Positions 1 to 35,166 of a stretch of 35,166 nucleotides of DNA are shown in pieces. The stretch's first letter is position 1. Every line of letters starts with the position of its first letter. Position numbers and translations under genes: made by a program. The notes beneath the pieces were generated by a model. The model did no database searches. It was not told the origin of the DNA and was given only the letters and a program-made list of their open reading frames with translations. Source of the stretch: a virus. The stretch spans positions 1-35,166 of IMG/VR virus record IMGVR_UViG_3300025069_000002, one strand, 5' to 3'.

Positions 1-851
1 GATCCACTATGATGAAGTCTTAACCGCTGTGCAGCATCGTCGCCTTTACCTTTGAGCCAGATACTGTTCCCCCGAACAAACAGCTCGCCGTCCACGTCTA
101 ACTCAGCGGTAGGGGCAGCTACCCCGACACCTACGTTCCCGTTAGCAAGGACGGTCATCCGTTGTACTGCGGTATTGGACCCATCAGGGGTAGTCCAGAG
201 CGAAAGCTCTGTAGGCATATCTGTACCGTCAGAAGGGGTGCCATTGACCCTTGCCTCTATCTTCGCCCCTTCCTCAAAACCCGATCCGTCATGCCCTTGG
301 AAACTAATTGTGCCAAGTACTGCATTATCATCAACAAGGGCGGGGGATGCTTCTGACCCGTCTGCCTTGCGGAGCGTCAGCTTTGGCGTTGTTGCTTCAG
401 TGTTGTGGTACGATGATATCGTCGCCTCGGCATTAGCAGAGTCTTTTGATATTTCAAGCTGGGTATCTGGACCATCTGTTCCGATGCCTATGTTACCCGA
501 TGCCGCTATCTTCAAACGTGCAGTCGCATCATATCGGAAGTGCAGACCTCCGGTTTCCCAATCAACGTACGCATTAGACCCGCTATGGTGAAGTCTTAGA
601 CGAGGGGCTGTATCATCGCCTTGACCTTTCAGCCAAATGTTGTCCCCTCGAACAAACAAACTTCCATCAACGTCAAGTTTATCAGCAGGGGCAGCTACCC
701 CGACACCTACGTTCCCATCACTCCCCTGCACTACCAAAGCATCAGCAACACCAGAAGCCTCTACCCTAAAATCTAAATCGTCGCCGTCTTCATTGATTAC
801 CAGCTCACTGTCTTTGAGAGTAAAGGGTGTTAGGGTTTCGATAATAGGCAT
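1..851 (-). CDS. Tail fibre-like modular protein, 3' end outside window
   Basis: 283 codons are visible and the reading frame is still open at the left edge. I place the start at the ATG at 851, eight bases after an AGGGGG ribosome site and just after an in-frame TAA. The product has three GN[VI]G[VI]G motifs (residues 46, 119 and 238). The first and third sit in repeats 192 residues apart that share the AAP..LDVDG..LFVRG..IWLKG.GDD core. Such motifs followed by LxV are common in phage fibre shafts, often with a C-terminal S74 chaperone; here that end would lie beyond position 1, so this is only an expectation. It is the last visible gene of the leftward structural operon, 18 bases after the previous stop. 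Role in host receptor binding is inferred. Confidence 0.8.
   Translation of the reverse strand, partial: MPIIETLTPFTLKDSELVINEDGDDLDFRVEASGVADALVVQGSDGNVGVGVAAPADKLDVDGSLFVRGDNIWLKGQGDDTAPRLRLHHSGSNAYVDWETGGLHFRYDATARLKIAASGNIGIGTDGPDTQLEISKDSANAEATISSYHNTEATTPKLTLRKADGSEASPALVDDNAVLGTISFQGHDGSGFEEGAKIEARVNGTPSDGTDMPTELSLWTTPDGSNTAVQRMTVLANGNVGVGVAAPTAELDVDGELFVRGNSIWLKGKGDDAAQRLRLHHSG
111..140. repeat. 30-bp direct repeat, copy 1
   Basis: This stretch is identical over 30 bp to 687-716 and lies in frame, 576 bp (192 codons) away. It encodes the GNVGVGVAAP motif of the fibre gene and marks a duplicated module. Confidence 0.9.
687..716. repeat. 30-bp direct repeat, copy 2
   Basis: Second copy of the repeat at 111-140. 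Perfect nucleotide identity over 30 bp suggests a recent duplication or continuing recombination between fibre modules. Confidence 0.9.
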
Positions 852-869
852 AACTATAGCCCCCTGGCC

Positions 870-1337
870 TTACTGAATAGTGTAGGAACCGCTCCCAATA
901 ATCACCTTTGTAGACGCCGAAGGAGGTACCCAGGCGACAGAGTTAGCATTTAGTTCGTAAGCGTTGCAGTAAGTTGTTGAATTTACCGTATAAAATACAG
1001 GAACAATGCCTGATTCCATGTTTTGATATGAGAATCCTATAAGGTTCCCTGACGTCGTACCGGCAGTAAAGGGCAACCCCTCTAACCGGAAATAAGAGCC
1101 ACCCGATGTAAATGACGTACTTACATAAAACTTAATAGTAACCAAGCTACCTATGCGCGAATACTTCCCGACTTGGGGTCCATAACTGATACTTGACGGG
1201 CCTGATAAGGTGGGGGTCCAAGTGCCTATTTCATACCTATCAAGCACTTCACCGGTCATACCCGCAGCAGGGGAAGCCTGGGCACTAAAATCAACGCCCT
1301 TACCAGCACTTAAATTGCCGTGTCTAATAATAGCCAT
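870..1337 (-). CDS. Putative tail/receptor-binding protein
   Basis: A 155-residue protein. Its centre reads GTWTPTLSG followed by VGKYSRIGSLVTIKFYV (about residues 38-72), a pattern I recognise from many phage tail fibre and appendage proteins, where a G-T-W-T-P-T-L strand precedes a G.Y.+.G..V strand. The rest is rich in Gly, Ser and Thr with predicted beta strands, and there is no signal peptide or membrane segment. It sits between a 101-aa tail protein and the long modular fibre, all read leftwards with short gaps. It is probably a structural tail tip component; an exact role cannot be assigned. Confidence 0.65.
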   Translation of the reverse strand: MAIIRHGNLSAGKGVDFSAQASPAAGMTGEVLDRYEIGTWTPTLSGPSSISYGPQVGKYSRIGSLVTIKFYVSTSFTSGGSYFRLEGLPFTAGTTSGNLIGFSYQNMESGIVPVFYTVNSTTYCNAYELNANSVAWVPPSASTKVIIGSGSYTIQ

Positions 1338-1342
1338 AATTA

Positions 1343-1648
1343 CTACCTTGAGGGTTTAGGGGTTAATCGAGAGGTCAATGTGCTTGCAGTAACAGACGCT
1401 GGCACCCACCGGAATACAGCCTTGGAAATGGGGAAGTCATACACTAGCTGTGTTGGGGCATTTGCTGCTATCGTGTCGGATTCGACTAATTTTATAGTAC
1501 CATCATTATGAACAATGCCTAAAGAGGCTACCCCGCCAACCGTGGGGTCAAAAACATACCAGGCAACGCCTGAGTTGTTCGTGTTGTCCCAGGAATGGTC
1601 AATAGCTGCTGTTGAGTCATGGGCGGTTACTTTTTCAAATGTCCTCAT
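1343..1648 (-). CDS. Small tail protein, duplicate of connector C-terminal domain
   Basis: A 101-residue protein that aligns along almost its whole length with residues 80-180 of the 215-aa protein at 12056-12703. Shared landmarks are NNSGV.WY, ..NDGT, AAN.PT..VYDFPIS.A.FRW.P and a final SRLTPKP. By eye roughly 45% of residues match. It lacks the N-terminal domain of the longer paralog. Its place among fibre genes suggests a small beta-rich domain used at two places in the virion, perhaps for docking fibres. It starts with ATG at 1648 and lies between the 990-aa virion protein and the tail protein at 870-1337. The domain is not one I can name. Confidence 0.7.
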   Translation of the reverse strand: MRTFEKVTAHDSTAAIDHSWDNTNNSGVAWYVFDPTVGGVASLGIVHNDGTIKLVESDTIAANAPTQLVYDFPISKAVFRWVPASVTASTLTSRLTPKPSR

Positions 1649-1710
1649 TTTAATTCCTATCTTTAGACCGTTACCCCGTTAAGGTGCCCGGTATCTGAAT
1701 TGTTAAGGCT

Positions 1711-4683
1711 CTATCCTGCCATTAGGCGCTGGACCTCGGTAGGGCCAATGCCAGGGTGTTTAAGGATTGGCGTTGATTTAATCTTATTACCTTCGTCCTG
1801 TTTTACCGCATAAGAGGCTTGAAGTGTATCGATATTTTCCGGCTTGTGTGAAACATCAAGTGGGCGTTTGAATAGAATGCTAAGTGTGTTTCTCCATGCG
1901 TAAGCAGGAGGGTTCTCCATGTCAGAAACCCTCTCGGCCATTCCCGCAACAATACTTGCATATATGCTGGGGTAAACCTTTTCGAGCATATCGACCTGCA
2001 CCCCTGTTAATGTTCCATTCTCTAGATTGGTCATTGTCTCGTTTATTGGATCCTCTAGCATAGCAACACGCTGTTCTTGTTGCGCCATCTCCCTATCTGT
2101 GGGTTCTCTTTCCTTTACGCCCATTAGTATATCGTCGTTTGTACGATTATCTTTCTTAAACCCTTCCGAAGCAAATCTTACCCCACCAGCCAGTTTTGAC
2201 TTAACCGCTTCTGCTAGGTTAGGCATCTCGTAATCGATCGGTTCAGTGACTTTGTTGATTGCCCCTGATAACACTTGGGGGTCCATCAAACGCATAGCCC
2301 TTTCTTTAGCGGCGGTGTAATCCTTCGCCTTGGTTGATTCCTTCTCTGCTGCATCCTCTCCAAGCTGCTTTGCTAGTGGTGCTAAGAAAAGCTTAGTTCT
2401 ATTAGGTCGCAAGGGGATTGTTCCACCTGGGCCGCCTCTCGCCATACGGTCCATTACGCCATCGAGCCCATCGTTTAGCGCCTTCCGGCTTCTTATGACC
2501 ATACTTTCGAAAGCGGCTAGCTTCCTTGCGGTAGACGCGCTATCGGCCAGCCCCCCAAGGATTAAACCCGCAGCAGCACCAACAGTGCCAAAAGCAACAC
2601 CACCAAAAGCAGCACCACCAAAAGAACGCAAGATGGTCGCAGCAAGTTGTGGCTCATAATTAGGACCACCCACGGCACCACGAATGAAAGCGGTTTCGCG
2701 CATCTCATTAACGAGGGAATCCTTCATATCCAAGGTAGTGCCTAGAGCATGGCGCAATCGGACAGCCGCCTCTGAAGCTTCTTTAGTAGTCTCGGCCCCC
2801 GCCCAGCCATAAGCCTTATTAGCTGCCCCCGCAAAACTATCGGCGCTCTTGAAAAAGCCATCGAAAATCTCATCGGCCTCTTTCCCCCAGCTCGCCTCCA
2901 TCCCTTCACCGGTACGGCCTTCTACCTTTTTTAGCCACCTCCCAATTTTCTCGGTGCTTACTATTTCCCCCTTTGCACCAGCATACCCAAACTTTGGAAC
3001 GAATTTCTGCATACTGGTTAAAAGGGCGGTAAACTGTGGGTTAACGGTAGCTTGAATTTCGGCGGCTTTCCCCCAAATACTGGCATCCTCCAGAATCCCG
3101 TGGATATGCCTCCATGAGTTGTTGAGCGAATGCCATGTTGTTGAGGGTATTTTGCTCCGGCCTTCCCCCCAGACAAAATAAGCAGTGTGCTTTTTATAGT
3201 CGTCGAGCATTAGAAAAGCGTCTTTGGCTATCTCTTTAATGGTATCGTCTTTTTGCGTATCGAGCGCGTTCCGAAGCCACTTGTTGACGATTTCATCACG
3301 GGAGGGGGATACGCCCAGCTCCGCCATTTGCGGAGTCACCGACTCGCCCCAATTTCCCGAAAGGATATTCTCAAGCATATTGTCGGCGCTTCTAACGTTT
3401 TTAGCAACTTCGTCCCCTTTGCCTAGCCACCTAAAAGCGCCCGCCTTTTTTGTTAAATCGTCAATTGCATCAAGAAGGCCAAGATTCCCCGCTTCGCTTT
3501 TTCCTTTTAGTAGGTCAGCAACCCTATTTAGGGCAGCCGTAGGGTCAGCCTCTTCAGCAGTATCGCGAAAAATGCTTTCCCTAATCCCCTGTCTCTTGGC
3601 TAGTCCACGAGAATTTTTCGTAACCACGGCTAAGTCATCAAGGACACTATTTATGCTGGACACAATGTTGTCTTGCTTGCCCTTAAACGTCTTCTCAGCC
3701 GCGTAAGCTTCAGCGCGTTTCTTGTATGCGTAGGGTGCTACTTGCTTCTCTAAAATATCAGGGTCTTGTCCCAAAACGCCGCTGCTCCATTTTGAGAACT
3801 TTTTTTGTCCCGCTATCGAGAGGTCACTTCCGGTGGCTTTTTTATAAAGTGACGCGATACCGTTAGACATACCCTTTCCCGCCGCTACTCCAGTAACGCC
3901 GATCATGTGAATCCCGGCATTTCCAACCCCTCCGAATAAAGCGCTGTAGCCCATGTTGGCCATAAGTAATTCGCCAACATCTTCAGGGTCGCCAAGCATT
4001 GATTCTGTTAATGTTGTACCTGCGCCGAACAGGGCTCCCTCGCTCATCCCCGCCAAGCCTTTAGCACCCGTACCTTGGAGAATCCTTAACGCGGTTGCCT
4101 TATTTCCGGCCCTAGATGCAAGCGCTGCGCCGCCTAAGCCCTTTTCAAGATACCGCCCAGCTTTAAACACCCCTTTAGAGGCAATAAGAAGATCGCTAGC
4201 TTTTATGCCTTTCGCCGCTAACCGCGCCCCTGTCCCTGCTGTACTCGCACCACCAGAAAACAACGCCGGGAGAGCAGCCCCACCGACTTCAAAGCCTACG
4301 GACGTGCCGGGGAATTCCTCACGCCAAGTCTGCATTCGTTCTTTACCGAGTATTTCGCGCAAGACAATATCGGACATTCCAAGAGTGCCGCCACGCGCTA
4401 ACCCGGTTGCGGCAGCCGCGATGTAGTTCCCCCAAGAGTCCTCACCGTATTCTTCTTTGCGACCAATTCTCGCCCAGTCTTTAGTGCTCCCGTAATTCCC
4501 CCCACGGCTGAAAGCTTCTCTGGCGTTAATGCCTGGGATAAAATGGCGGCTACCATCGGGAGCAATAACGGGGATTTTCTCAGTATCCGCAAAAGCATAC
4601 TGCCGTGATAAGACTTTTTCCCTAATAAGGTTTTCAGGGATTTCCTCATAAGAGTTCGTTTTGAAATTGTAAAGTCTAGGCAT
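1711..4683 (-). CDS. Large putative internal virion / DNA ejection protein
   Basis: A 990-residue protein. The N-terminus (residues 1-60) has a short conserved-looking head (MPRLYNFKTNSYEEIPENL) and a PDG.RHFIPG element of a type seen at the start of large virion proteins in podoviruses. Two Gly/Ala-rich hydrophobic stretches (about residues 120-150 and 682-712) could insert into membrane during ejection. The intervening part is largely helical and charged. The size, position directly after the lytic transglycosylase and position before the fibre genes fit an ejection protein like T7 gp15/gp16 or P22 gp16 in role; I see no sequence similarity to those. Four bases separate its start from the transglycosylase stop. 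Confidence 0.6.
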   Translation of the reverse strand: MPRLYNFKTNSYEEIPENLIREKVLSRQYAFADTEKIPVIAPDGSRHFIPGINAREAFSRGGNYGSTKDWARIGRKEEYGEDSWGNYIAAAATGLARGGTLGMSDIVLREILGKERMQTWREEFPGTSVGFEVGGAALPALFSGGASTAGTGARLAAKGIKASDLLIASKGVFKAGRYLEKGLGGAALASRAGNKATALRILQGTGAKGLAGMSEGALFGAGTTLTESMLGDPEDVGELLMANMGYSALFGGVGNAGIHMIGVTGVAAGKGMSNGIASLYKKATGSDLSIAGQKKFSKWSSGVLGQDPDILEKQVAPYAYKKRAEAYAAEKTFKGKQDNIVSSINSVLDDLAVVTKNSRGLAKRQGIRESIFRDTAEEADPTAALNRVADLLKGKSEAGNLGLLDAIDDLTKKAGAFRWLGKGDEVAKNVRSADNMLENILSGNWGESVTPQMAELGVSPSRDEIVNKWLRNALDTQKDDTIKEIAKDAFLMLDDYKKHTAYFVWGEGRSKIPSTTWHSLNNSWRHIHGILEDASIWGKAAEIQATVNPQFTALLTSMQKFVPKFGYAGAKGEIVSTEKIGRWLKKVEGRTGEGMEASWGKEADEIFDGFFKSADSFAGAANKAYGWAGAETTKEASEAAVRLRHALGTTLDMKDSLVNEMRETAFIRGAVGGPNYEPQLAATILRSFGGAAFGGVAFGTVGAAAGLILGGLADSASTARKLAAFESMVIRSRKALNDGLDGVMDRMARGGPGGTIPLRPNRTKLFLAPLAKQLGEDAAEKESTKAKDYTAAKERAMRLMDPQVLSGAINKVTEPIDYEMPNLAEAVKSKLAGGVRFASEGFKKDNRTNDDILMGVKEREPTDREMAQQEQRVAMLEDPINETMTNLENGTLTGVQVDMLEKVYPSIYASIVAGMAERVSDMENPPAYAWRNTLSILFKRPLDVSHKPENIDTLQASYAVKQDEGNKIKSTPILKHPGIGPTEVQRLMAG

Positions 4684-4686
4684 TCA

Positions 4687-5277
4687 CTATGCTCCCACGC
4701 CTGCGCCGTACTTGCTTAGTTTACGCCCAAAGGAATCGTAAACCTCCTTTAATGACCTAGCCGTCCCAGAGCCACTATGAAAGACATTCTTGTTTGCCTT
4801 TGCCGGTTTCGGAAAAACGTCTTTTGCTTTAGCGCTTGGGTCCTTTTGCATTTCTTTGTAGAACTTTGCTGCCCCCCCTGCCCCGAAGAAGTGCGCCGCG
4901 TAGTAGTCACGCGCCCCTAGCTTTTCAGGAACCCCTGCCTTGCCTGCTAGTGCTCTAGCATTGCCGCGCAAGAATTCTACCGCTAACAAGGTTGAGGCAA
5001 CCGGGTCTGTGGCTTTTGCGTCGGAAGGGATACCCAGCCTTTTCCCATGCTTATTCATCATTTCGCTCCAGGTACTATCGATAAACTGAAACAGCCCCTT
5101 AGCCGTACCTTTCTTAGCTTTCGCGGAAGGATTAAGGCCGGATTCAACTAAACCCATCGCAACAAGTGTACCGGGGTCAATCCCTTGCTCTTTCGCAATA
5201 GCCCCAACCATAGCCGCCGTTTCCTTACGGTCACCGCCGCCTTGACCCTTAAAGGCCGCGTACTGCGAACCGGGCAA
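4687..5277 (-). CDS. SLT-type lytic transglycosylase, virion-associated
   Basis: This protein cleaves peptidoglycan glycan strands, most likely during DNA injection. The fold signature is clear: the catalytic glutamate is in ESGLNP (E45), followed by KGLFQFIDSTW (60-70), and the late Y..HFFG segment (126-132) that closes the SLT domain. The C-terminal 50 residues are basic. The listed start is a TTG at 5277 with no good ribosome site, and the frame is open upstream of it as far as the end of the preceding virion gene. A slippery A AAA AAG at 5304-5310 would bring ribosomes into this frame, so the domain may be made mainly as the C-terminus of a 732-aa fusion. In T7 the corresponding activity is also part of a larger internal virion protein. 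Confidence 0.88.
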   Translation of the reverse strand: MPGSQYAAFKGQGGGDRKETAAMVGAIAKEQGIDPGTLVAMGLVESGLNPSAKAKKGTAKGLFQFIDSTWSEMMNKHGKRLGIPSDAKATDPVASTLLAVEFLRGNARALAGKAGVPEKLGARDYYAAHFFGAGGAAKFYKEMQKDPSAKAKDVFPKPAKANKNVFHSGSGTARSLKEVYDSFGRKLSKYGAGVGA

Positions 5278-5327
5278 AGCGGTACCACCGCCCGCCCTCG
5301 TTACTTTTTTCCGGTTACGCGCTCCCC
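5271..5327 (-). promoter_or_regulatory. Putative programmed -1 ribosomal frameshift signal
   Basis: Read on the minus strand, a GGGGAG Shine-Dalgarno-like element (5322-5327) precedes a slippery A AAA AAG (5304-5310) by 11 bases. The zero-frame stop TAA (5301-5303) follows at once. A GC-rich hairpin with inner arms GCGGT/ACCGC (5287-5291 with 5279-5283) and a possible outer extension to 5271 lies about 10 bases downstream. The -1 frame is open into the lytic transglycosylase. The layout matches the E. coli dnaX frameshift site, which uses the same heptamer and a Shine-Dalgarno stimulator at a similar distance. Confidence 0.65.
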
Positions 5328-6884
5328 GCCTAATCCGCCTAACCCAGAGCTATCTTCTAGCCACCCATCCGACTTCATACTAGATTTTATACCACCAACC
5401 TCTGCTTCCCATCCCTTGACTTGAATGTCGTGGCCTTGTCCTTCGAGAAGGGTTAGGATTGCGCCCCGCCGCTGCTCCGCAGTCATTTCGTACATAGCGC
5501 GTAATTCCTGTGAAAGCCCTGCTTTCTGTGCAGGGGTCATCGCGGCATAATGCTCTGTCCCTCTTTCTAAGGAATACTCCATAATCCCCACCATTTTAGC
5601 GATCCGCATATTTTCTAAATCAGTCGCTTTAGGCGCCCATTTCCTTGCCCGATCGTACTCCTCTTTCCGCGATGTGACCCCACTAACGGCGTAAACCATA
5701 TCCGACGCCGCTTGCTCGGCCAAACGGTTGAACTCCTTCGGTTTTGTCTCGCCAGGCACAAGGACATCCAGGTAGCTCCTGACTGCGTTTATGTCCTTCG
5801 ACAGACTCCACATACGCCTCATTTTGTCCTTTAATGAACCAAAAGCGGTCATGGATTTTCTCATATCAGTAGGTATCTTGCCACCCTTCACTACGCTTAC
5901 CGCAAGCCGCTGTTTCCTATCGTCAATCTCGCTGGCTAAGTTGATAGCGCCATATTCAAGGCCATACTCTTTCCCAATCTTATTAATTTCTGCCTGGTAA
6001 GTCTGGTACGCGGCGCTATAGGCAACTTGTTCTGCTTGTTCGGCGTTACCCAACATCCGCATAGCCATCCCGTAGACGTTTCTCTTTTCGTCCACTAAGC
6101 CCTTGAGTTTTTGGTACTCCATCTTTTGGGCGTCAATATCATTTTTGATAGCGCCCTGGATAATCTGCAACGCGGTATTGGGCATTTTTTGACCAGACAG
6201 ACCTTGAGCATAAGCACCCATAGCCACACTAATAACAGCGGAGATTTTAGAGAAAGCATTAGGGAAAGCCCGTTGTGGGTTAATTTCCCAATTTGCGAGT
6301 TTTTCAGTGGCTCTGCCTAGAACCGTCTTCGCCTTATTGAGTTCCTGCTGGGCCTGTGTAAACCTTGCCTCGTCACCGCCCCTATATTGTTCGGCTATCT
6401 CACCACGCCTAGTGTCCCATGTGCTCTCGGCTTTTCGTAATAACCCATCCGGCCCCATGTACCGGTCCAGGAGTTCGCTTAGTTCGGCCCCGGAGTCTCG
6501 GCCTTCCGCTTCATTTGATGGTGGACCGGCTTGTGCGGCTTGTGCCTCTGGTGGTGCGGTTGGCGCCCCTGTCGAGGAGGCCATTGGTGCATTCCAACCA
6601 GGGTCTTCCTCCACCCAATTTGGGGATGCGGAACGCTCTAGGGAGGCAATATAATCCGGCGAAGGGCTACCGTATAGCTCACGATAAGCAGCCTCTTTGG
6701 GACCGAGTGCCTCTATAGCAGCTCGCTCGGCAGCTTCCTTCTCGGCTTCCTCGGCAGCAACCTGCTCTTTGTCCAAATCCCGAAACATTTGGATATGGCG
6801 TTGTTTTTCGTAATCAAATGCGTCTTTATCGCTCAACCTCCCCATGCGAGCGCGGTATGAAGGGTCCGATGTACCTGCAACCAT
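5301..6884 (-). CDS. Putative internal virion protein, frameshift donor
   Basis: A 527-residue, mostly helical protein. Residues 15-75 form a highly charged Glu/Ala/Lys region likely to be coiled coil, 80-125 is a Pro/Ala-rich linker, and a second long helical region covers about 140-330. There is no recognisable enzyme domain. It follows a 33-aa gene through a TAATG overlap at 6884 and ends in GKK just before TAA. The end contains the slippery site described at 5271-5327, so a share of ribosomes may extend it into the lytic transglycosylase. Position between the nozzle-like protein and the transglycosylase suggests an ejected or internal virion component; this is inference from context. Confidence 0.65.
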   Translation of the reverse strand: MVAGTSDPSYRARMGRLSDKDAFDYEKQRHIQMFRDLDKEQVAAEEAEKEAAERAAIEALGPKEAAYRELYGSPSPDYIASLERSASPNWVEEDPGWNAPMASSTGAPTAPPEAQAAQAGPPSNEAEGRDSGAELSELLDRYMGPDGLLRKAESTWDTRRGEIAEQYRGGDEARFTQAQQELNKAKTVLGRATEKLANWEINPQRAFPNAFSKISAVISVAMGAYAQGLSGQKMPNTALQIIQGAIKNDIDAQKMEYQKLKGLVDEKRNVYGMAMRMLGNAEQAEQVAYSAAYQTYQAEINKIGKEYGLEYGAINLASEIDDRKQRLAVSVVKGGKIPTDMRKSMTAFGSLKDKMRRMWSLSKDINAVRSYLDVLVPGETKPKEFNRLAEQAASDMVYAVSGVTSRKEEYDRARKWAPKATDLENMRIAKMVGIMEYSLERGTEHYAAMTPAQKAGLSQELRAMYEMTAEQRRGAILTLLEGQGHDIQVKGWEAEVGGIKSSMKSDGWLEDSSGLGGLGGERVTGKK

Positions 6885-6985
6885 TATTTACTCCCCTTTC
6901 CTGACTTCTCTAGTTCTCTGATACGTTCGTCTTGTTTCTTAAGAAGAGCCATCGTTGTTAATGACGCCGCTGCGGTGTCAGCCAT
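6884..6985 (-). CDS. 33-aa coiled-coil microprotein
   Basis: This small frame encodes 33 residues beginning MADTAAASLTTMALLKKQDE and ending in RIRELEKSGKGSK. Its stop overlaps the start of the 527-aa gene as TAATG, the same coupling seen at four other junctions in this operon, and it begins 13 bases after the preceding gene ends. The second half has heptad-like spacing of Leu and Ile and is charged, suggesting a short helix or coiled coil. The ribosome site is weak (CGGGG). Tight fit between genes and translational coupling support it as real; its function is unknown. Confidence 0.55.
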   Translation of the reverse strand: MADTAAASLTTMALLKKQDERIRELEKSGKGSK

Positions 6986-6998
6986 AAGATACCCCGTT

Positions 6999-7565
6999 TC
7001 ATGCAAAGCCAAGTTTCGTGGCCATCGCAGTGGCCTGACCCAGTGTGCCTAGTATACTGGAGCCGGGGTCTGCTTCTCTCATAGCCCTCCGGTATTCTGC
7101 AACCGCTTGCTCTAGTACCCTGTCAAACAGAACGTCATCCGCAGCAAGCAATCCAGCGGCGTTTGCCTCCTGTTCGGTGTATCCCTGCTTTGCTGCCTCT
7201 ACTATCATAGCGACAGATGCCTCTGACTCAACATAAGACTGTCCAGCCGCCTCGGTTCCCATGCGAAGGCCACGCCCGCCCTGATTTAGACCACGCGCCA
7301 TAGCTATTTGTTTTGCCGCCGCCGACCTTTGGAAAGCCCTGGACTCCTCCGCCGCTGGGCCCCCTGTCTCCCTTAGTTCCCGCAGTTCTGCGAGGTCCTG
7401 CAAATACTTCCTACGCCCGATATTCTGCTCTGGACTGTAGGGTATTTGTGGGTCGTCACCGGGGGTACTGGCTGAAACCTCGATAACGCCACCAGGCCCC
7501 CATCGTGTCGTTTTCCCTCTGCCGGTGTGCTTTCTAAATATCTCTAACGGATTCAGGGCGGTCAT
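6999..7565 (-). CDS. Small putative virion protein
   Basis: A 188-residue protein with a good ribosome site (TAGGAG before ATG). The N-terminal third is polar and Gly/Pro-containing; residues 60-175 are Ala/Glu/Gln-rich and predicted helical, with a Gly-rich GLNQGGRGLRMG break near residue 95. No known domain is recognised. Composition and place, between another Ala-rich small protein and the 527-aa protein, suggest one of the small internal or ejection proteins that podoviruses encode beside their tail genes. Function is inferred only from neighbourhood. Confidence 0.6.
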   Translation of the reverse strand: MTALNPLEIFRKHTGRGKTTRWGPGGVIEVSASTPGDDPQIPYSPEQNIGRRKYLQDLAELRELRETGGPAAEESRAFQRSAAAKQIAMARGLNQGGRGLRMGTEAAGQSYVESEASVAMIVEAAKQGYTEQEANAAGLLAADDVLFDRVLEQAVAEYRRAMREADPGSSILGTLGQATAMATKLGFA

Positions 7566-7576
7566 TTATTTGTCTC

Positions 7577-8161
7577 CTATAGCCTTATTTCCGACGGTGC
7601 ATCTTCAGGATCGCTCTTTAGTATCGTTGTCATAAGCGCCGCTACATCACCAAGACCTTTCCAGGTACTAGCCTGACCCTTTAGTGAGATCCCTAGCTCG
7701 TCGGCTCGCCGCTTTAGCCTCTCCATAAGGGCAGATTGTGCCTGTCCTCGTTCCAGTTGTGCCCAGGCGTTAGCTGCATTTAAGCCGACATTGAAACGCT
7801 GCCTAGCTTCGCCAACCATTTTTCCGCCCTGTTGTTGCAGGATTGTACCCCCCAGTGTTGCGCCTTTTTGTGAGGCAGCAAATTGTGCTTCAGGAGGTGC
7901 CCCGCTCATTGCCGCAAACTGCCTTTTAGCCGCGTCATCGCCCATCTTTTTAGCGAGCATACCTGAAACCAACGGACGCCCACGTAAACCACGGGCAGAT
8001 TCCACAGTTCTGCCCATTTGCGCCTGTGTTTCTGGGTCAAGTCGCTCAAGGTTAGCAAGCTCGTTACCCTCCGATTCCCACCCAGGTCGCCAAAGAGGGC
8101 GCCCAAATGCGTCAACACCGCCAACAGCAACACCGCCAACATCAACTCCGAATACTTTCAC
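7577..8161 (-). CDS. Small putative virion protein
   Basis: A 194-residue protein starting at a GTG (8161) eight to nine bases after TAGGAG. The N-terminus is Gly/Val-rich and short; residues 50-180 are Ala/Gln/Arg-rich and mostly helical, resembling the composition of podovirus internal virion proteins. No catalytic motif or membrane segment is visible. It lies 16 bases after the 1292-aa tail gene and 11 bases before the next small virion gene, so the three are probably co-translated. I do not recognise a family. Confidence 0.6.
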   Translation of the reverse strand: MKVFGVDVGGVAVGGVDAFGRPLWRPGWESEGNELANLERLDPETQAQMGRTVESARGLRGRPLVSGMLAKKMGDDAAKRQFAAMSGAPPEAQFAASQKGATLGGTILQQQGGKMVGEARQRFNVGLNAANAWAQLERGQAQSALMERLKRRADELGISLKGQASTWKGLGDVAALMTTILKSDPEDAPSEIRL

Positions 8162-8177
8162 TAGTTCACTCCTATGC

Positions 8178-11100
8178 TTACGTTACAGTAAGCCGGTCAG
8201 CCGATGGTAGTTTAAAACTCGTTTCTGGTCGTTTAAGCCCGACAAGCATAGATATACTTTGGATAGCCATGTAACCACCGCCCGCTGCTGGCTCTGATTC
8301 AGACAGCGTAAATTTAAAAGATTTAACCTTTTGCTTGGGAAGCTTCAGCTCTAACTGAAACTTAGACGTTCCTGGCCCGGTAGAAGGGTAAGCAATCTGA
8401 GTCCCAGAAGTGCTGTAGTCAGTGTAGATAACAAAGTGCGGTAATGATGTGGTGTTAAAATCCCCAAGCATTAACAACCGGTAGACACGTCCAACTTGTT
8501 GGAGTTGCCCGATATTAATCCAGCCGGAAGTTAGTTGAAGCCCATAGGGTCTATTATCATCACTATCACCGACACCAGATGATGAATCAATGTTATCAAA
8601 ATACGTTTCATCGGCCTGCTGCTTATACAGGAGCCCCCTAGTATTTAATCTGTAATGAATGTTATCGACAACTACCGAGCCTGCATTTGCGCCTGTATCG
8701 TTATGCAATTCCCATGTAGACCATTGATCAAATAAGAAATTGTAGACAGCTATCTTCTGGCCACCGGCAACAGTAAATCGAACTTCATGCTCTTTACCGA
8801 ACACATGGGCATCAATAGCATAGTTGGTTCCCGTTATCTGATCTTCTATCTTGGCCCCTTGGTGGGCGACCTGCATGTTACGCCCACAGAGCATTAACCC
8901 TTGTGAGGTCTGAAAGAATACACCCAAGGGGGTTTCTACACGACAAGTACCATCGATAGCGCCTTGCCCTGGAGCAAACACCCGTAAAGGAGAGAACCCA
9001 GGACCTTCACCGGATGGGCTTGGCCCTTCTCCAGACATATAGTACCCATTACGAGCACCAAGAATAAGCAAGTGTTCCAAATTAGGACACAGAGCCCTTA
9101 TCTTTTCCGAACGGTTATCTACGGCACGAACAAAGGAGTCACTAAAGCCCGCTTCGGTATTTTCTGCGAATCTATTGGAGAACCACACCGTATTTTCTGT
9201 TGTAGCAAGGATTACTCGGTTTTTCCATACGGCGATATCATACAGGGAAGGGGGGGCTACGTGAGAAAAGTTCCCACCATTAGTATAAAGAGAATCGTTA
9301 TCCTCTAGTTCACTATCTGGGAGGGTATCTGTTATCTGCTGAAAAACGCCAGAGTAGTCCATCAAGGCTTCAGCGCACCTATGGTAAACGCTGCCTTCGT
9401 CCATTGTTCTATAGAGGACTATTTTCACTTCTGATCGCGCACCCCAATTTACAGCGGTATAGCCTTGCGGGTTCGCCAAGGAAGAAGCATCTCTTTTGTA
9501 GGTTAGCTGTAGGGTATATATCTGTAGAACCACATCTTTTGCGGCAATGGTTCCGGTATTCCATTCGACTGAAGGGGCAGACGATTGCACTTTCCCTGCG
9601 TGGTCTATCCATTCATAGATAGCTTTATAGTTAAACGTGCCGGTTAATGCGCTTCCTGTCGAAACATCACCAGAATGTATTTCGGGGTGGTGAAAAAAGT
9701 TCGCCTCTTTAAAATAGTCTCCTGAGTAATCCCAAAGAATACCGCTAGCTATTTTCAACGCCCCATCTGCTTGAACACTAGGCAAGTACCGAACGGGGGA
9801 GAAGTCCATAATCCCAATAGCTGCATCCATTGCAGTTATGTCATTACCATCACTGTTTGTATTAACCCCGTTGTATCTAGAAGAGCCGAAACGAAACTTT
9901 GTCGCCACATACTTTTCAGGAGAAGTATCGTTATCATTATCCGAAAAAGCAGGAGACACAATAATGTTGGTATCATCCCCAAGTGCTGCAACCCGCCTAG
10001 TCTCCCCAGATACGGTTATAAGGTCACCAACAGAAAGTTCTGTAAGGAATTTAGTACCTTCGCCAGTAACCACGCCAGCCGAAGCATATTCGCCAGCTCC
10101 AGGGTCAATACTGCCGGTAAGTACCTCGCTAGAGCTATCAGCAACAACGCGAGAAACGCCATACATGCAATGGACGCGATTGAAGTCCATGAATTGGGTA
10201 AACCTAAAATCAATTTCCTGTGTCCATGGTCCTGCACTTAGAGCTGTTTTGGCCACTACTTGTCCTTGGTGATTCATAATCATGCCAACGGACGTGTTAA
10301 ATACAGAGTGTGCCGTGTCAGCATCATAAGCCACCTGACTAGGGCGACTTGCGTGGCCAACGCCAAGATAAAGGTCGTTCTTGTATGCAAAACAATCAGA
10401 CGTTACGGTAATGCCGTAAAGGTCGAGGCTTTTATCTGTAAGCAAATCACTATTTAGACTGTAGTCGTAAGCGTTTACTAAAAAACTAGGCGACCTTGCC
10501 CGTACGTTCGTCTTGTTCGCGACCATAGTCAGAAAGAATCGAACCTTATTCGTTTCATTCTTACCGGCAGTTCCATTGATTAAGATATGACCAGGAAATT
10601 CCGTAGAAACAAACGCTGTAGGTACGGCATCTATATTTACTACCTGTATAGCGGAACCTGAAGGGAGGGCGAGGTCCTTATCGTAGACCCTTAGCTCGAT
10701 GCCATCGGGTTCGTCAGCGGTGCCACTGGCCGTAGTCTTGTCTCCTGACTTCGTATAGCCAATTGCTATATAATCCCCTGTAATACTATCAGCAGGCGTA
10801 ACAACCTTAAGCATTAAGCCGCCAACAATCTCAAACGTGTTTTTCGACGTAGTGTAGATCGAGGTTGGCCATGGTATTCGGAACACCAAATCGGTATAAG
10901 GAAAATGAACCTCTGTATTTATTGATACAGGGCTTGGGCTAGCATCTTCTTCAGCAAGAAACCCACTTGTCGTTGTGTAGTAGGAAAGGCGTAAGCGTTG
11001 GTCGCCGGAAGTGTGTCGCCTAAAGACAGCAATACCCTCCGTTATTGTGGCATTATTAACAGCCTCGATACACCAATCAGGGTTAGTTATATCTACCTCA

Positions 11101-12056
11101 AATAATACGCCATAATCAGTATTTAAAAGCAAGTCAGGGTTTAATGACGAACCTATCGAACCCGCCCCTTCGCCAGTATCCACCTTCGCATACTTAATTC
11201 TACCAGAACCTACATGAACCAGTATGAACACATAGCGACTATTAGCAGCCACTTGAGCGCGTGGGATATTGTATAGACCATTGTTCGTACTAAAGGAGTT
11301 GATTAACGTTCGCCCTATGACTTTAGTTCGAGTTATTTTGTCTATAACTTTTGCATAGGTACGCCAAACGACACCGAGGGTAACAGAGGTTACTCCTGTC
11401 GTGCTAGAACCTGGCGGGGTATCATCGTAATCAATAACTAAAGTGTCGCTGTCCGTTATTGATTTAATAAGATAGAGGTCATCCTTCCAGGTGGCCGCAA
11501 AATCGATTGCAACCTTACCCCCTACAGAGAGGTTATGCGCCGCGCCAAAGTTAATTGTGGCAAGAGTCCCACCAGCACCAGCACATGAAGTTACGGTGTT
11601 TATGATGTTTACTGATTCGGTAGGGTCAACTTCAGACCAGACATGAACCTCAAAATTATTAGCCACGCCTATTTGAGCAGAGGTCTGCACTAGATTCGTC
11701 CCTGCCTCCACCCGTTGAGTTTCCAGGGTGCAGCCGACTATGGTGCCCTTATTTACCCATGCGTCGGAGGAAGATGTTTTCGTGTAACCATATCGACCGT
11801 CGAAAGCCAGAATCTCGTCATTATATGCTGCTGTCGCTTTGCCTGTGTCGAGAGATACCGCTGAATCACCAGGGACGATAGCCGGGATTCTGCTGGAGAG
11901 GCAATGGAAACCTTTTCGCTTCTTAGCTTCGCCACTCTTTATAAATTGAACATTCTTAGCTTCGGTCAGTTCGCCAACAGGCAAAACGCGGTCAGATATT
12001 TTCTCGTTCGCGCCTTTGACGATAGGTAAGCCAATTATTTTCTTCTCTAAGGCCAT
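8178..12056 (-). CDS. Large tail nozzle/hub-like protein
   Basis: A 1292-residue beta-rich protein. The N-terminus contains the pattern LP..ELTEAKNVQFIKSGEAKKRKGF (about residues 25-50), which I associate with large podovirus tail proteins that begin with a short strand-rich head and then form a beta-propeller-like body, in the position of T7 gp12. Long stretches of alternating polar and hydrophobic residues with many Gly and Asp fit this. The region WKNRVILATTENTVWFSNRF (about 970-990) resembles a propeller blade. Its start overlaps the previous stop (TAATG at 12056). Assignment to the distal tail tube is by size, composition and gene order; no enzyme motif is seen. Confidence 0.7.
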   Translation of the reverse strand: MALEKKIIGLPIVKGANEKISDRVLPVGELTEAKNVQFIKSGEAKKRKGFHCLSSRIPAIVPGDSAVSLDTGKATAAYNDEILAFDGRYGYTKTSSSDAWVNKGTIVGCTLETQRVEAGTNLVQTSAQIGVANNFEVHVWSEVDPTESVNIINTVTSCAGAGGTLATINFGAAHNLSVGGKVAIDFAATWKDDLYLIKSITDSDTLVIDYDDTPPGSSTTGVTSVTLGVVWRTYAKVIDKITRTKVIGRTLINSFSTNNGLYNIPRAQVAANSRYVFILVHVGSGRIKYAKVDTGEGAGSIGSSLNPDLLLNTDYGVLFEVDITNPDWCIEAVNNATITEGIAVFRRHTSGDQRLRLSYYTTTSGFLAEEDASPSPVSINTEVHFPYTDLVFRIPWPTSIYTTSKNTFEIVGGLMLKVVTPADSITGDYIAIGYTKSGDKTTASGTADEPDGIELRVYDKDLALPSGSAIQVVNIDAVPTAFVSTEFPGHILINGTAGKNETNKVRFFLTMVANKTNVRARSPSFLVNAYDYSLNSDLLTDKSLDLYGITVTSDCFAYKNDLYLGVGHASRPSQVAYDADTAHSVFNTSVGMIMNHQGQVVAKTALSAGPWTQEIDFRFTQFMDFNRVHCMYGVSRVVADSSSEVLTGSIDPGAGEYASAGVVTGEGTKFLTELSVGDLITVSGETRRVAALGDDTNIIVSPAFSDNDNDTSPEKYVATKFRFGSSRYNGVNTNSDGNDITAMDAAIGIMDFSPVRYLPSVQADGALKIASGILWDYSGDYFKEANFFHHPEIHSGDVSTGSALTGTFNYKAIYEWIDHAGKVQSSAPSVEWNTGTIAAKDVVLQIYTLQLTYKRDASSLANPQGYTAVNWGARSEVKIVLYRTMDEGSVYHRCAEALMDYSGVFQQITDTLPDSELEDNDSLYTNGGNFSHVAPPSLYDIAVWKNRVILATTENTVWFSNRFAENTEAGFSDSFVRAVDNRSEKIRALCPNLEHLLILGARNGYYMSGEGPSPSGEGPGFSPLRVFAPGQGAIDGTCRVETPLGVFFQTSQGLMLCGRNMQVAHQGAKIEDQITGTNYAIDAHVFGKEHEVRFTVAGGQKIAVYNFLFDQWSTWELHNDTGANAGSVVVDNIHYRLNTRGLLYKQQADETYFDNIDSSSGVGDSDDNRPYGLQLTSGWINIGQLQQVGRVYRLLMLGDFNTTSLPHFVIYTDYSTSGTQIAYPSTGPGTSKFQLELKLPKQKVKSFKFTLSESEPAAGGGYMAIQSISMLVGLKRPETSFKLPSADRLTVT

Positions 12057-12703
12057 TAAAACACCCAGATATCTACAGTAGAAACCGCGTTAGAATTAAT
12101 ATTTAGTATTAAATCCCTATTCTTGCTTGTGTTCAAGTTATCATAGACAGACAGCGGAGCATACAGCGTTGGTTTCGGGGTTAATCGGGAAATAATCGTA
12201 TTTGAACCTGACGTACTAGGCGTCCAGCGAAAGATAGCATTAGATATGGGAAAATCGTAGACAATAAGAGTAGGGTCATTTGCCGCTACCGCTCTTGTGT
12301 CAGTCAACCCACTTGTTGTGCCATCATTATTGACAATTAATAAACTAGCCGTTCCTGCAAGTGCGCTTGAATGAATATACCACGTAACCCCTGAGTTATG
12401 GGTACTGCTCCATGTGTGATTTATAGGGTCTGCCGACGTTTGGGTTGTTGTTTGTTCCAAGGTCCCGACAACTGGCGAATTCTTTACGCGAGTAATAACC
12501 CACCCTCTTATACGACGGCCTAGTTTGTGGGGGATGGCATTATCCCCGATAGCTAGCACAACATCCTCAAGCAATGCGCCGTCTAGAAGGGGGCAAGCCT
12601 CGATAGACCGAATGCTATTCTCTAGGTTGTCTTGGATAGACTCTAAGCCCAGATCACCCGTTCGATGCCTGACGAATGGGCTAATAAAAGAATCCTGAGC
12701 CAT
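12056..12703 (-). CDS. Putative tail connector/appendage protein, two-domain
   Basis: A 215-residue protein. Residues 20-75 include CPLLDGALLEDVVL, then AIPHKLGRRIRGWVITR, a pattern (PLLDG..L..V.L....N.I.H.LGR...GW...R) I know from small podovirus structural proteins next to tail genes. Residues 80-180 are a second domain that recurs as the free-standing 101-aa protein at 1343-1648. It sits between the adaptor and the 1292-aa tail gene, with a TAATG overlap to the latter, so assembly at the head-tail junction or as a fibre anchor is plausible. The domain family has no name I can give with certainty. Confidence 0.65.
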   Translation of the reverse strand: MAQDSFISPFVRHRTGDLGLESIQDNLENSIRSIEACPLLDGALLEDVVLAIGDNAIPHKLGRRIRGWVITRVKNSPVVGTLEQTTTQTSADPINHTWSSTHNSGVTWYIHSSALAGTASLLIVNNDGTTSGLTDTRAVAANDPTLIVYDFPISNAIFRWTPSTSGSNTIISRLTPKPTLYAPLSVYDNLNTSKNRDLILNINSNAVSTVDIWVF

Positions 12704-12710
12704 GACCTAC

Positions 12711-13694
12711 CTAGCGTAAAAAGTTTATTGGGCGGCCACTATAGGTGCCTACCGCAACATCGATAATCTTATGTGGGTGTCCTGCGTCTTTACGGGGAGC
12801 TGCGTTCTCTATTCTTTTTCGGATGTCTGCCTTTTCCGCAAGCAACATTCTTACGTCAGATTCCTCTTTCATCAAGCATTTTATCGCCACTGAAACAACA
12901 AGGTATTCTTCGTAGCCACTCGCTATAGCTTTGTTTTTTGATGCAACGGTGCTGCTGTCGTCCAAAAGGTCGGCGGCAAGTGCGTAATCACCGGATTCAA
13001 AGATAAGATCTGACGAACCAAGAGAATCATCAAGCGCCACGCTAACCGTAACAACCCCTGTTGTGTTGTTTATCGCGGTTACAACTCTTGTTCCACCAGT
13101 ACGGATTCCTGACGTATTATTTTGAGCAAAAACGATTTCCATACCAACGTTGAAGTTATGGGAATCGGAAGTTGTTGCTAATGTAAATGTTGAGCCCGTT
13201 AACGGGTCGGCGTTTAGAACGCCAATAGAAACCCCACCACCCGTTGCATACTGTTCACACTCAGGGGCGTAATACAGTGTCACCGTTCCTACGGGGTTCT
13301 TAGGGATAAAATAGATACTATCCCCGCGTATTTGGTAACGCAGAGGGGCCACATTGCCCTCAATAGTACCGGCGTTTCCGTTATACATATTGCGTTCTTG
13401 AAGAGAGAAGGGCTTTACCGTGTAAGTGTTACCGTTAGAAGTAAAATCAACACCTAGAGCCTTGTAGAACGCAGCGGGAAGTGTTCCTGATTCGGTAGTT
13501 CCGGTAAATGTGTAAGAAGCCTCATTCACATAGTAATCCTCGAAGCAAAGAATCATTATGTCGTGCAACTCAGCAAGAGCAGAGTTTAACCACGTTCTTA
13601 TTTCAGCGTCCGAGACAAAGGTAGACCCAACCATATCCGCACGTTGCCTGACCCGTGTCATAAGGGTGGCAAAGGTCGTTGCATTAGTAGGCAT
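12711..13694 (-). CDS. Head-tail adaptor-like protein
   Basis: I start this at the ATG at 13694, which is preceded by a strong GGAGG, giving 327 residues beginning MPTNATTFATLMTRVRQRAD. An upstream in-frame TTG at 13736 would place the hairpin at 13715-13734 inside the gene and is rejected. The N-terminal 60 residues (RVRQRADM..STFVSDAEIRTWLNSALAELHDIM) match the helical start of podovirus adaptor-like proteins that bind below the portal and gate the tail. Later segments are strand-rich with an ALG.DF turn and a YY.PEC element. It follows the capsid genes and precedes the tail genes, as expected for an adaptor. Confidence 0.72.
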   Translation of the reverse strand: MPTNATTFATLMTRVRQRADMVGSTFVSDAEIRTWLNSALAELHDIMILCFEDYYVNEASYTFTGTTESGTLPAAFYKALGVDFTSNGNTYTVKPFSLQERNMYNGNAGTIEGNVAPLRYQIRGDSIYFIPKNPVGTVTLYYAPECEQYATGGGVSIGVLNADPLTGSTFTLATTSDSHNFNVGMEIVFAQNNTSGIRTGGTRVVTAINNTTGVVTVSVALDDSLGSSDLIFESGDYALAADLLDDSSTVASKNKAIASGYEEYLVVSVAIKCLMKEESDVRMLLAEKADIRKRIENAAPRKDAGHPHKIIDVAVGTYSGRPINFLR

Positions 13695-13714
13695 TTCTCC
13701 CCTCCAAAGAAAGA

Positions 13715-13734
13715 GGGGGGCTGTTACGCCCCCC
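13715..13734 (-). terminator. Hairpin with U-rich tail between head and tail genes
   Basis: Perfect 7-bp arms GGGGGGC and GCCCCCC enclose a 6-base loop. On the minus strand they are followed by TCTTTCTTT. It lies 6 bases after the stop of the 77-aa gene and just before the adaptor ribosome site. It probably acts as a partial terminator or attenuator that keeps capsid transcripts more abundant than tail transcripts. Confidence 0.65.
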
Positions 13735-13740
13735 AACTAA

Positions 13741-13974
13741 CTAGTATTCTTCTTTTTCGCTACCTGGATTCCCATCGTAGTCCATAGCTATATGGACAAA
13801 ATCTAGAAGGGCCTCGCAAGCCGCCTCTTCCTCTTTAGAAGAGAGCTTTAAACCCATGGAACTAGCAAAAGTACCACAGGCCGCTAAAAGAGCCTTTTTG
13901 TCATCTTTATCATCCTTGGGCTTTTTCTTAGCCCCAGACAATATCATAAGAGCAAGCCCCTTTTTTTTAGGCAT
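13741..13974 (-). CDS. Small charged hypothetical protein
   Basis: A 77-residue protein with an AAGGAG ribosome site. It begins with a Lys-rich block and a short hydrophobic run (GLALMILSGAKKKPKDDKDD), followed by a helical region with two Cys (ACGTF and EEAACEALLDF) and an acidic tail. No family is recognised. It lies between the capsid-associated 131-aa gene and the hairpin that closes the head module, so a small head or head-completion role is possible but unproven. Confidence 0.6.
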   Translation of the reverse strand: MPKKKGLALMILSGAKKKPKDDKDDKKALLAACGTFASSMGLKLSSKEEEAACEALLDFVHIAMDYDGNPGSEKEEY

Positions 13975-13988
13975 GGCTTAACTCCTTA

Positions 13989-14384
13989 TCAGGTAACACC
14001 ACTGTTTTTGACCCAAATCATGAAGTACACGGTATCACTACCTAAATCAGCATCAGCCGACTTTCCGCCATCATCAGCATTTGAGAATTGCACCACCACT
14101 GTCTTGGTAGTTGCTACCGTTTCAGCATCAAGCATTGCAATCGGCAATTTTGCTGCCGCCCACGTAGCATCTAAATAAGTAAACTGCGCTCCTAAGAACT
14201 TGTTGTACTTATCATCAAGGGTGAGTGTAACTAACCCATCCGTTGCCTCTGAAACACTCGTAACCCCCACTGAGTCGGAGGAAAGCGTAGTTGTTCCATC
14301 AGATGCGTGGAAAGCAAAGCTGCCGGTAATGCACTTAACTTCGCGTTGAAGCGCCTGCACATCCTTAAAATCTCTATTCGCCAT
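13989..14384 (-). CDS. Putative minor head / decoration protein
   Basis: A 131-residue beta-rich protein that starts at an ATG preceded by AAAGGAG. Residues 18-130 contain Gly/Ser/Thr-rich strands with a central FLGAQFTYLD segment and a C-terminal SDTVYFMIWVKNSG. It is encoded directly after the major capsid protein, the usual place for decoration or stabilising proteins. No known motif is visible, and the assignment rests on position and strand-rich composition. Confidence 0.6.
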   Translation of the reverse strand: MANRDFKDVQALQREVKCITGSFAFHASDGTTTLSSDSVGVTSVSEATDGLVTLTLDDKYNKFLGAQFTYLDATWAAAKLPIAMLDAETVATTKTVVVQFSNADDGGKSADADLGSDTVYFMIWVKNSGVT

Positions 14385-14396
14385 ATCTAGGCTCCT

Positions 14397-14411
14397 TTCT
14401 TAAGTTAAGAA
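14397..14411. repeat. AT-rich perfect palindrome after capsid gene
   Basis: TTCTTAAGTTAAGAA forms 7-bp arms around one base, immediately after the capsid stop codon on the minus strand. It has no U tract, so it is more likely an RNA stability or processing hairpin than a terminator. Confidence 0.4.
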
Positions 14412-15629
14412 TTAAGCCAATGCGATGCGGCAGTTCCAACCAGGAGCAACAGTAGCGCAGTTCCCGTAAAAACCCATACGAACCTCGTAAGCATCAGCAG
14501 AAGCTTCGCGGAGCATGTTGTTCCCATCAAGGTCTAGAATCTGTGGGGCTTCACCCAAGCTATTCAAGGACCAAGTATCTAGCTGAAGCGCCCAAGCCAC
14601 ATCTGGCTGGCAATTCACATCAGGGATAACATCGACGGTACCGGCGGGACCATGAATCTTCAAAGACGTAAAGCCAACATTGGCATCGGAAGCCTTTAGC
14701 TTGTCATACTGAACCTTAGACCCAAGAGCCTTCTCAATATTGGCATAGGTGGCATAATCCACAAAGATATGACTTGGGGCCCCGCCGTTCCGCGCTGCCA
14801 AACTCAAGCCGTCAATCAACGCCTCTTCAATCGGCTTGGCGCTTCCATCAGAGCGATTGCCGCCTAAACGACTCGTATCCGTTGTACGGTCAACACCAAA
14901 GAACAACGTGGCGGCAGGAGCCGACGCAGGGCACCATGCTTCAAGGCCGCTAATTTTTGCATCCAAATCGCCCGCCTGAACAAGATGGTCCTGGTAAGCA
15001 ACGTCCACGGGGGGTGCTACTGAAAAAGTTAACGACTTAAGAGTAGCGGATCGGTCAATCGCACTAATTACGCGGGTTGCACTTCTGGCTGTGCCTGGGC
15101 CGCCACCACTTCCGTCAGGAGCGTAGAAAGCAATTTCCATCCCAACTTCAAAATTGGATACATCCTCTTCATTAATGAGGGTCATATCCGCAAAAACGCC
15201 ATTTGGGTTATCCTCAGACTGGCCAATAGAACCAGAACCATCACGGTATAGGCCAACAGCCAAAGAGCGCTTAAGGCTATGAATAGCCCCGTCGATTTCC
15301 ATGGTGGCGTATCTGATAAACGCATCAGCGTTGCCCTGACTCGCTTTGATTGCCTCATGCGCGATTGATGCAAAGGAGTAATCACTAACGCGAGTTAAGA
15401 GGAACTGCTTCAGGCTAGAGGTTGAGGTGTTAGCTTGCCCGGTGGCAAACGTAGCCGAACGCCGTTGTGGGCCGGTGGTGACAATAGGCATTGGCATATT
15501 CTCGCCACCGAATTTCGTATACTTCGGGACAAGGGCAAGGAAAGGGTTATTTTTATAAACCATCTCTTTGATTCGTTGGGGTTTGTAGTGTTCTTTGAGA
15601 GCTTCGGTAACAGCGGTAGTAAGAGCCAT
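14412..15629 (-). CDS. Major capsid protein
   Basis: A 405-residue protein in the expected place after the scaffold. The N-terminus (ALTTAVTEALKEHY..QRIKEMVYKNNPFLALVPKY) and the following SLKQFLLTRVSDYSFASIAHEAIKAS (about residues 70-97) resemble the extended loop and spine-helix region of HK97-fold capsid proteins in podoviruses. A later segment, HIFVDYATYANIEKALG (about 280-297), fits the A-domain. There is no obvious prohead protease in the window. The ribosome site GAGGAAA lies beside a small hairpin (arms CTCGC/GCGAG, 15636-15652) that could tune translation. Assignment relies on order, size and these segments. Confidence 0.82.
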   Translation of the reverse strand: MALTTAVTEALKEHYKPQRIKEMVYKNNPFLALVPKYTKFGGENMPMPIVTTGPQRRSATFATGQANTSTSSLKQFLLTRVSDYSFASIAHEAIKASQGNADAFIRYATMEIDGAIHSLKRSLAVGLYRDGSGSIGQSEDNPNGVFADMTLINEEDVSNFEVGMEIAFYAPDGSGGGPGTARSATRVISAIDRSATLKSLTFSVAPPVDVAYQDHLVQAGDLDAKISGLEAWCPASAPAATLFFGVDRTTDTSRLGGNRSDGSAKPIEEALIDGLSLAARNGGAPSHIFVDYATYANIEKALGSKVQYDKLKASDANVGFTSLKIHGPAGTVDVIPDVNCQPDVAWALQLDTWSLNSLGEAPQILDLDGNNMLREASADAYEVRMGFYGNCATVAPGWNCRIALA

Positions 15630-15664
15630 GATTTCCTCGCTATAGGGGCGAGAAAGCTAAAAGG

Positions 15665-16573
15665 CTAAATCTCGCCGCGCATAATAGCAGCCGCCCTAGC
15701 AAGTGACTCTTCTCTGGACAAAAGTCCATCGTCACGCGCAGGCGTCTGCGACGTTAATTGGTTTGACAATGTTTTCGGCCTTGGTTTTGTTGCCGCTGCT
15801 TGCTGGCTAGGCTTAACGTCTTGCGCTTCTTCTGGCTCAGGTTGCCAGTATCCCTTATAACGATCTCTCAGCTTGCTACTTTTAAAGTAACGTTCGGCTT
15901 CACCCTCATAGTACTGTTCCACCATTTCGGCGGCTTTGTCATACTCAAGCACTGTGCCATCATGGGCATATTGTTCTTGCATGACCTCATAAACAGTATG
16001 ATAGGCATTATTAGCCTTAACCATCTCGAATCTACTGTCATTGTCAACGAATTCTTTGATCTTGTCAACAAATCCCGTATATGTCTGTTCGTACTCCTTT
16101 TTTTTCTGCCGTTCCTCTCGTTCTTCTGACTGTTTACGATTAAACGCCTTTAGAGACTCGATTTCTTTCGCTTGTTCGGCAACAATATCCTCAACAGCAA
16201 CATTCCCGTCGTTTATTACTCGTCGGGTTAATGCGTCGTAAGAGATGCCAAACTTATCCAAGAAACCCATCGGGTCATCCTTGGCCATGTCCTGTAATCC
16301 CTCTAGCTCGTTGGCCTTCTTCTTTACTCCTTTGAGCTGCTGCCGTTCTTCTCTGACTCTTCTTTCTTGTCTTGCGAGGTTGGCGAACTGTCTTGCGAAG
16401 GCAGAGCGTTCAGTTTGTGACTCACCCGACTCCACCACGTCACCGCTACCTGCATCTTGTTCTTTGGCTTCCCCTTCCACCGGAGCCTGCTCAGGCATTT
16501 GTGTAGGAACTTCATTTACTACCTCAGTGGACTGGTTAACGATATCACTTGCGGATACTGCTACGTCAGACAT
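15665..16573 (-). CDS. Capsid scaffolding protein
   Basis: A 302-residue acidic protein with a strong AAGGAG ribosome site. Residues 10-55 are Glu/Gln/Val-rich and disordered. Residues 57-175 are dominated by charged helices such as ARQERRVREERQQLKGVKKK and KQSEEREERQKKKEYEQTY that should form coiled coil. The C-terminus is Arg/Lys/Gln-rich, matching the capsid-binding tail of P22- and T7-like scaffolds. It lies between the portal and major capsid genes, the usual scaffold slot. No protease motif is seen, so it probably leaves the capsid intact or is degraded by another route. Confidence 0.8.
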   Translation of the reverse strand: MSDVAVSASDIVNQSTEVVNEVPTQMPEQAPVEGEAKEQDAGSGDVVESGESQTERSAFARQFANLARQERRVREERQQLKGVKKKANELEGLQDMAKDDPMGFLDKFGISYDALTRRVINDGNVAVEDIVAEQAKEIESLKAFNRKQSEEREERQKKKEYEQTYTGFVDKIKEFVDNDSRFEMVKANNAYHTVYEVMQEQYAHDGTVLEYDKAAEMVEQYYEGEAERYFKSSKLRDRYKGYWQPEPEEAQDVKPSQQAAATKPRPKTLSNQLTSQTPARDDGLLSREESLARAAAIMRGEI

Positions 16574-16605
16574 TAATTATCTCCTTCTGATATGTGTTTA
16601 AGTAA

Positions 16606-18477
16606 TTATTGCATCCCTGCGAGAACTTCCGCCTCGGCTGGAGGCATTGCACCTTGGTCTGCTTCCACTTCTGGCATCGCCCCAGGTTCCATTCCCATTT
16701 CTGGGGGTGCCCCTTCCATTGCTGGGGCTGCCTGTTGCTCCATAGCTTGTTGTGTCGCTTGTTTGGCCATTTGTTGGGTTTGAATAACCCTAATAGCGTC
16801 GTCCATGTATCTGCGGAGTAATTCCAGGCGTTCTTCTGGTACATTATCTATTTTAGCCCGCAAATAAGCCGATTGTACCCGTTGTATTGCAAACTCAAGG
16901 TTAGAATACGTTTCAGGGGCGTGGTAACGACCTTTTTCAATCATTTCCTCAATCAAGAGGTCTACATCATCAATAAATGCGGTAGCCAACTGGTTAACAG
17001 CCTCCAGATCGGGATAGTCGAGCAACGCCCGCGCTTCGGTCGGGTTTAAGAGGCCGGTTTGCGCCATTTCTTGTATCGTCTGTAGCTTTGCAGCCGGAGT
17101 AGACGACAATAACGCCGTAGGATATGTTTGCATGACATACTGATCATCCTCAAGGTTAATATCTTTCCATTTAATGCGTTCAATAGCCTTATCTCCACGG
17201 CTAATCACCTCGTAAGTATTTCCCTGCTTGTCTATGTCCCTGGCAATATCAATCATTTGATGCGCTGCGGCTAAGAACAGGTTTTCATATCCTTGAGCAA
17301 CCAACATAAAACGCTCTGACTGAATATCTGAGAATTCACGGATGGCTACACCTGAGTCCAACCCTGCTGGCTTTTTGGCTTGAGCCGACATCTGAGAAAT
17401 ACCCGCGACCTCATAAGAGCGGGCAAATAGACGGTCTAGGTGAGAAAACACCTCGCCTGTAGTCGTTCTTGGAACATGGAAGTCAGGCTTAGTACCACTG
17501 TATTCAATTACACCCCAAACCTCGTTGTTGATATGGGCTTTTGATATCTTGGAACCCGTTTCAACGAACACTTTAGGGGTAGCTAAGTGCATTTGCTCTT
17601 GGATGCGTTTTAGTAGCTTATTTATTTCGAGCTGAACGCCTAGAAGTTGCTCAGACAGCCCTTGCCCCCAAAAACCGAGTAAGTTCTCGGTCCATCGGAT
17701 AAAAACAAAAGGAAAAAAGTCTTTATCATAGGGTTCGTCCAGCAAAGTAACGTTATCCAAGCAAATGCAATGACGACCATCAGGAGAGCCCTTTTTAGAA
17801 GCCAAATGCCACGCTTCAACGCATTCAATCTGATTGGATGTAATACTTTCACCATGACCTGTTTTTTCTGCTTTCGATGCGTTCAAGATGTCTTTTTTGA
17901 AATCGGGATAAGCAGCTAACAAAACCTCCCTAGATACAACCTTGCGCTGGAATAGCTGTCGAGGATCCCCATAGAAGCATTCCTTGTCATCAACCACGAC
18001 CTCGTTAGGAAAAACGCGCTCACAGACAATACGCTCACCATCTTGGAATATCTTCAATACACCAGTACCAAACACGGTAGCGTCAAGGAAAACTTTAGGG
18101 GCAACAGTGTAAATATCGGTGGCGTAGAACTGCCCGTTAACGAATTTATCAAGCAATTTCGCTTTACGCTTTAGCGACCAATCCCCACCAGAGGTTAAGA
18201 AGGTTACCTTGGGTCTGTTCTTCGCTATCTTACTCGTTACTGTCGTACACATAGAATGTACAACGTTTAAGGTAACACCATCGTCAGGGGATGCCGAACG
18301 CCGAGAATAGTTAGAGGAGTCTAATCCACTAGCATTGATATTAGAGAACAAGCGCAGCCAGTCTAGATTATCCTTTTCTCTGTCGTTCTGGTCCTCGACC
18401 AATGTGTTTATTGTGGAGAAAACATCATCATGAATGCTCGTTGACTTCTCCCACCAAAATTCGTCAGGCTGGTACAT
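16606..18477 (-). CDS. Portal protein
   Basis: A 623-residue protein that forms the ring at the capsid vertex through which DNA is packaged and ejected. Features include an N-terminal conserved stretch (NVVHSMCTTVTSKIAKNRPKVTFLTSGGDW, about 72-102), a strand-rich middle with KDFFPFVFIRWTENLLGFWGQG (about 255-276), then the stem/wing helices from LLGVQLEINKLLKRIQEQM (about 281-300). The C-terminal 50 residues are Met/Gln/Ala/Glu/Pro-rich, a typical barrel or disordered tail. It follows TerL and precedes the scaffold, and its ATG overlaps the preceding stop (TAATG). Length is in the usual podovirus range. Confidence 0.85.
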   Translation of the reverse strand: MYQPDEFWWEKSTSIHDDVFSTINTLVEDQNDREKDNLDWLRLFSNINASGLDSSNYSRRSASPDDGVTLNVVHSMCTTVTSKIAKNRPKVTFLTSGGDWSLKRKAKLLDKFVNGQFYATDIYTVAPKVFLDATVFGTGVLKIFQDGERIVCERVFPNEVVVDDKECFYGDPRQLFQRKVVSREVLLAAYPDFKKDILNASKAEKTGHGESITSNQIECVEAWHLASKKGSPDGRHCICLDNVTLLDEPYDKDFFPFVFIRWTENLLGFWGQGLSEQLLGVQLEINKLLKRIQEQMHLATPKVFVETGSKISKAHINNEVWGVIEYSGTKPDFHVPRTTTGEVFSHLDRLFARSYEVAGISQMSAQAKKPAGLDSGVAIREFSDIQSERFMLVAQGYENLFLAAAHQMIDIARDIDKQGNTYEVISRGDKAIERIKWKDINLEDDQYVMQTYPTALLSSTPAAKLQTIQEMAQTGLLNPTEARALLDYPDLEAVNQLATAFIDDVDLLIEEMIEKGRYHAPETYSNLEFAIQRVQSAYLRAKIDNVPEERLELLRRYMDDAIRVIQTQQMAKQATQQAMEQQAAPAMEGAPPEMGMEPGAMPEVEADQGAMPPAEAEVLAGMQ

Positions 18478-18683
18478 TAGTTCTTGTCCTTTTCATAAGA
18501 ATAATACGACGTTTCGTCTGGGCCGCTAGGGTCAAACTCGGATAAGCGGGACGGGGGCGCGGAGTCATTAAATTCAATATCCATAAAGTCTTCCGAAACC
18601 CTTAGCTTGGATACTCCGTTTGTACGCATAAATATAATAAGTTCCATTATTCTATCGTCTAATGCCGGATAGTCTCCCACCAT
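18477..18683 (-). CDS. Small hypothetical protein between TerL and portal
   Basis: A 68-residue acidic protein. Residues 1-30 form a predicted helix (DDRIMELIIFMRTNGVSKLRV) and the rest is polar. It starts inside the 3' end of TerL (25-base overlap) and ends at the portal start (TAATG). Such small genes between terminase and portal are common in podoviruses and usually of unknown function. Translational coupling on both sides supports it being real. Confidence 0.65.
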   Translation of the reverse strand: MVGDYPALDDRIMELIIFMRTNGVSKLRVSEDFMDIEFNDSAPPSRLSEFDPSGPDETSYYSYEKDKN

Positions 18684-20110
18684 GAGCCCCTTTCGCCGTG
18701 TTCTAGTTTATCACGCAATGTTTTTTCCATTCGCTTTGCTTCTTCTTCGTAGTATTCAGGCGACCCGAATACCGGCGGCTTATCCCTAGCAACACTCGCA
18801 TAATGGCGAGACTCACGCCAAGCGTAAAGCGCGGCATCGGCCAAGTGGTTCTCGAAGCGTCCATCTTCTTTCGGGCGGTCTTCGTCCCATTGGAGTAACC
18901 GCCATTCATGCAAGATACCACAACCCTCTAACACCTTTATCCTGCCCGCAGACAAATCAGAATTCATTAGCTCAATATAGCTTAGTTTGTTGCGCTTCTC
19001 TGCTGCCCTTATCCCTAACCCATGTCTGTAGCGGAATTCTTCTACAATACTCTTTCCAAGCCCGCCCGTATCCGCAACCATCATCCTGAAACTGTATTCT
19101 TGGTCATACTGGGTAATCTTTTCAGCAATATCAGAGGGGAGCATTTTGCTGCTCTTGAAATCATCTACAATATAGAAGTCAGGCAAATCATCACAGAAAG
19201 CGCCAATAACAAAAGCCGTAGCGTCCTCATATCCAAGGTCTACCCCTAGAATATATTGCCAATCGTGCTCGTCCCAAGGGAGGGTATTTACAACGTTCTG
19301 CTCTTCATCAAACCTGTAGACCAAGGACTCGAAACTACGAACCCACTTACCCCGCCACTCACGCATATAAATAGGGTTGTCAGAGGCCCAGCCCTTTTGC
19401 TTCATTCGACGGTTTAGCCAATCAGAAGCATGGGGGATAAAAGGGTTCTCTAGGATAGTCCAAAAGTGGTTAGAGTAGCCAAGGTTAGGATCTGTGGTTG
19501 CCCGGTAAAACAACCCAGAACAAGCCGCTGAAGGTGTTCCAATCATAGCAAGGGTGCCGTTGTGGTCTACTAAAGCAGGCTCAAGTACCTCCTCAACAAG
19601 GGCATCCATATGGGGGCCAAAACTGGCCGCTTCATCAAGAACGACAAGACGATACGCAGAACCACGCAACTTATCGATGTCTGCTTCATCATTAGCCCCC
19701 GTTAGTATGATCTGTGCATTGTTTCTAAATGTAGCAACCAATTCAGAGTTATTGAACCGAATGCCTAACTTGTACTTCCTATTAGCCCGTTTCATTTCCT
19801 GCCACATTAGCCGCTTGGCGCTTCGCCTCGATAAGCCAATGTAGGCGGAGATACTGTCAGCATACTTAGCCGCAGTCTCAAGTAAATAATAACAGCAAGC
19901 ATAAGTCTTGCCTGAACGACGCGAGCATAGGGCAGTCTTGAAACTTGCCGGGTCATCAATGAAATTGCGCTGGAATTCAAATAAGTCCTCTTTCCAACGG
20001 TAGGTCCTATCGGGAGCCTGGTCATTGTCTGACTCTTCTGGTGTATCGCCAAAGCGTTTAATATACTCCCGAAGAACTACGCGAGCATCGTGTTCTTTAG
20101 GAGTAGCCAC
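18659..20110 (-). CDS. terL: Terminase large subunit
   Basis: A 483-residue motor-nuclease that packages DNA into the prohead. The ATPase has Walker A CSRRSGKT (62-69) and Walker B VVLDE (156-160). The nuclease domain has acidic residues in GVDLGYEDATA (D291), VADTGG (D347) and NHLADAALYAW (D425), the standard three positions of terminase RNase H-like nucleases. The start is a GTG that shares one base with the upstream TAG. An 18-bp segment covering the YAWRE codons near D425 recurs at 21844-21861 outside the gene. Assignment is secure. Confidence 0.95.
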   Translation of the reverse strand: MATPKEHDARVVLREYIKRFGDTPEESDNDQAPDRTYRWKEDLFEFQRNFIDDPASFKTALCSRRSGKTYACCYYLLETAAKYADSISAYIGLSRRSAKRLMWQEMKRANRKYKLGIRFNNSELVATFRNNAQIILTGANDEADIDKLRGSAYRLVVLDEAASFGPHMDALVEEVLEPALVDHNGTLAMIGTPSAACSGLFYRATTDPNLGYSNHFWTILENPFIPHASDWLNRRMKQKGWASDNPIYMREWRGKWVRSFESLVYRFDEEQNVVNTLPWDEHDWQYILGVDLGYEDATAFVIGAFCDDLPDFYIVDDFKSSKMLPSDIAEKITQYDQEYSFRMMVADTGGLGKSIVEEFRYRHGLGIRAAEKRNKLSYIELMNSDLSAGRIKVLEGCGILHEWRLLQWDEDRPKEDGRFENHLADAALYAWRESRHYASVARDKPPVFGSPEYYEEEAKRMEKTLRDKLEHGERGSWWETIRH

Positions 20111-20424
20111 TAATTAGCCCCTTGAGCCCCTGCAATAGCAGTAGATACCGTCGATGCAGCAGGCTTTTGGCGGGTTCTGCGTTTCTTCGGTGTAACAATG
20201 GTTGCGGCGGTAACGGCAGCGGTAATTTTGGCTGGACGAAACCAAGAGACAGAGGTCAGGGGAATCATAAATACCCCCTTGGTCTTATGGTGAACCTTAA
20301 TCATGCTTGCGCCATCAGCAATGGTCAGCTCGTATAATTCATGCTCCTTCAACTGAGTGTTGATGAACGTGTTATTTAGTAACGGTTTTGCGTTTGCTGT
20401 TAGCTGTAGTGCCTCTACTATCAT
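20110..20424 (-). CDS. Small basic-tailed hypothetical protein
   Basis: A 104-residue protein with a strong GGAGG before ATG at 20424. Residues 1-70 are strand-rich (IVEALQLTANAKPLL, VHHKTKGVFMIPLTSVSWFRP). Residues 71-104 are Ala/Thr-rich with a basic patch KKRRTRQKP and are probably disordered. It overlaps the previous gene by 53 bases and abuts TerL. A DNA- or terminase-associated role is conceivable from the basic tail; no family is recognised. Confidence 0.6.
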   Translation of the reverse strand: MIVEALQLTANAKPLLNNTFINTQLKEHELYELTIADGASMIKVHHKTKGVFMIPLTSVSWFRPAKITAAVTAATIVTPKKRRTRQKPAASTVSTAIAGAQGAN

Positions 20425-20992
20425 TTTTAATTTCCTCCATTTGTGCCAAAGCGCCCTGTTTTTGTAAGTGTGGGACGTACATGAAAGTATACCGGTCTTT
20501 TAAATCCTTAATAATGTAACCTTTGTGTGAAATTACAATAGGCTCCTTTCCATTATAATCAAAAGTATCGAGCATTGAGCGGGCTATTCCAAACTTTCGG
20601 AAAGGCTCCTTTATATAGCAGTAATGAGCAATCAAGAACTTAGGGGTGCGTTGGGCACAGAGCCAGCCCAAGATATGACTGTTGTCGTTGTTCATACAGG
20701 CAACTATCGTTACCGAGTCCTGCAAGAGCATTGAAACAACTTCTCGGTGCATATCGTATACCAGGAACTTCGGTTGGTCCTTGTTTTGTGCTGCGTAACT
20801 CTTCAGCCAGCTCGAATAGATAAAGCTAACATCCCCCTCGTCTGCCTTGCGTATGCGTACAGGCAATTTATCCTCATGCAATAATGGGTTGTACCTGGGG
20901 GCTGCCTCAGTACAGCCGTCACTAAAGCGTTGGGCTCCCAGAGTGGGATCTCGGTGAAGACGCGCCCTATCTATACTGCGTCCTTTTGTCAT
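20372..20992 (-). CDS. GNAT-like acetyltransferase-fold protein
   Basis: A 206-residue protein. Residues 45-175 look like the GNAT fold: VRIRKADEGDVSFIYSSWLKSY at the start, VACMNNDNSHILGWLCAQ (strand 4 region) and IKEPFRKFGIARSMLDTF, which corresponds to the acetyl-CoA loop (R/Q-x-x-G-x-A) although the canonical glycines are partly replaced. I recognise this gene type beside podovirus terminase genes, where its role is not settled. It overlaps the upstream gene as ATGA. Enzymatic activity is uncertain. Confidence 0.65.
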   Translation of the reverse strand: MTKGRSIDRARLHRDPTLGAQRFSDGCTEAAPRYNPLLHEDKLPVRIRKADEGDVSFIYSSWLKSYAAQNKDQPKFLVYDMHREVVSMLLQDSVTIVACMNNDNSHILGWLCAQRTPKFLIAHYCYIKEPFRKFGIARSMLDTFDYNGKEPIVISHKGYIIKDLKDRYTFMYVPHLQKQGALAQMEEIKNDSRGTTANSKRKTVTK

Positions 20993-21474
20993 ACCTTTGG
21001 CCCCATGTCCTTGGTTAAGTCTACGTTGCTCTTCAAACGCTTGAATGCCCTGTCTGCTTCGTTCATCAACTGTTCGTCAGGCAAATAATCCAGGTTACTC
21101 TGTTCGCGTATGCCTAACTCCAGGTTGGCTAGCTGGCAAAGTGAACGGGTGAGGACAGCTAAGTGTTTAGACTGGGCCGGGGCTAAACCCTCCGCCGAAG
21201 AAGTTCTTTGGAGCCGTCGAATCTCGTTGTCGATTACAGAATACGTGTTGCTCATTATCCCATGCAAAGAGGGCAATAGGGATATGTCTAGCTTGGCGGT
21301 GGATGATATCTCGCGGTTTATTTCTACAGCAGCACCCTCTTCCTCTATCAAGGCGTCTAACTTATCGAGGGCTTCATTCTTGATTAGGTTGGATGGGGAA
21401 GACCCGCTGGATAGGGACTTGTCGTACTGGATAGCTAAACGCTTGGACCTTGCGTCGAATATTTTCCTGGCCAC
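20989..21474 (-). CDS. Putative terminase small subunit
   Basis: A 161-residue helical protein, the first gene of the leftward structural operon. It starts at GTG (21474) eight bases after GGAGG. Residues 95-135 (APAQSKHLAVLTRSLCQLANLELGIREQSNLDYLPD) resemble the central helical oligomerisation region of several podovirus small terminases, and a DNA-binding segment would be expected at the N-terminus. No definite HTH is visible. The upstream position relative to TerL, with two small genes between, supports TerS but does not prove it. Confidence 0.55.
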   Translation of the reverse strand: MARKIFDARSKRLAIQYDKSLSSGSSPSNLIKNEALDKLDALIEEEGAAVEINREISSTAKLDISLLPSLHGIMSNTYSVIDNEIRRLQRTSSAEGLAPAQSKHLAVLTRSLCQLANLELGIREQSNLDYLPDEQLMNEADRAFKRLKSNVDLTKDMGPKV

Positions 21475-22031
21475 TTAAGTAACCTCCTATCCGCACCTAT
21501 GTGCCTGGAACCGCTACCGGTTCTGCGGTGTCTGTACTGCTGGTGATAGCCTATAACGAAGTGTAAACGTAAGAACCTATAAAGGCAAACCCCACCCAAA
21601 AGGCTGACCATAGGAAACACACGTCCGTTACAGTTAACCCTAACACGGTGCGGCTAACCTACAGGTGCTTCTGCACTGCGGTGTTCCTCTTTTGCTTGGC
21701 GGCTTCGCTGTGTGCATGAGTAAATATCTCCCCTGGTATATGCCCAAGCATAAATACCACGGTATTGGAGATGCACTCAAGAAAAGACTTAGGGGAATAT
21801 GTTCCCGCCGGGTGCGAATTTCGGGAAAAAAATAAAATACGCAACTCACGCCAAGCGTAAAACACAGCAAGGGAAAAGGTAGGTGACAGGGGCGGTGAAT
21901 CGGTTCGCCTAAGAGACTAACGCAGAAACCCCCGTCACCAAAACAACACTCTGCCTACACCAACGAGAACAGAGTGAAGCCTACAAGTATGAGCTTGTGA
22001 GTAAAGTATAGTGCAAAGAGGGGTTTGAGGA

Positions 22032-22072
22032 AAAGCCCTTGACGGGGTTTGTTTAAAGCCCCTTGACGGGGT
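22032..22072. repeat. Paired TTGACGGGG boxes
   Basis: Two direct copies of AAAGCCC(C)TTGACGGGGT at 22032-22048 and 22055-22072. The second, with its leading GTTT, matches the -35 region of the exonuclease promoter (31147-31167) at 19 of 21 positions. Neither copy has a -10 box at the right distance, so they may be protein-binding sites or remnants of promoters. Confidence 0.55.
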
Positions 22073-22186
22073 GGGGGAAAAGGACCTGGCGAGTGTTCTT
22101 GGAGCGAATTTGGGGGAAATGGTGTTGTTGGGGATTAACACTAACGCCGGGGGGCGACACCGGGGGTAGGGTCGTCATTTCGGCCC

Positions 22187-22218
22187 GCAAACCTGCAAAC
22201 TTGCAAGCCAGCAAGCCC
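22187..22218. repeat. Four tandem degenerate 8-bp repeats
   Basis: GCAAACCT, GCAAACTT, GCAAGCCA and GCAAGCCC follow each other without gaps. Each begins GCAA. Such short arrays occur as protein-binding iterons near replication origins, but no origin function is shown here. Confidence 0.6.
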
Positions 22219-22241
22219 GCCGATAATCCTCACCCGTCAGT

Positions 22242-22407
22242 CTTTTTGGCCCGCCATAATTCCTTGTGGGCTAACCATTCTCGCCATCTTACCTCCCCGC
22301 CCGCCTCCCTTTTTGGCCCGCCAATATCCCCCACCGGCTAGGCGCACACACACGCGCACCGGCAAACAAGTGGGCCGTCTTAGCAGGCAAGCATTAATGG
22401 CCCGTCA
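22242..22407. repeat. Dispersed TGGCCCGCCA boxes
   Basis: CTTTTTGGCCCGCCA occurs exactly at 22242-22256 and 22309-22323. Related forms are TGGCCCGTCA at 22398-22407 and GGCCCGC at 22182-22188. The core has inverted arms TGGC/GCCA, as in binding sites for dimeric proteins. Confidence 0.55.
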
Positions 22408-22408
22408 A

Positions 22409-22498
22409 TCACCCTTGGCAGATTACCCACGCGACGAAAGCAAGCACACTTACTATTGCTGCAGTGTACAGTATGCCTAACACTCCGACCCTACGCAT
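22409..22498 (-). CDS. 29-aa single-membrane-span microprotein
   Basis: The frame encodes MRRVGVLGILYTAAIVSVLA followed by FVAWVICQG. Two arginines precede an uninterrupted hydrophobic stretch of about 20 residues, as in a small inner-membrane peptide. Its ATG overlaps the end of the 74-aa gene upstream by eight bases, so translation is probably coupled. Phage peptides of this kind can act as lysis, superinfection-exclusion or stress proteins, but nothing here shows which. Confidence 0.45.
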   Translation of the reverse strand: MRRVGVLGILYTAAIVSVLAFVAWVICQG

Positions 22499-22715
22499 GA
22501 CCGTCGGTCTGTTCTATTGCGTGTGGAGACGGAAGCGGCCTACCCGATTGCTCGCTGAAAAGCTCTTGTTGGTCACCCCTAAATATACTCAGTATATCGC
22601 TGATTTGGTCTTTTGGAGTATCGGTGAGGGCTAGTTCACTCGTCACCGCAGCGGTTGAATTAACAGCCACTTCCCGCACCTCATTGTCGTCTAGGGTATA
22701 TTGCTCATGGGTCAT
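22491..22715 (-). CDS. Small acidic hypothetical protein
   Basis: A 74-residue protein starting at ATG (22715) with AGAAGGA about ten bases upstream. It is acidic (MTHEQYTLDDNEVREVAVNS at the start) with Gln/Ser-rich middle and tail, and has no recognised domain. It is read leftwards, divergent from the early genes, and is followed by a coupled membrane microprotein. A 15-bp palindrome (22757-22771) lies just upstream and may be its operator. Placement suggests a regulator or immediate early product, by inference only. Confidence 0.5.
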   Translation of the reverse strand: MTHEQYTLDDNEVREVAVNSTAAVTSELALTDTPKDQISDILSIFRGDQQELFSEQSGRPLPSPHAIEQTDGHA

Positions 22716-22756
22716 TGGAGTCGAATCCTTCTTTCCGGTGAGTTAACGTTGAATTG

Positions 22757-22771
22757 CTAGAAACTTTCTAG
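22757..22771. promoter_or_regulatory. 15-bp palindrome, candidate operator
   Basis: CTAGAAACTTTCTAG has perfect 7-bp arms around one base, 42 bp upstream of the leftward 74-aa gene. Symmetry and position suit a dimeric repressor site. Confidence 0.45.
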
Positions 22772-23265
22772 GAAAACCTTGTACATTGCTGATTTATAAG
22801 GGGAATTAGGAAGTGGAAAAACTTTGGTATTGCTTTTAGGACCGTCTTTTGATGTGGTTTTGTCTGATAATGACGGAAATGCTTACTTTTCACATATCCC
22901 CCCCAAAAACCCCCCATACCTCTCAATCATCGTCAAAAACCCCAAAATATGTAAAGAAAATCTTACATTCCCCCCAAATCGTGTCGAAACGACACCCCTA
23001 AAACCTTTCGACACTCATTCCGTCACTCCTTAAGTGCTTGTAATTACTCACCTAATGACGGTTCCATGTCGAATGACGGAAAATCCGAGATCTTTTCTTT
23101 ATATAGTAGCATCCTCATTTTAAAAGTTTTAGAAATAAACTAACATCCGTCATCGAACCGTAATAACCCTAGTTATATCATAGGCTTACCCCATGTCGAA
23201 GCAATGTCGAAGCGATCCAAAAAAGAATATCGACACTAAAAACGATCAACACCCCATAATAGTTG
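22772..23265. other. AT-rich divergent control region
   Basis: About 490 bp between the leftward small genes and the rightward early genes. I see no gene here; a 69-codon frame at 22824 starts with TTG, lacks a ribosome site and has C-rich low-complexity sequence. The region carries the TGTCGA cluster and repeated TGACGG/CCGTCA at 22871, 23020, 23056, 23074 and 23147. Confidence 0.6.
22981..22995. promoter_or_regulatory. GTGTCGAAACGACAC inverted repeat
   Basis: Perfect 6-bp arms GTGTCG and CGACAC around AAA. It is the most symmetrical member of the TGTCGA family in this region and is a likely operator. Confidence 0.55.
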
Positions 23266-23304
23266 TTGACGCCTCGGCAAATCTGTGTTTAAAATAGCTC
23301 GACA
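22982..23304. promoter_or_regulatory. Cluster of seven TGTCGA/TCGACA half-sites
   Basis: TGTCGA starts at 22982, 23067, 23194 and 23205; TCGACA starts at 23008, 23230 and 23299. The pair at 23194 and 23205 is 11 bp apart, one helical turn, and the last half-site lies in the transcribed leader of the first early promoter. About 0.2 such hexamers would be expected by chance in this length. This looks like a multi-site operator for an early-gene regulator, perhaps the HTH protein at 34346-34609. Confidence 0.6.
23266..23295 (+). promoter_or_regulatory. Early promoter, repeat copy 1
   Basis: TTGACG (23266-23271) with TTAAAA at 17 bp or TAAAAT at 18 bp spacing. The upstream ATAGTTG motif is shared with the promoters at 23609 and 24796. 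The start codon of the first early gene is 61 bases from the -35 box. Confidence 0.72.
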
Positions 23305-23326
23305 CAACACCCAAAGGAACACCACC

Positions 23327-23605
23327 ATGACAATCAAGAACATTGACCTTGACCCATTTCAGACAATTGAGCGACTAGCTGAATACAAACGAGCGCATCA
23401 CACTTGCGCGCCGTACGCGCGCTGCGCATGTGAGAACGCTGACTTCTTTTACCCCTCGGATATCGATTACGAAATTGTAGAGGACGAAGGCAGTTACGAG
23501 TTAATTATCGATGGCGTCGAATTTTGGGTTGGTACCCTAGTTGAATGCCAACAATTTATTTCAGATCTTTTAGAACTGACACCAACGATCAACAACCCAC
23601 AATAG
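23327..23605 (+). CDS. Early small hypothetical protein
   Basis: The start is the ATG at 23327, preceded by AAAGGA; the frame is open further upstream but that part lies inside the promoter. The product has 92 residues. It contains a Cys-rich segment (HTCAPYARCACENADFF, about 25-41) that might bind metal, followed by an acidic region (DIDYEIVEDEGSYELIIDG) and a C-terminal helix. Its last codons and stop are embedded in the next promoter motif. No family is recognised. Position at the head of the early region suggests an immediate early product. Confidence 0.68.
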   Translation: MTIKNIDLDPFQTIERLAEYKRAHHTCAPYARCACENADFFYPSDIDYEIVEDEGSYELIIDGVEFWVGTLVECQQFISDLLELTPTINNPQ

Positions 23606-23608
23606 TTG

Positions 23609-23637
23609 TTGACGCCTTGGCAAGGTTGCGGTAATAG
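23609..23637 (+). promoter_or_regulatory. Early promoter, repeat copy 2
   Basis: TTGACG (23609-23614), 17-bp spacer, TAATAG (23632-23637). The TAG of the shared ATAGTTG motif is the stop codon of the preceding gene. The next start codon is again 61 bases from the -35 box. Confidence 0.75.
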
Positions 23638-23669
23638 TAACTCAATACCAACACACAAAGGATTACAAA

Positions 23670-23843
23670 ATGAGCAGATTATCAGAAGAACTTATCGAGC
23701 GGCTAACAGAAGTACAGAACAGGATCGCAATCGTCTACGGCGTCCCTATCGATATCATGAGCTTCTGCCTCGGCATGATGGATCAAGAACAAGCAGAAAT
23801 TCACGTAGCGAGATACGAGGAACAATATCCCCCCAAAGACTAG
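23670..23843 (+). CDS. 57-aa early protein
   Basis: A short frame beginning MSRLSEELIERLTEVQNRIA and ending in EEQYPPKD. It starts at an ATG preceded by AAAGGA in the common C/A-rich leader and stands between a promoter and a terminator, which strongly supports it despite its length. The N-terminal half is an amphipathic helix; the middle (IVYGVPIDIMSFCLGMMDQE) is more hydrophobic. No domain is recognised. Small helical early proteins often bind and redirect host proteins, but that is only a general possibility. Confidence 0.7.
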   Translation: MSRLSEELIERLTEVQNRIAIVYGVPIDIMSFCLGMMDQEQAEIHVARYEEQYPPKD

Positions 23844-23867
23844 CCAACCCCACGCTCCACACTACCT

Positions 23868-23886
23868 AGCCCGCCTTTCGCGGGCT
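23868..23886 (+). terminator. Rho-independent-like terminator
   Basis: Arms AGCCCGC (23868-23874) and GCGGGCT (23880-23886) with a 5-base loop, followed by TCCTT. The T tract is short, so termination may be partial. Confidence 0.7.
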
Positions 23887-23920
23887 TCCTTAGTGTAAAC
23901 ACCAAACCAAAGGAAGCATT

Positions 23921-24448
23921 GTGAAAATAACAGAAGAAATTGTTGTAAAAATTTGGCTTTCGGCTTGCGGGCAAAACTCGATCGGCTGCTGGACTCCGAC
24001 AACGTCAGACGCCGCGATCATGGCGGACATCGACACAGATCCCGACTCCCCGCTTCACGGGTCGATCGTCGAGAGCCTGATCGACACTAAAGAGGCAGCG
24101 GAGAATTTGTCAGACAAGGAAATTTTCGAGTGTATTCTCTACGCGAAAATACGCACTATGAAAATAACAGATATCAGAGTCTACGATTTCACCATCTACC
24201 CCGACAGCCCCGTCTATTCAGCCGACATAGCCATAGACGATAGCTTTATGATCCAGTGGGCACCAAGCCCCGATCAATGGGCTGCTACCTGGTCGATCCC
24301 GCACTCAGACGAGGCATCTTGGAATAATCAAATAAGTGAAAAACAGGACTACGCCCATGAGCATTACGACGCAGAAGAACTAGCTGAAGAACTCGGCGCA
24401 ATGGAGGGAATTCAGGATTTAATAGACCGCAAGGTCTTTGAAGACTAG
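23921..24448 (+). CDS. Early hypothetical protein with possible internal start
   Basis: The start is GTG at 23921 after AAAGGA. The 175-residue product is acidic. Residues 10-75 hold a polar region with GQNSIGCWTPTTSDAAIMAD and a helix ending in KEIFECILYAKIR. Residues 80-175 begin MKITDIRVYDF, echoing the true N-terminus MKITEEIVVKI, and end in an acidic helix (YDAEELAEELGAMEGIQDL). The two MKIT starts share 13 identical bases and are in frame, which suggests two joined units or a second start, although no ribosome site precedes the inner ATG. No family is recognised. Confidence 0.68.
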   Translation: MKITEEIVVKIWLSACGQNSIGCWTPTTSDAAIMADIDTDPDSPLHGSIVESLIDTKEAAENLSDKEIFECILYAKIRTMKITDIRVYDFTIYPDSPVYSADIAIDDSFMIQWAPSPDQWAATWSIPHSDEASWNNQISEKQDYAHEHYDAEELAEELGAMEGIQDLIDRKVFED

Positions 24449-24492
24449 CCAACACCACACACCACACCACCCCACACCAAAGGAAAACCACC

Positions 24493-24771
24493 ATGGATAA
24501 TCTAAAAAAGAAAACAAAAGAACTAACTGCATTCAACGTCCGTGTTATCGAATTCAAATATTTATGTCCAACAAACACTAAAGGTAGTCGGGTAAAAATA
24601 AAAGACCCGCGATTCAAAACATCGGTAACTATACCGTTCGGTTATGAATACTCTAGTGCAGGGGCTGTAGCCGTATCCTATCTGTTGGCGAAAGGCTGGC
24701 CAGTCGGCGGCGTAAACGAGGACGCTGGTATTATTATCATGTCTGAGTGGGATGCAGCGCACCAACTATAA
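24493..24771 (+). CDS. Early hypothetical protein
   Basis: A 92-residue basic protein starting at ATG 24493 with AAAGGA nine bases upstream. It opens with a Lys-rich stretch (MDNLKKKTKELTAFNVRVIE), followed by strands containing YLCPTNTKGSRVKIKDPRFK, then AGAVAVSYLLAKGWPVGG. A mixed alpha/beta fold is likely. No known motif or membrane segment is evident. It precedes the third copy of the early promoter and probably belongs to the same transcription unit as the 175-aa gene. Confidence 0.65.
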   Translation: MDNLKKKTKELTAFNVRVIEFKYLCPTNTKGSRVKIKDPRFKTSVTIPFGYEYSSAGAVAVSYLLAKGWPVGGVNEDAGIIIMSEWDAAHQL

Positions 24772-24795
24772 ACGATCGCCCCCCTACAATAGTTG

Positions 24796-24823
24796 TTGAC
24801 TCACCGGCAGATATAAATATATG
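24796..24823 (+). promoter_or_regulatory. Early promoter, repeat copy 3
   Basis: TTGACT (24796-24801) and TATATG (24818-24823) with a 16-bp spacer; the surrounding ATATAAATATATGG is AT-rich. It shares the ACAATAGTTG upstream motif with copies 1 and 2, and the next ATG is 62 bases from the -35 box. Confidence 0.7.
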
Positions 24824-24857
24824 GTGGGCAAACACCACACACACAAAGGATTACAAA

Positions 24858-25265
24858 ATGCACGAACAAAAAAGCAGGGACGGTCTAATCGTCAAATACA
24901 TTTCCATGGTACGAAAATCAGGCAACACAAAACGACGGTACACGGCAAGAGAACTAACCTACACTTGGAATTACCCAAACGGTAAGACAAGCATGGAACT
25001 GGTCAAGGTACATTCGCGGTCAGGTATCCAGCTAATCAAGTCAACTACTTGGTTCACTGATGGCAAAAAAGAATCCGAGACACACTACACTACAAGCAAC
25101 CCATGGGAACCGCTCCTATCCTCAGAAAAACGGATGTTGACCTCCGAGCATTGGCACCCAAGTGGGCACCGGCGTCTAAAGCGCACATGGAAAAATGGCG
25201 AGATAATGGACGAAACATATTGGCACAAAAACGGGAAAGTCCACAGCGAAACAACCCAAAACTAA
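24858..25265 (+). CDS. MORN-variant (YwqK-like) repeat protein 1
   Basis: The start is ATG 24858 with the common AAAGGATTACAAA leader. The 135-residue product contains repeated units of the form [WY]..[NDS]G....... as in WNYPNGKTSMELV (about 37-49), TTWFTDGKKESETHY (63-77), EHWHPSGHRRLKRTWKNGE (97-115) and ETYWHKNGKVHSE (119-131). This is the pattern of MORN_2 repeats found in YwqK-type proteins, which form curved beta sheets. Enzyme motifs are absent. Two more proteins of this type are encoded at 25800 and 26066. Binding of a host or phage partner is the likely role, but the partner is unknown. Confidence 0.68.
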   Translation: MHEQKSRDGLIVKYISMVRKSGNTKRRYTARELTYTWNYPNGKTSMELVKVHSRSGIQLIKSTTWFTDGKKESETHYTTSNPWEPLLSSEKRMLTSEHWHPSGHRRLKRTWKNGEIMDETYWHKNGKVHSETTQN

Positions 25266-25298
25266 CACCCAACACCAAACCCAAAGGACCACCACACC

Positions 25299-25532
25299 AT
25301 GAGCTATTTCTATAAAATCAGGGAACCAAAAGAAGAATTCTGTTGTCATGTCTGCGGCGGCCCCGTTGATGTTGGAGACACGGCTTTAATGGTCAAGTGT
25401 AAGATAAGGGAGTCTGAATTCCCTGTGTGCTCTGCGGAGTGCGACAAGCGCGACTTAAGAGAATGGCGAAGTGAGAACGAGCCAGGTTGGGACGGTAGTA
25501 TCGATGATTACCATTGCTACCCGCACCAATAA
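25299..25532 (+). CDS. Small zinc-finger early protein
   Basis: A 77-residue protein. The cysteines C16-x2-C19 (CHVCGGPV) and C44-x3-C48 (FPVCSAECDKRDLREW) match a small treble-clef or FCS-like zinc site, in which the second pair sits at the start of a helix. The C-terminal 30 residues are polar and acidic. The start is an ATG preceded by AAAGGA and a C/A-rich leader. It lies between two MORN-like genes and another small gene. Nucleic acid or protein binding is plausible; no catalytic residues are visible. Confidence 0.7.
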   Translation: MSYFYKIREPKEEFCCHVCGGPVDVGDTALMVKCKIRESEFPVCSAECDKRDLREWRSENEPGWDGSIDDYHCYPHQ

Positions 25533-25570
25533 CCACCAACCACCACACCAAACCCAAAGGACCCCACGCC

Positions 25571-25810
25571 ATGACAAACTTACATAAGCACATTGGCGAT
25601 ATCGAGAAAGACGTCATTTATAGGGCGGGGTCTTACTTCGTTGAGCGGCACCAATTGGGGCATTATGGCGTATACAAATACCCACGAAATTACGATTTAA
25701 CCGGCGGTACATGTAGGGGCTGCGTAGAAGGATCTACCGATATCGAATACCTCATTAATGTATGCGACACGCTAGCTAAAAGAGAAAGGACCCCGCACCA
25801 TGAGAACTAG
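25571..25810 (+). CDS. Early hypothetical protein
   Basis: The start chosen is ATG 25571, preceded by AAAGGACCCC; the frame is open further upstream, but that part overlaps the previous gene without a ribosome site. The 79-residue product has a basic N-terminal helix (MTNLHKHIGDIEKDVIY), a strand-rich middle with Tyr and His, and a TCRGCVEG element near residue 50. It overlaps the next gene by 11 bases. No family is recognised. Confidence 0.62.
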   Translation: MTNLHKHIGDIEKDVIYRAGSYFVERHQLGHYGVYKYPRNYDLTGGTCRGCVEGSTDIEYLINVCDTLAKRERTPHHEN

Positions 25811-26069
25811 AACTACATACCATCCGAACGGCCAAAAAGAGAGAGTATCCCACTTTGACGATCAAGGACTGGCTCAGGGACTAAGCCAAACATACTACCC
25901 ATCAGGCCAAAGAAAAACCGCCGTTACTTACCTGGACGATAGGCCTCACGGAGAAGAAATCTACTGGGCCGAGTGTGGAGCGGTTATCCACCGCCGATCT
26001 TTCATCAACGGCATTGAGGTAACACGAAAAAATTACAACAACCAACAACCAAAGGACCCCACGCCATGA
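25800..26069 (+). CDS. MORN-variant (YwqK-like) repeat protein 2
   Basis: An 89-residue protein made mostly of short repeats: TTYHPNGQKERVSHFDDQGL (5-24), QTYYPSGQRKTAVTYLDDRP (29-48) and EIYWAECGAVIHRRSFINGI (52-71). Each unit has an aromatic pair, a turn ending in G, and an alternating strand, as in MORN_2 repeats. It starts at ATG 25800 after AAAGGACCCC, overlapping the preceding gene by 11 bases, and its stop overlaps the next MORN-like gene (ATGA). The coupling suggests the two are made together. Function is unknown. Confidence 0.7.
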   Translation: MRTRTTYHPNGQKERVSHFDDQGLAQGLSQTYYPSGQRKTAVTYLDDRPHGEEIYWAECGAVIHRRSFINGIEVTRKNYNNQQPKDPTP

Positions 26070-26302
26070 GCGACAAAGGAAACATCATGGCTTACGAGGT
26101 AAGAAAAACTTACTATGACGAGGAAAAAAACCAGATCAAGAGCGAAGAAACCTTTGTTGACGGCGAGCGCCACGGTCTAGACACTTGGTGGTATAAAGAC
26201 GGCACAGTTAAGAGCCAGGCCTATTTTCTTCATGGCGAAAAATTCATCAAAGAAGATTTTGTAGACAATTGCCTTCGTAGAATAGCTTTTAAGGAGGATT
26301 AG
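26066..26302 (+). CDS. MORN-variant (YwqK-like) repeat protein 3
   Basis: A 78-residue protein with MORN_2-like units: KTYYDEEKNQIKSEETFVDGERHG (about 13-36) and TWWYKDGTVKSQAYFLHGEK (38-57). The FVDGERHG motif is typical for YwqK-type repeats. Two starts are possible: ATG 26066, which overlaps the preceding stop and has AAAGGA, and ATG 26087 (residue 8), which has its own AAAGGA. It is followed by a microprotein with a strong ribosome site. Likely a binding protein rather than an enzyme. Confidence 0.68.
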   Translation: MSDKGNIMAYEVRKTYYDEEKNQIKSEETFVDGERHGLDTWWYKDGTVKSQAYFLHGEKFIKEDFVDNCLRRIAFKED

Positions 26303-26306
26303 TTAG

Positions 26307-26393
26307 ATGTTTTACGGTGTAGCAGAGGCCATAAAAGCTATCATGCGAAAAAAAGACCGAGAGGTTAAAAAGGAGAAAGTTAACGATGAATAG
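26307..26393 (+). CDS. 28-aa basic microprotein
   Basis: A short frame encoding MFYGVAEAIKAIMRKKDREV followed by KKEKVNDE. A perfect AAGGAGG lies nine bases upstream, a better ribosome site than most genes nearby have. It ends inside the next gene, overlapping it by eight bases, and carries that gene's AAGGAG in its own coding sequence. It may be a true peptide or a leader that couples translation of the 82-aa gene. Function is unknown. Confidence 0.48.
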   Translation: MFYGVAEAIKAIMRKKDREVKKEKVNDE

Positions 26394-26634
26394 CGAAATC
26401 GTAAAAAGCCTAGATGTTTTCGAGAAAGCTTTAAATAAGGGTTTTAAGGAGTACGGTGGTAGCGCCAACCACCAGAACATGATGGCAATGATATCCCTAC
26501 TAGATCTTGCTGTCGAAACAATCGAAGTACTTCACCGTAACGCGAAAGAGCAAGATATTCACGCAAAAAAGCAAGATATTAAAGAACGTGAATTAACCAA
26601 GCTACTAAACGAGCGTGACGATTGTTGGGGGTGA
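26386..26634 (+). CDS. Helical early hypothetical protein
   Basis: An 82-residue protein beginning at ATG 26386 ten bases after AAGGAG. It is predicted fully helical: residues 1-50 are amphipathic with Met/Leu repeats (MMAMISLLDLAVETIEVL), and residues 55-78 are charged with a local repeat of the form AK(E/K)QDI, likely a coiled coil. No family is recognised. It follows the microprotein that overlaps its start. It could dimerise or bind a helical partner; nothing more can be said. Confidence 0.6.
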   Translation: MNSEIVKSLDVFEKALNKGFKEYGGSANHQNMMAMISLLDLAVETIEVLHRNAKEQDIHAKKQDIKERELTKLLNERDDCWG

Positions 26635-26657
26635 TCGTGCTTTTTAAACGAGCGTGA
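26606..26657. repeat. 13-bp direct repeat TAAACGAGCGTGA
   Basis: Exact copies at 26606-26618 (inside the 82-aa gene) and 26645-26657 (just after it), 39 bp apart. The second copy looks like a duplication of the gene end. Confidence 0.5.
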
Positions 26658-26684
26658 AATAATCAGTATAAAATAAAACTCTTG

Positions 26685-26714
26685 TTGACCCAGGGGAAAC
26701 AATAATGGTAAAAG
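26685..26714 (+). promoter_or_regulatory. Weak promoter related to early set
   Basis: CTTGTTGACC resembles the GTTGTTGAC core of the three early promoters, with TAAAAG 18 bp downstream. It lacks the wider shared motif, so support is modest. Confidence 0.4.
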
Positions 26715-26782
26715 AAAACACAGACAGACAACAAATAGCCGCATTAGGCGAGACACAAACAAAAACACTAAAGGATACACCA

Positions 26783-27076
26783 ATGAGTAGCACGATATAC
26801 GAAACATTTTTCGGGACACCTAGAATTGAGATATCTAAAGACAAAAATAACGAAAACAATGACACGGTGCTTGATATTTTTGAGGACAACGTTGGAGGCG
26901 CACCCATTAAGAAAATCCGAGCATACGCAATGGACCGGATAGAAAACGGTAATATTATTACAGACCCATTTAAAATAGTATTAAACACCCCCAGCGATTT
27001 CAATATCGTCTACAAGAACGACGACAACGGTAACCTGCAACTGCATATCCAGTTAAAAGCCGAGAAAGAAGAATAG
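26783..27076 (+). CDS. Early hypothetical protein
   Basis: I prefer the start at ATG 26783, preceded by AAAGGATACACCA in a C/A-rich leader, giving 97 residues. An in-frame ATG at 26705 with AGGGGA would add 26 residues but would lie within the candidate promoter. The protein is acidic, with a polar Asn-rich region (SKDKNNENNDTVLDIFEDN, about 18-36) and a strand-rich C-terminal half (FKIVLNTPSDFNIVYKND, QLHIQLKAEKEE). No known domain is visible. The 107 bases after it contain two short inverted repeats (TGCTGG/CCAGCA and TAGGCA/TGCCTA) but no gene. Confidence 0.6.
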   Translation: MSSTIYETFFGTPRIEISKDKNNENNDTVLDIFEDNVGGAPIKKIRAYAMDRIENGNIITDPFKIVLNTPSDFNIVYKNDDNGNLQLHIQLKAEKEE

Positions 27077-27183
27077 CTAAATTTAATTGCTGGAAAATTT
27101 CGTGGTGGGTTTACCAGCAGAACCTAGGCACGTTTAAAAACTGCCTACAACACACCAACACACCAACACAAAAAGGATAAACA

Positions 27184-27393
27184 ATGACATTATCAATCAA
27201 AGACCGAAAAAGCCTAAGATCATTCGAAGATAATCAAATGAGGGAATACGAAGACCGCACTAGTGACGTGCCTTTCGTCGAGCATTGCCAGAACTGCGAC
27301 CGATTAACCCAACCCGAAACACTGGATCCCGATAGCTGTTCTGAGTGCGGGATAGAGTTCGATTCAGTTATTTACGAGGTTGAACCCGACTGA
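27184..27393 (+). CDS. Small zinc-ribbon early protein
   Basis: A 69-residue acidic protein. C35-x2-C38 (HCQNCDR) and C52-x2-C55 (SCSECG) form a clear zinc ribbon with a 13-residue spacer, and the rest is polar. The start is ATG 27184 with AAAAAGGA and a C/A-rich leader. Zinc ribbons of this size mediate binding to nucleic acid or to proteins such as RNA polymerase; no evidence here decides between them. It is the second of three zinc-binding proteins in the early region. Confidence 0.7.
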   Translation: MTLSIKDRKSLRSFEDNQMREYEDRTSDVPFVEHCQNCDRLTQPETLDPDSCSECGIEFDSVIYEVEPD

Positions 27394-27436
27394 GATAACA
27401 TACAGATAAACGAATATCACCAAGGGAGAATTGACG

Positions 27437-28033
27437 ATGTTCAAAAAAAACAACCCCCACGCAATTAGCGATGAGTTCACAAAAGCTCTATCCACGCTAA
27501 TCACGCATAGAACAGACCCAAGGCTTAACCGCCTTTGCGCTATTTGCAGGACTAACGACGGTCTGCCGAAGAGTTTAGCTTGCGAGCAATGCATTAATCG
27601 AGATGAAAACCATCATTGGGTAATCACAAACTGGGGCCTAGTATATAATTGCCCCGAACCAAGCAGTGAGAAAACAACCGCCGACATCCTAAGCGAAGCA
27701 GCCCATGACATCATGGAGGACTACGTTTTCCCCACCAACTGGGGCTATGTCGAATTCCGGCTATACATAACAGACACCCAGCTAAACTACACCGATGGTG
27801 ATTGGAGTTCTAACCTCCAGTTTGACCGGATGTTACCTATGGCCGTACTACGAAAAAAGAATAATTGGAGTAGCAAAGATAACACGCTAACTCCACGGTG
27901 GCGCACAATCCCGTCTAAAGACCGTGATCCCTGGGAAGACTACCCAGAATGGCAGGGCGCTAGGCGTCGGGCATACCGAAACGCGAGGGAACGCGCTAGG
28001 AAACAAGCCCAAAAAGCGAAGTCAAAAAGCTAG
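27437..28033 (+). CDS. Zinc-binding protein with basic tail
   Basis: A 198-residue protein. The start is ATG 27437, nine bases after GGGAG. Residues 34-52 carry C-x2-C-x11-C-x2-C (CAIC...CEQC), a compact zinc site. The middle (60-150) has several Trp and aromatic residues and looks globular. The last 30 residues are strongly basic (RRRAYRNARERARKQAQKAK), suggesting nucleic acid binding. It precedes a fragmentary frame and the helicase gene. No family is recognised, and a role in early replication or regulation is inferred. Confidence 0.66.
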   Translation: MFKKNNPHAISDEFTKALSTLITHRTDPRLNRLCAICRTNDGLPKSLACEQCINRDENHHWVITNWGLVYNCPEPSSEKTTADILSEAAHDIMEDYVFPTNWGYVEFRLYITDTQLNYTDGDWSSNLQFDRMLPMAVLRKKNNWSSKDNTLTPRWRTIPSKDRDPWEDYPEWQGARRRAYRNARERARKQAQKAKSKS

Positions 28034-28268
28034 CGATACCGACAAGAAAAGATGTGAGCAGGGGACGGCTATCATCAAAGCAACAGTTCACTATGACCGC
28101 GTGCGTGTCCATGCCTCCGATGGTGGGGTTTTGGATTTTCTTCGGTTAACAGATACGGAATTGGAAGACAGCCCCATTGTTGTTGTTCCAACTTCGCTAG
28201 AACACTTGCGTGTTGCCCGCCATCTGGCGGTAGAAGAACTAGACATTGACCGATGGGTCACTAGATAG
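27924..28268 (+). CDS. Small protein with unclear start
   Basis: The open frame runs from a GTG at 27924 inside the previous gene to 28268. Only the part from about 28071 (IIKATVHYDRVRVHASDGGVL onwards) looks like a protein: alternating strands, then LEHLRVARHLAVEELDIDRW helix. The upstream part is an overlap with the basic tail of the preceding gene and has biased composition. There is no ATG, GTG or TTG with a ribosome site near the likely start; AGGGGA at 28060 precedes an ATC. It may use a rare start, be reached by a +1 frameshift from the upstream gene, or reflect a base error. Confidence 0.42.
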   Translation: MIPGKTTQNGRALGVGHTETRGNALGNKPKKRSQKASDTDKKRCEQGTAIIKATVHYDRVRVHASDGGVLDFLRLTDTELEDSPIVVVPTSLEHLRVARHLAVEELDIDRWVTR

Positions 28269-28348
28269 TTCGAGAAAAGACAAGGCCAACCCCCTAGTTT
28301 AAAGTATGTTAAATTTTTTGTACAACAAGCGAAAAACAGGGGTGAGAA

Positions 28349-29782
28349 ATGCTAACAGAACAACCAATTTTCATTGACGAATTAAAGAACAGAATCAACG
28401 AAAGGCCGCTCGATTCAGACTCAGAAACAGCGATCTCACGGCACCTAGCGACAGCGTGTAATATCGCCGCCGAACGGCTGGGGTTGTCCCGCGAACCGCT
28501 TATTTCAGCCGAAGGCAGTGCCTGGGTCTACAGTGAACAACAGGGAATATGGGAACGTATAACCCATGAAGATCTCATAACCCTCGCCCAACTATACGAC
28601 GGAACGAATTGTTCCCCCCCCGGCGGAAAACCAAGACAATCAGCGATTGGGTGGGTCAAGGCAAACAACATAGCTAAGTCATTAACCCGATTGCACGATC
28701 TCCAGGCAAATAGATTTTTCGAAACACCAGTTATTGGATCATGCTTTACAAATGGCTTTGTCAAAGTAGACGAGCATGGTGTTGATTTATTAGGCCACGA
28801 CCCCGACAACGCAGCGCGTCAAGCATATGACTTTGACTTAGATCTCGACACTGAACCCCCTCATGAATGGATCAAGTTTTTAAAAGAACTATGGGAACCC
28901 GACAGTGATTGCGACACCAAGATCCAGATCCTCCAAGAATTCATAGGGGCATCTATGGCCAATATCGCCACAACATACCAACGTGCTTTATTGCTATCAG
29001 GAAACGGAGCCAACGGGAAAAGCGCACTTAGCCTACTGATCGGTGCATTACTGTTCCCAGAGGACACGGTGTCATATGTCAGCCCAAGACGCTGGGATCG
29101 CGATTATTCCTTAGCTCAGCTCCGAAATGCTAGAATAAATCTCGTTACAGAATTGCCCGAAACGAACGCACTAGACAATACGGACACATTTAAATCAGTG
29201 GTTTCCGGCGATTACCTAGAGGCGCGTTTGCCCTATTGTGCCCCTTTCACGTTTCGTTGCACAGCGGGTCACATTCTTTCCTGCAACGATATTCCTCGCA
29301 CTTCTGATTCGTCGCATGGATTTTTTCGGAGATTCATCCTTTTGACGTTCAACCAAAACTTCGGCAACTCGCCTTTCCGAAAAACAGAAGAAGAAATCAT
29401 GGAGGCAATAGCCCCAGAGCGATCCGCCATTATCTTGTGGGCGCTAAACGGAGCGGCCCGGTTAATCAGGCAAGGGGCCTACACTCAACTAACCAGCCAT
29501 GAAGAAAGTGTACAGGATTGGCGGGCGGCTAGTGATTCGGTTTTTGACTTCGCGCTGACGTGTCTTGAATACCCTGCGCTAGAAGAGACCCCCTTGAATG
29601 TATTGCGGGAAGCTTTTAGGAGCTGGGCTAGAAGCGTTGGAAGGATGGACGAAATATCATCCAGGGCGCTTAACTCGCGTCTGCGTAAAATCGAAGGTCT
29701 AGAGCAAAAAAGAAAAAGCAACGGTGTTAATTTTCAATGCCGCGTGAAGTCGCATACCGAAATGCTTGACCTTATGAATTAA
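28349..29782 (+). CDS. D5/SF3-type replicative helicase
   Basis: A 477-residue helicase that unwinds DNA at phage replication forks. Residues 60-190 resemble the D5 N-terminal domain that precedes viral SF3 helicases. The motor has Walker A GNGANGKS (218-225), a Walker B-like INLVTELPE (263-271), sensor 1 SCNDIPRTSD (311-320) and the arginine-finger motif FFRRF (325-329). A C-terminal domain of about 100 residues may bind DNA. In many phages this motor is fused to a primase; here the primase-polymerase is separate, at 32943. The stop overlaps that of the oppositely read endolysin (TTAA at 29779-29782). Confidence 0.88.
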   Translation: MLTEQPIFIDELKNRINERPLDSDSETAISRHLATACNIAAERLGLSREPLISAEGSAWVYSEQQGIWERITHEDLITLAQLYDGTNCSPPGGKPRQSAIGWVKANNIAKSLTRLHDLQANRFFETPVIGSCFTNGFVKVDEHGVDLLGHDPDNAARQAYDFDLDLDTEPPHEWIKFLKELWEPDSDCDTKIQILQEFIGASMANIATTYQRALLLSGNGANGKSALSLLIGALLFPEDTVSYVSPRRWDRDYSLAQLRNARINLVTELPETNALDNTDTFKSVVSGDYLEARLPYCAPFTFRCTAGHILSCNDIPRTSDSSHGFFRRFILLTFNQNFGNSPFRKTEEEIMEAIAPERSAIILWALNGAARLIRQGAYTQLTSHEESVQDWRAASDSVFDFALTCLEYPALEETPLNVLREAFRSWARSVGRMDEISSRALNSRLRKIEGLEQKRKSNGVNFQCRVKSHTEMLDLMN

Positions 29783-30186
29783 GTGTCCCGCCAATTCCAA
29801 AAGTGATCTATCCACCTTGCTCTCTTCCCTGACCTACTGTCTACGTGAATCCTTCCTCGGTATAATCCAAGTCCTTTGAAATGCAGTTGGTCAGCTAGCG
29901 TATAGAGCTTGAGCACTCTCGCATTGTTTCGAGCCCCATGAGCAAACGTAATGTCTGACGCGCAGCAGATCCCCGAACGCGGTACATGCCAAGACTTCTT
30001 AGCTCCCCGTATGATCTCGTTATGCTCTTTACAGCGAATTCCAGACGTAACTTTGAGTGCGACCCCTATCGACTCACGAAGCTCTTGTAGTCGCTCAATA
30101 TGACCCATGTCCATCTCGCCAGTCCCACAGCCGCATGCACATTCAAACTCTCTAGACGACCAATTCTTAGATAGGTGATTACTCAA
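29779..30186 (-). CDS. M15-type D-Ala-D-Ala carboxypeptidase endolysin
   Basis: A 135-residue peptidoglycan peptidase. The M15 signature is SGIRCKEHN (48-56), then SWH....(7)....SD with zinc ligands H67 and D78, and IHVD with H114. The start is TTG at 30186, six bases after AGGAG. There is no signal peptide, so release would require a holin. An unusual N-terminal Cys-rich segment (FECACGCGTG, 14-23) is common in this subgroup. It is encoded on the minus strand within the replication genes, next to a membrane protein. Confidence 0.85.
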   Translation of the reverse strand: MSNHLSKNWSSREFECACGCGTGEMDMGHIERLQELRESIGVALKVTSGIRCKEHNEIIRGAKKSWHVPRSGICCASDITFAHGARNNARVLKLYTLADQLHFKGLGLYRGRIHVDSRSGKRARWIDHFWNWRDT

Positions 30187-30207
30187 AACGTACTCCTACA
30201 AAAAGGT

Positions 30208-30273
30208 GGTGGGGAAGCGTAATATGGGGGGGATGGCCCCATCGCCGGGCAGCGTTTGGTACGCTTCCCCACC
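30208..30273. repeat. 14-bp perfect inverted repeat with 38-base loop
   Basis: GGTGGGGAAGCGTA at 30208-30221 pairs with TACGCTTCCCCACC at 30260-30273. It fills the gap between the membrane protein and the endolysin. The loop is G/C-rich and contains a small GATGG/CCATC arm. It could be a processing or attenuation hairpin, or an operator. There is no T tract. Confidence 0.7.
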
Positions 30274-30286
30274 GATATTGTATTAG

Positions 30287-31108
30287 TTAAATGGCCTGCT
30301 CGCAACACTCACTCTCAACACAGACGGCATCGGGTTCTAAACTCTCATGCTCATGCTCTTCATCTCTGAACTTCCACAACGCCAACGCCAGCACACCAAT
30401 CACTTCGAGCATACAAGCTGCTATAGCGAAAGGTATAAGATAAGCACCTGGACTCATGGCTTCAGAGAGCAGAAGGGTTTGAGTCTTCCCCAGCTCGGTG
30501 TAAGCTTTTAGTTCTGTAGCTATTTTCCCGTCAGTCGTTAATGCCCTTGAACGATAGCCTTTTTCAGCATCCGCTTTTGCAAGTGCCGACAAGTGCTCGA
30601 TACGAACGTCAATCACGTCACGTTGGCGCTTAATGTCTTTGTACTCAATTGACTCGGCTATCCCTCTTTTACTTTGATACTCCACTGATTTAGCGAGCCA
30701 CGTAATGGAGGCCACGGTGGAGCCAATAATGAGTAGAATAGTCGTTGTGATTGCCGCCGCTCTGATTGTCTTGTGTGGGTGCGCTATCCCCGCCCAGGCG
30801 AATGTATACTTAGACAGCTCCCATAATGTGCCAAAAAGAAACGACAGCGGAACAGATTGACCTTGACCCATTTCAATAGAGAGTCTGATTGTTAATATTG
30901 TTGAAACGATACACGCCAAAATCGCTGTAGCAACAAGTGCCCAGTCTTGAAACCCTTGAACCCGACACCAATCCTTAAATCTTTCAAAGTACAATTGCAC
31001 AATGCTTGTTTTCGTCTGTTCTAATTCGTCAACAAATACAGTCGGCTTCTCGTAATTGCTTGAATCTTTCGGCATTTCCAGGCTGATTATTCTTCTTTGA
31101 GTGTCCAT
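30287..31108 (-). CDS. Four-TM membrane protein, possible lysis protein
   Basis: A 273-residue protein with four hydrophobic segments: about 57-75, 87-108, 115-137 and 222-245. Between TM3 and TM4 lies a charged region of about 80 residues (KRQRDVIDVRIEHLSALAKA and following) with coiled-coil character. The C-terminus is acidic and contains four Cys or Cys-Cys elements. It is upstream of the endolysin in the same orientation and lacks enzyme motifs. A holin or other lysis-control role fits the context, but the size and long loop are atypical for holins. Confidence 0.55.
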   Translation of the reverse strand: MDTQRRIISLEMPKDSSNYEKPTVFVDELEQTKTSIVQLYFERFKDWCRVQGFQDWALVATAILACIVSTILTIRLSIEMGQGQSVPLSFLFGTLWELSKYTFAWAGIAHPHKTIRAAAITTTILLIIGSTVASITWLAKSVEYQSKRGIAESIEYKDIKRQRDVIDVRIEHLSALAKADAEKGYRSRALTTDGKIATELKAYTELGKTQTLLLSEAMSPGAYLIPFAIAACMLEVIGVLALALWKFRDEEHEHESLEPDAVCVESECCEQAI

Positions 31109-31158
31109 GTTTTTTCCAATCCTTTAGTCTGTACGCCAAAGACCATGTTTAAAGGCTC

Positions 31159-31187
31159 TTGACGGGGGTTTAGCTATACGCTATAGT
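31159..31187 (+). promoter_or_regulatory. Strong sigma70-like promoter of recombination operon
   Basis: TTGACG (31159-31164), 17-bp spacer, TATAGT (31182-31187). The first gene starts 40 bp downstream. The upstream GTTTAAAG is shared with the repeat at 22051. Confidence 0.8.
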
Positions 31188-31202
31188 TGACTCCAACGTT
31201 AA
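31173..31202 (-). promoter_or_regulatory. Possible divergent promoter of lysis genes
   Basis: On the minus strand TTAACG (31197-31202) and TATAGC (31173-31178) are 18 bp apart, each matching consensus at 4 of 6 positions. The site overlaps the rightward promoter, and the shared CTATACGCTATAG (31174-31186) is palindromic. Confidence 0.42.
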
Positions 31203-31226
31203 CAGGTAACCAGAGGAAACACAATA

Positions 31227-32156
31227 ATGGAAACAGAAAACTGTGAGATAAACGACAGATTAGAACGAATTGGTTCGTCTATGATTTACGGGATAGTTGC
31301 ACATGGCGGCCATGATGCATTTGAGAAACTTGTCTTAAAAATTCCCACGCCGATGAATCAATACATGGAACGCGGCATCCGTTTCGAACTCCCCGTCATG
31401 CAATGGGCCGCCGACGACAACGGATGGGTTTTCGAAAAAGCCGAAACGGTACGGTGGGAAAAGGACGGTGTGCCATATCGAGACACACCCGACTTTATTA
31501 TCATGTCGGGCAGTACGAAGATCTTAGCAGAAGTCAAAACCCATAGCCCCTGGATTAGGGAGCAGTACGGTGAGGAATACTCCTCGGACGTTCCCGACCG
31601 CGTTTATTGTCAGTGCCAGTTCCACATGCTCGCAACAGACATAAACGAGTGCCGGGTTATAGCATCTTTTGGAGGTGAGAAACCGGAAGTGTTCATTGTT
31701 CAACGAGACAGGGTTGCAGGAAAGAACATCCACAAAGCATGTACTGAGTTTTGGGGGAAGCATGTCAAAACTAAAATCCCACCAGAGCCCAACGACACAG
31801 AAGACAGTACCAACCTGTTAAACCGGACGCCCCAGAAGAATGAGGTAATGGTTGATGCAATCGAGCAAGATGTCGAAAATCATTTCAGATTGGAAGAAGT
31901 AAAACAACAACTCAAAATACTGCAAGCAGAGCAGACGGCAATATCTAACTATTTCAAAAGCCAGATAGGCGAAAATCGAGGAATTCAGAACGACCGACTA
32001 CGCTACACATGGAAACCAAATAAGCCCAAAAAGGTTACAGATTACAAAGCAGTAGCAGAAGAACTATCAGCACCCCCAGAGCTAATATCAAAGCATACAC
32101 ACATCGTAACAGGCAATCGCGTACTCAGAAATCATAAACCCAAAGGATTAATTTAA
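31227..32156 (+). CDS. YqaJ-type viral recombination exonuclease
   Basis: A 309-residue 5'-3' exonuclease that makes single-strand tails for the RecT partner. Catalytic residues are visible: E54 in RGIRFE, D89 in TPDF and E102/K104 in ILAEVKTH, with the conserved glutamine of YCQCQFHM (about 127-134). The C-terminal 100 residues form a helical extension (ERVKQQLKILQAEQ-like coiled segment), common in phage members. The start has AGAGGAAAC nine bases upstream. It is the first gene of the operon and its stop overlaps the recT start (TAATG). Confidence 0.85.
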   Translation: METENCEINDRLERIGSSMIYGIVAHGGHDAFEKLVLKIPTPMNQYMERGIRFELPVMQWAADDNGWVFEKAETVRWEKDGVPYRDTPDFIIMSGSTKILAEVKTHSPWIREQYGEEYSSDVPDRVYCQCQFHMLATDINECRVIASFGGEKPEVFIVQRDRVAGKNIHKACTEFWGKHVKTKIPPEPNDTEDSTNLLNRTPQKNEVMVDAIEQDVENHFRLEEVKQQLKILQAEQTAISNYFKSQIGENRGIQNDRLRYTWKPNKPKKVTDYKAVAEELSAPPELISKHTHIVTGNRVLRNHKPKGLI

Positions 32157-32959
32157 TGTCTCAGCAAATCAAAAAAACAGGCGAGTTAGTACAATTCTTA
32201 GAGTCAAAAAAACTGGAGGTTGCAAAAGTAGCACCGGACGGCAGATCTGTTGATGAACTAGTCAAGATGGCTGTTGTAGCTGTCACCGATGCACCAAAGG
32301 TTTTGGAGTGTTCACCTGTATCAATCTATCGTTCATTCATGCAAACCGCGCAAATGGGTTTATCCCTAAGTCCCATCCTGAATGAAGCGCATCTAATTCC
32401 TTACGGCGGCACATGCACTCTGCAAATAGGCTACCGGGGGTGGATCAAGTTAGCGAAACAATCAGGTGAGGTACGAGATATTTACGCAGAAATCGTATGC
32501 GAAAACGATTCGTTCAAGGTAACGAAAGGACTAGCACCCGATTTACAGCATGAATTAGCGATAGCGAAACGGGGAGTACCCACCCACGTTTATGCTGTAG
32601 CCTTGTTTACCGATGGCTATGCTCGATTCGAGGTTGTTCCGTGGTCCGATATCGAGAAAGTTAAACAGCTATCTAAACGTGGTTCCAAGATTAATCCGGC
32701 ATGGGCAATGTGGCCCGACGAAATGGCTAAGAAGGTTGCCATTAAGCGACTGGTTAAGACACTGCCTTTGGGTGACGCCCTAGCCCGCGCAAACTCTATT
32801 GAGAACAAGGCTCAAGAGGGGGTTTTCGTAGATAGTGAGATCGATGAAATAGAGGATGTCATCGACGCGACACACAACGAGATAGATGAAAACATTTCCA
32901 AAGTACCTGCCATGGCGCAATCGCTAAAGGAAAGGCTAGGACATGACAGCGATGCTTGA
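32156..32959 (+). CDS. recT: RecT-family single-strand annealing protein
   Basis: A 267-residue protein that anneals complementary single strands. RecT hallmarks are present: SIYRSFMQTAQMGLSLSPILNEAHLIPYGG (about 61-90), LQIGYRGWIKLAKQSGEVR (92-110) and NPAWAMWPDEMAKKVAIKRL (about 180-199). The C-terminal 50 residues are acidic and probably disordered, as in other RecT proteins. It lies between the exonuclease (TAATG overlap) and the primase-polymerase (17-base overlap), which fixes the pathway. Confidence 0.93.
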   Translation: MSQQIKKTGELVQFLESKKLEVAKVAPDGRSVDELVKMAVVAVTDAPKVLECSPVSIYRSFMQTAQMGLSLSPILNEAHLIPYGGTCTLQIGYRGWIKLAKQSGEVRDIYAEIVCENDSFKVTKGLAPDLQHELAIAKRGVPTHVYAVALFTDGYARFEVVPWSDIEKVKQLSKRGSKINPAWAMWPDEMAKKVAIKRLVKTLPLGDALARANSIENKAQEGVFVDSEIDEIEDVIDATHNEIDENISKVPAMAQSLKERLGHDSDA

Positions 32960-33767
32960 TTGGGCACAGCAGTACGCCAAAAGAGGATTTTCCGTGTTCC
33001 CGTTGCACAGCATAAAAAAAGGCCAATGTACTTGCAGGGCAAAGAATGATTGTGGGAGCCCTGGCAAGCATCCGCATTGGGAGCCAAAGACGCTAGAGAA
33101 AGGGGTTAAGGACGCGACAACAGACGAAGGGATTATCAATCGATGGTTTAAGAAATGGCCCGACGCAAACATAGGCATCGCTACAGGGAGAAAAAGCGGG
33201 ATTGTGGTTGTGGATATCGATGGGGCCTTGGGTGAGAAGAGCATTAAAACTCTACAGCGCAGATGTGGAAAGCTACCCGCAACGCTTAAAGCACGAACGG
33301 GGAATGGTGCCCACTTGTTCTACAAAAGTGGAGGGCATGAATACAAAAACAAAACAGGTGTATACCCCGGCGTCGATGTCAGAGGCGAGGGAGGTTACAT
33401 TGTGGCCCCACCGTCTGTGCATATTGCGGGGAGAAGATACAGTTGGTCTAGCGAGGGCCTACTATCTGAGCCACCGTTGTTTATTCGTCAAATGCTTGCA
33501 GGTAAGGAGTTAGCTGCAATTAAGGCTAATGAGTTCAAGTCACCTGATTTGCCAAAGCCTCATTTGTCCCCAGATCAAGTACCAACAATCCAGAAGGGTT
33601 CGAGAAATGATGAACTGTTTCGCTTGGCTGGACGATGGCGTTGGGAAGATAAAACTGTGGAGGAAATCGAGGCACTACTAGAAGAGGTTAATCAAAAGAG
33701 ATGTAGCCCACCTGTGAGCGACCGAGAGTTGAAAGGAGTTTTGAGAAGTTCGATGCGTTATAGGTGA
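32943..33767 (+). CDS. Bifunctional primase-polymerase
   Basis: A 274-residue protein. The N-terminal half is a prim-pol domain: MLDWAQQYAKRGFSVFPL, the metal-binding VVVDIDG (D91 and D93), HLFYK (H124) and GVDVRGEGGYIVAPPS (about 138-154). A Cys/His insertion (C29, C31, C37, H43) may bind zinc. The C-terminal part from about 215 (QKGSRNDELFRLAGRWRW) resembles PriCT-type domains. It likely primes synthesis and may also extend DNA. The helicase partner is encoded separately at 28349. Start codons at ATG 32943 or ATG 32952 are both possible. Confidence 0.87.
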   Translation: MTAMLDWAQQYAKRGFSVFPLHSIKKGQCTCRAKNDCGSPGKHPHWEPKTLEKGVKDATTDEGIINRWFKKWPDANIGIATGRKSGIVVVDIDGALGEKSIKTLQRRCGKLPATLKARTGNGAHLFYKSGGHEYKNKTGVYPGVDVRGEGGYIVAPPSVHIAGRRYSWSSEGLLSEPPLFIRQMLAGKELAAIKANEFKSPDLPKPHLSPDQVPTIQKGSRNDELFRLAGRWRWEDKTVEEIEALLEEVNQKRCSPPVSDRELKGVLRSSMRYR

Positions 33768-33843
33768 CGCGGAGAAAGGACGATACAGACAAACGCCCCT
33801 CCCCCGCGTGGACACACCAAAGGATTTAGGAGGGTAGGCTTAA

Positions 33844-34371
33844 ATGGATTACAAATCAAGAATACTTGGTAAAATAGAAGGATACGAAAGGAAAAGGGAG
33901 AACGAACGGATAGCCGGGTATGAAGAAGACATACCACCTGAGAAGAAAAAGAAGCCAAAAAAGAGAAGCGCAGACACAGAGGAATGGACCGAAGCCCAAA
34001 TACAACGGGCGATAGCGTCTGTACTGAACAAGCTTAAGCTGTGCTGGTGTCACGTACCGAACGAAGGGAGAAGAAATAAGATATCAGGATATATGCTAAA
34101 AGCAGCCGGATTAAAGAAAGGGTGCCCCGATATTTTAATATTCTCTTACGCACCAGCCCAGCCTGAAGCTAGGGGAGTTGCAATAGAATTAAAGAAATCA
34201 AGTGGGGGAAAGGTTAGCCCGGAACAAAAAGAATGGTTAAGGAATTTAGATAAACTCGGCTGGTATACAGAGGTCTGTAACGGTTACGAGGCAACTATGA
34301 ACACACTAGAGAAACTAGGGTTTCTCAAAAAGAAGGAGGATGAAAATGGAAACGAAAATAAGAACAGGTAG
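33844..34371 (+). CDS. VRR-NUC domain nuclease
   Basis: A 175-residue protein with a lysine-rich N-terminal extension (PPEKKKKPKKRSADTEE, 31-47) followed by a VRR-NUC domain: E52-region helix, HVPNEGRRNKISGYMLKAAGLKKGCPD (70-96), then VAIELKK (112-118) and GGK.SPEQKEWL (121-132). Catalytic residues are D96, E115 and K117 (PD-(D/E)xK). Such nucleases resolve branched DNA or cut specific structures during replication. The ribosome site GGAGGG lies nine bases upstream. The last 26 bases overlap the HTH gene. Confidence 0.88.
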   Translation: MDYKSRILGKIEGYERKRENERIAGYEEDIPPEKKKKPKKRSADTEEWTEAQIQRAIASVLNKLKLCWCHVPNEGRRNKISGYMLKAAGLKKGCPDILIFSYAPAQPEARGVAIELKKSSGGKVSPEQKEWLRNLDKLGWYTEVCNGYEATMNTLEKLGFLKKKEDENGNENKNR

Positions 34372-34609
34372 AAAGCCCAAAGCACCCGGTGAATCGGAAG
34401 GGTGTAAGATGTTGTTTGAATGGGTACAGGAAAGAGGGCTAACTTACACGGATGCAAGTGCGCTACTAGGGTACCCTATCGAGTCACTATCTCGATACAT
34501 CACAGGTGCAAGGAAGCCAGAACCCAAAGCGATGTACAGGTTTAAGACGTTGGCAGATATCCCGATGGAGGCCTGGATGGAGATCACCGAACCTACCAGC
34601 TCACCTTAA
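34346..34609 (+). CDS. Small HTH (XRE/Cro-like) DNA-binding protein
   Basis: The chosen start is ATG 34346, six bases after AAGGAGG; an ATG at 34340 is too close to that site. The 87-residue product has a helix-turn-helix covering about 33-58 (TYTDASALLGYPIESLSRYI, then TGARKP), with a helix before it (GCKMLFEWVQERG). The N-terminus is basic. It is probably a transcription regulator. The TGTCGA cluster at 22982-23304 is one possible target, by inference. Confidence 0.72.
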   Translation: METKIRTGRKPKAPGESEGCKMLFEWVQERGLTYTDASALLGYPIESLSRYITGARKPEPKAMYRFKTLADIPMEAWMEITEPTSSP

Positions 34610-34709
34610 TCCCTGCCATCCCCGCCATTTTCTCAGCCGACCTGGGAAAAAAGCAAGAGGGATAGGTCACTTCTGAAACTGGAGAGACACATAAAAAGGA
34701 GATAAATGT

Positions 34710-35166
34710 ATGACAGCAACAATAGTATTGCTCTTCGCCGTAATCCTTACAGTATCAATAATAGCTATAATGAGGCCAGTGGAGCCAGTGAAGATGGATG
34801 AAGATAAGTTTAAACGCAACGTAGCAGCACTCATACTAACAGATCCCATGAACCCAAGAATAAAGGTTACGACAACAGAAGAAGGCCGTACTCTAAAGTA
34901 TTCCATTATCCACAACACAGCGAGGACAAGGAAGGAGCGCATTGAAGAGGTTTACAAGAGGCAAGAACAGGAAAAGCTAAAGTGGGAGGGCAAGGGTAAA
35001 TTTACCGGCGAGCTGCCTCCATTCAGGCAATTCTCTTGCCAGATCCCTGCAAGTGTAGCCAAGCCTTTCTTTCTAGATATAATCGAACAAGAAAGAATTC
35101 TTGAACATGATTTATTTCAGGCCAGATTTTGCTGTGACGATGAAAAGGTCAAAACCGACCGAGAGC
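34710..35166 (+). CDS. Membrane-anchored protein, 3' end outside window
   Basis: The frame runs from ATG 34710 (after AAGGAG, eight bases) to the right edge, giving 152 codons so far. Residues 3-21 (ATIVLLFAVILTVSIIAIM) form a single membrane span; the rest is a soluble domain, first polar, then with a charged helix (ERIEEVYKRQEQEKLKWEG, about 80-98) and strand-rich part. A topology with the C-terminus in the cytoplasm or periplasm cannot be settled. No known domain is recognised in the visible part. Confidence 0.6.
   Translation, partial: MTATIVLLFAVILTVSIIAIMRPVEPVKMDEDKFKRNVAALILTDPMNPRIKVTTTEEGRTLKYSIIHNTARTRKERIEEVYKRQEQEKLKWEGKGKFTGELPPFRQFSCQIPASVAKPFFLDIIEQERILEHDLFQARFCCDDEKVKTDRE

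Follow-up and report, generated by a model that had tools for sequence, protein, structure and literature searches.

A putative dnaX-type -1 frameshift at a phage gene junction that appears to dock exchangeable cell-wall hydrolases

The 35,166-bp stretch of DNA that we analysed (a virus record, called the window below) carries on its minus strand a gene junction with the hallmarks of a dnaX-type programmed -1 frameshift, which in our judgement very probably docks exchangeable cell-wall hydrolases onto the protein encoded upstream. This upstream 0-frame protein (5301..6884; an ORF with relatives) has 527 aa, is mostly helical and stands in ejection-protein position. Its gene ends GGA AAA AAG TAA, with the slippery heptamer A_AAA_AAG in the 0 frame (5310-5304) and the stop codon TAA (5301..5303) immediately 3' of it. 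GGGGAG (5327-5322), an SD-like 5' stimulator with an anti-SD duplex of -7.3 kcal/mol, stands 11 nt before the heptamer. No stop interrupts the -1 frame between a point 39 nt before the heptamer and the stop at 4687; from the heptamer onward (4687..5310) this frame reads through a linker, KKVTRAGG..., into an SLT lytic transglycosylase. The predicted fusion has 732 aa (2199 nt read), 205 of them gained beyond the shared lysines. In the heptamer, GGGGAG, the open -1 frame and the size of the fusion the window bears out an earlier note on this DNA, which had also placed a GC-rich hairpin about 10 nt downstream; the 26-nt hairpin is present (5297-5272), but its distance from the heptamer is 6 nt.

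In the mechanism that we propose, ribosomes would reach A_AAA_AAG with GGGGAG paired to the 16S anti-SD behind them and a stem-loop ahead. One outcome would be termination at the next codon, releasing the 527-aa protein, and the other a one-base backward slip, yielding the 732-aa protein with a C-terminal lytic transglycosylase. Two forms of one probably internal or ejection protein would result, with the peptidoglycan-cutting domain on only one of them. We infer from this arrangement slippage in the host and its efficiency, and also that virions contain the fusion and that it acts on the wall as the DNA enters. The shiftiness of such a heptamer depends on the lysine tRNAs of the host. In addition, the E. 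coli dnaX signal yields about 50% (PMC5009743), and for these two reasons we drop the "fixed low ratio" of the earlier note, which is unsupported.

In the window genome alone, the evidence for frameshifting is moderate and suggestive. Three random codons would read nnA AAA AAG with a probability of 2.2e-4, and the probability that any of the 22 window genes ends in the heptamer plus a stop is 0.042 (codon redraws with the proteins fixed). A_AAA_AAG is not avoided in the window, because it occurs in frame seven times as compared with 2.7 expected, three of the seven being in the 990-aa gene (1711-4683), and it may be only mildly slippery in the host of this phage. These in-frame heptamers point either to a host ribosome that does not slip very readily at them or to tolerance of short -1 products. 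The stability of the downstream hairpin puts it within the best four of 11,713 27-nt windows on the same strand; the 65-nt stretch that contains it was not special as compared with dinucleotide shuffles (z -0.8), and its weight in the window genome alone is therefore modest.

We scanned IMG/VR for relatives with three queries: the 527-aa protein, a profile of its core, and its neighbour of 1292 aa. In one of them (L003/L001; contig 3300025131_000529), the upstream protein is 67% identical in the best segment and the transglycosylase 95% identical, and GGGGAG, the 11-nt spacer, the heptamer, the TAA and the hairpin are all identical or nearly so to those of the window (anti-SD duplex -7.3 kcal/mol). 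The stem-loop begins 6 nt past the heptamer in both, with about 5-8 nt expected for a dnaX-type signal. Differences between the window and L003 over the entire -1 frame are distributed 8/4/29 by codon position, as expected for a coding -1 frame. In the linker stretch, compared among the window, L003 and a third phage, L004 (described below), four of the five differing sites are third positions of this frame (binomial p about 0.045, in a small sample). At the DNA level, the two are 73-96% identical across window positions 4261-6561, which cover the transglycosylase together with the latter half of the 527-aa gene and the first part of the 990-aa gene, and about 45-60% identical in the flanks; either recent cassette exchange or strong constraint would account for the high identity.

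In another relative (L004; contig 3300025141_000970), the core of the upstream protein is 57% identical and its C-terminal part is divergent. The gene nevertheless also ends GGA AAA AAG TAA, with GGAAAAAAGTAAC kept and GGAG positioned 10 nt before the heptamer (anti-SD duplex -5.9). Its 3' element is different and much stronger, a long stem-loop from the stop onward (-33.9 kcal/mol; z -6.33, no shuffle equalled it). No other 71-nt window in 16 kb is as stable, and the outermost pairs of this stem-loop extend into the stop codon. The -1 frame of L004 reads KKVTGAGGVIAGRDTSGRMFSDP... and encodes a VanY/M15 carboxypeptidase domain (Pfam 4.3e-11, 43.2 bits vs a 25 cut-off) containing the metal-site motifs STHMHGTGYD and WWHWEY. 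The corresponding domain in the window is an SLT domain (Pfam 6.4e-11, 42.3 bits vs a 21.3 cut-off) that aligns with phiKZ gp144, with the ES-motif glutamate conserved, and a search for similarity between the VanY and SLT domains found none. The junction would thus serve as a dock, the same heptamer leading into a VanY-type peptidase in L004. The three junctions (window, L003 and L004) are homologous rather than independent; that one slip site serves two unrelated hydrolases argues for selection for the frameshift itself.

The signal was absent from relatives that lack the enzyme. In two records of the same phage group (L022 and L024), the upstream gene ends in RIKE-stop with no heptamer and no hydrolase, and the next gene immediately adjoins it; in the more distant L008, the upstream gene is present with neither heptamer nor enzyme at that place. 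When SLT and VanY profiles (the two families scanned) were run over 24 records, the only matches in the group were the enzymes behind the heptamer. Homologous loci had been expected to keep the heptamer and the open -1 frame, as L003 and L004 do, and looking for stops between the frames in the relatives did not refute the frameshift reading. Among cultured phages (50,697 records), tblastn with the 527-aa, portal-like and 990-aa proteins yielded no relative, nor did core-profile scans of genome contigs. Separately, the gene preceding the 559-aa homologue in L004 (L004:4232-5368) has a weak match, just below the Pfam cut-off, to Peptidase_S74, the endosialidase chaperone, which is a self-cleaving domain typical of tail spikes.

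The window is of a short-tailed phage type, with terminase, portal-like, SU10-type capsid and adaptor genes, and also encodes RecE/RecT and Prim-Pol. By comparison with T7, its minus-strand genes of 1292, 194 and 188 aa (6999..12056; placed by synteny only), followed by those of 527 aa and 990 aa (1711..4683), reproduce the gene order 12-13-14-15-16. Gene order therefore fits the claim of the earlier note that the upstream protein is a virion protein that is ejected, but no similarity to T7 gp14 or gp15 accompanies it: the hhalign probability was under 1% against both, and no PDB match was obtained for the 527-aa protein. The 990-aa protein, in gp16 position, had no match in Pfam or PHROG and no similarity to gp16 was found. 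AlphaFold models of both proteins were poor (mean pLDDT 45 for the 527-aa protein, modelled as helical, and 47.6 for the 990-aa protein). On gene order only, the 527-aa protein would be gp15-like by position, with a presumed ejection role, and the 990-aa protein gp16-like by position, without the hydrolase domain of gp16. The hydrolase can be on the gp15 homologue in phages K1E and K1-5, according to a review of ejection proteins (PMC8954989), which fits the gp15-like placing of the 527-aa protein.

Junctions of the same design occur outside this phage group. Running the pattern GGGGAG N9-12 AAAAAAGTAA on IMG/VR returned 99 sites. At seven of them a 0-frame ORF of 100 aa or more comes to its end, and in four of the seven (4/7) there is a -1 ORF that is 50 codons or longer. 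The sites in L075 and L129 lie just after tail genes, where a tail-assembly-chaperone frameshift is expected, and serve as positional positive controls only. Both have the SD-like element, heptamer and TAA as in the window (in L075 on the minus strand, before a tape-measure-like gene), and are likely tail-assembly-chaperone frameshift sites.

In some cyanophages, an ORF of the C39-peptidase family is followed in the -1 frame by a GH24 lysozyme. This arrangement was observed in the cultured phage S-PM2 (L162:135-1318 = NC_006820 115534-116717) and in two cyanophage contigs (L115:2742-3976 and L135:13435-14549). The C39-family ORF ends A_AAA_AAG_TAA in L115 and L135, the -1 frame matching GH24 phage lysozyme with Pfam values of 4.4e-22 and 3.4e-15, respectively; in S-PM2 the annotated gene S-PM2p156 ends with the heptamer plus TAA, and the -1 frame is the lysozyme. 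The first usual start codon of the -1 frame occurs only at +87 or +90 in S-PM2 and L135, whereas L115 has a GTG at +27. The S-PM2 lysin is truncated as annotated, beginning well inside its domain. S-PM2 and L135 have a common stem about 5-60 nt past the heptamer (AGCTCTACT/AGTAGAGCT vs AGTTCTACT/AGTAGAACT), in which the change from C-G to T-A is compensatory. Elsewhere the C39 and lysozyme domains are found in one frame (ACG-2014f), in one frame in reversed order (S-CREM1), or as ATGA-overlapping genes (S-SRM01). In Synechococcus phage S-CBP4 (KC310804 / HM559717), the C39-family match is in two pieces, which may be another frame change. We lean, by a little, towards viewing dnaX-type signals as a recurrent, independently evolved dock that would place interchangeable hydrolases (SLT, VanY, GH24) on part of the copies of their partner, both on an ejection-type gene of a podovirus and in cyanomyoviruses, S-PM2 among them.

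Alternatively, the transglycosylase might be a separate protein begun at the TTG at 5277 (or a later ATG) and coupled after termination at the TAA, with no fusion made, a reading that we consider improbable. This TTG is the first ATG, GTG or TTG of the -1 frame in the window; it lies at +33 in both the window and L003, and is preceded by SD-like sequences (GGCGGTGG/GGCGGTAG, duplex -6.6). In L004 an ATG at +54, the first usual start of its -1 frame, is available for a separate enzyme, and the second enzyme of S-SRM01 provides a precedent for an overlapping gene. However, the candidate starts vary among relatives and sit in the stem, including the L004 ATG, whose SD is weak (-2.9). As the earlier note had judged, the window TTG is a poor start, its SD-like GGCGGTGG being imperfect and the codon itself (5277-5275) lying in the 3' arm of the hairpin. 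The L003 -1 frame has one GTG 63 nt before the heptamer, without an SD. A separate start would also fail to account for the retention of the heptamer with the TAA next to it, of the SD-like element upstream and of the open -1 linker, of which KKVT(R/G)AGG precedes these downstream start codons in the window, L003 and L004 (3/3), and for the absence of the heptamer from relatives without the enzyme.

Fusion from edited mRNAs, through RNA polymerase slippage on the A run, is very unlikely because the run has only six A. Longer A/T runs are known to allow transcriptional slippage as an alternative to frameshifting, but the reviewed cases have about nine (PMC5009743), and such slippage requires neither the SD-like element nor the stem-loop that the junction carries. 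Still less credible is an accidental heptamer, or an assembly indel that split one gene into two frames. The probability of about 0.04 that some window gene ends in heptamer plus stop, and the seven in-frame heptamers, would be compatible with accident, but three separate contigs share the junction, and the enzymes behind it are of two kinds. Conservation of the junction in the relatives makes a chance heptamer very unlikely, and its presence in three contigs led us to reject assembly error.

Programmed frameshifting, the reading that we prefer, has several partial parallels. The E. coli dnaX signal (PMC5009743) shares A_AAA_AAG, an SD-like element upstream and a stem-loop downstream, but its shifted product is the shorter one, whereas in the window termination in the 0 frame is immediate and it is slipping that would give the longer product; some bacterial dnaX genes likewise have a 0-frame stop right after the site and make the longer product by shifting (PMC5009743). 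In T3/T7 gp10, phage A2, Listeria phages, and the SPP1 and 936 major tail proteins (PMC5009743, PMC6669499), a slip at the end of the structural gene provides some subunits with a further C-terminal domain; the known extensions are Ig-like or carbohydrate-binding, whereas that of the window is a peptidoglycan hydrolase and varies between relatives. A hydrolase is tied to an internal ejection protein in T7 gp16 and in the gp15-type proteins of K1E and K1-5, and hydrolase domains move between gp15 and gp16 homologues (PMC8954989), but no frameshift is described there, and the 527-aa protein resembles gp15 in gene order only. The cyanophage junctions share with the window the A_AAA_AAG_TAA that ends the 0-frame ORF, a cell-wall enzyme in the -1 frame and a downstream stem-loop. 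Unlike in the window, both of their parts look like endolysin enzymes rather than a virion protein, and the phages and domains are unrelated. Finally, retroviral Gag-Pol (PMC5009743) also pairs a structural ORF with an enzyme encoded after it in the -1 frame, which a slip near the end gives access to, as an analogy only, since virus, enzyme and ribosome are all different.

Frameshift-extended phage structural proteins and the mobility of hydrolases among ejection proteins are each already known (PMC5009743, PMC6669499, PMC8954989). The open-access literature that we searched yielded no description of a virion protein joined to a peptidoglycan hydrolase by frameshifting, or of unrelated hydrolases exchanged behind one conserved slip site. 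If our reading is true, the junction would be a phage counterpart of Gag-Pol, in which a structural protein and an enzyme are tied by recoding, and recoding would set the number of peptidoglycan-cutting heads per ejection machine. Gene callers miss or truncate such enzymes, as with the S-PM2 lysin, and other phage hydrolases may therefore be mis-annotated in the same way. S-PM2 offers a cultured system in which the docking idea is testable.
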